DNA from: Burkholderia vietnamiensis LMG 10929
GTDB lineage: Bacteria; Pseudomonadota; Gammaproteobacteria; Burkholderiales; Burkholderiaceae
Length of the DNA: 64,000 nucleotides
Direction: 5' to 3'
NCBI RefSeq assembly: GCF_000959445.1
Contig: NZ_CP009631.1
Coordinates: 496,001-560,000, forward strand
The notes beneath the pieces are model-generated. The model had not been told where the DNA came from, did not search any database, and was given only the letters and a program-made list of their open reading frames with translations. Position numbers and translations under genes: made by a program. Below, piece after piece: positions 1 to 64,000 of the stretch; position 1 is the first letter of the stretch, and each line of letters starts with the position of its first letter.

Positions 1-599
1 CGCGAGGCGATCTGATGCATCGCCTCGTTGTTGTTGCGCGCGCCGGCACCTTGCTGGAACGCGGTCAACTGGGCCACCGTGTAATCGGCCCACTGCCCCG
101 ACAGACGCGGGTACTGGACCGGTATCCCTTGCCCCGTCGGCCCGTGGCAGCTCGCGCAGGCCGGTACGCCCTTTTCCGCGATGCCGCCGCGATAGATCTT
201 CTGACCGATCGGCACGGTCGCCGCATCGCGTGCGGTGCCGAGCTTGGTCGTTTGCGAGCCGTAATACGCGGCGACGTTGCGCATGTCGTCCGCGCTCAAT
301 GCGCTCGCAAATCCGACCATCACCGAATTGTTCCGCGCCGGCCCCTTCGCGCCCGGCTGCGTCTTGAAGTCGTTCAACTGCTTGACCAAATATTCGGGAT
401 GCTGACCGGCGAGCTTCGGGAAACTGCCCGACGCACTGTTGCCGTCGGCGCCGTGACACGACGCGCACACCTGCCCGGCAATCGCCTTGCCGCGGTCCAG
501 ATCCGGCTTTGCCGCACCTGCCGCATTTGCCTCCGCCACGAAACCTACGAATCCTGCTGCAACCTGAAGCACCATCAGAGACTTGCACAGTCGATTCAT
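1..599 (-). CDS. cytochrome c4-type di-haem protein (partial, C-terminus outside window)
   Basis: A periplasmic electron carrier with two haem c groups. The start is the ATG at 599-597, followed by an export signal whose hydrophobic core is about residues 8-24 and which ends near ANAAGA. Two CASCH haem-binding motifs lie at about residues 45-49 and 148-152, with a repeated layout (PKLAGQ and PRLSGQ after each haem), typical of the c4 family. Such proteins pass electrons to terminal oxidases. The gene runs off the left edge, so the C-terminus is not seen. It diverges from engB, with a 217-bp gap between the starts. The family is clear; the specific partner oxidase is not visible. Confidence 0.9.
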
Positions 600-722
600 T
601 CGCACACCCTGTTTCGTCTTGTGGGAATTTGAGGTTCTGCAAAAAACGACGTCGACCAGTCTACCGCAGAAGCTGCATAAAAGCGCGAGGCGGGCGCCCG
701 CAACCCTTCGGCAAAACCGCCG

Positions 723-734
723 TATTGTACAATA
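723..734. promoter_or_regulatory. 12-bp perfect palindrome with -10-like core in the cytochrome c / engB divergent gap
   Basis: TATTGTACAATA is a perfect palindrome. It contains TACAAT, a fair -10 hexamer, on both strands. No well-spaced -35 was found for either direction, so a promoter role is only a suggestion. Confidence 0.3.
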
Positions 735-816
735 TCGCGTTGAAAGCTCCCGCGCCTATCGGGGCTACCCCGCCTCCACCAAGCGGCTCGCGCCGCCCGT
801 CCCACCGGTTTCCCCC

Positions 817-1476
817 ATGGCCTTTTTGCTCCATCAAGCTCGCTTCTACACGACCGTCAACCATCTGCGCGACCTGCCGCCGACGGTGCAGCCGGAAATC
901 GCATTCGCGGGCCGTTCGAATGCCGGCAAATCGACGGCGATCAACGTGCTGTGCAATCAGAAGCGACTCGCGTTCGCGTCGAAGACGCCCGGTCGCACGC
1001 AGCACATCAACTACTTCTCGGTCGGCCCCGCCGCGGAGCCCGTCGCGAACCTCGTCGACCTGCCCGGCTACGGCTATGCGGAAGTGCCCGGGGCCGCGAA
1101 GGCCCACTGGGAAATGCTGCTGTCGTCCTATCTCGCGACGCGCTCGCAGCTCTGCGGCCTGATCCTGATGATGGATTCGCGCCGCCCGCTGACCGACCTC
1201 GATCGCCGGATGATCGAGTGGTTCGCCCCGACCGGCAAGCCGATCCACACGCTGCTGACGAAGTGCGACAAATTGACGCGACAAGAGAGCATCAACGCGC
1301 TGCGCAACACGCAGAAGGGGCTCGACGCGTACCGCGACCAGGGCGTGAAGGGCAAGCTGACCGTCCAGCTGTTCTCGGCGCTGAAGCGCACGGGGCTCGA
1401 CGAGGCGCACGAATTGATCGAGAGCTGGCTGCGGCCGTCCGTCGCCGACGCAGAAGGCGCACCTGTAGCACAATGA
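817..1476 (+). CDS. engB: ribosome biogenesis GTPase EngB (YsxC/YihA)
   Basis: A small GTPase of the TrmE-Era-EngA-EngB family, needed for assembly of the large ribosomal subunit. At 219 aa it has the usual length. G1 is GRSNAGKS (residues 32-39), G3 is DLPGYG, G4 is TKCDK and G5 is SAL. The frame stays open upstream to 583, but the ATG at 817 gives the normal family N-terminus ([10 protein letters not shown]). No strong Shine-Dalgarno sequence precedes it. It is a single gene, divergent from the cytochrome c gene and followed by a candidate small RNA on the other strand. Confidence 0.95.
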
Positions 1477-1541
1477 ACGGGCAGCGCTCGGCCGGCAGCG
1501 GCCGGGCGCACCTGACGGTGTCTGCGGATTCGGCCGGCTCA

Positions 1542-1647
1542 TAAAAAAACCCGCCGTCGAACGGCGGGTCAAACAGCCTAATCGAAAAACGACAGGCACC
1601 CGCTCAGGGAGGAGAAGCGGGGAGCAGCACGCAACGCGCGCCGCTCG
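1542..1647 (-). ncRNA. candidate small RNA with an anti-Shine-Dalgarno hairpin loop
   Basis: The engB-hemB gap holds three consecutive hairpins on the minus strand. SL1 (1646-1622) has an 11-bp stem with two G-U pairs. SL2 (1621-1599) has stem CCCGCT/AGCGGG and an 11-nt loop TCTCCTCCCTG, which is complementary to a Shine-Dalgarno sequence. A single-stranded U-rich stretch follows, then a terminator hairpin CCCGCCGT/ACGGCGGG with seven Ts. A -10-like TATGAT (1659-1654) lies 7 nt before the inferred start; the -35 is weak. No protein frame fits. The structure is seen in the sequence; the regulatory role (pairing to ribosome binding sites of target mRNAs) is inferred. It may match a catalogued Burkholderia sRNA, which I cannot check. 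Confidence 0.7.
1543..1568 (-). terminator. intrinsic terminator of the candidate small RNA
   Basis: The 8-bp stem CCCGCCGT/ACGGCGGG has a 3-nt loop and is followed on the minus strand by seven Ts. The + strand has no T-run after it, so it does not serve engB. This orientation is a main reason for calling a minus-strand transcript here. Confidence 0.85.
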
Positions 1648-1685
1648 ATCGCTATCATATACCAACGATCTCGAAAATGACCTAA

Positions 1686-2729
<1,044 letters not shown>

Positions 2730-2755
2730 GCCGCGCTGCCGATCGGCACGCAAGA

Positions 2756-2797
2756 TGAAAAAACGGCGGGACACTTCGGTGTCCCGCCGTTTTTTTG
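2756..2797. terminator. bidirectional terminator between hemB and dsbD
   Basis: A near-perfect hairpin (ACGGCGGGACAC, loop TTCG, GTGTCCCGCCGT) is flanked by A-tracts on one side and T-tracts on the other, so it can end transcription from both convergent genes. Confidence 0.95.
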
Positions 2798-2829
2798 TGC
2801 GCTGGGCGGCCAGGTCGGTCCAGCTCGGA

Positions 2830-4674
2830 TCAGACCGTCGGCACCGCTGCGCGATCGAGGCTGCGCAGGAACGTGTCGGCTGCCTGATAGCCGACCACCC
2901 GGCCGATCTCGTTACCGTTGCGATCGAAGAAGATGATGCCCGGCGGGCCGAACAGGTTGAACCGCTTGAGCAGTGCCTGATCGTCGGAATTGTTCGCGGT
3001 GACGTCCGCGCGCACCAGGTGCAGCTGCGCGAGCCGCGCCTGCACGCGGGAATCGGTGAACGTCAGATGCTCCATCTCCTTGCAGCTCACGCACCAGTCC
3101 GCATAGAAATCGAGCATCACGGGCCGGCTCGACGCCTTCAGCAGCGCATCGAGCTCCCCGCTGGAGCGCACCGCCGCGAACGCGGGCGCGGCCTGCCCGG
3201 CCGCCTGGCCGGCCGCCGACGTCGCAGCGCCCGACGCAACCGTACGCGCGGCCAGCACGGCGAGCGGCTTCACCGGATCGGTCGAACCGGCGGCCAGGCC
3301 GACGAGCAGCGTCGCCGCCCAGATCGCGAGCGCGGCGCCGAGGCCGCGGCCGAACCGGCGCCAGATGGAGGCGGCTCCGGCATGGGGCGTGAACAGTCCG
3401 AGCGCCGCTGCGGCGATCAGCAACCACAACGCGGCGAGCATCATCTTCAGGCCGCCCGCCAGCACCGGCCATACGATCCAGAGCGCGGCGGCGAGCAGCA
3501 CGATGCCGAAGAACACCTTGACGCCATCCATCCATGCGCCGGCGCGCGGCAGCACCGTGCCGGCGCCGAGCCCCACGACGAGCAGCGGCACGCCGAGCCC
3601 GAGCCCCATGGCGAACAGCGCCGCGCCGCCGAGGAACGCGTTGCCGGTGTGCGCGATGAAGGCGAGCACCGCGAACAGCGGCGCCGTCATGCATGCGCCG
3701 ACGACCAGCGCCGACAGTGCACCCATCGCGGCAACCGCGGCGAAATGGCCGCCCTGGCGCGCGCTCGACACCTGCGCCGCGCCGTTCTGCCAGCGCGCCG
3801 GCAGCATGAGGTCCTTGCCGGAGATCAGCGACACCGCGAACGCGGTGAGCAGCAAGCCGAAGGCGCCGAGCACCCACGGATTCTGCAGCCATGCGCCGAG
3901 GCTCTGGCCGACCAGCGCGGCAGCGATGCCGAGCGCCGTATAGACGAGCGCCATGCCGACCACATACGTCAGCGACAGCGCAAAGCCGCGCGCATGCGTT
4001 GCGCGCGTGCCCTGGCCGATGATGATCGCGGAGACGATCGGAATCATCGGGTACGAACACGGCAGCAGGCTCAACACGACGCCTGCGACGAAATACAGCG
4101 CGACGATCGTGAGGAAGCCGTGCCCCTCGAGCAGCGATTGCGCGAAATCCGCGCTGGTGACCTTGTCGAACCAGCTGCCCGATGCGGCCGCGCCGTCAGC
4201 CGCTGCGGCCGCGCCGAGCGCCGCGCCGTCGATCTTCACGACGTGTTCGGCGGGCGGGTAGCAGATCCCTTCGTCGGCGCACCCTTGCGACGTCACCGTG
4301 AGCTCGAACGGCCCGGCCGCCTGCTTGACCGGCACGTGGACCACGACGTCGTCGCGATAGGTTTCGACTTCCTTCTGGAACGTCTGGTCGAACTTCACGT
4401 GGCCGGGCGGAAACTGCGGCGCGCCGAGCGTCGCATTGCCGCTCTTCACCGCGAACGCGAACCGCTCGCGGTAAAGGTAATAGCCGTTGGCGATCTTGAA
4501 GCGGACGTCGACCTGTCCCGGGGCTTCGCTCGCGCTGAACTTGAATGCGACCGACGGATCGAGAAAATCGTCGGCCGCGCGCGCGACCGACGGGCCGCCC
4601 AGCACCAGCACGAACGACAACAGAGCCGCGAATGCGCGCAGCGCGCGCACGGAAAGCGCCATACCGTTAAACAT
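2830..4674 (-). CDS. dsbD: thiol:disulfide interchange protein DsbD
   Basis: An inner-membrane protein that carries reducing power from cytoplasmic thioredoxin to the periplasm for DsbC and cytochrome c maturation. It has 614 aa: a signal peptide, an N-terminal periplasmic domain with a cysteine pair (QGCADEGICYPP), a central multi-helix membrane domain with the PCSYPMIP and GACMTAP cysteine motifs, and a C-terminal thioredoxin-like domain with CVSC (Cys528, Cys531). The ATG at 4674 overlaps the end of cutA by 8 bases, suggesting coupled translation; a second ATG at 4662 is an equally plausible start, as neither has a clear Shine-Dalgarno. Confidence 0.95.
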   Translation of the reverse strand: MFNGMALSVRALRAFAALLSFVLVLGGPSVARAADDFLDPSVAFKFSASEAPGQVDVRFKIANGYYLYRERFAFAVKSGNATLGAPQFPPGHVKFDQTFQKEVETYRDDVVVHVPVKQAAGPFELTVTSQGCADEGICYPPAEHVVKIDGAALGAAAAADGAAASGSWFDKVTSADFAQSLLEGHGFLTIVALYFVAGVVLSLLPCSYPMIPIVSAIIIGQGTRATHARGFALSLTYVVGMALVYTALGIAAALVGQSLGAWLQNPWVLGAFGLLLTAFAVSLISGKDLMLPARWQNGAAQVSSARQGGHFAAVAAMGALSALVVGACMTAPLFAVLAFIAHTGNAFLGGAALFAMGLGLGVPLLVVGLGAGTVLPRAGAWMDGVKVFFGIVLLAAALWIVWPVLAGGLKMMLAALWLLIAAAALGLFTPHAGAASIWRRFGRGLGAALAIWAATLLVGLAAGSTDPVKPLAVLAARTVASGAATSAAGQAAGQAAPAFAAVRSSGELDALLKASSRPVMLDFYADWCVSCKEMEHLTFTDSRVQARLAQLHLVRADVTANNSDDQALLKRFNLFGPPGIIFFDRNGNEIGRVVGYQAADTFLRSLDRAAVPTV

Positions 4675-4990
4675 GAAATAGACGTTGAGTTTCGCTCGTC
4701 ACCCACTGGCCGTACGCGGCAGAGGCCGCGGCCTGCCACGAGACGATTTCGGGCGTCTCGTAAGGATGATGCGCGAGGATGAATCGCTCCAGTTCCAGCG
4801 AGCGCACCGCGCTCGTCTTGAACAGCAACTGGATCTCGTCGGCCGTTTCGACCTTGCCCTGCCAGTGATAGCGCGACTTGATCGTACCGAGCTCCGATAC
4901 GCAGGCGGCAAGCCGCGCGTCGAGCGCGCCGGTGGCGAGGGCCTCAGCCGTTGCTGCATCGGGCACCGTCGTCAGCATCAACACCACCAT
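4667..4990 (-). CDS. cutA: divalent-cation tolerance protein CutA
   Basis: A small trimeric cytosolic protein linked to copper and other divalent-cation tolerance; its exact activity is debated. At 107 aa it has the family length, and the end carries the conserved HPYETPEIVSW motif. The frame also has a GTG at 4996, but AGGAGA touches that codon, while the ATG at 4990 lies 6 nt further on, at good spacing; I chose the ATG. It sits upstream of dsbD with an overlap, an order found in many proteobacteria. Confidence 0.93.
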   Translation of the reverse strand: MVVLMLTTVPDAATAEALATGALDARLAACVSELGTIKSRYHWQGKVETADEIQLLFKTSAVRSLELERFILAHHPYETPEIVSWQAAASAAYGQWVTSETQRLFHV

Positions 4991-5130
4991 ACGCACTCTC
5001 CTGGCTGATTTCCGCGCTTCGGCCGCCCGCTGCGCGCACCTCGCGCCCTCGACAGCCCCTTATCGTAGCGCAGCGCGCGCAACGTTGCCGGCAGCGGCCG
5101 GTGAAAATCGATCGCGACGCGGCGCCGCCA

Positions 5131-5168
5131 AAAAGCAAAAAGGGCCAAGCAATTGCTCGGCCCTTTCG
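5131..5168 (-). terminator. terminator of the alpha operon, after rplQ
   Basis: On the minus strand GGGCCGAGCAATTGCTTGGCCC forms an almost perfect self-complementary hairpin and is followed by a T-rich tail. It lies just after the rplQ stop codon. Confidence 0.9.
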
Positions 5169-5189
5169 GATTCTGCTACGTACCGAAGC

Positions 5190-5585
5190 TTATTCAGCTT
5201 CTTGCACGTTTTCCGTTTCGTCGACTTCCGGACGATCGAGCAGCTCGACCAGTGCCATCGGTGCGTTGTCGCCGACGCGGAAGCCGAACTTCAGCACGCG
5301 CAGGTAGCCGCCCGGACGGTTCGCGAAACGCGGACCGAGGACGTCGAACAGCTTCGCGACCGAGTCACGATCGCGCAGGCGGTTGAATGCCAGGCGACGG
5401 TTTGCCAGCGACGGCTTCTTGCCGAGCGTGATCAGCGGCTCGACGACTTTACGGAGTTCCTTCGCCTTCGGCAGCGTCGTCTTGATGACTTCGTGCTCGA
5501 TCAGCGAGTTGGACATGTTACGGAGCATAGCCAGACGGTGGCTGCTCGTGCGGTTCAGTTTCCGCAGACCATGACGATGGCGCAT
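5190..5585 (-). CDS. rplQ: 50S ribosomal protein L17
   Basis: A large-subunit protein near the exit tunnel. It has 131 aa, about the length of E. coli L17, with the conserved start [17 protein letters not shown] and an acidic tail. AAGGAA lies 6 nt before the ATG. It is the last gene of the alpha operon (rpsM, rpsK, rpsD, rpoA, rplQ) and is followed directly by an intrinsic terminator. The gap to rpoA is about 150 bases. Confidence 0.98.
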
Positions 5586-5733
5586 TTCAGTTTCCTTGAT
5601 TCAAAGTTTTGATCCAGCTCTTCTATCGCACCTCGGCGGGTGCACGGGCCGGTAACGAAAAAGGCAAGATGCGGATTTTAAAGGAAAATCCGCATCTTTG
5701 CCAACTACGACTACAGCGCAGCTACAGTCGGGC

Positions 5734-6711
5734 TTACTTGTCGAGACCAGCCGGCGGCCAGTTTTCGAGCTTCATGCCCAGCGTGAGGCCGCGCGAAGCC
5801 AGCACTTCCTTGATCTCGTTCAGCGACTTGCGACCGAGGTTCGGCGTCTTCAGCAGTTCGTTTTCCGTGCGCTGGATCAGGTCGCCGATGTAGTAGATGT
5901 TCTCGGCCTTCAGGCAGTTCGCGGAACGAACCGTCAGCTCGAGATCGTCCACCGGACGCAGCAGGATCGGATCGATCTGCGGTGCACGCGACGGTGCTTC
6001 GGCAGCCGTTTCCGTGCCTTCCAGCGCCGCGAACACGGACAGCTGGTCGACCAGGATGCGGGCCGATTGACGGATCGCCTCTTCCGGGGTGATCACGCCG
6101 CTCGTCTCGATGTTCATCACGAGCTTGTCGAGGTCGGTACGCTGCTCGACACGTGCGCTTTCGACTGCATAGCTCACGCGGCGAACCGGCGAGAACGATG
6201 CGTCGAGGACGATGCGGCCGATGATCTTGGCCGTGTCTTCGCCGTAGCGACGAACGTTGCCCGGCACGTAGCCGCGACCCTTCTCGATCTTGATCTGAAC
6301 GTCGAGCTTGCCGCCCTTGGACAGATGTGCGATCACGTGATTCGGGTTGATGACTTCGCAATCGTGCGCGAGCTCGATATCGCCGGCCGTGACGACGCCT
6401 TCGCCTTCCTTGCGCAGCGTGACCGTGACTTCGTCACGGTTGTGCAGCTTGAACACCACGCCCTTCAGGTTCAGCAGCAGGTTGACCACGTCTTCCTGCA
6501 CGCCGTCGAGCGTCGAATACTCGTGCACCACGCCGGCGATCGTCACTTCGGTCGGCGCGTAGCCGACCATCGACGACAGCAGCACGCGGCGCAGCGCGTT
6601 GCCCAAGGTGTGGCCGTAACCGCGTTCGAACGGTTCCATGACCACCCTCGCGTGGTTCTCGCCCAGCGATTCCACGGCGATGATCTTGGGTTTCAGCAAA
6701 CTGGTTTGCAT
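5734..6711 (-). CDS. rpoA: DNA-directed RNA polymerase alpha subunit
   Basis: The alpha subunit dimerises to start polymerase assembly and contacts UP elements and activators with its C-terminal domain. At 325 aa it is full length. The N-terminal domain has the conserved [19 protein letters not shown] segment; the C-terminal domain has the two helix-hairpin-helix parts ([18 protein letters not shown], then [13 protein letters not shown]). AAGGAAAGCCC precedes the ATG. It sits between rpsD and rplQ, as in other proteobacteria. Confidence 0.98.
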
Positions 6712-6769
6712 GGGCTTTCCTTTTCAATACCCTCGGCTCGTTACACCGATAAGGCTGACCGGTAACAAC

Positions 6770-6824
6770 CAGAAAATAAACAGCCGAGGCCCCTCCTTGC
6801 GAAACGCAATCGGGGTACCTCGGC
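6770..6824 (-). terminator. long intercistronic hairpin between rpsD and rpoA
   Basis: On the minus strand GCCGAGG pairs with CCTCGGC, with inner CCCC/GGGG and TGCG/CGCA stems, and is followed by a U-rich stretch (TGTTTATTTTC). It may be a partial terminator or a stabilising structure that sets the ratio of rpoA to the upstream genes. Its function is inferred. Confidence 0.5.
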
Positions 6825-6835
6825 CGTCAATCGGA

Positions 6836-7459
6836 TTAACGCGAATACAATTCGACGATCAGGCTTTCGTTGATGTCGCCTGCGATGTCAGCGCGTTCCG
6901 GCATTTGCTTGAACGTGCCTTCGAACTTCTTCGCATCGACTGCAACCCAGCTCGGCATGCCGCCTTGCTCGGCGAGCGACAGCGCTTCGATGATACGCGC
7001 CTGCTTCTTCGCCTTTTCGCGGATCGCGATCACGTCGCCAGCCTTCACTTGTTGCGACGGCACGTTCGCGACGACGCCGTTCACGGTGATCGACTTATGG
7101 CTCACCAGCTGACGCGCTTCTGCGCGGGTCGAGCCGAAGCCCATGCGATACACGACGTTGTCGAGACGCGACTCGAGCAGTTGCAGCAGGTTTTCACCCG
7201 TGTTGCCCTTGCGGCGGTCGGCTTCAGCGAAGTAGCGGCGGAACTGACGTTCCAGCACGCCGTAGATACGCTTGACCTTTTGCTTTTCGCGCAGCTGCGT
7301 ACCATAGTCGGACGTACGAGCGCCCGAGGTACGGCCGTGCTGACCCGGCTTGCTGTCGAGCTTGCACTTGTCGGCGAGCGAGCGGCGCGCGCTCTTCAGG
7401 AACAGGTCGGTGCCTTCACGGCGGGACAGCTTGGCCTTGGGGCCGATATAACGTGCCAC
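6836..7459 (-). CDS. rpsD: 30S ribosomal protein S4
   Basis: A primary 16S rRNA-binding protein, also the translational repressor of the alpha operon in E. coli. It has 207 aa. The frame is open to an ATG at 7477, but the family N-terminus ([15 protein letters not shown]) follows a GTG at 7459, which has AGGA 7 nt upstream; I chose GTG. The S4 RNA-binding domain ([22 protein letters not shown]) lies in the middle. It lacks the zinc-binding cysteines found in some S4 forms. Confidence 0.96.
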
Positions 7460-7505
7460 GTTGCATTCCTTTATCAATCGGTCACGCGGATCGAAATCCG
7501 CGCTA

Positions 7506-7527
7506 GTTCGCGCCCTTTGGGGCGAAC
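7506..7527 (-). other. small hairpin between rpsK and rpsD
   Basis: GTTCGC pairs with GCGAAC, with an inner CCC/GGG, in the 155-base rpsK-rpsD gap. No T-run follows. It could be a processing or S4-binding structure; nothing in the sequence decides this. Confidence 0.35.
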
Positions 7528-7614
7528 GGTGGGCTTAGTCAATCAAAAAAGCAACGCCCGTCGGCGCTATGCGACGACAGGCAATGCGCCAGCACGAACG
7601 TGCCAGCAGCATTC

Positions 7615-8016
7615 TTAGATACGACGGCGCTTCGGCGGACGGCAGCCGTTGTGCGGAATCGGGGTGACGTCCGAAATCGCGGTGATCTTGATGCCGAGGC
7701 CGTGCAGTGCGCGCACTGCCGACTCACGACCCGGGCCCGGGCCCTTGATCCGCACTTCCAGATTCTTCACGCCGTATTCCATCGCCACACGACCGGCCGA
7801 CTCAGCAGCAACCTGAGCAGCGAACGGCGTCGACTTGCGCGAGCCCTTGAAGCCCTGGCCGCCCGACGTCGCCCATGCCAGAGCATTGCCCTGACGATCG
7901 GTGATCGTGATGATCGTGTTGTTGAACGACGCGTGAACGTGCACCACGCCTTCAGCGACGTTCTTCTTGACCTTCTTGCGAACGCGTTGCGCCGCGGTGT
8001 TCGAAGCCTTAGCCAT
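7615..8016 (-). CDS. rpsK: 30S ribosomal protein S11
   Basis: A small-subunit platform protein near the Shine-Dalgarno helix. It has 133 aa, with the conserved [18 protein letters not shown] near the start and the C-terminal [25 protein letters not shown] lies before the ATG. It follows rpsM by 28 bases in the alpha operon. Confidence 0.98.
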
Positions 8017-8044
8017 TACGTTTTCCTGTAACTGTCAGTTCCGC

Positions 8045-8410
8045 TTACTTCTTCAGCGCTTGCGCTGCACGACGCGGACCCTTGCGGGTACGTGCGTTCG
8101 TACGCGTACGCTGACCACGCATCGGCAGGCCCTTGCGATGACGAACACCACGGTAGCAACCGAGGTCCATCAGGCGCTTGATGTTCATCGTCACTTCACG
8201 GCGCAGGTCGCCTTCGACGATGAACTTGCCCACTTCCTCACGCAGCTTTTCGAGGTCTGCGTCGGTCAGGTCCTTGACCTTCTTCGAGAATTCCACGCCA
8301 GCTGCCGAGCAGATGCTGCGCGAGCGCGTGCGGCCGATACCGAAGATTGCCGTCAGGCCGATCTCGGTATGCTGGTGATTCGGGATGTTAACCCCTGCGA
8401 TACGAGCCAT
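8045..8410 (-). CDS. rpsM: 30S ribosomal protein S13
   Basis: A small-subunit head protein that contacts the P-site tRNA and L5. It has 121 aa, beginning [14 protein letters not shown] and ending in the basic tail that reaches the P site ([17 protein letters not shown]). GAGGAAAAAC precedes the ATG. It is the first gene of the alpha group, directly after rpmJ with a 38-base gap and no visible promoter between them, so read-through from the spc unit is likely. Confidence 0.98.
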
Positions 8411-8448
8411 TGTTTTTCCTCAAACAAAAAGCGCAAACAAACGCGCGG

Positions 8449-8565
8449 TCAGCCTTGGCGCTGCTTGTGGCGCGGATCCGAGCTGCAGATCACGCGAACG
8501 ACGCCTTTGCGCTTGATGATCTTGCAATTGCGGCAAATGCGCTTAACCGATGCCATCACTTTCAT
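8449..8565 (-). CDS. rpmJ: 50S ribosomal protein L36
   Basis: A very small zinc-binding protein of the large subunit. The frame encodes 38 aa: [20 protein letters not shown] and so on to RHKQRQG. It keeps the zinc ligands (CRNC, a later Cys and a His), so this is the C+ form. It lies between infA (20 bases upstream) and rpsM, its usual place. It is easily missed because of its size. Confidence 0.96.
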
Positions 8566-8585
8566 GATAATACCCTTTTTTCAAA

Positions 8586-8804
8586 TCACTTCGCCCGGAA
8601 CACGATCCGCGCACGAGACAGATCGTAAGGCGTCAATTCAACCGTGACCTTGTCGCCCGGCAAGATACGGATGTAGTGCATCCGCATCTTCCCGGAGATA
8701 TGCCCCAACACGACATGGCCGTTTTCCAGCTTCACACGGAAGGTCGCATTCGGGAGGTTTTCGATCACCTCACCCTGCATCTGGATTACATCGTCTTTGG
8801 CCAT
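8586..8804 (-). CDS. infA: translation initiation factor IF-1
   Basis: An S1/OB-fold protein that occupies the A site during initiation. It has 72 aa and the conserved layout [20 protein letters not shown], then [25 protein letters not shown] precedes the ATG. It sits between secY (9 bases) and rpmJ, an arrangement common in betaproteobacteria and Gram-positives, whereas in E. coli infA is elsewhere. Confidence 0.98.
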
Positions 8805-8813
8805 AGTCCTTAA

Positions 8814-10163
8814 TTAACGCATTGGGATGTTGCCGCCCTTGAAGTTTGCCTTCTTGAGCAGCGACTCATACTGTTGCGACATAACGTACGACTGCACCTG
8901 CGCCATGAAGTCCATCGTGACGACGACAATGATCAGCAGCGACGTTCCACCAAAATAAAACGGCACGTTCCAGCGCAGCACCAGGAATTCCGGCAGCAAA
9001 CAAACGAAGACGATATAAATCGCACCGGCCAGCGTCAGACGCGTGAGGATGCGGTCGATATATCGCGCAGTTTGGTCGCCCGGACGGATGCCAGGAACGA
9101 ACGCCCCGCTCTTCTTCAGGTTGTCCGCGGTTTCCCTGCTGTTGAACACCAGTGCGGTGTAGAAGAAGCAGAAAAACACGATCGCCAGCGTGTACAGCAA
9201 CACATAGACCGGCTGGCCCGGCTTCAGCGCCTCCGCGACGTTATGCAACGTGTTGGAGATCCAGCTTCCCGACGGTTGACCCGTGCTGAACCAGCCGAGA
9301 ATCGTGGCCGGGAACAGGATGATCGACGATGCGAAGATCGGCGGAATCACGCCCGACATGTTCAGCTTCAGCGGCAAGTGCGACGACTGGCCACCGTAGA
9401 TCTTGTTGCCGACCTGGCGCTTCGCGTAGTTCACGAGGATCTTGCGCTGCCCGCGTTCGATGAACACGACCAGGTAAGTCACCGCGGCGATCAGAACGAC
9501 TATGATGATCGCCGAAATGATGCTCATCGAACCCGTACGCACCAGCTCGAACAGCCCACCGACGGCATTCGGAAACCCTGCTGCGATCCCGCCGAAGATG
9601 ATGATCGAGATGCCGTTGCCGAGACCACGCTCGGTGATCTGCTCACCCAGCCACATCAGGAACATCGTGCCGGTAACCAGCGTCACGACCGTCGTCAGCC
9701 GGAACAGCATGCCGGGATCGATCACGAGGCCAGGCTGGTTTTCCAGCGCAGCCGCGATACCGAACGCCTGGAAGGTCGCGAGCACCACGGTGAAATACCG
9801 CGTGTACTGCGTGATCTTCCGTTGCCCTGCCTGCCCTTCCTTCTTCAGCGCCTCGAGCTGCGGCGAGACGATCGCCAGCAACTGCATGATGATCGACGCC
9901 GAGATGTACGGCATGATCCCCAGCGCGAAGATCGTGAAGCGGGACAGTGCGCCACCCGAGAACATGTTGAACATGCCCAGGATGCCGCCCGCCTGACTCT
10001 GGAACAGCTTCGCCAGTTGATCCGGATCGATGCCCGGCACGGGGATGTGCGCGCCGATGCGATAGACGATCAGCGCCAGGAGCAGGAACATCGCTCGCCG
10101 GCGCAGATCGCCGAATTTCGCCGTGCTTCGACCGGGTTTTGCAAGACTCGGGCTGTTAGCCAA
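8814..10163 (-). CDS. secY: protein translocase subunit SecY
   Basis: The channel-forming subunit of the Sec translocon in the inner membrane, through which exported and membrane proteins pass. It has 449 aa with ten membrane helices, including the conserved first helix and plug region ([13 protein letters not shown]) and the cytoplasmic loop [21 protein letters not shown]. The start codon is TTG at 10163, with GGAGAAGG just upstream. It follows rplO by 42 bases in the spc unit. Its partner secE is also in this window at 38.8-39.2 kb. Confidence 0.97.
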
Positions 10164-10205
10164 GTACCTTCTCCGATGAATGCAAGTAACGACGCGCTAC
10201 GCGTG

Positions 10206-10640
10206 TCACTCGGCGAACGAACCGCCAGCCGCTTCGATCGCAGCGCGCGCACCCTTGGTGGCGCCCAGACCCTTCACGACGATCTTGCGCTTCAGTTCGC
10301 CCGTCGCGATGATCTTTGCGCTCTTCGTCAGCTCGCCGACCAGGCCGGCTTGCTTCAGTGCGAGCAGATCGATTTCATCGACCGGCAGCTTCTCGAGGTC
10401 GCCCAGGCGCACTTCACCGACGAATTCCTTCGTCAGCGACGTGAAGCCGCGCTTCGGCAGACGACGTTGCAGCGGCATCTGACCGCCTTCGAAACCGACT
10501 TTGTGGAAGCCGCCCGAACGCGATTTCTGACCCTTGTGACCACGGCCAGCCGTCTTGCCGAGGCCCGAACCGATGCCGCGGCCGACGCGACGCTTGGCGT
10601 GCTTTGCACCAGCGGCCGGCTTCAGGTTATTCAATTCCAT
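10206..10640 (-). CDS. rplO: 50S ribosomal protein L15
   Basis: A late-assembling large-subunit protein. It has 144 aa with the glycine- and arginine-rich N-terminus ([22 protein letters not shown]) that threads into 23S rRNA. AAGGAG sits 5 nt before the ATG. Its position between rpmD and secY is the standard spc order. Confidence 0.98.
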
Positions 10641-10666
10641 ATCAACTCCTTGATCCGTAGGGCCGC

Positions 10667-10849
10667 TTACGCGATGACCTTAACGAGGTACGAGACCTTG
10701 TTGATCATGCCGCGGACCGCCGGCGTATCCTGCAGCTCGCTAACCGAGTTGAGTCGGCGCAGGCCCAGGCCACGCACGGTCGCACGGTGCGATTCGCGGG
10801 TCCCGATCAGGCTCTTCACGAGCTGAACCTTGACAGTTTTTTCAGACAT
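10667..10849 (-). CDS. rpmD: 50S ribosomal protein L30
   Basis: A small large-subunit protein of 60 aa ([22 protein letters not shown]). The frame is open to a GTG at 10858, but the ATG at 10849 gives the family N-terminus and follows GGTGGT. It is separated from rpsE by only 15 bases, so translation is probably coupled. Confidence 0.95.
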
Positions 10850-10864
10850 GGTGACCACCCGGGC

Positions 10865-11383
10865 TTAGCCCAAAATATCTTCGACGGACTTGCCGCGCTT
10901 CGCCGCGATGTCTGCCGGGGTCGACTGCTTGCGCAGACCGTCCAGCGTGGCGCGAACGAGGTTGTACGGGTTCGTCGAACCGTGGCTCTTCGCCACGACG
11001 TTCTGCACGCCCATCACGTCGAACACTGCGCGCATCGGGCCGCCGGCGATCACGCCCGTACCTGCCTTCGCCGGAGCGAGGAGGACTGCGGATGCGCCAT
11101 GCTTGCCGTGCACTTCGTGCTGCAGCGTGCCGTTCTTGAGCGGCACCTTGAACATGTTGCGGCGAGCCTGTTCCATTGCCTTCTGGACAGCGACCGGCAC
11201 TTCCTTCGCCTTGCCCTTGCCCATACCGATGCGGCCATCACCATCGCCGACCACGGTCAGTGCGGCGAAGCCGAGAATACGGCCACCCTTCACGACCTTG
11301 GTCACGCGATTGACCGAAATCATCTTTTCGCGAAGGCCGTCGTCGCGTTCGTCAGCCTGAACTTTCGCTTGCATCTTTGCCAT
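10865..11383 (-). CDS. rpsE: 30S ribosomal protein S5
   Basis: A small-subunit protein involved in decoding accuracy and mRNA unwinding at the entry site. It has 172 aa with the S5 double-stranded-RNA-binding motif ([20 protein letters not shown], then [19 protein letters not shown]). GGGAAGGAATT lies before the ATG. Nothing departs from the family. Confidence 0.98.
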
Positions 11384-11398
11384 GACGAATTCCTTCCC

Positions 11399-11764
11399 TT
11401 AGAACTTGAGCCCAGCTTCGCGAGCTGCCTCAGCCAGCGCCTTGACGCGGCCGTGGTAGCGGAAGCCCGAGCGGTCGAAGGCGACGGATTCGATGCCGGC
11501 AGCCTTTGCCTTTTCGGCAATACGCTTGCCGATCAGCGTCGCGGCATTAACGTTGCCGCCCTTGCCCGACTTGTCGGCGAGTTCGGCGCGCACTTCTGCT
11601 TCGAGCGTCGACGCGCTGGCGAGCACCTTGGTGCCGCAGGGCGAGAACACTTGAGCGTAGATGTGCGTGTTCGTGCGATGCACGGCGAGACGCGCGACCT
11701 GCAGCTCAGCGATCTTGATACGCGTCTGGCGAGCGCGGCGCAGGCGAGATTGAGTCTTATCCAT
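11399..11764 (-). CDS. rplR: 50S ribosomal protein L18
   Basis: A 5S rRNA-binding protein of the central protuberance. It has 121 aa: basic start ([17 protein letters not shown]), then the 5S-binding core, ending [25 protein letters not shown]. It is 12 bases after rplF and 15 before rpsE. Confidence 0.98.
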
Positions 11765-11776
11765 GATTGCGCACCC

Positions 11777-12307
11777 TTACTTCTTCTTCGTTTCTTTGAG
11801 GATCACAACCTCGTCGGAATAGCGCACGCCCTTGCCCTTGTAGGGCTCCGGCGGACGGTAACCGCGAACTTCCGCAGCTACTTGACCGACTTGTTGCTTG
11901 TTGATCCCCTTGATCACGATTTCGGTTTGCGTCGGAGTTTCAGCCTTGACGCCTTCCGGCATCTGGTGCACCACCGGGTGCGAGAAACCCAGCGACAGGT
12001 TCAGCTTGTCGCCTTGCGCTTGCGCACGATAACCGACGCCAACCAGCGTCAGCTTGCGCTCGAAACCCTTGGTCACGCCGTGCACGGCGTTCGCGATGAT
12101 CGCGCGCATCGTGCCCGACATTGCGTTTGCTTCGCGGCTTTCGTTGACCGGCGCCAGATTCAGCGTGCCGTCGTTGTTCGCCACGTTCACGAGCGGATTC
12201 ACCGGCTGCGTGATGGTGCCCAGCGGGCCCTTGACGGTGATCGCACCGTCGGCCAGCTTGACTTCCGCGCCTTGCAGCGCGATCGGGCTCTTACCTACTC
12301 GAGACAT
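11777..12307 (-). CDS. rplF: 50S ribosomal protein L6
   Basis: Large-subunit protein near the sarcin-ricin loop and the factor-binding site. It has 176 aa and two repeats of the L6 fold; the C-terminal part has the signature [24 protein letters not shown] precedes the ATG. Standard spc-operon position between rpsH and rplR. Confidence 0.98.
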
Positions 12308-12325
12308 GTTTCTCTCTCCTCGGCT

Positions 12326-12721
12326 TTAAGCGACGTAGCAGATGACTTCGCCGCCGACGCCGGTAGCGCGCGCCTTGCGGTCGGTCATCACGCCCTTCGG
12401 CGTCGAAACGATTGCCACGCCCAGGCCGTTCATGACCTGCGGAATGTCGTTACGACCGCGGTACACGCGCAGACCAGGCTTCGACACGCGCTCGAGGCGT
12501 TCGATGACCGGGCGACCTGCGTAGTACTTCAGCGCGATATTCAGTTCGGACTTCGCACCTTCCGCCTTTACGGCGAAATCGTCGATATAACCTTCGTCCT
12601 TCAGGACTTGCGCGATTGCAACCTTGACCTTCGACGAGGGCATCGCGACCGATACCTTCTCGACCATCTGCGCGTTGCGGATGCGAGTCAGCATATCGGC
12701 GATAGGATCACTCATGCTCAT
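12326..12721 (-). CDS. rpsH: 30S ribosomal protein S8
   Basis: A primary 16S rRNA-binding protein and, in E. coli, the translational repressor of the spc operon. It has 131 aa with [16 protein letters not shown] near the start and the C-terminal signature [34 protein letters not shown] precedes the ATG; a second ATG two codons later is also possible. Confidence 0.98.
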
Positions 12722-12735
12722 TTACGTTTCTCCTA

Positions 12736-13041
12736 TTACCAGCTCGCCTTGGTCAGGCCAGGAATCTCGCCACGGAATGCGATTTCACGAATCTTGTTGC
12801 GCGCGAGGCCGAATTTACGGAACGTGCCACGCGGACGGCCCGTGATCGCGCAGCGGTTACGCTGGCGGGTCGGGTTCGAGTTGCGGGGCAGTTGCTGCAG
12901 CTCCAGGCGTGCTTCGTAGCGCTCTTCTTCCGACTTGCTTTGGTCTTCGACGATCGCCTTCAGCGCTTCGCGCTTTGCTGCGAACTTCGCGACCAGGCGG
13001 GCGCGCTTCTTTTCACGTTCGATCAGTGCCAGTTTAGCCAC
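12736..13041 (-). CDS. rpsN: 30S ribosomal protein S14
   Basis: A small-subunit head protein. It has 101 aa, the long form without the zinc-binding CxxC motifs, ending in [25 protein letters not shown] and then ASW. It lies 7 bases after rplE. No zinc-free or zinc-bound paralogue is seen in this window. Confidence 0.98.
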
Positions 13042-13048
13042 GGTAACC

Positions 13049-13588
13049 TCAGTTTCTGAACGGGAACTTGAAGCTGGCGAGCAGAGCCTTTGCTTCGTCG
13101 TCGGTCTTCGCAGTCGTCGTGATGCTGATATTCAGCCCACGCAGTGCGTCGATCTTGTCGTAGTCGATTTCGGGGAAAATGATCTGCTCTTTCACACCGA
13201 TGTTGTAGTTGCCGCGGCCATCGAAGGCACGACCCGACACGCCGCGGAAGTCACGCACGCGGGGCAGGGCAACGGTCACGAAACGGTCGAGGAATTCGTA
13301 CATCGCACGGCCGCGCAGCGTCACCATCGCGCCGATGGGATAGCCCTGGCGGATCTTGAAGCCTGCGATTGCCTTGCGTGCCTTCGTGACGACCGGCTTC
13401 TGACCGGCGATCTTCGTGAGGTCGCCAACGGCGTTCTCGATGACCTTCTTGTCAGCGATCGCTTCGCCAAGACCCATGTTCAGCGTGATCTTGGTGATGC
13501 GCGGCACTTCCATGACCGACTTGTAACCGAACTTCTCGATCAGGCCGGGCACAACCTTTTCTTTGTAAAACTCTTGAAAACGAGCCAT
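13049..13588 (-). CDS. rplE: 50S ribosomal protein L5
   Basis: A 5S rRNA-binding protein that bridges to S13 in the small subunit. It has 179 aa, with the signature around [18 protein letters not shown] and [16 protein letters not shown]. It lies between rplX (16 bases) and rpsN (7 bases). Confidence 0.98.
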
Positions 13589-13604
13589 TTTTTACTCCGC
13601 TGCG

Positions 13605-13913
13605 TCAGGCGCTCAGTACGGCACCGGTCGTCTTCAGGAAGCGAACCTTCTTGCCTTCCTCGACCTTGATGCCAACACGCGACGCCTTGCCATTCGCGTC
13701 GACCAGTGCGACGTTCGAAATATGCAGGGGCATCGTCTTCGCTTCCACGCCGCCCGTCGTACCCTTCATCGGGTTCGGCTTCACATGCTTCTTGACGAGG
13801 TTGATACCCTCAACCGTCACATGTTCAGCACCGACAGCCAGCACGACGCCGCGCTTGCCCTTGTCCTTGCCAGTGACGACGATCACTTCGTCACCTTTGC
13901 GAATCTTGTTCAT
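13605..13913 (-). CDS. rplX: 50S ribosomal protein L24
   Basis: An assembly-initiator protein of the large subunit with an N-terminal KOW domain ([20 protein letters not shown]). It has 102 aa. It follows rplN by 9 bases. Confidence 0.98.
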
Positions 13914-13922
13914 CGCGACTCC

Positions 13923-14291
13923 TTACAGCACTTCCGGCGCCAGCGAAACGATCTTCATGAATCGTTCGCTACGCAGCTCACGCGTCACCGGCCCGAAAAT
14001 GCGGGTGCCGATCGGCTCAAGCTTGTTATTCAAAAGCACAGCGGCGTTGCCGTCGAACTTGATCAGCGAGCCGTCTTGACGGCGAACACCCTTGGCGGTG
14101 CGGACCACCACGGCGTTGTAGATTTCGCCTTTCTTCACGCGCCCGCGCGGCGTTGCTTCTTTGACGGTCACCTTGATGATGTCGCCAATGCCGGCATAAC
14201 GACGCTTCGAGCCGCCGAGCACCTTGATGCACATGACTTCACGCGCACCCGTGTTGTCGGCTACTTCGAGCCGAGATTCGGTCTGGATCAT
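13923..14291 (-). CDS. rplN: 50S ribosomal protein L14
   Basis: A large-subunit protein that contacts 16S rRNA in an inter-subunit bridge. It has 122 aa. The frame is open further upstream, but the ATG at 14291 gives the family start ([18 protein letters not shown]) after GGGAAAG. It is the first gene of the spc unit: a good sigma70 promoter lies about 215 bases upstream, leaving a long untranslated leader. Confidence 0.97.
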
Positions 14292-14499
14292 GGTTTGTCT
14301 TTCCCAACTTAATCCGGATGCACCACCATGATGCATACGGTCAGTCTTGGTCCCGTCAGCCAATCGGCTGCTTGGGTTGGAACAGCAGCGACGGCAAACG
14401 AAACCCGCCATCGCAATTCGGTGAATCTTTCGGACAGGCTGGCGCCAGTCCGCTTCCCCCACCAACTTCGCCCGCGACGGGGCTCCCATAAAGAGGGAA

Positions 14500-14534
14500 G
14501 ACCGGGATTATAACAAATAATCCCGGTCACGCAA
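14500..14534 (-). promoter_or_regulatory. probable spc operon promoter with a palindrome over the -10
   Basis: On the minus strand TTGCGT (14534-14529), a 16-base spacer and a perfect TATAAT (14512-14507) form a good sigma70 promoter upstream of rplN. The -10 lies inside a perfect inverted repeat with 12-bp arms and a 5-base centre (14500-14528), covering the spacer too. E. coli also has its spc promoter here. The palindrome may be an operator; that part is inference. Confidence 0.7.
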
Positions 14535-14600
14535 GCAAAAACTTTGCGATTTCAAGCACTTCATGGCGAAGTGCCTGTTACTGCCTACTGCTCTGCCCGC

Positions 14601-14873
14601 TTAGATGACGCGAGCTGCTTCGACGAGGCGCGACACCGTCCAGGCCTTCGTCTTCGAAACAGGACGGGTTTCCTGGATTTCGACGAGATCGCCTTCGTTG
14701 CAGGTGTTCGCTTCATCGTGCGCGTGGTACTTCTTCGAACGCACGACATACTTGCCGTAGATCGGGTGCTTGACGCGGTGCTCGATCAGCACGGTGACGG
14801 TCTTGTCCATCTTGTTGCTGACGACCCGACCGACCAGCGTCCGCTTCAGCGAGGTTTTCACGCTATCGTTCAT
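14601..14873 (-). CDS. rpsQ: 30S ribosomal protein S17
   Basis: A primary 16S rRNA-binding OB-fold protein. It has 90 aa with [20 protein letters not shown] and the central KYHAHDE. Its ATG overlaps the rpmC stop by 4 bases (ATGA), a sign of coupled translation. It is the last gene of the S10 unit; a 309-base gap with the spc promoter follows. Confidence 0.98.
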
Positions 14874-15064
14874 TTCTGGTTCGCCTTCTGAGTCATGACG
14901 GTCCGCACACGTGCGATGTCGCGACGAACCTTCTTCAGCTGGCTCGTGTTCGTGAGCTGCTGGGTCGCGAGTTGCATGCGCAGGCCGAATTGCGCCTTCA
15001 GCAGGTCCGCCAGCTCCTTGTTGAGCGCGGCCTGGTCTTTCTGGAGAAGTTCGGAAGCCTTCAT
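14870..15064 (-). CDS. rpmC: 50S ribosomal protein L29
   Basis: A small two-helix protein at the tunnel exit, part of the docking site for signal recognition particle and trigger factor. It has 64 aa ([20 protein letters not shown]...). The start is preceded by AAGGAGAAA, and the gene overlaps rpsQ by 4 bases. Confidence 0.98.
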
Positions 15065-15073
15065 GTTTTCTCC

Positions 15074-15490
15074 TTAGGCGCCGAGCTGGCGCACGATGAA
15101 CGCCGTCTTCAGCGGCAGCTTCGCTGCAGCCAGACGGAACGCTTCGCGTGCCAGTTCTTCGGTTACGCCGTCCATTTCATAGAGCATCTTGCCCGGCTGG
15201 ATCTCGGCGACGTAGTACTCCGGGTTACCCTTACCGTTACCCATACGCACTTCGGCCGGCTTTTGCGAGATCGGCTTGTCCGGGAAGATCCGGATCCAGA
15301 TGCGGCCGCCACGCTTGATGTGACGCGTCATTGCACGACGCGCTGCTTCAATTTGACGCGCGGTCAAACGGCCGCGACCGATCGCCTTCAGGCCGAATTC
15401 ACCGAACGACACCGCGTTGCCGCGCGTCGCCTTGCCGGTGTTACGACCCTTCTGCTCTTTGCGATACTTCCTGCGTTTCGGTTGCAGCAT
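15074..15490 (-). CDS. rplP: 50S ribosomal protein L16
   Basis: A large-subunit protein close to the A site. It has 138 aa, starting [17 protein letters not shown], with the signature [29 protein letters not shown]. Only 2 bases separate it from rpsC, so translation is likely coupled. Confidence 0.98.
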
Positions 15491-15492
15491 CG

Positions 15493-16293
15493 TTATTCTC
15501 CAGTCTTGCCGTCTTCCGGCTTGCCGGCGCCGCGGCGCGGTGCGCCACGACGAGCACCCGGAGCGCCGCCTTCGCCGTCACGGCGCGGACGACGGTCGCC
15601 CGGACGCGCATTGCGACGCGGACGCTTGTCTTCGGCTACTTCTTCGACCACCGGCGCGTCATTGCGGCCGAGCGTGTCGCCCTTGTAAACCCAAACCTTG
15701 ACACCGATGATGCCGTAGGTCGTCTTCGCTTCCGAGGTTGCGTAGTCGATATCGGCGCGCAGCGTGTGAAGGGGCACGCGACCTTCGCGATACCACTCCG
15801 TACGAGCGATTTCGATACCGTTCAGACGGCCTGCGCTCATGATCTTGATGCCCTGGGCACCCAGACGCATCGCGTTCTGCATCGCACGCTTCATCGCGCG
15901 ACGGAACATGATCCGGCGCTCGAGCTGTTGCGTGATCGAGTCAGCGATCAGTTGAGCATCGGTTTCCGGCTTGCGGATCTCTTCGATGTTGACATGAACC
16001 GGCACGCCCATGCGGCGTTGCAGTTCCGTCTTCAGCTGTTCGATATCCTCGCCCTTCTTGCCGATGACGACGCCCGGACGCGAGCTGTAAATCGTGATGC
16101 GCGCGTTCTTTGCCGGACGCTCGATGACGACCCGACCGACCGAAGCGTTCTTCAGCTTCTTCTTCAGGTATTCACGAACACCGATGTCTTCCTGCAGCAT
16201 CGCCGCGAAATTGTTGTTGTTCGCGTACCAACGCGAAGCCCAATTGCGGCTGACAGCCAGGCGGAAGCCAGTCGGATGAATTTTCTGTCCCAT
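15493..16293 (-). CDS. rpsC: 30S ribosomal protein S3
   Basis: A small-subunit head protein at the mRNA entry site. It has 266 aa, longer than E. coli S3 (233): after the KH domain ([19 protein letters not shown]) and the C-terminal domain it carries an extra tail rich in Arg, Gly, Pro and Asp (from about residue 225, [17 protein letters not shown] and on). Such tails are known in Burkholderia and relatives; the tail's role is unknown. Confidence 0.97.
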
Positions 16294-16304
16294 CGTATGG
16301 CTCC

Positions 16305-16634
16305 TTAATTCCCGACCGTCACAGTGATGTGACAGGATTGCTTCTCGATGCGGTTACCGCGGCCCTTGGCGCGCGCGGTGAAACGCTTGAGCGATGCAGC
16401 CTTGTCGACGTAGATGCTCTTGATCTTGAGCTCGTCGATATCGGCGCCTTCGTTGTGCTCCGCATTCGCGATTGCCGACAGCACAACCTTCTTCACGATG
16501 CCAGCCGCCTTCTTCGGCGAGAACGTCAGAACGTTCAGCGCCTTGTCGACCGGCAAACCGCGGATCTGGTCAGCCACAAGGCGCGTTTTTTGCGCCGAGA
16601 TGCGGGCACCGCGATGAATTGCTTTCACTTCCAT
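16305..16634 (-). CDS. rplV: 50S ribosomal protein L22
   Basis: A large-subunit protein whose beta hairpin reaches the narrow part of the exit tunnel, where some macrolide-resistance changes arise. It has 109 aa with [20 protein letters not shown] and the hairpin [20 protein letters not shown]; no insertion or deletion is seen in the hairpin. Confidence 0.98.
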
Positions 16635-16646
16635 CTTGATTGCCCC

Positions 16647-16922
16647 TTATTTCTTGGCCTTCTTGTCGGCTGCGTGACCCTTGAACGTACGGGTCAGTGC
16701 GAACTCGCCAAGCTTGTGGCCGACCATGTTTTCCGAGATGTACACCGGAACGTGTTGACGGCCGTTGTGAACAGCGATCGTCAGGCCGATGAAATCCGGC
16801 AGAATCGTCGAGCGACGCGACCAGGTCTTGATCGGCTTTTTGTCGCGCGAAGCTGCAGCCGCCTCAACTTTCTTCAGCAAATGGGCGTCGCAGAACGGAC
16901 CTTTTTTTACAGAACGTGCCAT
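16647..16922 (-). CDS. rpsS: 30S ribosomal protein S19
   Basis: A small-subunit head protein near the A-site finger, forming a complex with S13. It has 91 aa with [20 protein letters not shown] and [18 protein letters not shown]. It lies 10 bases after rplB. Confidence 0.98.
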
Positions 16923-16932
16923 TGCCTACTCC

Positions 16933-17760
16933 TTAACGCTTGTGACGGCGCTGGACGATCATCGTCGTCGTGCGCTTGTTGCTGCGGGTGCGATAACCCT
17001 TGGTCGGCGTGCCCCACGGGCTCACCGGATCGCGACCTGCAGCCGTCTTGCCCTCACCACCACCGTGCGGGTGATCGACCGGGTTCATCGCAACGCCACG
17101 CACCGTCGGGCGGATACCGCGCCAGCGGTTCGCGCCAGCCTTGCCGATCTGGCGCAGGCTATGCTCTTCGTTGCCGACTTCACCGATCGTTGCACGGCAC
17201 TCGATGTGCACGCGGCGGATTTCGCCCGAGCGCAGACGAACCTGCGCGTAGACGCCTTCACGCGCCAGCAGCATGGCCGACGTGCCAGCCGAACGCGCCA
17301 TTTGCGCGCCCTTGCCCGGCAACATCTCGATGCAGTGGATCGTCGTACCGACCGGAATGTTGCGGATCGGCAGCGTATTGCCTGCACGGATCGGCGCTTC
17401 CGAACCCGACATCAGCTGTTGGCCGACGGTCAGGCCCTTCGGGGCGATGATGTAGCGACGTTCGCCGTCAGCGTAGAGCACCAGCGCGATGTTCGCGCTG
17501 CGGTTCGGGTCGTACTCGAGACGCTCGACCTTTGCCGGAATGCCATCCTTCGTGCGACGGAAGTCGACGATACGATAGTGATGCTTGTGACCACCGCCCT
17601 TATGGCGGGTGGTGATGCGACCGTTGTTGTTACGGCCGGCGGTCGAGCTCTGCGTGTCGAGCAGTGCCGCGTGCGGCTTGCCCTGGTGCAGATCCTTGTT
17701 GACCACCTTGACCATCGCGCGGCGACCCGGCGAAGTCGGTTTAACTTTCACGATTGCCAT
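16933..17760 (-). CDS. rplB: 50S ribosomal protein L2
   Basis: A highly conserved protein needed for subunit joining and peptidyl-transferase centre assembly. It has 275 aa. The conserved histidine segment [16 protein letters not shown] lies near residue 225. Two bases separate it from rplW. Confidence 0.98.
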
Positions 17761-17762
17761 GA

Positions 17763-18077
17763 TTACTTGGCCTCCGCTTCAAAGTTGATTTCCTGGCCGG
17801 GCTTCAGGCAAACGTACGCCTTCTTCACGTCCTTGCGACGGCCCATCGAACGGCCGAAGCGCTTTTGCTTGCCCTTCTGAACCAGCACGTTGACCGAATC
17901 AACCTCAACCTTGAACAGCAGCTCGACAGCCGCCTTCACTTCCTGCTTCGTGGCATCCGGTGCGACTTCGAACACGACCTGCTCGTTCTTGTCGGCAACC
18001 AGCGTCGCCTTTTCGGAAATCACCGGTGCGAGCAGGACCTGCATCAAACGATGATCGTTCTTGCGAATCTCGCTCAT
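17763..18077 (-). CDS. rplW: 50S ribosomal protein L23
   Basis: A tunnel-exit protein and the docking site for trigger factor and signal recognition particle. It has 104 aa. Its start overlaps the rplD stop by 4 bases. The conserved [20 protein letters not shown] segment lies past the middle. Confidence 0.98.
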
Positions 18078-18694
18078 GACAGCAACTCCTCGATCTGGGC
18101 GACCGCAGCCTTCGTGACCAGCACTTTCTTGAAGTAGATCAGCGACAGCGGGTCAGCGTAGCGCGGCTCGACAATCGCCACGTGCGGCAGGTTGCGCGAA
18201 GCCAGGTACAGGTTCTCGTCGACCGTATCCGTGATGATCAGGACGGAGTCGAGACCCATGGTCTTGAATTTGTCGGCCAGCAGCTTGGTCTTCGGCGCTT
18301 CGAGGATGATGTCCTCGACGACCGACAGACGGCCTTCACGGGCCAGCTGCGAGAAGATCGAGCAGAGACCTGCGCGATGCATCTTCTTGTTGACCTTGTG
18401 CGAGAAGTTCTCTTCCGGCGAGTTCGGGAAGATGCGACCACCGCCACGCCACAACGGGCTCGACGACATACCGGCACGAGCGCGGCCCGTACCCTTCTGA
18501 CGCCACGGCTTCTTGGTGGTGTGCTTGACTTGCTCACGGTCCTTCTGTGCGCGGTTACCCTGGCGAGCATTCGCCTGGTACGCGACGACGACCTGGTGGA
18601 TCAGCGCTTCGTTGTAGTCACGACCGAACACGACGTCCGACGCGTTGACCACTGCACCTTCCTGACCATTTTCGTTCAGGAGCTTGAGTTCCAT
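18074..18694 (-). CDS. rplD: 50S ribosomal protein L4
   Basis: A large-subunit protein with a loop in the exit tunnel; in E. coli it also represses the S10 operon. It has 206 aa. The tunnel loop ([19 protein letters not shown]) is intact and looks wild type for macrolide resistance positions. It shares one base with the rplC stop (TAATG). Confidence 0.98.
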
Positions 18695-19344
18695 TATTTC
18701 GCCCCCTTGGTCTTGACGGCCGGCGTCACGAAAACCTTGCCGCCCTTCGCGCCCGGAATCGCGCCCTTGACGAGCAGCAGCTTGCGCTCTGCGTCGATAC
18801 GAGCGATTTCGAGGTTCTGCACCGTCACCGTAACGTCACCGAGGTGACCCGTCATGCGCTTACCCGGGAAAACGCGACCCGGATCCTGCGCCATACCGAT
18901 CGAGCCCGGCACGTTGTGCGAGCGCGAGTTACCGTGCGTGGCACGGCCGGAGGAGAAGTTGTAACGCTTGATCGTACCGGCGTAGCCCTTACCGATCGAC
19001 ACGCCTTGCACGTCGACCTTCTGGCCTACTTCGAAAAGATCTGCACCGACCACGGCGCCATTCGACAGCTCGGCTGCCTTGGCCGCGTCAATGCGGAATT
19101 CCTTGAGGATTTCACCGGCTTCGACACCGGCTTTGGCGAGATGACCTGCCAGCGGCTTCGTCACGCGCGATGCGCGGCGGGAGCCGAATGCAACCTGCAC
19201 GGCCGTGTAGCCGTCGGTTTCAACAGTCTTGATCTGCGTCACGCGGTTGTCCGACACGTCCAGCACGGTGACGGGAATCGAATCCCCTTCAGCCGTGAAG
19301 ATACGGGTCATGCCAACCTTGCGACCTACGAGTCCAAGGCTCAT
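18694..19344 (-). CDS. rplC: 50S ribosomal protein L3
   Basis: An early assembly protein next to the peptidyl-transferase centre. It has 216 aa from the ATG at 19344 ([16 protein letters not shown]), which lies 6 nt after GGAG; ATGs at 19347 and 19356 are less well placed. The conserved loop [20 protein letters not shown] carries the glutamine that is methylated in E. coli. Confidence 0.96.
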
Positions 19345-19522
19345 CATTTTCTCCATTCCCGACTGCGATTGGTCGGGGCTGATTTACAAAATGCCGGGCA
19401 CGCAAGGCCCGACTTTTTTACGCGAATGCGCGAAAAGCCAAGCAGTATAGCCCGACCCTTCGATTTCCGCAAGCAATACAAAGACTTAGCACCGCCCGGC
19501 AAGCCCGGCGGCGCCGGAAGCC

Positions 19523-19834
19523 TTACTGCAGCTTGATTTCCACGTCGACGCCTGCCGGCAGATCGAGCTTCATCAGCGCGTCAACCGTCTTGTCCGTCGG
19601 GTCGACGATGTCCATCAGGCGCTGGTGGGTACGGATTTCGAGCTGATCGCGCGACGTCTTGTTGACGTGCGGCGAACGCAGAATGTCAAAACGCTGAATG
19701 CGCGTCGGCAGCGGCACCGGGCCACGGACGATTGCGCCAGTCCGCTTCGCGGTATCGACGATTTCGGCAGCCGATTGATCGATCAGACGATAGTCGAAAG
19801 CCTTCAGGCGAATGCGGATTTTCTGTTGCTGCAT
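19523..19834 (-). CDS. rpsJ: 30S ribosomal protein S10 (NusE)
   Basis: A small-subunit head protein that also acts in transcription antitermination with NusB. It has 103 aa from the ATG at 19834 ([19 protein letters not shown]), 7 nt after AAGGAA; an upstream in-frame ATG gives an atypical N-terminus. It heads the S10 unit. In the 280-base gap behind tuf I see TTGACA (19997-19992) without a good -10, and a lone TAGAAT (19962-19957), so the promoter is not settled. Confidence 0.96.
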
Positions 19835-20016
19835 GACGATTCCTTGAAAAGAGCGAGGCGATCTTGCATCGCCGGACACTAAAAGAACGCGAGACCTGTT
19901 GCCTGCGGGGAGCGAGGCGACACGTCCCGAACGGTACTTCCACTGCTAAGCCCGCGATTCTACACGAAAAATCAAAGCGGTGGCGCGCATTTGTCAATAC
20001 CACGCTGCGCGCACCA

Positions 20017-20055
20017 CAAAAAAACCGGGCGCCAGATCAAACTGGACACCCGGTT
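20017..20055 (-). terminator. terminator after the first tuf gene
   Basis: On the minus strand CCGGGTGTCCAG pairs with CTGGCGCCCGG (small internal mismatch) and is followed by seven Ts. It separates the str unit from the S10 unit. Confidence 0.85.
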
Positions 20056-20115
20056 TCGACGGCACGACAGCTGCCGTGAGGCGCGAGCCCGTGAAGGGCC
20101 CGCGGATCGTCGATG

Positions 20116-21306
20116 TTACTCGATGATCTTGGCGACGACGCCAGCGCCGACGGTACGGCCGCCTTCGCGGATTGCGAAGCGCAGACCTTCTTCCATCGCG
20201 ATCGGCGCAATCAGCTTCACCGTGATCGACACGTTGTCGCCCGGCATCACCATTTCCTTGTCCTTCGGCAGCTCGATCGAGCCCGTCACGTCCGTCGTAC
20301 GGAAGTAGAACTGCGGACGGTAGTTGTTGAAGAACGGCGTGTGGCGACCGCCTTCGTCCTTGCTCAGCACGTACACTTCAGCCGTGAAGTGCGTGTGCGG
20401 CGTGATCGAACCCGGCTTCGCCAGAACCTGGCCGCGCTCGACGTCTTCACGCTTCGTGCCGCGCAGCAGGATACCGACGTTGTCGCCCGCCTGACCTTGG
20501 TCCAGCAGCTTGCGGAACATTTCAACGCCCGTGCAGGTCGTCTTCACCGTCGGCTTGATACCGACGATTTCGATTTCCTCGCCGACCTTCACGATGCCGC
20601 GCTCGACGCGACCCGTCACCACCGTGCCGCGACCCGAGATCGAGAACACGTCTTCCACCGGCATCAGGAACGCGCCGTCAACCGCACGCTCCGGCGTCGG
20701 GATGTACGTGTCCAGTGCGTCTGCCAGGTTCATGATCGCCACTTCGCCCAGCTCGCCCGTGTCGCCTTCCAGCGCCAGCTTGGCCGAACCCTTCACGATC
20801 GGCGTGTCGTCGCCCGGGAAGTCGTACTTCGACAGGAGTTCGCGAACTTCCATCTCGACCAGCTCGAGCAGTTCAGCGTCGTCCACCATGTCGCACTTGT
20901 TCAGGAACACGATGATGTACGGAACGCCAACCTGACGTGCCAGCAGGATGTGCTCGCGCGTTTGCGGCATCGGGCCGTCTGCTGCCGAGCAAACCAGGAT
21001 CGCGCCGTCCATCTGCGCTGCGCCCGTGATCATGTTCTTCACGTAGTCGGCGTGGCCCGGGCAGTCGACGTGTGCGTAGTGGCGGTTCGCCGTTTCGTAC
21101 TCGACGTGTGCCGTGTTGATCGTGATGCCGCGCGCCTTTTCTTCCGGTGCCGCGTCGATCTGATCGTAGGCCTTCGCTTCGCCGCCGAACTTCTTCGTCA
21201 GCACCGTCGTGATCGCTGCCGTCAGCGTCGTCTTGCCGTGGTCAACGTGACCGATCGTACCAACGTTGACGTGCGGCTTGGTCCGCTCAAACTTTTCTTT
21301 TGCCAT
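20116..21306 (-). CDS. tuf: elongation factor Tu, first copy (str operon)
   Basis: The GTPase that brings aminoacyl-tRNA to the ribosomal A site. It has 396 aa with GHVDHGKT (residues 18-25), DCPGHADY and NKCDMVDD. It is the last gene of the str unit (rpsL, rpsG, fusA, tuf), followed by a terminator. The protein is identical to that of the second copy at 39.3-40.5 kb, and the two DNA sequences differ at only a handful of sites, seemingly all silent. Confidence 0.98.
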
Positions 21307-21348
21307 GATTCTCTTCTTTCAAAAAATATCGGTTGGGTAGCTTCAGAT

Positions 21349-23451
<2,103 letters not shown>

Positions 23452-23573
23452 TTTGATCCTCTACTGGGATGACGTGACGCAGCCCTGCTGCATCACGCCT
23501 CAACACAAACGGGCGAGGCGCCTGAAAAGCGCACCCGCCCGGAATTTATTTCCGCTACAGCCCAGCCAGGCGC

Positions 23574-24044
23574 TTAGAAACGGAAATGCGAGAACGCGCG
23601 GTTGGCTTCTGCCATGCGGTGAACTTCATCGCGCTTCTTCATCGCGCCGCCACGGCCTTCGGCCGCTTCGGAGAGTTCGCCTGCCAGACGCAGAGCCATC
23701 GACTTCTCGCTGCGCTTCTTCGCAGCCTCACGCAGCCAGCGCATCGCCAATGCCATACGACGCGACGGGCGCACTTCGACCGGAACTTGATAGTTGGCAC
23801 CACCAACGCGGCGGCTCTTCACTTCGACCACCGGCTTCACGTTGTTGAGCGCAACGGTGAACACTTCCAGCGGGTCCTTGCCACCCTTGGTCTGGATCTG
23901 TTCGAATGCGCCATAAACGATGCGTTCTGCAACCGACTTCTTGCCGGACAGCATCAGCATGTTCATGAACTTGGCTACATCAACGTTGCCGAACTTCGGA
24001 TCCGGCAACACTTCCCGCTTGGGGACTTCGCGACGACGCGGCAT
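23574..24044 (-). CDS. rpsG: 30S ribosomal protein S7
   Basis: The protein that starts assembly of the small-subunit head; in E. coli it also represses translation of the str operon. It has 156 aa, with [19 protein letters not shown] and the conserved [21 protein letters not shown]. It lies 172 bases after rpsL, a gap with no gene that could hold the S7 control site. Confidence 0.98.
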
Positions 24045-24216
24045 GATTCTTCCTTTACCTGTTCAGTTGGAGCTGCATCCAGCTCCGCGGCCACCAACAA
24101 ACCCGATCACATCTTCACGACTAACCAGCTTGGCCGGGTGACCACTTACTCGACAGCACCGGCAATCCGGCACTCCCGCCTTGACCGCCCTGCGGCGATC
24201 CCTGATCAAAAACTGC

Positions 24217-24597
24217 TTACTTGGCAGCCTTTGCACGCTTCGCGCCGTACTTCGAGCGCGCTTGCTTACGGTCCTTGACGCCCTGGGTATCCAGCGAGCC
24301 GCGAACCATGTGGTAACGCACACCCGGCAAGTCCTTCACACGGCCGCCGCGGATCAGCACAACCGAGTGTTCCTGCAGGTTGTGGCCTTCACCGCCGATG
24401 TACGAAATCACTTCGAAGCCGTTCGTCAGACGAACCTTGGCAACCTTACGGAGTGCCGAGTTCGGCTTCTTCGGCGTCGTCGTGTACACACGGGTGCACA
24501 CGCCGCGACGCTGGGGGCAGTCCTGCAGGGCCGGGCTCTTGCTCTTCGTCGTTTCCGACTGACGGCCTTTGCGAACCAGTTGGTTGATGGTTGGCAT
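24217..24597 (-). CDS. rpsL: 30S ribosomal protein S12
   Basis: A decoding-centre protein. It has 126 aa. Lys43 (in [10 protein letters not shown]) and Lys88 (in GGRVKDLPG) are both lysine, the wild-type state at the streptomycin-resistance positions. It is the first gene of the str unit, behind a strong promoter with a leader of about 140 bases. Confidence 0.98.
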
Positions 24598-24745
24598 TGT
24601 TTATTCCTGAAATTGAACAAAATCTGCACACCGATTTCGGGCAAAGCGAAAATCGGCGCACAGTTGACTTCCGAACCGGCGATACGGGCACGAACCTTCG
24701 AACAGCGCTCGACGCGACTCGGCCCACCGAATACCGGAACCCAAC

Positions 24746-24775
24746 ATCATATTCCGGAAATACCAACTAAGTCAA
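24746..24775 (-). promoter_or_regulatory. str operon promoter
   Basis: TTGACT (24775-24770), an 18-base spacer and TATGAT (24751-24746) on the minus strand. The leader to rpsL includes a hairpin formed by CCGATTT and AAATCGG (24631-24656). Confidence 0.75.
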
Positions 24776-24868
24776 CGGCTTGCGTGATTTGCCGGGCGCG
24801 CGGCCGGTTTACGTCGACGGTTGGGACGGACACGGTCGTGCTGCCCGCGCGCCGCCGTCACGCTTCGA

Positions 24869-26719
24869 TCACGCCGATTCGACGACGTCGATGATCTCGT
24901 CGCCGAAGCGTTCGAGCTTGCGCACGCCCATGCCGGGGATATGGCGCAGGTCTTCGATCGTCTCCGGCGCGTTGCGCGCGATTTCGGCGAGCGTCGCGTC
25001 GTGGAAGATCACATACGCCGGCACGCCGTCTGACTTCGCGGTTTCCGCGCGCCATGCGCGCAGCGCGTCCCAGCGTGCCCGCTCGCGCGCGCCCATGCCG
25101 GCCGTCGGGTCGACGCGCGTGCCGCTGCGGCTGGACGACTGGCGCGAGGAGCGCTGCGGCTTCACGTAGCGGCGCAGCGTCACCTTCTCCTCATTCTTCA
25201 GCACCGGCTTCGCGGCCTCGGTCAGCACGAGCGCGCCGAAGCCCCCGTGATCGACGGCCAGATAGCCGTACGCGACCAGTTGCCGGAAAATCGCGCGCCA
25301 CTCGGGCTCGGACAGCGCCGCGCCGATCCCGAAGGTGCTCAATTGATCATGGCCGCGCTGCAGGACCTTCTCGGTGCGCGCGCCGCGCAGGATCTCGATC
25401 AGATGGCTCGCGCCGAAATTGAAGCCGCTCGCGCGCTGCGCGCGGAACACGCACGACAGCGCCATCTGCGCCTCGCGCGTCGCATCCCACGAATCGGGCG
25501 GCTCGAGACAGGTATCGCAGTTGCCGCACGGCTCGCTCGCCTCGCCGAAGTAATTCAGCAAGCGCACGCGGCGGCACGAGATCGTCTCGCACAGCCCGAG
25601 CAGCGCGTCGAGCTTCGACGTTTGCACGCGCTTGTGCGCGTCGTCCGCATCGGATTCGTCGATCATCTTGCGCTGCTGCACGACGTCGCCGAGGCCGTAC
25701 GCCATCCACGCGTTCGCCGGCAAACCGTCGCGCCCGGCGCGGCCGGTTTCCTGGTAGTAGCCCTCGACACTCTTCGGCAAATCGAGGTGCGCGACGAAGC
25801 GCACGTCGGGTTTGTCGATGCCCATGCCGAACGCGATCGTCGCGCACATCACGACGCCTTCTTCGCGCTGGAACATTTCCTGGTGCTTTTGCCGCACCTC
25901 GAACTCCATCCCCGCGTGATACGGCAGCGCGCGCACGCCTTGCGCCTTCAGCCATTCGGCCGTCTCCTCGACCTTGCGGCGCGACAGGCAGTAGACGACG
26001 CCCGCGTCGGTCGTGCCGTCCGCGTTCGTGTGTTCGGCGCGGATGAAGTCGAGCAGCTGCGCGCGCGCGTTGTCCTTTTCGACGATCCGGTAGCGGATGT
26101 TCGGCCGGTCGAAGCTCGACACGAACACGCGCGCATCGTCGAGCGCGAGACGATGGATGATCTCGTCGCGCGTGATCGCGTCGGCGGTGGCCGTCAGCGC
26201 GATGCGCGGCACCGACGGGAAACGCTCGTGCAGCACCGACAGCTGGATGTATTCAGGCCGGAAATCGTGCCCCCACTGCGACACGCAGTGCGCCTCGTCG
26301 ATCGCGAACAGGCCGATCCTCGCGCGCTCGAGCAGCTCGAGGAAGCGGCCGGTCATCAGACGCTCCGGCGCGACGTACAGCAGATCGATCTCGCCTTCGC
26401 GCAGCGCGCGCTCGGTCGCGGCGGCCTCGGCGCCAGAGAGCGTCGAGTTCAGGTACGCGGCGCGCACGCCGACTTCGCGCAGCGCGGCGACCTGGTCCTG
26501 CATCAGCGCGATCAGCGGCGACACGACGATGCCGGCGCCCTGCCCGGCCTCGCGGCGCAGCAGCGCGGGAATCTGGTAGCACAGCGACTTGCCGCCGCCC
26601 GTCGGCATCAGCACGAGGCAATCGCCGCCGCCGGCGACGTGTTCGACGATCTCGCCCTGCTGGCCGCGAAAGGCGGAATAACCGAAGACTTCGTCGAGGA
26701 TTTCGAGGGCGCGGGACAT
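24869..26719 (-). CDS. recQ: ATP-dependent DNA helicase RecQ
   Basis: A 3'-5' DNA helicase of the RecF recombination pathway and of replication-fork repair. It has 616 aa from the ATG at 26719 ([21 protein letters not shown]). Motif I is [12 protein letters not shown], motif [17 protein letters not shown], motif [12 protein letters not shown]. The RecQ zinc site ([12 protein letters not shown], then CGNCDTC) and a C-terminal HRDC domain ([12 protein letters not shown]... [11 protein letters not shown]) follow. No Shine-Dalgarno is seen; a start further upstream is possible. It sits between rpoC and rpsL on the same strand but has its own unit. Confidence 0.95.
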
Positions 26720-26822
26720 GAATGAGAGATAGGACAGCGGAAGGATGACCGCAATTTTAACAACCCGCCCGCACAACGCACGGCGTATCGTGCAACGTCG
26801 GCCGATCGGACGGGGTCGCGCG

Positions 26823-26869
26823 CGCGCATGACGGGCCTGCCCGATCGTGCGGCAAGCCCGTCATGCGCG
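26823..26869. repeat. long inverted repeat (14-bp perfect arms) between rpoC and recQ
   Basis: The arms CGCGCATGACGGGC (26823-26836) and GCCCGTCATGCGCG (26856-26869) are exact reverse complements around a 19-base centre that can itself pair (GCC/GGC). No T-run follows on either strand. It lies about 100 bases upstream of recQ and just beyond the rpoC terminator. Confidence 0.8.
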
Positions 26870-26881
26870 TGGACGACGGAC

Positions 26882-26913
26882 AAAAAAAACCGCCCGGCGG
26901 ACCGGGCGGTTTC
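26882..26913 (-). terminator. terminator of the rpoBC operon
   Basis: On the minus strand ACCGCCCGG and CCGGGCGGT form a GC-rich stem, followed by eight Ts. It lies about 50 bases after the rpoC stop. Confidence 0.95.
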
Positions 26914-26960
26914 GACGACAGCGAATAAGGCAACGGGAAGCGGCTCGCGCCGCCCCGCGC

Positions 26961-29900
26961 TTATTCGGCTGCCGGGTGTTGCGGCTCTTCCGCGGGCGCG
27001 CTCGGCGTGCCGAAGTCGAATGCCTCTTCCGCTGCGATCTGGTCGAAACGCTCGCGGTCGGACATCTCCTTCGCCTTGCGTGCCTTGTGGAACGCGAGAC
27101 CCGTACCGGCCGGAATCAGACGGCCGACGATCACGTTTTCCTTCAGGCCGCGCAGATCGTCGCGCTTGCCCATGATCGCCGCTTCGGTCAGCACGCGGGT
27201 CGTTTCCTGGAACGATGCCGCGGAGATGAACGAGTCGGTCGACAGCGACGCCTTCGTGATACCGAGCAGCACGTTGTCGTACGAAGCCGGGCGCTTGCCC
27301 TCGGCGATCATGCGATCGTTCTCGTCCAGCATGTCGGAACGCTCGACCTGTTCGCCCGGGATGAAGCGCGTATCGCCGTTGTCGGTGATCTGCACACGAC
27401 GCAGCATCTGGCGAACGATCACCTCGATGTGCTTGTCGTTGATCTTCACGCCCTGCAGACGGTACACGTCCTGCACTTCGTCGACGATGTAGCGTGACAG
27501 CGCCTCGATACCCTGCAGACGCAGGATGTCGTGCGGATCGGCCGGGCCGTCCACGATCATTTCGCCCTTGTTGACGACCTGAGCATCGTGGACCAGCACC
27601 TGCTTTTCCTTCGCGATCAGGAACTCGTGCTGATTGCCTTCGAGGTCCGTGATGACGAGACGCTGCTTGCCCTTCGTGTCCTTGCCGAACGACGTCGTGC
27701 CGGTGACTTCCGCGAGGATGCCCGCATCCTTCGGCGAACGCGCTTCGAACAGTTCCGCCACCCGCGGCAGACCGCCGGTAATGTCACGCGTCTTCTGCGC
27801 TTCGGTCGGGATACGTGCGAGCACTTCACCCACCTGCACTTGCTGACCATCCTTCACGGTGATCAGTGCGCCAACCTGGAAGCCGATCTGCACCGCGTGC
27901 TCCGTGCCCGGGATCTTCACTTCCTCGCCGTTCGCGTCGAGCAACTTCACCTGCGGACGCACGCTCTTCGACGCCTGCGAACCGCGGCGCTTCACGTCGA
28001 TCACGACCAGCGTCGACAGACCGGTCACGTCGTCGATCTGCTTCGCGACGGTCACGCCTTCCTCGACGTTCTCGAACTTCACCGTACCACCGTACTCGGT
28101 GATGATCGGACGCGTCATCGGGTCCCACGTCGCCAGCTGCGTGCCGGCCTTGATCGTCGCACCGTCGAGCTGCAGCAGCGTCGCGCCGTACGGGATCTTG
28201 TGACGTTCGCGCTCGCGGCCGATATCGTCGGTGATCAGCGCCTCGCCCGAGCGCGAAATGACGATCTGCTCGCCCTTCGCGTTCGTCACGTAGCGCATCG
28301 TCGCCGTGAAACGCACGATACCGTTGCTCTTCGCTTCGACCGACGACGCCACTGCCGCACGCGATGCCGCACCACCGATGTGGAACGTACGCATCGTCAG
28401 CTGCGTGCCCGGTTCGCCGATCGACTGTGCCGCGATCACGCCGACTGCTTCGCCGACGTTCACCAGCGAGCCGCGGCCGAGGTCGCGGCCGTAGCAGGCC
28501 GCGCACAGACCGTAGCGCGTTTCGCAGGTCAGCGGCGTGCGCACGCGCACTTCGTCGATGCCGAGGCGTTCGATTTCCTCGACCGCCGTTTCGTCGAGCA
28601 GCGTGCCCGATTCGTACAGCGTTTCCTGCGTTTCCGGATTGACGACGTCCGCCACCGCGACGCGGCCGAGGATACGGTCGCGCAGCGCTTCGACGACTTC
28701 ACCGCCTTCGACCAGCGCCTTCATCGCGACGCCGTTCGACGTGCCGCAATCGTCCTCGACCACCACCAGATCCTGCGTGACGTCGACGAGACGACGCGTC
28801 AGGTAACCCGAGTTCGCGGTCTTCAGTGCCGTATCAGCCAGACCCTTACGTGCACCGTGGGTCGAGATGAAGTACTGCAGCACGTTCAGGCCTTCGCGGA
28901 AGTTCGCGGTAATCGGCGTCTCGATAATGGAGCCGTCCGGCTTCGCCATCAGGCCACGCATACCGGCCAGCTGACGAATCTGCACCGCCGAACCCCGGGC
29001 GCCCGAGTCGGCCATCATGTAGATCGAGTTGAACGACTCCTGGCGCGTCTCGTTGCCGTCGCGGTCGATCACCGGCTCCGTCGACAGCTGCTCCATCATC
29101 GCCTTGCCGACCGCTTCCGACGTTGCCGACCAGATGTCGACCACGTTGTTGTAGCGTTCCTGCGCGGTGACGAGACCCGACATGTACTGACGGTCGTACT
29201 CCTTCACCTTCTTCGCGGCGTCGCCGACGATCGTTTCCTTCTGCGGCGGCACGAGCATGTCGTCCACGCAGATCGAAATACCGGCACGCGTCGCGAGACG
29301 GAAACCCGACTGCATCAGCTGGTCGGCGAACACGACCGTCGCACGCAGACCGCACTTGCGGAACGCGGTGTTGATCAGGCGCGAGATTTCCTTCTTCTTC
29401 AGCGGCTTGTTCAGCACCGAGAACGGCAGGCCGTGCGGCAGGATCTCCGACAGGATCGCGCGGCCGACGGTCGTCGCGTACAGCGAGATCTTCGGCACGA
29501 ATTGCGGCGCGCCTTCCGACGTGTCCTCGTTGCGGACCATTTCGGTGATCCGCACGTTCACGCGCGATGCGAGCTCGACTTCCTTGTTCTCGTACGCGCG
29601 GATCACTTCCGACACGCCGGTGAACGAGAGGCCTTCGCCCTTCGCGTTGACCGCTTCGCGGGTCGCGTAGTACAGACCCAGCACGATATCCTGCGACGGC
29701 ACGATCGACGGATCGCCGTTGGCCGGGAACAGCACGTTGTTCGACGCCAGCATCAGCGTGCGCGCTTCCATCTGCGCTTCGAGCGACAGCGGCACGTGAA
29801 CGGCCATCTGGTCACCGTCGAAGTCGGCGTTGAACGCCGCGCAGACGAGCGGGTGCAGCTGGATCGCCTTGCCTTCGATCAGCACCGGCTCGAACGCCTG

Positions 29901-31202
29901 GATACCGAGACGGTGCAGCGTCGGCGCACGGTTCAGCATCACTGGATGCTCGCGGATCACCTCTTCGAGGATGTCCCACACGACCGGCGTCTGGTTCTCG
30001 ACTTCCTTCTTCGCAGCCTTGATGGTCGTCGCGACGCCCATCACTTCCAGCTTGTTGAAGATGAACGGCTTGAACAGTTCGAGCGCCATCAGCTTCGGCA
30101 GACCGCACTGGTGCAGCTTCAGCGTCGGGCCGACCACGATGACCGAACGGCCCGAGTAGTCGACGCGCTTGCCCAGCAGGTTCTGACGGAAGCGACCGCC
30201 CTTACCCTTGATCATGTCGGCGAGCGACTTCAGCGGACGCTTGTTCGCGCCCGTCATCGCCTTGCCGCGACGGCCGTTGTCGAGCAGCGAGTCGACGGCT
30301 TCCTGCAGCATCCGCTTTTCGTTGCGGACGATGATTTCAGGCGCCTTCAGCTCGAGCAGACGCTTCAACCGGTTGTTACGGTTGATCACGCGGCGATACA
30401 GGTCGTTCAGGTCCGACGTCGCGAAACGGCCGCCGTCCAGCGGCACGAGCGGACGCAGTTCCGGCGGCAGCACCGGCAGCACTTCGAGGATCATCCACTC
30501 GGGCTTGATGCCCGAGCGCTGGAATGCCTCGAGGACCTTCAGGCGCTTCGCGTACTTCTTGATCTTCGCTTCCGAGCCGGTGTTCTTCAGCTCGGTGCGC
30601 AGCGTCTCGACCTGCTCGTCGATGTTGATCGCGCGCAGCAGCTCACGCACGCCTTCCGCGCCCATCTCGGCACGGAATTCGTCGCCGTATTCCTCGACCT
30701 TGTTGTAGTAATCCTCTTCGGTCATGATCTGCCGCGCCTTCAGCGGCGTCATGCCCGGTTCGATCACCACGTACGCTTCGAAGTACAGCACGCGTTCGAT
30801 GTCGCGCAGCGTCATGTCGAGCACCATGCCCAGACGCGACGGCAGCGACTTCAGGAACCAGATGTGCGCGACCGGCGAGGCCAGCTCGATGTGGCCCATG
30901 CGTTCGCGACGCACCTTCGCCAGCGTCACTTCGACGCCGCACTTCTCGCAGATCACGCCGCGGTGCTTCAGGCGCTTGTACTTGCCGCACAGGCACTCGT
31001 AGTCCTTGATCGGCCCGAAGATCTTCGCGCAGAACAGACCATCGCGTTCCGGCTTGAACGTACGGTAGTTGATGGTCTCCGGCTTCTTCACTTCGCCGAA
31101 CGACCACGAACGGATCTTGTCCGGCGAGGCCAGACCGATCTTGATCGCGTCGAAAACTTCTTCCTGTTGGACTTGCTTGAATAGATCGAGCAGAGCTTTC
31201 AT
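26961..31202 (-). CDS. rpoC: DNA-directed RNA polymerase beta' subunit
   Basis: The largest polymerase subunit, holding the catalytic magnesium. It has 1413 aa, full length. The N-terminal zinc site is [20 protein letters not shown], the active-site motif is [12 protein letters not shown], and a second zinc site ([16 protein letters not shown]) lies further on. It follows rpoB by 21 bases, with GGAGAGAAGG before the ATG. Confidence 0.99.
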
Positions 31203-31223
31203 TGCCTTCTCTCCGTAGTCCGA

Positions 31224-35330
<4,107 letters not shown>

Positions 35331-35650
35331 ACGATCTCCGAATCACGGCGGGTGCTGTCGAGGCGGGATACCTGGACGTTTCAAACCCGAGTGTTCACCG
35401 ACTGAGACCCGATGGCCGCCCGATGGCTTGAACGAGCCGAGAAGCTTGGTGGTTGGCCGCTACCAACCGCTGGCTGACGGCAGCGGATGCCTGTGTTGCC
35501 CGCTACCCGACCAAACTTGCCTTCTGCAGTCGCTTCAGAAGACAAAGAGAAACGCCAGTCGCGACATCGGCAACGATTTGACGGTTTTCTTTGGCTTCTG
35601 GGGCCGATCATTCGGGCTCCCGAAAGAGTGCCAGAATAACGTCCCCACAA
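35331..35650 (-). other. rplL-rpoB gap, no gene seen
   Basis: I find no credible coding frame here; the frames present lack family features and ribosome binding sites. It is transcribed as the leader of rpoB if read-through occurs. No clear promoter with well-spaced hexamers was found. Confidence 0.6.
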
Positions 35651-35689
35651 AGCACAAAAAGGCCGGCGGTGAAAATACCGCCAGCCTTC
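35651..35689 (-). terminator. attenuator-like hairpin after rplL
   Basis: On the minus strand AAGGCTGGCGGT pairs with ACCGCCGGCCTT (one mismatch), followed by TTTGTGC. In E. coli a partial terminator at this place lowers rpoBC relative to rplJL; the position and structure fit the same role. Confidence 0.75.
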
Positions 35690-35706
35690 GCACAGCGCGT
35701 CGAAAC

Positions 35707-36078
35707 TTACTTGACTTCGACCTTCGCGCCTGCTTCTTCCAGCTTCTTCTTGGCTTCTTCAGCAGCAGCCTTGTCGACGCCTTCCTTGACAGCCTTCGGT
35801 GCGCCGTCAACGACGTCCTTCGCTTCCTTCAGGCCCAGGCCCGTCAGTTCGCGAACTGCCTTGATGACTGCAACCTTGTTGCTGCCTGCTTCAGTCAGGA
35901 CGACCGTGAATTCGGTCTTCTCTTCCACAGCAGCGGCTGCGCCGCCTGCCGGGCCAGCGACTGCCACTGCAGCTGCCGACACGCCAAACTTCTCTTCGAA
36001 CGCCTTGACCAGTTCGTTCAGTTCCAGAACGGTCATCCCTTCGACTGCTGCCAGGATGTCTTCTTTTGCGATTGCCAT
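35707..36078 (-). CDS. rplL: 50S ribosomal protein L7/L12
   Basis: The stalk protein that recruits translation GTPases, present in several copies per ribosome. It has 123 aa: N-terminal dimerisation helices, an alanine-rich hinge ([14 protein letters not shown]), and the C-terminal factor-binding domain ([30 protein letters not shown]). It lies 63 bases after rplJ. Confidence 0.98.
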
Positions 36079-36141
36079 TTGAAATACTCCTAAATTGAAT
36101 TCGGATACAGCCAGCGATCAATGACGCTGATGCACGTTCGC

Positions 36142-36639
36142 TTACGCAGCTTCCGCTTGCTTCTTCTCGGCCAGCGCGGCGAGAGCGCGCGCGAAGCCCG
36201 AAACAGGCGATTGCATAACGAACAGCAGCTTCGAGAGCAGTTCTTCGCGGCTCGGGATGCTTGCCAGCGCTTGCACGCCAGCCTTGTCCATCACCTTGCC
36301 ATCGAACGAACCAGCCTTGATGACCAACTTTTCATTGCCCTTGCTGAAGTCGTTGACGACCTTAGCAGCAGCAATGGCATCTTCCGAGATGCCGTAGATC
36401 AGGGGACCAGTCATCTGCTCTGCCAGCGGAGCAAACGGCGTACCTTCGACGGCGCGACGCGCCAGCGTGTTCTTCAACACGCGCAGGTAAACCTGTTGCT
36501 CACGCGCTTTCGCGCGCAGCTTGGTCAGATCGCCAACCGCAATTCCACGATACTCAGCCAGCACAACGGTCTGGGCCTTCGCGACTTGCGCGGCAACCTC
36601 AGCGACGACGGCTTGCTTGTCTTCTCTATTAAGCGGCAC
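36142..36639 (-). CDS. rplJ: 50S ribosomal protein L10
   Basis: The stalk base that holds L7/L12 dimers and represses its own operon. It has 165 aa from a GTG at 36639 ([22 protein letters not shown]), with GGAGG 7 bases upstream. The frame is open to an ATG at 36705, but that would place the Shine-Dalgarno inside the gene, so I reject it. Confidence 0.95.
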
Positions 36640-36900
36640 GGTTAGCCTCCAGAAACGATACGTTCGGCTTGCCGATAGGGCTACCTCACGTACCTCGTTC
36701 AACAACGGCGTCCGACCTCGTTAGGAGTATTTCCACCTCATGCCGTGAATCGCTTCACGACCTGCGGCTTCACCACTGCAAAACTTTTTCGGGTTCGCCA
36801 TCTGCGTTGGCTTGAATTAAGGGATCGCCTGCCTGCTGCGTCCCACCAACGGTCTTTGATAACCGGTTGTTCGCCTTGCTGCACGAACAACCGCCCAAAG
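36640..36900 (-). promoter_or_regulatory. L10 leader, probable autoregulatory mRNA structure
   Basis: The 304-base gap between rplA and rplJ contains no gene. On the minus strand it carries paired segments and a CAAAGACCGTTGGTGGG stretch resembling the conserved core of bacterial L10 leaders, to which L10-L7/L12 binds to repress translation. The assignment rests on position and motif memory, not a covariance model. Confidence 0.6.
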
Positions 36901-36908
36901 CCCATTTA

Positions 36909-36932
36909 GGCCGCCTCGCGAACGAGGCGGCC
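36909..36932 (-). other. perfect intercistronic hairpin after rplA
   Basis: A 10-bp GC-rich stem (GGCCGCCTCG/CGAGGCGGCC) with a tetraloop sits directly after the rplA stop. No T-run follows, so it is more likely an mRNA stabiliser or processing site than a full terminator. Confidence 0.7.
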
Positions 36933-36943
36933 CGAATACTTGC

Positions 36944-37642
36944 TTACTGCGCTGCCAGCGTAGCCTGGTCGACGCGCACGCCGACGCCCATCGTGCTCGA
37001 CAGTGCGATCTTGCGCAGGTAGACGCCCTTGCTCGTTGCCGGCTTGGCCTTCTGCAGCGCTTCGATCAGTGCCGACAGGTTCGAACGCAGTGCGGTCGCT
37101 TCGAACGACGCACGGCCGATCGTTGCGTGGATGATACCGGCCTTGTCGACGCGGAATTGCACCTGACCTGCCTTTGCGTTCTTCACTGCCGTCGCGACGT
37201 CCGGCGTGACCGTGCCGACCTTCGGGTTCGGCATCAGGCCGCGCGGGCCGAGGATCTGACCGAGCGTACCGACGATACGCATCGTGTCCGGCGAAGCGAT
37301 CACGATGTCGAAGTCCATCTGGCCAGCCTTGATCTGCTCAGCCAGGTCTTCCATACCGACGATTTCGGCGCCTGCTGCGCGAGCCTGCTCGGCCTTTTCG
37401 CCTTGCGCGAACACCGCAACGCGAACCGACTTGCCCGTACCTGCCGGCAGAACGACCGAACCACGAACGACCTGGTCCGACTTCTTCGCATCGATGCCGA
37501 GCTGAACTGCGACGTCGATCGACTCGTTGAACTTCGCGCTCGCGCATTCCTTCACGAGTGCCAGTGCGTCTTCGATCGCGTACAGCTTCTGACGATCGAC
37601 CTTCGCTTCGAATGCCTGACGGCGCTTGGAGATCTTAGCCAT
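36944..37642 (-). CDS. rplA: 50S ribosomal protein L1
   Basis: The mobile L1-stalk protein involved in E-site tRNA release; in E. coli it represses rplKA translation. It has 232 aa with the signature [19 protein letters not shown]. Its ATG directly follows the rplK stop, and the Shine-Dalgarno (GGAGGG) lies inside the end of rplK. Confidence 0.98.
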
Positions 37643-38074
37643 TTACACGCCCTCCACGGTGATGCCCATCGAGCGTGCGCTACCAGCGATGGTGCGAACG
37701 GCTGCGTCCAGATCAGCTGCCGTAAGGTCCGGCATCTTGGTCTTCGCGATTTCTTCGGCTTGAGCGCGCGTGATCGAACCGACCTTGTCGGTGTGCGGCT
37801 TGCTCGAGCCCTTGTCCACCTTCGCCGCCTTCTTGATCAGGACGGTCGCCGGCGGCGTCTTCATCACGAACGTGAAGCTCTTGTCAGCGAATGCCGTGAT
37901 GACCACCGGCACCGGCAGACCCGGCTCCATGCCTTGAGTCTGCGCGTTGAACGCCTTGCAGAACTCCATGATGTTCAGGCCGCGCTGGCCCAGTGCCGGA
38001 CCGACCGGCGGCGACGGGTTGGCTTTACCTGCAGGGATCTGCAGCTTGATAAAGCCGACAATCTTCTTTGCCAT
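37643..38074 (-). CDS. rplK: 50S ribosomal protein L11
   Basis: The GTPase-centre protein, also needed for RelA activation. It has 143 aa with the N-terminal prolines ([21 protein letters not shown]) that thiopeptide antibiotics contact, and a C-terminal rRNA-binding domain. It lies 140 bases after nusG. Confidence 0.98.
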
Positions 38075-38181
38075 TTGAAAACCTCGTTGGAACGCCAGGC
38101 GGCGTTCGGTGAGTGATAACGCGCGTTCGCCGCTGGCTACTGACGCTCCTCAACGGCCATGACGCGGGCCGTAAGCGCGAA

Positions 38182-38205
38182 GGTGGGCAGCCTGGGCTGC
38201 CCACC
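38182..38205 (-). other. hairpin between nusG and rplK
   Basis: A perfect 10-bp stem (GGTGGGCAGC/GCTGCCCACC) with loop CCAG follows nusG. There is no T-run. It may separate transcript levels of secE-nusG and rplK-rplA. Confidence 0.6.
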
Positions 38206-38214
38206 GAATCGGGA

Positions 38215-38772
38215 TCAAACTTTTTCGACCTGGCCGAACTCGAGCTCGACCGGAGTGGACCGGCCAAAGATCGTGACCGATACACGCACGCGCGACTTCT
38301 CGTAGTTGACTTCCTCGACGGTGCCGTTGAAGTCCGTAAACGGGCCTTCCTTGACACGCACCATCTCGCCAACTTCGAACAGGGTCTTCGGACGCGGCTT
38401 TTCCACGCCTTCCTGCATCTGCGACATGATCTTTTCGACTTCCTTCGGGGAAATCGGGGTCGGGCGGTTGCGCGCACCGCCGACGAAACCGGTGACCTTC
38501 GCGGTGTTCTTCACGAGGTGCCACGTTTCGTCCGTCATTTCCATTTCCACCAGCACGTAGCCGGGGAAAAAACGACGCTCGGTCACTGCCTTGTGACCGC
38601 CTTTGACTTCGACCACTTCTTCGGTCGGAACGAGTATCTGACCGAACTTGTCCTGCATGCCGGCACGTTCGATGCGCTCTTGAAGCGCACGCTGCACGCT
38701 CTTCTCCATGCCGGAGTAGGCGTGCACGACGTACCAACGCTTTCCGCTCGGGGATGCCGGAGTATCGCTCAT
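38215..38772 (-). CDS. nusG: transcription termination/antitermination protein NusG
   Basis: A polymerase-bound elongation factor that links to Rho, S10 and the ribosome. It has 185 aa: an NGN domain ([20 protein letters not shown]) and a C-terminal KOW domain ([22 protein letters not shown]). One base separates it from secE, as in most proteobacteria. Confidence 0.98.
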
Positions 38773-38773
38773 A

Positions 38774-39154
38774 TCATTTCCAACCCAGAATCGCCGAGAA
38801 AATCACCCATTCGATCGATTTGTCACTCAACCAGAGGAAAATCGCCATCACGAGCACGAAACCGAACACGACGAGTGTGGTTTGCGTTGCTTCCTTGCGG
38901 GTGGGCCAAACGACCTTGCGGACTTCCTTGTACGAATCCTTGGCAAAGGCGATGAGGCTCTTGCCAGGTGCGGACATCAGACCGACGGCCACGCCGGCGA
39001 TGATACCTACCGCCAATGCGGCACCGCGGACATACCACTGCTGGTTGGCCAGCCAGAAGAAGCCCACGAATCCGGCCAAGACCAGCAATACGCCCAGGGC
39101 CAGCATCAGCTTATCGCCGGAGGTATTTACAGTTTCGACGGATGGATTCGCCAT
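38774..39154 (-). CDS. secE: protein translocase subunit SecE
   Basis: The clamp subunit of the SecYEG translocon in the inner membrane. It has 126 aa with three predicted membrane helices, as in gammaproteobacterial SecE, and the conserved amphipathic segment [19 protein letters not shown]. It lies between tRNA-Trp and nusG. Confidence 0.97.
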
Positions 39155-39196
39155 AACACCTTAAAACAAATGCCACGTGTGACACGTGGCGATTTT

Positions 39197-39272
39197 TGGC
39201 AGGGGCAGAGGGAATCGAACCCCCAACCTTCGGTTTTGGAGACCGACGCTCTGCCAGTTGAGCTATACCCCT
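39197..39272 (-). tRNA. tRNA-Trp (CCA anticodon)
   Basis: A 76-base cloverleaf with acceptor AGGGGTA/TGCCCCT, anticodon loop CTCCAAA and the 3' CCA encoded. It lies between the second tuf and secE, the usual place in proteobacteria. Confidence 0.97.
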
Positions 39273-39331
39273 AAACCATGTTGGGGCCGGCTGCTGCCAA
39301 CCCCAAAACTGTCGATCAACGAATAACTGGC

Positions 39332-40522
39332 TTACTCGATGATCTTGGCGACGACGCCAGCGCCGACGGTACGGCCACCTTCGCGGATTGCGAAGCGCAG
39401 ACCTTCTTCCATCGCGATCGGCGCAATCAGCTTCACCGTGATCGACACGTTGTCGCCCGGCATCACCATTTCCTTGTCCTTCGGCAGCTCGATCGAGCCC
39501 GTCACGTCCGTCGTACGGAAGTAGAACTGCGGACGGTAGTTGTTGAAGAACGGCGTGTGACGGCCGCCTTCGTCCTTGCTCAGCACGTACACTTCAGCCG
39601 TGAAGTGCGTGTGCGGCGTGATCGAACCCGGCTTCGCCAGAACCTGGCCGCGCTCCACGTCTTCACGCTTCGTGCCGCGCAGCAGGATACCGACGTTGTC
39701 GCCTGCCTGACCCTGGTCCAGCAGCTTGCGGAACATTTCAACGCCCGTGCAGGTCGTCTTCACCGTCGGCTTGATACCGACGATTTCGATTTCCTCGCCG
39801 ACCTTCACGATGCCGCGCTCGACGCGACCCGTCACCACCGTGCCGCGACCCGAGATCGAGAACACGTCTTCCACCGGCATCAGGAACGCGCCGTCAACCG
39901 CACGCTCCGGCGTCGGGATGTACGTGTCCAGTGCGTCTGCCAGGTTCATGATCGCCACTTCGCCCAGCTCGCCCGTGTCGCCTTCCAGCGCCAGCTTGGC
40001 CGAACCCTTCACGATCGGCGTGTCGTCGCCCGGGAAGTCGTACTTCGACAGGAGTTCGCGAACTTCCATCTCGACCAGCTCGAGCAGTTCAGCGTCGTCC
40101 ACCATGTCGCACTTGTTCAGGAACACGATGATGTACGGAACGCCAACCTGACGTGCCAGCAGGATGTGCTCGCGCGTTTGCGGCATCGGGCCGTCTGCTG
40201 CCGAGCAAACCAGGATCGCGCCGTCCATCTGCGCTGCGCCCGTGATCATGTTCTTCACGTAGTCGGCGTGGCCCGGGCAGTCGACGTGTGCGTAGTGGCG
40301 GTTCGCCGTTTCGTACTCGACGTGTGCCGTGTTGATCGTGATGCCGCGCGCCTTTTCTTCCGGTGCCGCGTCGATCTGGTCGTAGGCCTTCGCTTCGCCG
40401 CCGAACTTCTTCGTCAGCACCGTCGTGATCGCTGCCGTCAGCGTCGTCTTGCCGTGGTCAACGTGACCGATCGTACCAACGTTGACGTGCGGCTTGGTCC
40501 GCTCAAACTTTTCCTTGGCCAT
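39332..40522 (-). CDS. tuf: elongation factor Tu, second copy (tRNA-tuf operon)
   Basis: The same 396-aa protein as the first copy at 20.1-21.3 kb. The start is the ATG at 40522, 6 bases after GGGAG; a TTG at 40528 is in frame but badly placed. It follows tRNA-Tyr, tRNA-Gly and tRNA-Thr and precedes tRNA-Trp, the tufB arrangement. Near identity of the copies points to gene conversion. Confidence 0.98.
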
Positions 40523-40587
40523 TTTCAACTCCCGAAAGGAATTTCACATGTTGCGCCGCGCGCAAACAGACACTGACTTTTTACTGC

Positions 40588-40662
<75 letters not shown>

Positions 40663-40686
40663 ATGTAACGCTTCAACTTCGCGGAC

Positions 40687-40760
40687 TGGAGCGGGTGAAG
40701 GGAATCGAACCCTCGTCGTAAGCTTGGAAGGCTTCTGCTCTACCATTGAGCTACACCCGC
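40687..40760 (-). tRNA. tRNA-Gly (TCC anticodon)
   Basis: A 74-base cloverleaf with acceptor GCGGGTG/CACCCGC, anticodon loop CTTCCAA and encoded CCA. Confidence 0.96.
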
Positions 40761-40803
40761 ACGGGCCACTAACGATTCCCTACCGCTCTCTGCGCTGATG
40801 TTC

Positions 40804-40889
40804 TGGTGGAGGAGGTTGGATTCGAACCAACGTAGGCGTAAGCCAACAGATTTACAGTCTGCCCCCTTTAGCCACTCGGGCACCCCTCC
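40804..40889 (-). tRNA. tRNA-Tyr (GTA anticodon)
   Basis: An 86-base class II tRNA with a long variable arm, acceptor GGAGGGG/CTCCTCC, anticodon loop CTGTAAA and encoded CCA. It is the first gene of the tRNA-tuf unit, about 8 bases inside the expected transcription start. Confidence 0.96.
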
Positions 40890-40903
40890 GTAGAGAACTG
40901 ACG

Positions 40904-40932
40904 ATTATGGGGGTGCATCACACTCTTGTCAA
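40904..40932 (-). promoter_or_regulatory. promoter of the tRNA-tuf (Tyr-Gly-Thr-tuf) operon
   Basis: A perfect -35 TTGACA (40932-40927), a 17-base spacer and CATAAT (40909-40904) on the minus strand, just upstream of tRNA-Tyr. An A/T-rich stretch further upstream could be an UP element. Confidence 0.88.
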
Positions 40933-42109
40933 GCACATCCGGAAGATTATTTTCATTTTCTTCCAAGGCACCAGACCGACACACCCGACACCCGCACTCG
41001 CCCGGCTAAAGGCAAGCTCGAGAGGATCGCCATCGGCGTCCACATCTTCGTCAGACCCCGTCTTCAGCAGCGATTTGCATCTTTGCTGAAAACGAAAGAC
41101 CGCCATCATACGACCTCCTGCCCGGAATGCCAAGCAGGTAGACGAAAAAATTTCGCAATTTCCATGCCGGGCAATTGGAACGGCGTCGGTTGGAATGTTT
41201 GGCGGCGGTTCGGATGTCGTGGAGACGGGCTCGACATAATGCTCTTCGTTGTGCTGGAGCTGGGATCGCAGATCCGCTGTTGCTCGCGCACGCTACGAAG
41301 CGCGTGATCTCCGCACGACGGCGGACGCGCTCTTCGTCGGCGATGGCTGGGGCGCGTTATAAGCAGCCCCCCAGTGCCCGTGCAGCCATAGTTGGCTGTA
41401 TGGCGACCGTTAGGACGGTCGCCATACGCCGATCGAGCTGAAAATGCCTCCGGCTAGGCCACTCCCGGTCGGCGCAATCGAGTAATAGCAGGCGCCCAAG
41501 GCACAAAACATCGGCAGCACAACTTCGCCCCGACCTACACGTGCCCACCGTGCACGCTCTTACGCGCCACCCTGGCCGCCCTCAAGTGACGATGTCGTGG
41601 ACACGCCACCGGGCCGCCCATGCTGCACGGACTGAGACCACCAGGTCGCGGCCGGCCAAGCCCTAAATCTTGACGGAACGGACCGCAGCTGCGGCTCGTC
41701 GCCGGAGGGAGATATCGGAAATCGGCCGCAGTTCATTGCAGTACGCGTCCGGATATCGCGGGGTGTGGTGCACCATCGCTGGAAGCGATAGATGTCCAGC
41801 GGGCCGATAACCCGTTCGATTTCCGAGGAGCTACCGACCGCCCGAGGGACGCACTCAAGCGGCACCATGCTCTGGCGGGCAGCACAAGATTAACCCGCAG
41901 TTCGGACTGCCGAAGTGACTATAGGGAGCAGGTACCCGGGAGGGTGTACTGCTTAGCGCTGTGCCTACAGGCATCCGTTCTCGGCCTGTCGATGCGTCGT
42001 CCGCTGGGGCGGCTGATCGATATATGTAGGCAGGGGACCTCGGGCGACACGCTGGCAGCAGAGCTTACTACCAAGTCACGAAGGCATAAGACTTTTCCGT
42101 CGCGCCAAT
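40933..42109. other. 1.2-kb stretch without a recognisable gene
   Basis: Between the tRNA-tuf promoter and the rrn terminator I see only short frames with no family features, no good ribosome binding sites and no agreement with Burkholderia codon habit. A 30-base perfect hairpin lies at 41398-41427. It could be decayed sequence or hold an untranslated RNA. Confidence 0.6.
41398..41427. repeat. hairpin with 13-bp perfect arms
   Basis: GTATGGCGACCGT and ACGGTCGCCATAC are exact reverse complements around a 4-base centre. No T-run follows on either strand. It stands alone inside a gene-free stretch. Confidence 0.85.
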
Positions 42110-42111
42110 GC

Positions 42112-42140
42112 AAAAACCCCCGCCTTTCGGGCGGGGGTTC
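42112..42140 (-). terminator. terminator of the rRNA operon
   Basis: On the minus strand ACCCCCGCC pairs with GGCGGGGGT (9-bp region) and is followed by five Ts. It lies just after 5S rRNA. Confidence 0.93.
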
Positions 42141-42152
42141 TTGGCTTAGGGA

Positions 42153-42267
42153 GCCTGACGATTACCTACTTTCACACGGGAATCCGCACTATCATCGGCG
42201 TAGAGTCGTTTCACGGTCCTGTTCGGGATGGGAAGGGGTGGGACCGACTCGCTATGGTCATCAGGCA
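42153..42267 (-). rRNA. 5S ribosomal RNA
   Basis: The minus strand reads TGCCTGATGACCATAGCGAG at its start, with the conserved CCCATCCCGAACAGG segment and the closing GTCAGGC that pairs with the 5' end. About 115 bases. Ends are accurate to a few bases. Confidence 0.95.
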
Positions 42268-42421
42268 AAGAGGGTTGTTCTGCTGGCATGGCCAACAGAA
42301 CCAATCTTGGAAGAAGCAGTAATCTTGAGTTGTGTGTATCACACACGAGAATCCAACATGTCGCTCTGGATCGCGGCCAGTGCTTTCGCACGGCGCCGAT
42401 CTACAAGGCAGACTTGTTATA

Positions 42422-45302
<2,881 letters not shown>

Positions 45303-45475
45303 CTATAACGAGTCTGTCTCGTTACAGGTTGAGTTCTCGCGTTGTGCCGTATTCCAATTGAGCCGAACATGAAGTTCGAATCATCTTGAGATACATCGAT
45401 ACAATCACAACCCGGATAGTTTTCACGTCCATCTCAAGACGCTTCCGCTATCCAAATTACTTACTTCTTCCAGAT

Positions 45476-45486
45476 TGTTAAAGAAC
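45476..45486 (-). promoter_or_regulatory. boxA-like antitermination site before 23S rRNA
   Basis: The minus strand reads GTTCTTTAACAA, matching the boxA that binds NusB-S10, in the spacer between tRNA-Ala and 23S. Confidence 0.7.
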
Positions 45487-45576
45487 GACAGCCGATATGG
45501 TGTTACTCATATCACTCTGACTGGCTCAATCGCCAATGGCAAAAGCTCGACGCGTCGAACGCTTGTCATTGAGGAT

Positions 45577-45652
45577 TGGTGGAGGCAGACGGGATCGAAC
45601 CGACGACCCCCTGCTTGCAAAGCAGGTGCTCTCCCAGCTGAGCTATGCCCCC
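45577..45652 (-). tRNA. tRNA-Ala (TGC anticodon)
   Basis: A 76-base cloverleaf with acceptor GGGGGCA/TGCCTCC (one G-U), anticodon loop TTTGCAA and encoded CCA, in the 16S-23S spacer. Confidence 0.97.
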
Positions 45653-45741
45653 ATGAGTACAGATGCCTCAGGTATTTCAGCCGGTCGGCTTGGGGTACTC
45701 GTAAGCGCTAAAGCGCTAACGATCACCGACACGTCAGACAA

Positions 45742-45818
45742 TGGTGGGTCTGGTTGGATTCGAACCAACGACCCCCGCCTTATCAAGACGGTGCTCTAAC
45801 CGACTGAGCTACAGACCC
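45742..45818 (-). tRNA. tRNA-Ile (GAT anticodon)
   Basis: A 77-base cloverleaf with acceptor GGGTCTG/CAGACCC, anticodon loop TTGATAA and encoded CCA. It precedes tRNA-Ala in the 16S-23S spacer, the common order. Confidence 0.97.
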
Positions 45819-45881
45819 CTGAGTCTGTCTTTAAATTTACAGCCGATAAGCGTGAGCGCTCAATTTTGCGAGAAGCTCTGG

Positions 45882-47412
<1,531 letters not shown>

Positions 47413-47590
47413 TTAAACCTGTTACTGTTTTCGGTTCCGTTAAGAACCGGTCGCTCACTCAAAGCTGACAGGTATATGAATCTCTTCATAAACCTGACTT
47501 ACTTTAGTGTGAGACTCTTGATACTTTCGCTTTCTGACCCGAAGATCAGCTCGCTTCCATCAAGCGCCCACACTTATCGGCTGTTAATTT

Positions 47591-47600
47591 TTAAAGAGCA
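47591..47600 (-). promoter_or_regulatory. boxA antitermination site in the rrn leader
   Basis: The minus strand reads TGCTCTTTAA, the consensus boxA that loads the Nus antitermination complex, about 180 bases before 16S rRNA. Confidence 0.8.
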
Positions 47601-47660
47601 TTTCTGCGAGGAACTTCGCGTTCCTCAGCAGCGCTGCGTTTTCAGCAGCAGAGAAGCGAG

Positions 47661-47689
47661 ATTATGAACCGTCTTTCTTCACTCGTCAA
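47661..47689 (-). promoter_or_regulatory. rrn operon promoter
   Basis: TTGACG (47689-47684), a 17-base spacer and CATAAT (47666-47661) on the minus strand, with a T/A-rich stretch upstream (TCAAAAAGTTG) that could be an UP element. A GC-containing discriminator follows, as is usual in stringently controlled rrn promoters. Confidence 0.85.
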
Positions 47690-47870
47690 CAACTTTTTGA
47701 ACTGCTTCGTTGTGACGGTGAGGGGTTCAGCTTCGTGTGCGTTCGGGTCGTTACAACCGCCCCAACCGCACCGCTTCCCTTCTTCTCCCGCGCCGCGTTT
47801 CCGGTAGCGCGAAAGAGGCGTGATTCTATGCACCCGCCTCTCGCAATGCAACCCCTTTGTGAAAATATTT

Positions 47871-47904
47871 TGAAAAAGCCCCGCACGCTGCCGCGTGCGG
47901 GGCT
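47871..47904 (-). terminator. terminator after the SGNH hydrolase gene
   Basis: On the minus strand a 12-bp perfect stem (AGCCCCGCACGC/GCGTGCGGGGCT) is followed by TTTTTC. It keeps the hydrolase gene apart from the rrn promoter downstream. Confidence 0.93.
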
Positions 47905-47970
47905 CAGGTTAGACCGGCAATACCTCGGCGCCGCGTCGTTTTCTATATAGATAGAGTAGGTGCAGGCAAC

Positions 47971-49233
47971 TCAGTTACCGGCCACCGCCGCCCGCAATTG
48001 CTCCAACGGCACGGCGTCGGCCATCGCCGTGTAGCCGGCGTCGCTCGGATGAATCCCGTCGCCGCTGTCATAGCGGCGCTGCAGCACGCTCGGGCGCGCC
48101 GGGTCGCGCAACGCCGCATCGAAGTCCACCACTCCGTCGAACCCGCCGCCGCTGCGGATCCACCGGTTCACCTCCAGCCGGGTCGCCTCGCGCGCCGCGG
48201 GCAGCGCGGCCGGCGTCAGCGTCGCGCCGAAAACCTTCACGCCCCGGCGATGCGCGGCGTCGATCAACCGCCGATATCCGTCGATCAACGACGCGGCCGT
48301 AACCTGAGTGTGCGGGCTGTCGCAGTCGAGCCCCGCACGCGCCGGCATCGCCGCGAAGTTGATGTCGTTGATGCCGATCAGCACGATCGCTGCCTTCACG
48401 CCCGAGCGCGACAGCGCATCGCGCTCGTACCGTGCCGCCAGCGACGTGCCGTAGCACGCGGAATCGCTCAGCAACCGGTTGCCGCTGATGCCGAGATTCA
48501 CGACGCCGACCGAATCCGAGCCCGCAGCCGCCAGCCTGCGCGCGAGCGCATCCGGCCAGCGGTGGTTGCGGTTCAGGCTCGAGCGCAGCCCGTCGGTAAT
48601 CGAATCGCCGATCGCCGCGACGCTGGCCCGTGCGGAGCCGTCCTCGACGGCCAGTTCCGTCACCCACGCGTACTGCGTGAAGCGGGTTCGGAACGCGCGA
48701 GCGTCGGCGTCGGTTACGTAGTCGCCGGGCGACGACACGTAGTTGACCTGGTTCGACACCCGGTGCCACACCGTCATCCGCTGGCGCGCGCCCATCTGCA
48801 AACTGATCGCATACGGTCGCCCGGACGTCACGTCGATAGTCACCGGATCGCTTTCGAGTTCCTGGCCCGGCGCGAGCGTCACCGCCGCCCGTCCGCCGAA
48901 GCGCACCGCGGCTGCACCACCCGCAAGCGCCGCACCGTCGCCCGCCGGCGCCAGGCTCGCCGCGTCGATCTGGAGCGGCGCATGCCCGTACGCGTTGCTC
49001 ACGCGGATTCGCGCGGCCCGCCCCGATACCGTCGGGTAGACGATCTGCCGGACCGTACGACCGGCCACGTCCGGCGCGCGGTAGAGCGGCGGCGGCGCAG
49101 CGAGGTCGGGGATCGGCTGCAACGCGGTCGCCCACGCGGCAACCCATCCGCCCGGTGCGGCGGACGCCGCAACCGGCGACAGGAATACGGACGCGCCCAC
49201 CAGCGCCGCGACGAAACCACTTCGAAATGACAT
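47971..49233 (-). CDS. secreted SGNH/GDSL-family hydrolase
   Basis: A probable exported esterase or lipase-like enzyme of 420 aa. A signal peptide covers about residues 1-26 (cleavage near ASAAPGG). The N-terminal half is a beta-rich region; the SGNH domain starts near residue 205, with block I GDSITDG (nucleophile Ser), block II LGISGNRL, block III GINDI and block V DGIHPSDAGY (catalytic Asp and His). AGAGGAT precedes the ATG. The substrate cannot be told from sequence; related proteins act on acyl or acetyl esters of polysaccharides or lipids. It is a single gene, divergent from paaA. Confidence 0.88.
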   Translation of the reverse strand: MSFRSGFVAALVGASVFLSPVAASAAPGGWVAAWATALQPIPDLAAPPPLYRAPDVAGRTVRQIVYPTVSGRAARIRVSNAYGHAPLQIDAASLAPAGDGAALAGGAAAVRFGGRAAVTLAPGQELESDPVTIDVTSGRPYAISLQMGARQRMTVWHRVSNQVNYVSSPGDYVTDADARAFRTRFTQYAWVTELAVEDGSARASVAAIGDSITDGLRSSLNRNHRWPDALARRLAAAGSDSVGVVNLGISGNRLLSDSACYGTSLAARYERDALSRSGVKAAIVLIGINDINFAAMPARAGLDCDSPHTQVTAASLIDGYRRLIDAAHRRGVKVFGATLTPAALPAAREATRLEVNRWIRSGGGFDGVVDFDAALRDPARPSVLQRRYDSGDGIHPSDAGYTAMADAVPLEQLRAAVAGN

Positions 49234-49375
49234 CGGCGAAATCCTCTTCGGAAAGCGGGAATTGTGCCGCAGAACCGGCTCCCGTCACGCAGCGCACCAT
49301 AAATCGGACGCAATCCCCTCTCGCCGCGACACCTGTCGTTTACCCGCATCTCGCCGTGAATCCATGCAAAATATA

Positions 49376-49403
49376 TTAACCGACCGGTCGGTTGGTTTAT
49401 ACT
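49376..49403 (+). promoter_or_regulatory. paaA promoter with TetR-type operator
   Basis: A perfect 16-bp palindrome, AACCGACCGGTCGGTT (49378-49393), fills the spacer of a candidate promoter: TTAACC (49376-49381), 16 bases, TATACT (49398-49403). This is the usual design for repression by a TetR-family dimer. The TetR gene at 54.25 kb is the likely binder (inferred). Confidence 0.72.
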
Positions 49404-49436
49404 TTGCGCACAATCAACCGGACGAGAATCTCCGCC

Positions 49437-50435
49437 ATGTACACGCAATCCCTCGACATCCCCGGCAACGTCGCGCCGCTCGACGCCGCAGCCGAGTCAC
49501 CCGAGCAAGCGCGGTTCGACGCGGTCATGGCCGCGGACGGCAAGGTCGAACCGCAGGACTGGATGCCCGACGCCTATCGCAAGACGCTGATCCGGCAAAT
49601 CTCGCAGCATGCGCACTCGGAAGTCGTCGGCATGCTGCCGGAAGGCAACTGGATCTCGCGCGCGCCGAGCCTGAAGCGCAAGGCGATCCTGCTCGCGAAA
49701 GTACAGGACGAAGCCGGCCACGGCCTTTATCTATATAGCGCGGTCGAAACGCTCGGCGTGTCGCGCGAATCGCTGATCGACGCGCTGCACGCCGGCAAGG
49801 CGAAATATTCGAGCATCTTCAACTACCCGACGCCGACCTGGGCCGACGTCGGCGTGATCGGCTGGCTCGTCGACGGCGCCGCGATCATGAACCAGATTCC
49901 GCTGTGCCGCTGCACCTACGGCCCGTATGCGCGCGCCATGATCCGCGTGTGCAAGGAGGAATCGTTCCATCAGCGGCAGGGCTTCGATGCCCTGCTGTCG
50001 ATGATGAAGGGCACCGACGCGCAGCGCGCGATGGTTCAGCAGGCGGTGGACCGCTGGTGGTGGCCGGTGCTGATGATGTTCGGCCCGAGCGATGCCGATT
50101 CGGTCCACAGCAACCAGTCCGCGAAGTGGGGCATCAAGCGGATCTCGAACGACGACCTGCGGCAGAAGTTCGTCGACGCGACCGTCGAGCAGGCCAAGGT
50201 GCTCGGCGTCACGCTGCCCGACCCCGACCTCAAGTGGAACGACGCGCGCGGCCACTACGACTACGGCGCGATCGACTGGGATGAATTCTGGCGCGTCGTC
50301 AACGGCGACGGCCCGTGCAACAAGGAACGCCTCGCGACCCGCGTGAAGGCGCACGCGGACGGCGCATGGGTGCGCGAAGCCGCGCTCGCGCACGAAGCGA
50401 AGCGCCGCGCCCGCGCCGAACAGCACGCCGCCTGA
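49437..50435 (+). CDS. paaA: phenylacetyl-CoA epoxidase, catalytic subunit PaaA
   Basis: The di-iron catalytic subunit of the enzyme that epoxidises the aromatic ring of phenylacetyl-CoA, the first ring-opening step of aerobic phenylacetate breakdown. It has 332 aa from the ATG at 49437; the frame is open upstream but would cover the promoter. The iron-ligand motifs are visible as [12 protein letters not shown] and [11 protein letters not shown]. It is the first gene of paaABCDE. Confidence 0.97.
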
Positions 50436-50470
50436 GCGGCACCATCGAATACAGGATTCAGGAGAGAGTG

Positions 50471-50755
50471 ATGAACAAGGAATGGCCGATCTGGGAAGTG
50501 TTCGTGCGCAGCAAGCAGGGGCTCGACCACAAGCATTGCGGCAGCCTGCACGCGGCAGACGCGTCGATGGCGCTGCGCATGGCGCGCGACGTCTACACGC
50601 GCCGCCAGGAAGGCGTGAGCATCTGGGTGGTGCCGTCGTCGGCCATCACCGCGTCGGATCCGGCCGAAAAGGCCGAGCTGTTCGAACCGGCGGGCGACAA
50701 GATCTACCGCCATCCGACGTTCTACACGCTGCCCGACGAAGTCAACCACATGTAA
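50471..50755 (+). CDS. paaB: phenylacetyl-CoA epoxidase subunit PaaB
   Basis: A small structural subunit that bridges PaaAC units. It has 94 aa (MNKEWPIWEVFVRSKQGLDH, ending DEVNHM), starting after GGAGAGAGTG. It lies 35 bases after paaA. Confidence 0.96.
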   Translation: MNKEWPIWEVFVRSKQGLDHKHCGSLHAADASMALRMARDVYTRRQEGVSIWVVPSSAITASDPAEKAELFEPAGDKIYRHPTFYTLPDEVNHM

Positions 50756-50765
50756 CGCCCGCGCC

Positions 50766-51569
50766 ATGACGATCACGCCCGAACACCTCTCCTACGTGCT
50801 GCGCCTCGCGGACAATGCGCTGATCCTCGGTCAGCGCAACGCCGAATGGTGCGGCCACGGCCCGATCCTCGAGGAAGACATCGCGCTCACCAACATGAGT
50901 CTCGACCTGATCGGCCAGGCCCGCATGCTGTACACGCACGCAGCCGAGCTCGAGTGCCAGCTCAACGGCGCGGCGAAGACGGAGGACGATTACGCGTACT
51001 TCCGCACCGAACGCGAGTTCGCGAACTTCACGCTCGTCGAGCTGCCGCACTACGGCCCGCTCGCCGGCACCGCGCACGCCGACAAGGACTACGCGGTGAC
51101 GATCGTGCGCAACTTCCTCTACACGACGCTGATGCTGCACGTGTGGACCGCGCTCGAAACCTCGACGGACGCGCAACTCGCGGCGATCGCCGCGAAATCG
51201 GTGAAGGAGACGCGCTATCACGTGCAGCACGCGCGCGAATGGCTGGTGCGCCTCGGCGACGGCACCGACGAATCGCATCGCCGCGCCCAGGCCGCGCTCG
51301 ACTATCTGCTGCCGTACACGCGCGAGTTCTTCGTCGCGGACGCGATCGACGCCGCCGCCGTCGCCCAGGGCCTCGGCCCGGCCGCGGCCGCGCTCGAGAC
51401 CGCGTGGCGCGCGGACGTGGACGATACGCTCGCCGAAGCGACGCTCGTGCCGCCCGCGCCCGTGCAGCACGTGACGACCGGCAAGCACGGCGAGCACTCG
51501 GAGCACATGGGCTACCTGCTCGCCGAAATGCAGAGCCTCGCGCGCCAGCATCCCGGCGCGAGCTGGTAA
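50766..51569 (+). CDS. paaC: phenylacetyl-CoA epoxidase structural subunit PaaC
   Basis: The ferritin-like partner of PaaA, thought to have lost catalysis. It has 267 aa, with the helical LEEDIALTNMSLDLIGQARM segment and AKSVKETRYHVQHAREWLVRLGDGTDES. It lies 10 bases after paaB. Confidence 0.96.
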   Translation: MTITPEHLSYVLRLADNALILGQRNAEWCGHGPILEEDIALTNMSLDLIGQARMLYTHAAELECQLNGAAKTEDDYAYFRTEREFANFTLVELPHYGPLAGTAHADKDYAVTIVRNFLYTTLMLHVWTALETSTDAQLAAIAAKSVKETRYHVQHAREWLVRLGDGTDESHRRAQAALDYLLPYTREFFVADAIDAAAVAQGLGPAAAALETAWRADVDDTLAEATLVPPAPVQHVTTGKHGEHSEHMGYLLAEMQSLARQHPGASW

Positions 51570-51603
51570 GCGGCCGCCGCGACCCACCGAACGGAGCCCG
51601 ACG

Positions 51604-52173
51604 ATGTCCGCCCAGACTGCCGCCCCCGCCCATGCCGACGCCGCGCCCGCCGCGCAGCGCGACGATCCGTTGCTCGCACGCGCGTGGGACGTGCTCGAGG
51701 CCGTGCCCGATCCCGAAATCCCGGTCGTATCGATTCGCGAGCTCGGCATCCTGCGCGACGTCCGCCGCGCGCACGATGGCCTGCTCGAGGTCGTGATCAC
51801 GCCGACCTACTCGGGCTGCCCGGCGATGTCGCAAATCGCCGAGGACATCGCGGCCGCGCTGCAGGCGGCCGGCCTGCCGCCGCACCGGATCGAGACGGTG
51901 CTCGCGCCCGCCTGGACGACCGACTGGATCACGCAGGAAGCGCGCGACAAGCTGCGCGCGTACGGCATTGCGCCGCCCGTCGGCCAGTGCGGCAGCGCCG
52001 CGCCGCGCGAGCAGGTCGTGCGCTTCGTGCCGCGTCCCGTCGCAGCGCCCGTGTGCCCGCGCTGCGGCTCCGCGCGCACCGAACGACTCGCGCAATTTGC
52101 GTCCACGGCCTGCAAGGCGCTGTATCGCTGCGTCGACTGCCGCGAACCCTTCGACTACTTCAAACCTTACTGA
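51604..52173 (+). CDS. paaD: phenylacetate degradation protein PaaD (MIP18/DUF59 family)
   Basis: Probably helps mature the iron or iron-sulfur centres of the epoxidase; its precise job is unsettled. It has 189 aa: a MIP18-like domain (VPDPEIPVVSIRELGILRDV, TYSGCPAM) and a C-terminal zinc-ribbon-like end (CPRCGS and CVDC). It lies 34 bases after paaC. Confidence 0.95.
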   Translation: MSAQTAAPAHADAAPAAQRDDPLLARAWDVLEAVPDPEIPVVSIRELGILRDVRRAHDGLLEVVITPTYSGCPAMSQIAEDIAAALQAAGLPPHRIETVLAPAWTTDWITQEARDKLRAYGIAPPVGQCGSAAPREQVVRFVPRPVAAPVCPRCGSARTERLAQFASTACKALYRCVDCREPFDYFKPY

Positions 52174-52175
52174 TC

Positions 52176-53264
52176 ATGGCGACCCCGCAATTCCACCCGC
52201 TGCGTATCCGCGACGTGCGCCCCGAAACCGCCGACGCCGTCACCGTCTCGTTCGACGTGCCGCCCGAGCTGCGCGACGCGTACCGCTTCACGCAGGGCCA
52301 GTTCGTCACGCTGAAGACGCACATCGACGGCGAGGAAACGCGCCGTTCGTATTCGATCTGCGTCGGCACGACCGACTACGACCGCGACGGCGAACTGCGC
52401 ATCGGCATCAAGCGGGTGCGCGGCGGCCGCTTCTCGAACTTCGCGTTCGACACGCTGAAGCCGGGCCACACGATCGACGTGATGACGCCGGACGGCCGCT
52501 TCTTCACGCACCTGAACGCCGACCACGGCAAGCAGTACGTCGCGTTCTCGGGCGGCTCTGGCATCACGCCGGTGCTGGCCATCGTGAAGACCACGCTCGA
52601 GCTCGAGCCGCGCAGCACGTTCACGCTGATCTACGGCAACCGCAGCGTCGACGCGATCATGTTCGCGGAAGAGCTGGAGGACCTGAAGAACCGCTTCATG
52701 AACCGCTTCGTGCTGTATCACGTGCTGTCGGACGATCAGCAGGACGTCGAGCTGTTCAACGGCGTGCTCGACCAGGCGAAATGCGCGCAATTCCTCGCGA
52801 CGCTGATGCCGGCCGACGCGATCGACGAAGCGTTCATCTGCGGCCCCGCACCGATGATGGATGCGGCCGAGGCCGCGCTGAAGGCCGCCGGCGTGTCGCC
52901 GGAGAAGGTGCACGTCGAGCGCTTCGGCACGCCGCTGCCGCAAGCCGGCGCGCCGGTCGTCGAGATCACCGAGCAGACGCCGGCCGCGGACCTCGAAATC
53001 GTCCTCGACGGCAAGAAGCGCAAGCTGCGCTTGCCGTACGAAGGCGTGAGCCTTCTCGACGTGGGGCTGCGCGCGGGCCTCGCGCTGCCGTACGCGTGCA
53101 AGGGCGGCGTGTGCTGCACGTGCCGCGCGAAGGTGGTCGAAGGCGAGGTGCGGATGGACAAGAACTACACGCTCGACGAGCGCGAAGTGAAGGACGGCTT
53201 CGTGCTGACGTGCCAGTGTCATCCGGTCAGCGACAAGGTCGTCGTGAGTTTCGACGAGCGTTGA
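52176..53264 (+). CDS. paaE: phenylacetyl-CoA epoxidase reductase subunit PaaE
   Basis: Carries electrons from NADPH through flavin and a 2Fe-2S centre to PaaA. It has 362 aa: flavin-binding domain (RRSYSIC), NAD(P)-binding domain (FSGGSGITPVLAIV), and a C-terminal plant-type ferredoxin domain with CKGGVCCTC and a later Cys. The ATG follows the paaD stop by 2 bases, so translation is coupled; the frame is open upstream inside paaD but that is not coding. Confidence 0.97.
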   Translation: MATPQFHPLRIRDVRPETADAVTVSFDVPPELRDAYRFTQGQFVTLKTHIDGEETRRSYSICVGTTDYDRDGELRIGIKRVRGGRFSNFAFDTLKPGHTIDVMTPDGRFFTHLNADHGKQYVAFSGGSGITPVLAIVKTTLELEPRSTFTLIYGNRSVDAIMFAEELEDLKNRFMNRFVLYHVLSDDQQDVELFNGVLDQAKCAQFLATLMPADAIDEAFICGPAPMMDAAEAALKAAGVSPEKVHVERFGTPLPQAGAPVVEITEQTPAADLEIVLDGKKRKLRLPYEGVSLLDVGLRAGLALPYACKGGVCCTCRAKVVEGEVRMDKNYTLDEREVKDGFVLTCQCHPVSDKVVVSFDER

Positions 53265-53325
53265 GCGGCGTCGCACCGGCGCGCCGCGCCGGTTTCTCGC
53301 CGTCACACATCTCGCTTACACTAGG

Positions 53326-53381
53326 GGCCGCCGGCCGGTCGGACGTCGCAACGTCCGGCCGGCCGGCGGTTTTCTTTTGTT
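53326..53381 (+). terminator. terminator of paaABCDE
   Basis: A very long GC-rich stem (GCCGCCGGCCGGTCGGACGT with ACGTCCGGCCGGCCGGCGG, one bulge) is followed by TTTTCTTTTG on the + strand. Confidence 0.93.
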
Positions 53382-53393
53382 GACCACAGGCCG

Positions 53394-54209
53394 ATGAGTA
53401 CCATTCACGTGATTCAAGGCGGCAGCGCCGCCGAGTCGCTGCGCGACGCGCTCGCGCAAGCGGGACGCGACGAGCTCGTCGTCGGATTGCTCGACGATCT
53501 CGCGGTCGGCCCCTTGCAGGGCGTCGACGAGACGCCGGACACGCGCGCCGCGTTCTGGCAGCACGTGCTAGGCGACCAGATTCCCGACTGGCACGCGCAG
53601 ATCGAAGCCGAGCTGGCCCGGCTCGACGCGCTCGCGGCGGACTCCGGCCAGGTGGTCGTCTGGCATGCGCCGAGCGTCGGCGACAAGCTGCTGCTGCGCC
53701 GCGTCGCCTATCATCTGCGCAACGTGCCGCAGCGGCTGAACGAAGTGCGGATGTCGCCGGCCGATCTCGATGCACCGGCCCGCGCGGCGCTGACGCGCAC
53801 CGATCAGGCGTGCGCGACCGGGATGTTCCCGCCGGCGGCGTTCGCCCGCAAACGCCCGGTGGCCGCGCCGATCTCGGTGCTGCGCATCGGCCGGCTCGCG
53901 CTCGAATGGCAGGAGGCGAAGCACCTGAACGCGGAATTGCGCTACTGGGTCAGCAACACGATCAAGAGCGGGCACTACACCGACCTCGACGCGCTGATCC
54001 TCGCGCATGCCGAAGCCGGCTGGCTGCCCGCGCGACGGCTCGTCGGCAGCATCATGGCCGGCGCCGACCGCGGCGGGCTGTTCGTCAGCGATTCGATCGC
54101 GTGGTGGCGCTGCCGCGAACTGGCGGCAGCCGGCCGCCTCGAGCTGCAGGACGACGCGCCGGCCGCCCTCTCTTCCACGCAGGTGCGCGCGGCAGCGTCC
54201 GCCCGCTAA
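53394..54209 (+). CDS. DUF1835-domain protein of unknown function
   Basis: A 271-aa protein with the N-terminal DUF1835 pattern (STIHVIQGGSAAESLRDAL, then DDLAVGPLQ) and a C-terminal region resembling DUF3658. No known catalytic motif is visible; the function is unknown. The ATG lies right after the paa terminator, and the gene probably shares a transcript with the TetR gene 42 bases further on. This layout suggests, but does not show, a link to phenylacetate use. Confidence 0.82.
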   Translation: MSTIHVIQGGSAAESLRDALAQAGRDELVVGLLDDLAVGPLQGVDETPDTRAAFWQHVLGDQIPDWHAQIEAELARLDALAADSGQVVVWHAPSVGDKLLLRRVAYHLRNVPQRLNEVRMSPADLDAPARAALTRTDQACATGMFPPAAFARKRPVAAPISVLRIGRLALEWQEAKHLNAELRYWVSNTIKSGHYTDLDALILAHAEAGWLPARRLVGSIMAGADRGGLFVSDSIAWWRCRELAAAGRLELQDDAPAALSSTQVRAAASAR

Positions 54210-54251
54210 CGTCCCTGCATCTCCCTCTTTCGTCCCCTTTCGCATTCCACC

Positions 54252-54857
54252 ATGGCCCGTACCCGAGCGCCCGACCACGAATCCCAGCGCGAGCAGATCC
54301 TCGATCTCGCCGCCGAGAAGTTTGCGCAGACGAGCTATCCGAGCACGTCGATGTCCGATCTGGCGACCGCGAGCGGCACGTCGAAGGCCCGCCTCTATCA
54401 CTACTACGAGAGCAAGGAAGCGATCCTGTTCGACCTGCTCGACCGCTACACGAAGCGGCTGATGCTGATCATCGCCGAGGTCGAAGGCGCGAGCCAGCGG
54501 CGCGGGCTCAGCGAGCGCGACGCATTCGCCGAGCTCGTGCGCGCGTTCCTCGCCGAGTATGAGACGTCGCACAGCCGCCACGTGGCGCTGCTCAACGACG
54601 TCAAGTATCTGGAGGACGCACAGCGCGAGATCGTGCTCGATCGCCAGCGCGATATCGTCGCGGCGTTCGCGCGCCAGCTCGCACGCGCCTATCCCGACCG
54701 GATCTCGAAGGAAAACCAGACGTCGGTCACGATGATGGTGTTCGGGATGATCAACTGGACCTTCACGTGGCTGAAGCCCGGCGGCCGCCTGCGCTACCGC
54801 GACTTCGCCGAACAGGTGATCGACCTGATGGAGCGCGGGCTGTCCGGCACGGCATGA
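54252..54857 (+). CDS. TetR-family regulator, probable PaaR
   Basis: A 201-aa repressor. The N-terminal helix-turn-helix is clear (EQILDLAAEKFAQ... YPSTSMSDLATASGTSKARLYHYYESKEAILFDLL). The C-terminal ligand domain is of the type seen in phenylacetate regulators in betaproteobacteria. Its neighbour is the paa operon, whose promoter carries a TetR-like palindrome. PaaR, with phenylacetyl-CoA as the effector, is the most likely identity; this is inference from place and family. Confidence 0.78.
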   Translation: MARTRAPDHESQREQILDLAAEKFAQTSYPSTSMSDLATASGTSKARLYHYYESKEAILFDLLDRYTKRLMLIIAEVEGASQRRGLSERDAFAELVRAFLAEYETSHSRHVALLNDVKYLEDAQREIVLDRQRDIVAAFARQLARAYPDRISKENQTSVTMMVFGMINWTFTWLKPGGRLRYRDFAEQVIDLMERGLSGTA

Positions 54858-54926
54858 TTGCCGCGCAGCAGCATGCGTTGCGCGGCCGTCACACTGCGAC
54901 AGGCGGCCGCGCGTTTCATATGACGA

Positions 54927-54946
54927 ATTTTTAACCCGTTAAAAAT
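54927..54946. repeat. AT-rich inverted repeat upstream of the GNAT gene
   Basis: ATTTTTAAC and GTTAAAAAT are exact reverse complements around two bases. It is unusually AT-rich for this genome and lies 146 bases before the acetyltransferase gene. It may be an operator or promoter element; no paired hexamers are certain. Confidence 0.6.
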
Positions 54947-55091
54947 CAAATAGATAGGCGGTGAACTAAGCGGATTTAGAATTCCCCCTCGGCACGAACA
55001 CGGCGAAATACGGGTTTTCCCCAACCCACTCAGGTAGAATGCTGCTGCGTCGCACAAGTCGCTTGTGCAGCTACACACTGAGGAACCCACG

Positions 55092-55739
55092 ATGAACACG
55101 CAATCCGACCGCCGTGCCGATGCTGTCGGCAACGCCGGGACTGCGCCGGTTCTCGTCAGGGAACTGGCTTCCAAAGACCGTGAGCGCATGCTCACTCACT
55201 TTCTCTCGCTCGACGAAGAGGACCGCCTGCTGCGCTTCGGCCAGATGGTGCCCGACCACGTGATCGAGAACTATGTCCGTACGATCGATTTCGGTCGCGA
55301 TACCGTATTCGGCGTGTTCGACCATGCGCTCGAACTGATCGGCGTCGGCCATCTGGCGTACTTGCCGGCCGACGGCGACAAGCGCACGGCCGAATTCGGC
55401 GTGTCGGTGCTGGAACGCGCGCGCGGTTGCGGCGTCGGCTCGAAGCTGTTCGAGCGCGCGGCGATCCGCAGCCGCAATACCCACGTGACGATGCTGTACA
55501 TGCATTGCCTGTCGCGCAACGCGACGATGATGCACATCGCGAAGAAATCGGGGATGCGGATCGAATATGCCTACGGCGAAGCCGATGCATATCTGTCGCT
55601 GCCGCCGGCCGACCACTCGACGATCCTCGCCGAGATGCTGCAGGAGCAGGCCGCGGTGTTCGACTATGCGCTGAAGCGCCAGGCGCACCGCACGTCGAAG
55701 TTCATCGAATCGATGATGCCCGCCGCGCTGACGGCGTAA
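55092..55739 (+). CDS. GNAT-family N-acetyltransferase
   Basis: A 215-aa acetyltransferase. After a short variable N-terminus it has the fold with the acetyl-CoA loop in the middle (VSVLERARGCGVGSKLFERAA). The ATG at 55092 follows GAGGAAC; the frame also has an ATG 27 bases upstream. The substrate is unknown. It is convergent with the Lrp-type gene. Confidence 0.82.
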   Translation: MNTQSDRRADAVGNAGTAPVLVRELASKDRERMLTHFLSLDEEDRLLRFGQMVPDHVIENYVRTIDFGRDTVFGVFDHALELIGVGHLAYLPADGDKRTAEFGVSVLERARGCGVGSKLFERAAIRSRNTHVTMLYMHCLSRNATMMHIAKKSGMRIEYAYGEADAYLSLPPADHSTILAEMLQEQAAVFDYALKRQAHRTSKFIESMMPAALTA

Positions 55740-55746
55740 CGCATCG

Positions 55747-55782
55747 GCCGGTCGCGCCGCCCTGCCGGGCTGCGCGGCCGGC
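55747..55782. terminator. GC-rich hairpin between convergent GNAT and Lrp-type genes
   Basis: A 16-position stem with one mismatch (55747-55762 with 55767-55782) and a 4-base loop. It lacks a T-run, so termination is possible but unproven. Confidence 0.5.
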
Positions 55783-55806
55783 ACACTTCCCCACTTCATC
55801 CGCGCG

Positions 55807-56331
55807 CTAGCGCACCGACCGGATCGGCAACGCGGTCGTCTCCTTGAAGCATTCGAGCGAGAAGCTCGTCTTCACGTCGATCACCGACGGATGGTGCAGC
55901 AGATGCTCCTGCACGAAGCGGGAGAAATGCGCCATGTCCTCGACCTGCACCCGCAGCAGGTAATCCATGTCGCCCGTCATCGCATGGCACGCCACCACCT
56001 CCGGCCAGGTCTGCACCGCCGCGCGGAACAGCTCCGCGTGGGTCGCGCCCGCGCGCGCCGACGTCTCGTCGCCGCGGGCCGGCGCCAGGCCGCCGCGCTT
56101 CTCGAGCCGCACGCTGACGTACGCGAGCAGGTCGAGCCCGAGCTTCTGCGGGTCGAGCAGCGCGACGTAGCCGGTGATCACCCCGATCTCCTCGAGCCGC
56201 CGGATTCGCCGCAGGCACGGGCTCGGCGACAGGTTCACGCGCTCGGCGAGCTCCTGATTCGACAGGCGGCCGTTTTCCTGAAGGATCGCGAGAATCCGCC
56301 GATCGATGGCGTCCAATTCGACGAGCGCCAT
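55807..56331 (-). CDS. Lrp/AsnC-family transcriptional regulator
   Basis: A 174-aa regulator with an N-terminal helix-turn-helix (ELDAIDRRILAILQENGRLSNQELAERVNLSPSPCLRRIRRLE) and an AsnC-type ligand domain. It carries an extra stretch (RGGLAPARGDETSARAG) within the ligand domain. The ATG at 56331 follows GGAGGGC. It diverges from hppD, and so probably controls that gene in response to an aromatic amino acid (inference). Confidence 0.88.
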   Translation of the reverse strand: MALVELDAIDRRILAILQENGRLSNQELAERVNLSPSPCLRRIRRLEEIGVITGYVALLDPQKLGLDLLAYVSVRLEKRGGLAPARGDETSARAGATHAELFRAAVQTWPEVVACHAMTGDMDYLLRVQVEDMAHFSRFVQEHLLHHPSVIDVKTSFSLECFKETTALPIRSVR

Positions 56332-56542
56332 TTTCTGCCCTCCGTTCGTGATATTGAGGCTGGAAATTGCGCCATCGTAGGCACCCGCGATTAAGTTCGC
56401 AAGTTTTCGCTCGTGGCTGCCCGCTACACTCTGTCGCAGGTATCGATCGCGTTGTGCGCGCCCGCGGCGCGCCGCGTTCGACGTGAACCGGGCCAGCGCC
56501 CCGCATCGCCCGGCCGATCGCCAAGCAGACAGGAGACAAGGC

Positions 56543-57640
56543 ATGCAGATCCCCAACTGGGACAACCCCGTCGGTACCGACGGCTTCGAATTCATCGAAT
56601 ACACGGCGCCGGATCCGAAAGCGCTCGGACAGTTGTTCGAGCGGATGGGTTTCACCGCGATCGCGCGCCATCGCCACAAGGACGTGACGGTCTACCGTCA
56701 GGGCGACATCAACTTCATCATCAACGCCGAGCCGGATTCGTTCGCGCAGCGCTTCGCGCGCCTGCACGGCCCGTCGATCTGCGCGATCGCGTTCCGCGTG
56801 CAGGACGCCGCGAAAGCGTACCGGCACGCGCTCGAACTCGGCGCGTGGGGCTTCGACAACAAGACGGGTCCGATGGAGCTGAACATTCCGGCAATCAAGG
56901 GCATCGGCGATTCGCTGATCTATTTCGTCGACCGCTGGCGCGGCAAGAACGGCGCGCAGCCGGGCGCGATCGGCGACATCAGCATCTATGACGTCGACTT
57001 CGAGCCGATTCCCGGTGCCAACCCGAACCCGGTCGGCCACGGCCTCACTTATATCGACCACCTGACGCACAACGTGCATCGCGGCCGCATGCAGGAATGG
57101 GCGGAATTCTACGAACGCCTGTTCAACTTCCGCGAAGTGCGTTACTTCGACATCGAAGGCAAGGTCACCGGCGTGAAGTCGAAGGCGATGACGTCGCCGT
57201 GCGGCAAGATCCGGATCCCGATCAACGAGGAAGGCTCGGACACGGCCGGCCAGATCCAGGAATATTTGGACGCGTACCACGGCGAAGGCATCCAGCACAT
57301 CGCGCTCGGCACGAACGACATCTACGGCGCCGTCGACGGGCTGCGCGGCAAGGGCGTGAAGCTGCTCGACACGATCGATACGTATTACGAGCTGGTCGAT
57401 CGTCGCGTGCCGAACCACGGCGAATCGCTGGACGAACTGAAGAAGCGCAAGATCCTGATCGACGGCGCGCGCGACGACCTGCTGCTGCAGATCTTCACCG
57501 AGAACCAGATCGGCCCGATCTTCTTCGAGATCATCCAGCGCAAGGGCAATCAGGGCTTCGGCGAAGGCAACTTCAAGGCGTTGTTCGAATCGATCGAGCT
57601 CGATCAGATCCGTCGCGGCGTGGTGCAGGACAAAGCCTGA
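56543..57640 (+). CDS. hppD: 4-hydroxyphenylpyruvate dioxygenase
   Basis: Converts 4-hydroxyphenylpyruvate to homogentisate in tyrosine breakdown; a non-haem iron enzyme. It has 365 aa from the ATG at 56543, after AGGAGACAAGG. The iron ligands fit the family: a His in TYIDHLTHNV, a His in GIQHIALGTNDI, and Glu in IFFEIIQRKG near the end. It stands alone behind the Lrp-type regulator and ends at a terminator. Confidence 0.97.
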   Translation: MQIPNWDNPVGTDGFEFIEYTAPDPKALGQLFERMGFTAIARHRHKDVTVYRQGDINFIINAEPDSFAQRFARLHGPSICAIAFRVQDAAKAYRHALELGAWGFDNKTGPMELNIPAIKGIGDSLIYFVDRWRGKNGAQPGAIGDISIYDVDFEPIPGANPNPVGHGLTYIDHLTHNVHRGRMQEWAEFYERLFNFREVRYFDIEGKVTGVKSKAMTSPCGKIRIPINEEGSDTAGQIQEYLDAYHGEGIQHIALGTNDIYGAVDGLRGKGVKLLDTIDTYYELVDRRVPNHGESLDELKKRKILIDGARDDLLLQIFTENQIGPIFFEIIQRKGNQGFGEGNFKALFESIELDQIRRGVVQDKA

Positions 57641-57672
57641 CGCACCGGCCTCCTGCCCCGCGTCCGCACAGG

Positions 57673-57708
57673 AAAAAGGGCGGGAATCTTGCGATTCCCG
57701 CCCTTTTG
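57673..57708. terminator. bidirectional terminator between hppD and the small exported protein
   Basis: A perfect stem (GGGCGGGAATC/GATTCCCGCCC, loop TTGC) is flanked by AAAAA and TTTT, so it can end both convergent transcripts. Confidence 0.93.
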
Positions 57709-57751
57709 TCGTCTTGCTCCAGCGGCGCGGCCGGACGGCCGCGCGAGCGGA

Positions 57752-57943
57752 TCAACGCGCGTTCGCCTTACGTGCGGCGCGCGCCGCGGCCGGCTGCGCA
57801 TCGGCGTCCTGCTGCGGCGCGACGTGGCGCAGCTGCGCGCCGACGCTCGCCAGTGCGCTCGCACCTTGCGCGCGCACCGGGCCGGTCATCGCGAAAAAGG
57901 CCGCGGACACGATCAGGAAACTCTGGATATGGCGTGTGTTCAT
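57752..57943 (-). CDS. small exported hypothetical protein
   Basis: A 63-aa protein with a strong ribosome binding site (AGGAGG, 4-5 bases before the ATG at 57943). The first 26 residues form a signal peptide (MNTRHIQSF... AFFAMTGPVRAQG); the mature part is about 37 residues, rich in Ala, Gln and Arg. I recognise no domain. Upstream lies a tandem TTTACATG site that could bring it under a two-component system. I am sure of the start and frame, not of any function. Confidence 0.75.
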   Translation of the reverse strand: MNTRHIQSFLIVSAAFFAMTGPVRAQGASALASVGAQLRHVAPQQDADAQPAAARAARKANAR

Positions 57944-58059
57944 TGCACCTCCTTTAAAACTGCCGGCGCCTCCCCGGTTGCACCGGAGCAAACCGACGCG
58001 GCCGGGCACCTCCGGCAGGCCCACAAGATTAACGGCGTTTGCACGAAGATGGGGACGGC

Positions 58060-58085
58060 TTTACATGCTTTTACATGATGTAACG
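58060..58085. promoter_or_regulatory. tandem TTTACATG boxes (OmpR-family-like site)
   Basis: TTTACATG occurs twice, exactly 10 bases apart (58060-58067, 58070-58077), and the second copy runs into a 13-base palindrome TTACATGATGTAA (58071-58083). Tandem, helix-phased repeats like this resemble E. coli OmpR boxes. On the minus strand TTGCGT and TGTAAA flank the site at 17-base spacing, towards the small exported protein gene. Confidence 0.55.
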
Positions 58086-58262
58086 CAATGCCGCGTGCAA
58101 CTTCATTGCCTTGCGGCGGCACGGCCGGCGCTGGGCGGCGGGTTTATCCCAGTGCTACCATCACTTAAAACCGGCCAATATGCCGGCCACTGCCGACACG
58201 TTCACAAGACGTCGACGCAATCGAAGCTTTGGTGATCCCAAACTGGGTGGAGGAGACTGTTA

Positions 58263-61200
58263 ATGAATGCCCCGCTAGACGCAGGCCAACGCGCGTCGCT
58301 TGAAGCCGCGCTGAAGTCCGTCACGCTTGACGACAAATACACGCTCGAACGCGGCCGCGCGTACATGAGCGGCATCCAGGCGCTCGTCCGGCTGCCGATG
58401 CTACAGCAGGAACGCGACCGCGCCGCCGGCCTGAACACGGCCGGCTTCATCTCCGGCTACCGCGGCTCGCCGCTCGGCGGCCTCGACCTCTCGCTCTGGA
58501 AGGCCAAGCAGCATCTCGCCGCGCACCAGATCGTGTTCCAGCCCGGCCTGAACGAAGATCTCGCCGCCACCGCCGTGTGGGGCTCCCAGCAGGTGAACCT
58601 GTACCCCGGCGCGAAGTACGACGGCGTATTCGGCATGTGGTACGGCAAAGGCCCGGGCGTCGACCGCACCGGCGACGTGTTCAAGCATGCGAACTCGGCC
58701 GGCTCGTCCGCGCACGGCGGCGTGCTCGTGCTCGCCGGCGACGATCACGCCGCGAAATCCTCGACGCTCGCGCATCAGTCGGAACACATCTTCAAGGCCT
58801 GCGGGCTGCCGGTGCTGTTTCCGTCCAACGTGCAGGAATATCTCGACTTCGGCCTGCACGGCTGGGCGATGAGCCGCTACTCGGGGCTGTGGGTCGCGCT
58901 CAAGTGCGTGACGGACGTCGTCGAATCGTCGGCATCGGTCGACATCGACCCGCATCGCACCGACATCGTGCTGCCGACCGACTTCGTGCTGCCGGAAGGC
59001 GGCCTGAACATCCGCTGGCCGGACCCGCCGCTCGTGCAGGAAGCGCGGTTGCTCGACTACAAGTGGTACGCGGCGCTCGCGTACGTGCGCGCGAACAAGC
59101 TCGATCGGATCGAGATCGACTCGCCGAATGCCCGCTTCGGGATCATGACGGCCGGCAAGGCCTACCTCGACGTGCGTCAGGCGCTGACCGACCTCGGCCT
59201 CGACGACGACACCTGCGCGCGGATCGGCATCCGCCTGTACAAGGTCGGCTGTGTGTGGCCACTCGAAGCGCAGGGCGCGCAGGCGTTCGCGCGCGGCCTC
59301 GACGAAATCCTGGTCGTCGAGGAAAAGCGCCAGATCCTCGAATACGCGATCAAGGAAGAGCTGTACAACTGGCCCGACGCGCAGCGCCCGCGCGTGTTCG
59401 GCAAGTTCGACGAAAAGGACGGCGCCGGCGGCGAATGGTCGGTGCCGATGGGCAACTGGCTGCTGCCCGCGCATTACGAGCTGTCGCCCGCGATCATCGC
59501 GAAGGCGATCGCGACGCGCCTCGACAAGTTCGAGCTGCCGTCCGACGTGCGCGCGCGCATCGCCGCGCGGCTCGCGGTGATCAACGCGAAGGAAATGGCG
59601 CTCGCGAAGCCGCACGTGCAGACCGAACGCAAGCCGTGGTTCTGCTCGGGCTGCCCGCACAACACGTCGACCAACGTGCCGGAAGGCTCGCGCGCGATCG
59701 CCGGGATCGGCTGCCATTACATGACGGTCTGGATGGACCGCAACACGAGCACCTTCAGCCAGATGGGCGGCGAAGGCGTGCCGTGGATCGGCCAGGCGCC
59801 GTTTACCGACGAGAAGCACGTGTTCGCGAACCTCGGCGACGGCACCTACTTCCACTCGGGCCTGCTGGCGGTGCGCGCGGCGATCTCGTCGAAGGCGAAC
59901 ATCACCTACAAGATCCTCTACAACGACGCGGTCGCGATGACGGGCGGCCAGCCGGTCGACGGCGTGCTGACGGTGCCGCAGATCACGCACCAGCTCGCGT
60001 CCGAAGGCGCGAAGCGGATCGTGATCGTCACCGACGAGCCGGAAAAGTACGACAGCCAGAAGGCGCTGCTCGCGCCCGGCGTGACGGTCCATCACCGCGA
60101 CCAGCTCGACGACGTGCAGCGCGAGTTGCGCGAGATCGCAGGCACGACGATCCTGATCTACGACCAGACCTGCGCGACCGAGAAGCGCCGTCGCCGCAAG
60201 CGCGGCACGTATCCCGACCCGGCGAAGCGCGTCGTGATCAACGATGCGGTATGCGAAGGCTGCGGCGACTGCTCGGTGAAGTCGAACTGCCTGTCGGTCG
60301 AGCCGCTCGAAACGGAATTCGGCACGAAGCGCCAGATCAATCAGTCGAGCTGCAACAAGGATTTCTCCTGTGTGAAGGGGTTCTGCCCGAGCTTCGTCAC
60401 GGTCGAAGGCGGCCAGTTGAAGAAGCCGAAGGCGGTGGCCGTCGACGGCGGCGCGCTGCCGCCGATCCCGGAGCCGGCGCTGCCGGCGATCGACCGCGCC
60501 TACGGCGTGCTCGTGACCGGCGTGGGCGGCACCGGCGTCGTCACGATCGGCGCACTGCTCGGGATGGCCGCGCACCTGGAGAACAAGGGCGTGACCGTGC
60601 TCGACGTCACCGGCCTCGCGCAGAAGGGCGGCGCGGTGATGAGCCATGTGCAGATCTCGCATGCGCCGACCGACATCCATGCGACGCGGATCGCGATGGG
60701 CGAGGCCGACCTCGTGATCGGCTGCGACGCGATCGTCACGGCCGGCGACGAATGCACGTCGCGGATGCGGCGCGATGCGACGCGCGTCGTCGTGAACAGC
60801 GCGCAAACGCCGACCGCCGAGTTCATCAAGAACCCGAACTGGACGTTCCCGGGCTTGTCGGCCGAGAACGACATTCGCGCGGCGGCCGGCGAAGCCGTCG
60901 ACTTCATCGACGCCAACCGCTTCGCGGTCGCGCTGCTCGGCGATGCGATCTACACGAACCCGTTCGTGCTCGGCTACGCGTGGCAGAAAGGCTGGCTGCC
61001 GCTCACGCTCGCGTCGCTCGAACGGGCGATCGAGCTGAACGCGGTGTCGGTCGAGAAGAACCGCGCCGCATTCGACTGGGGCCGCCGCGCGGCGCACGAC
61101 CTGGCGAGCGTGAAGCAGGCGGCCGCCGGCGCCGCGGGCGCCGCGCAACGCGCCACCGTGATCGCGCTGCACACGAAGAAGGCGGTCGATGCGCTGATCG

Positions 61201-61853
61201 CGAAGCGCGTGGAGTTCCTCACCGCTTACCAGAACGCCGCATATGCGGCGCGCTATGCGGCCTTCGTCGACAAGGTGCGCGCGGCCGAACGGGCGCTTGC
61301 CGACGGCGACGCCGCGCAGGAGCCGCTGACCGAAGCAGTCGCGCGCAACCTGTTCAAGCTGATGGCGTACAAGGACGAATACGAGGTCGCGCGCCTGCAG
61401 TCCGATCCGGCGTTCGTCGCGCGTCTGTCGTCGCAGTTCGAAGGCGACTGGAAGCTGAAATTCCACCTCGCGCCACCGCTGTTCGCGAAGAAGGACGCGC
61501 ACGGCCATCTCGTGAAGAAGGCGTACGGCCCGTGGATGCTGTCGGCGTTCCGCCTGCTCGCGAAGGCGAAGTTCCTGCGCGGCACCGGCCTCGATCCGTT
61601 CGGACGCACCGAGGAGCGCCGCACCGAGCGCGCGCTGATCGGCGAGTACGAGGCGCTGATCGACGAAGTGCTGGGCCGGCTGAACGCGGCCAACCGCCCG
61701 CTCGCGCTCGAGCTGGCCGCGCTGCCGGACGGCATCCGCGGGTTCGGCCACGTGAAGGAGAACAACCTGCGCGCGGTGCGCCAGAAGTGGGATGCGCTGC
61801 TGGCGAAGTGGCGCTCACCGGCCGGCGGGCAGTCGCACCAGCAGGTCGCGTAA
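58263..61853 (+). CDS. indolepyruvate ferredoxin oxidoreductase, fused form
   Basis: Oxidatively decarboxylates arylpyruvates such as indolepyruvate and phenylpyruvate to acyl-CoA, using thiamine diphosphate and iron-sulfur centres. It is one 1196-aa chain combining the alpha and gamma subunits: the N-terminal pyrimidine-binding region (SGYRGSPLGGLD), the TPP region (CSGCPHNTSTNVPEGSRA, GIGCHYM), a cysteine cluster (CEGCGDCSVKSNC... CVKGFC), then a gamma domain (VTGVGGTGVVTIGALLGMAA) and a C-terminal extension. GGAGGAG lies 7 bases before the ATG. Placed beside hppD, it fits aromatic amino acid use. Confidence 0.93.
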   Translation: MNAPLDAGQRASLEAALKSVTLDDKYTLERGRAYMSGIQALVRLPMLQQERDRAAGLNTAGFISGYRGSPLGGLDLSLWKAKQHLAAHQIVFQPGLNEDLAATAVWGSQQVNLYPGAKYDGVFGMWYGKGPGVDRTGDVFKHANSAGSSAHGGVLVLAGDDHAAKSSTLAHQSEHIFKACGLPVLFPSNVQEYLDFGLHGWAMSRYSGLWVALKCVTDVVESSASVDIDPHRTDIVLPTDFVLPEGGLNIRWPDPPLVQEARLLDYKWYAALAYVRANKLDRIEIDSPNARFGIMTAGKAYLDVRQALTDLGLDDDTCARIGIRLYKVGCVWPLEAQGAQAFARGLDEILVVEEKRQILEYAIKEELYNWPDAQRPRVFGKFDEKDGAGGEWSVPMGNWLLPAHYELSPAIIAKAIATRLDKFELPSDVRARIAARLAVINAKEMALAKPHVQTERKPWFCSGCPHNTSTNVPEGSRAIAGIGCHYMTVWMDRNTSTFSQMGGEGVPWIGQAPFTDEKHVFANLGDGTYFHSGLLAVRAAISSKANITYKILYNDAVAMTGGQPVDGVLTVPQITHQLASEGAKRIVIVTDEPEKYDSQKALLAPGVTVHHRDQLDDVQRELREIAGTTILIYDQTCATEKRRRRKRGTYPDPAKRVVINDAVCEGCGDCSVKSNCLSVEPLETEFGTKRQINQSSCNKDFSCVKGFCPSFVTVEGGQLKKPKAVAVDGGALPPIPEPALPAIDRAYGVLVTGVGGTGVVTIGALLGMAAHLENKGVTVLDVTGLAQKGGAVMSHVQISHAPTDIHATRIAMGEADLVIGCDAIVTAGDECTSRMRRDATRVVVNSAQTPTAEFIKNPNWTFPGLSAENDIRAAAGEAVDFIDANRFAVALLGDAIYTNPFVLGYAWQKGWLPLTLASLERAIELNAVSVEKNRAAFDWGRRAAHDLASVKQAAAGAAGAAQRATVIALHTKKAVDALIAKRVEFLTAYQNAAYAARYAAFVDKVRAAERALADGDAAQEPLTEAVARNLFKLMAYKDEYEVARLQSDPAFVARLSSQFEGDWKLKFHLAPPLFAKKDAHGHLVKKAYGPWMLSAFRLLAKAKFLRGTGLDPFGRTEERRTERALIGEYEALIDEVLGRLNAANRPLALELAALPDGIRGFGHVKENNLRAVRQKWDALLAKWRSPAGGQSHQQVA

Positions 61854-61924
61854 CGGCAGGTGGCGGGCGGTCGCGCCGCCCGCCGCCCGCCGTTGCAATA
61901 GCGCCGGTTCGCAGCAAAAGCGCG

Positions 61925-61959
61925 AAAAAAGCCACGGAACCTGCATTCCGTGGCTTTTT
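61925..61959. terminator. bidirectional terminator between the oxidoreductase and maeB
   Basis: A 9-bp stem (GCCACGGAA/TTCCGTGGC) is flanked by AAAAAA and TTTTT, serving both convergent genes. Confidence 0.93.
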
Positions 61960-61993
61960 CCATTGCGCGGCGCGCATAAGCGCGCCGGCGACC

Positions 61994-64000
61994 TTACTTC
62001 GTGTTCGCGTTCGCGGCGGCCACGGCGGTCATGTTGATGATCCGGCGCACGGTCGCAGCCGGCGTCAGGATGTGAACCGGCTTCGCGGCGCCGAGCAGGA
62101 ACGGGCCGACCGTCACGCCGTCCCCGCCGACCATCTTCAGCAGGTTGTACGCGATGTTCGCCGCTTCGACGTTCGGCATGATCAGCAGGTTCGCTTCGCC
62201 CGACAGCGTGGTGCCCGGGAACGCAGCCTTGCGGACCGCTTCGGACAGCGCCGCATCGCCATGCATTTCGCCATCGACCTCGAGGTTCGGCGCACGCTCG
62301 TTGATCAGCCGGCGGGCTTCGGCCATCCGGCGCGACGACGCCGACGGCGCGCTGCCGAAGTTCGAGTTCGACAGCAGTGCGGCCTTCGGCGTGATGCCGA
62401 AGCGCTCGATCTCGCCGGCCGCCTGGATCGTCATGTCGGCGAGCTGCTCGGCGCTCGGCAGCTCGTTCACGTAGGTGTCGCACATGAACAGGTTGCGGCC
62501 CGGCAGCATCAGCAGGTTCATCGCCGCGAAATGCTCGGCGCCCTTCGCACGGCCCAGCACCTGCTCGATGAACTTCAGGTGCGTGTGGAACGTGTCGATC
62601 ATCCCGCAGATCATCCCGTCCGCGTCGCCCAGATGCACGAGCATCGCGCCGATCAGCGTGTTGAACTTGCGCAGCGCCGCCTTCGCGACTTCCGGCGTCA
62701 CGCCGTCGCGCGCGCCGATCTCGTGGTACGCCTGCCAGTAGCGCTGGTAGCGCGTATCGTCTTCCGGATTCACGATCTCGAAATCGACGCCGGCCTTCAG
62801 CTTCGAGCCGATCTTCTCGAGGCGCATCTCGACGACCGACGGCCGGCCGATGATGACCGGCTTCGCGATCTTCTCGAGCAGCACGAATTGCGCGGCACGC
62901 AGCACGCGCTCGTCCTCGCCCTCGGCGAACACGATGCGCGCTTCCTTCTTCTTCGCGGTCGCGAACACCGGACGCATCACCATGCCGGTGCGGTAGACGG
63001 TCGTGCCGAGTTGCTCGCGGTAGGCGTCCATGTCCTCGATCGGACGGGTCGCGACGCCCGAATCCATCGCGGCCTGCGCGACGGCCGGCGCGATCTTGAT
63101 GATCAGGCGCGGATCGAACGGCTTCGGAATCAGGTATTCCGGCCCGAACTCGAGCGAGTGGCCTTCATATGCCTTCGCGACTTCCTCGCTCTGGTCGGTT
63201 TCCTCGGCCAGTTCGGCGATCGCGCGCACGCATGCGAGCTTCATTTCCTCGGTGATCGTCGTCGCGCCGACGTCCAGCGCGCCGCGGAAGATGAACGGGA
63301 AGCACAGCACGTTGTTGACCTGGTTCGGATAGTCCGAACGGCCGGTCGCGACGATCGCGTCCGGGCGCACGGCCTTCGCGTCTTCCGGGCGGATTTCCGG
63401 CTCCGGGTTCGCCAGTGCGAGGATCAGCGGCCGGTCGCCCATCGTCTTGACCATGTCCTGCTTCAGCACGCCCGCGCTCGAGCAGCCGAGGAACACGTCC
63501 GCGCCGACGATCGCATCGGCGAGCGTGCGCGCGTCGGTGGTCGCCGCATAGCGCTGCTTCGACGGATCGAGATTGCCGCGCCCTTCGTAGATCACGCCCT
63601 TCGAGTCGGCCACCAGGATGTTCGTCTTCGTCAGGCCGAGCTTCACGAGCAGGTCCAGACACGCGATCGCGGCCGCGCCGGCGCCCGAGCACACGAGTTT
63701 CACGTCGGCGAGCTTCTTGCCGACGACCTTCAGGCCGTTCAGGATCGCGGCCGACGCGATGATCGCGGTGCCGTGCTGGTCGTCGTGGAAGACCGGAATC
63801 TTCATGCGCTCGCGCAGCTTCTGCTCGATGTAGAAGCATTCGGGCGCCTTGATGTCCTCGAGGTTGATGCCGCCGAGCGTCGGCTCGAGCATCGCGATCG
63901 CCTCGACCAGCTTGTCGGGGTCCGATTCGGACAGTTCGATGTCGAACACGTCGATGCCCGCGAACTTCTTGAACAGGCAGCCCTTGCCCTCCATCACCGG
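61994..64000 (-). CDS. maeB: NADP-dependent malic enzyme, MaeB type (partial, N-terminus outside window)
   Basis: Decarboxylates malate to pyruvate. The window holds 668 codons: the malic enzyme domain with the nucleotide-binding [15 protein letters not shown], then, from about residue 350 of this part, a C-terminal phosphotransacetylase-like domain (ending [22 protein letters not shown]), the usual fusion of MaeB. In MaeB the C-terminal domain is regulatory and not an active transacetylase. The true start lies beyond the right edge, and the frame continues to the last base. Confidence 0.95.

Follow-up and report, generated by a model that had tools for sequence, protein, structure and literature searches.

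The anti-hemB/ncS04 small RNA of Burkholderia vietnamiensis: an engB-linked RNA family with sigma-E-type promoter motifs in relatives outside Burkholderia

Introduction

The gap between engB and hemB of Burkholderia vietnamiensis LMG 10929 carries a strongly structured sequence on the minus strand, and this locus raises the question of which RNA is encoded there, how it might act and what drives its transcription. The window, that is, the whole stretch of DNA analyzed, comprised 64,000 nt (contig NZ_CP009631.1, positions 496,001 to 560,000). A first-pass annotation, made from the letters of the window, had proposed a small RNA (sRNA) with a Shine-Dalgarno-masking loop at this site. Taxonomy follows GTDB; "the order" denotes that of Burkholderia, and "the class" Gammaproteobacteria. 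The features of the locus are listed below.

1542..1647, minus strand: sRNA transcript (anti-hemB/ncS04 homologue), about 105 nt, from the fold and the published J2315 length
1541..1623, minus strand: match to the Rfam model RF02837 (anti-hemB), 85.1 bits, above the gathering cut-off of 49.5
1622..1646, minus strand: SL1, the 5′ hairpin, from the fold; its arms co-vary between lineages
1599..1621, minus strand: SL2 hairpin, from the fold and alignment helix 2
1607..1614, minus strand: CUCCUCCC, anti-Shine-Dalgarno motif in the SL2 loop (loop UUCUCCUCCCUGA), from the sequence
1576..1597, minus strand: SL3, the third hairpin, from the fold and alignment helix 3
1543..1570, minus strand: intrinsic terminator with U-tract (expected Hfq site), from the terminator scan
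1654..1659, minus strand: −10 element TATGAT, from the sequence
817..1476, plus strand: engB (GTPase, PF01926), convergent neighbour of the sRNA
1731..2729, plus strand: hemB (PF00490), divergent neighbour of the sRNA

Structure of the sRNA locus

The 106 nt at 1542-1647 (minus strand) folded with −58.1 kcal/mol, compared with −36 ± 3.4 kcal/mol for shuffled sequences (z −6.46), and none of 200 shuffles was as stable. Four stem-loops were obtained: one at the 5′ end, the CU-rich hairpin, a third that is weaker, and the terminator. The minus-strand hairpins with a CU-rich loop and a U-tract terminator described in the first-pass annotation are present, its count of three hairpins being replaced by four. 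Terminator-like sites within 1400-1800 were found on the minus strand only; there were two, overlapping, the better one at 1570-1548. The loop word CTTCTCCTCCCTGAG (1603-1617, minus strand) occurred once in the 64 kb when up to two mismatches were allowed, with 0.05 occurrences expected by chance. The SL2 loop is complementary to Shine-Dalgarno sequences.

A TATGAT had also been noted just upstream of the RNA. It was located at 1659-1654 on the minus strand, and a simple sigma-70 scan returned no −35/−10 pair; no −35 is recognisable. The start of the sRNA was placed at 1646-1648 from the published J2315 length and the spacing to the −10 element. The hemB coding region begins about 85 nt away from the sRNA 5′ end and is therefore free of overlap with the sRNA.

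Identity with a published RNA

The window sRNA is the catalogued anti-hemB/ncS04 of Burkholderia, and the RNA itself is therefore already known. It lies between engB and hemB on the opposite strand, as given for RF02837, and it is the only copy above the RF02837 cut-off in the B. vietnamiensis genome. According to the available text of the B. cenocepacia J2315 publications, ncS04, named anti-hemB, occupies 292949..293053 of chromosome 1 (105 nt), between BCAL0264 and BCAL0265 in the orientation "<- -> <-". Its start was taken from dRNA-seq and its 3′ end from RACE; it was included in Northern panels, and co-purification with Hfq was reported. The candidate sRNA is thus real. Its predicted length, about 105 nt, agrees with the published value, and the comparison with B. 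cenocepacia sRNA lists suggested in the first-pass annotation leads to ncS04, which is the same RNA by sequence, structure, position and length.

In the same available text, ncS04 levels measured by qPCR in B. cenocepacia did not differ significantly across the seven conditions tabulated, and brief exposure (20 min) to SDS, peroxide, salt, low pH or low iron induced hardly any of the B. cenocepacia sRNAs tested. Anti-hemB also appears in the sRNA list of a B. pseudomallei screen, in the part of that report available. The available part of a Cupriavidus metallidurans transcriptome study states that B. cenocepacia and B. pertussis sRNAs were not detected there (PMC7563307). Three further publications (PMC6515984, PMC9029176, PMC13414033) had no bearing on the RNA in the text available. 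As far as the available text of the ncS04/anti-hemB publications extends, no inducer or function is assigned to it, and neither a sigma-E promoter in relatives nor an engB linkage beyond the genus is mentioned. Among open-licence papers, no link was found between anti-hemB/ncS04 and sigma-E or the polA/engB sRNAs, and no sigma-E experiment on anti-hemB/ncS04 was found.

Double-hairpin or toxic sRNAs (RF02278, ncS27 and others) resemble the window RNA in their CU-rich anti-Shine-Dalgarno loops and in the proposed mode of action. They form a separate family, which S17/CT_433 of Bordetella pertussis resembles. The RF02278 model gave no match at the window locus among matches up to E 1, and it has four copies above its cut-off elsewhere in the B. 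vietnamiensis genome.

Distribution and gene neighbourhood

At E ≤ 0.001, RF02837 matched 299 of 399 genomes of the order (245 above the cut-off) and 184 of 200 genomes of the family (160 above the cut-off). In a class-wide sample, 124 of 274 genomes had a match and 14 passed the cut-off, two of these in the own order and 12 outside it. The matches below the cut-off overstate the true family, since 3 of 14 control genomes likewise gave such matches, which moreover include other CU-rich sRNAs (e.g., L308-L311).

Across 115 sRNA-anchored loci of the order, many of them from close Burkholderiaceae and hence not independent, engB was present in 107 and hemB in 97, which makes engB the more constant neighbour. 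The engB gene was convergent with the sRNA and downstream of it in 96 of the 107 copies; in 11 it lay upstream in tandem. The direction of the terminator, which the first-pass annotation had found wrong for engB and in need of another explanation, is accounted for by this conserved convergent layout. One genome of the order (L168) carried two sRNA cores about 180 nt apart, with neither engB nor hemB in the 3-kb stretch.

The divergent position relative to hemB, nearby at 97 of the 115 loci, would fit a cis-acting antisense RNA of hemB, working through transcript overlap or through interference between divergent promoters. The −10 region at 1653-1659 is moreover a symmetric TATNATA (TATGATA/TATCATA), a form that copies of Paraburkholderia, Pandoraea and Cupriavidus share, and it could be a bidirectional −10 shared by the sRNA and hemB. 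Against such a role stand the distance of about 85 nt to the hemB start, without overlap of the coding region, and the 18 of 115 betaproteobacterial loci at which hemB was not found and the RNA stays.

Conservation and co-variation

Alignment A1 comprised 70 of 74 listed copies across the order. Over 16 pairs, 91.4% of cells were paired, and 9 pairs, with 122 cells, had changed on both sides. Shuffled alignments gave a mean of 6.4 such pairs (4 of 500 reached 9) and a mean of 39.0 such cells (none of 500 reached 122). Controls in which the structure was slid along the alignment gave 20-66 both-side cells and 33-47% paired cells, a comparison that favours the unslid structure because it was predicted from A1 itself. 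The count of further pair types was less telling, at 29 compared with 25.7 in shuffles and reached in 20 of 500.

The three helices differed in their variation. Helix 1 (SL1) showed both-side changes in 5 of 5 pairs, with 78.2% of cells paired, and helix 3 (SL3) in 3 of 4 pairs. Helix 2 (SL2) was nearly invariant, with 100% of cells paired and 4 of 7 pairs never varying. The loop core was constant in A1, partly because the betaproteobacterial set had been chosen by the exact core string; this string was absent from 3 of 118 sRNA loci and from 37 of 80 hemB loci.

A second alignment, A2, held 44 sequences, namely 43 of 46 loci from other orders and the window copy. A stem of at least 5 pairs enclosing CUCCC was found in 41 of the 44, with 33 distinct stems. 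When the 3′ arms were dealt at random, a mean of 32 sequences (maximum 37) still scored, since the arms are GC-rich. The three misses (L001, L402, L412) had been anchored at a wrong CTCCC, and the stem is visible in them by eye.

Across the 70 copies of A1, together with the stems of the 44 sequences, the arms therefore compensate in relatives while the loop is kept. This is the reverse of the pattern, uncompensated arms and a drifting loop, that the first-pass annotation had named as counting against its proposal.

Many copies outside Burkholderia (L006-L030 and others) carry a second CU-rich motif in the terminator loop, like UACUCCCCUUU. It is absent from Burkholderia copies, leaving one anti-Shine-Dalgarno loop.

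Promoter motifs

Upstream of copies outside Burkholderia, elements resembling GGAACT-N17/18-TCTTA were observed. They were counted in 155 distinct upstream regions, or 123 once near-duplicates were removed. The strict bipartite motif was present in 55 of the 123 non-redundant regions (shuffles: mean 0.1, maximum 2), and a broader motif at a fixed distance from the core in 84 of the 155 (shuffles: mean 0.98, maximum 4). Within the order and outside Burkholderiaceae, the broader fixed-distance motif was found in 67 of 103 copies and missing from 36, and at least one copy carried it in 28 of the 33 other sampled families. Weaker versions, AAACT-N17/18-TCATA, occurred in Cupriavidus (5 of 5), Pandoraea (3 of 3) and Paraburkholderia (6 of 6).

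The motif was found in none of 21 Burkholderia sensu stricto copies, the window copy included. It was likewise found in none of 13 comamonad-type loci, a set made up of Variovorax, Ramlibacter, Caenimonas, Polaromonas, Hydrogenophaga, Rhodoferax and two Comamonadaceae MAGs. In some Variovorax and Caenimonas copies (L077, L087, L091, L093, L095, L101), elements like TTGAAA/TTAAAT were noted by eye only, which suggests a second promoter switch.

The enterobacterial sigma-E consensus consists of GGAACTTTT and GTCAAA and is used by the sRNA genes rybB and micA, according to the available text of PMC1804206; for Neisseria, that of PMC2893595 describes a different −35. Leaders of rpoE in the order served as a control. 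The first strict sigma-E pattern was found in none of 29 rpoE leaders; with a relaxed −10, 21 of the 29 carried elements like TGAACTAAT-N17/18-GTCTTT. The −10 was relaxed after these leaders had been inspected, and the rpoE training pattern was picked after the sRNA promoters were known.

A weight matrix was built from the 21 rpoE leaders, three secondary rpoE matches (L222, L230, L234) being excluded. Scores of at least 4 were obtained in 51 of 123 sRNA upstream regions; on the opposite strand 5 of 123 regions reached this score, and among shuffles 3.2% did. The medians were 2.7 and −9.4. The window copy scored below zero. Of the 33 regions scoring at least 6, 32 had a −35 that began 60-66 nt upstream of the loop core; transcripts would accordingly start at the 5′ hairpin, as proposed for the window. 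The motif is thus directional toward the RNA, which speaks against a cis-antisense role at hemB.

Many ECF sigma factors have the −35 AAC core in common, and the motif might accordingly belong to another ECF sigma factor, or to an operator, with no envelope-stress role. The rpoE element ends GTCTTT-like, while the sRNA −10 is mostly TCTTA, TCATA or TCTGA (56 of 69). Furthermore, literal GGAACTT-N16-18-TCTKA had 6 matches in 10 genomes compared with 15 for the reversed pattern; there was no enrichment, which leaves the exact pattern uninformative genome-wide. The transfer of the rpoE-trained matrix to the sRNA regions, with the same 17-18 nt spacing, argues the other way, as does the presence of RpoE above the family cut-off in 52 of 60 genomes of the order. 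So does the dependence of the Pseudomonas sRNA ErsA on AlgU, a functional homologue of sigma-E, as described below. On balance, another factor or an operator is considered distinctly unlikely, and sigma-E is preferred as the factor behind the motif.

Copies in other orders

The 46 other-order loci analyzed were among the best-scoring of 122 other-order genomes with an RF02837 match. The RNA had polA and/or engB beside it in 39 of them, and both in 20; in Pfam searches, DNA polymerase I was identified at four loci and an EngB-type GTPase at two. No hemB was found in any of the 46 stretches. In 37 of the 46 loci a sigma-E-type motif was present (shuffles: mean 0.55, maximum 5), its −10 being defined more loosely than for the betaproteobacterial set; the motif thus tracks the RNA and not hemB. 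Cis-antisense control of hemB as the main role was set aside, as both RNA and promoter are retained at loci in which no hemB was found; we regard it as very improbable and retain a trans-acting RNA as the preferred reading.

The E. coli gene spf (Spot 42), located between polA and yihA, thus shares the polA-engB locus with the RF02837-like RNAs of other orders; ersA of Pseudomonas presumably occupies the same position. Similarity to ErsA and sX13, together with this position, might be convergent, as CU-rich loops arise often and the intergenic site could simply be favoured. Several results fit convergence. The ErsA model RF01719 matched 5 of the 46 loci (30.0-37.1 bits) and the sX13 model RF02232 matched 4 (33.1-48.3 bits), all below the gathering cut-off of 50. 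The model of ar14, a CU-rich family, gave weak matches in 6 loci (30.2-40.5 bits, gathering 58.8), and those of suhB, SorX and RF02278 in one or two loci each. Such weak cross-matches are insufficient alone for kinship and may reflect shared composition. Spot 42 gave no RF02837 match up to E 5, and the sub-cut-off control matches mentioned above point the same way. The window copy matched neither RF01719 nor RF02232 up to E 1, and Rfam lists no clan for the anti-hemB, ErsA and sX13 families. Convergence is opposed by the 12 genomes outside the order in which RF02837 passes its cut-off, and by the recurrence of neighbour, promoter and SL2 hairpin across the 46 loci. Synteny and promoter carry more weight than weak cross-matches as family evidence, and convergence is judged unlikely.

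The sX13 RNA of Xanthomonas lies downstream of polA, and its C-rich loops repress targets with G-rich motifs without Hfq (PMC3771888). It resembles the anti-hemB family in its polA position and its C-rich hairpin loops, which in sX13 act on motifs near target starts, and differs from ncS04, which co-purifies with Hfq. Its authors noted the polA locus as common to Spot 42 and alpha-r7 and found no relatives by sequence beyond Xanthomonadaceae; the available text does not mention RpoE (PMC3771888). ErsA is driven by AlgU/sigma-22, represses algC with Hfq and was presented, in its first description, as functionally orthologous to Spot 42, again in the text available (PMC5819304, PMC8395346). It is under a sigma-E homologue, whereas the Burkholderia anti-hemB promoter is not sigma-E-like. 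RybB and MicA, two sRNAs under sigma-E control, reduce the levels of omp mRNAs, in the case of RybB together with Hfq (PMC1804206, available text); they parallel the anti-hemB relatives in the sigma-E drive proposed for the latter, and no sequence relation is claimed.

Several other-order loci held two to five tandem RNA copies (L416 at 1201-1939, L418 at 1201-1923, L377, L380, L390 and L419). In L416, the sX13 model describes one copy better (48.3 bits) than RF02837 does, and a different copy has an additional match to ErsA (37.1 bits). A c-di-GMP-I riboswitch (77.9 bits) was found near the sRNA locus in another other-order stretch (L384, 1737-1821).

Candidate mode of action and targets

By analogy with better-studied C-rich RNAs, the window RNA would block translation at ribosome-binding sites through its SL2 loop. 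RIL-seq in B. pertussis, in the available text, found that partners of the CU-rich sRNAs CT_433 (S17) and CT_521 carry Shine-Dalgarno-like motifs complementary to the C/T-rich seeds, and that levels of both sRNAs drop without Hfq (PMC12235514). Pairing of C-rich loops with the ribosome-binding site has reporter support for sX13 in the accessible text of PMC3771888.

A scan of the own genome for TCAGGGAGGAGAAG with up to two mismatches yielded 32 sites, one of them the sRNA gene, whereas the reversed pattern yielded 6; of the remaining 31 sites, 29 were inspected. The best site, and the one 13-nt complement of the full loop found at a start codon besides the sRNA gene, precedes a PF10118 gene. 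It was intact in only 10 of 26 same-genus orthologues, the own copy included, and absent from 11 more distant or paralogous leaders among those listed.

The rpoE leaders were also considered; 51 were counted, two of 53 loci (L291, L299) being left out. TCAGGGA, the complement of the constant UCCCUGA, was present in 12 of the 51, compared with none of 149 hemB and none of 116 engB leaders. All 12 belonged to the 43 with an sRNA match below E 1e-8, and none to the 8 others, a weak association given n = 8. Duplex energies with z < −2 were obtained for 10 of 51 rpoE, 7 of 148 hemB and 6 of 116 engB leaders. The B. vietnamiensis rpoE leader (L206) lacks TCAGGGA. A feedback loop between rpoE and the sRNA is possible in Betaproteobacteria, judging by this complementarity. 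As an observation in itself, UCAGGGA forms an unusual ribosome site in rpoE leaders (L216, L225, L232, L283 and others).

Discussion

The reading that we consider probable is that the window encodes a translation-blocking sRNA from an old, engB-linked family driven by sigma-E, and that this sRNA is constitutive in Burkholderia. It draws on the observed structure and its co-variation, on synteny and promoter motif statistics, and on the published transcript with its Hfq co-purification. The copies without the motif, the cross-matches below cut-off and the incomplete conservation of the best target site weigh against it. ncS04/anti-hemB would act in trans as an Hfq-associated sRNA. SL2 would display UUCUCCUCCCUGA, which is predicted to pair with UCAGGGAGGAG-like Shine-Dalgarno regions of target mRNAs, so that their translation would be blocked.

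The family appears to be old and mostly convergent to engB, spread over the betaproteobacterial order and other orders of the class. Its ancestral driver would be the envelope-stress sigma factor sigma-E (RpoE), the sRNA serving as the RNA component of the envelope-stress response. The sigma-E −35/−10 would have given way to a TATGAT-type promoter in Burkholderia sensu stricto, and such a replacement would explain the steady expression of ncS04 in Burkholderia. We infer the sigma-E dependence of the sRNA, its targets and the direction of the promoter change from the comparisons described above.

A wider proposal stands evenly balanced in our judgement. Anti-hemB, the RF02837-like sRNAs at polA/engB and probably ErsA and sX13 would form one ancient sigma-E-driven family with C/U-rich loops, convergent to engB. 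In many Betaproteobacteria it would feed back negatively on rpoE via UCAGGGA; in Burkholderia the promoter and the rpoE site would have been lost, and the RNA would have become constitutive.

Measured against the open-licence literature, the ancestry of the promoter, its loss in Burkholderia and the link across polA/engB sRNAs appear to be new. The question about polA sRNAs in other bacteria was raised in the sX13 paper, which in its available text named only Spot 42 and alpha-r7 (PMC3771888). The promoter switch, if true, would account for the unchanged ncS04 levels in the seven tabulated B. cenocepacia conditions. A catalogued orphan RNA would thereby gain a testable role, as the sRNA branch of the envelope-stress response that RpoE controls across Betaproteobacteria.
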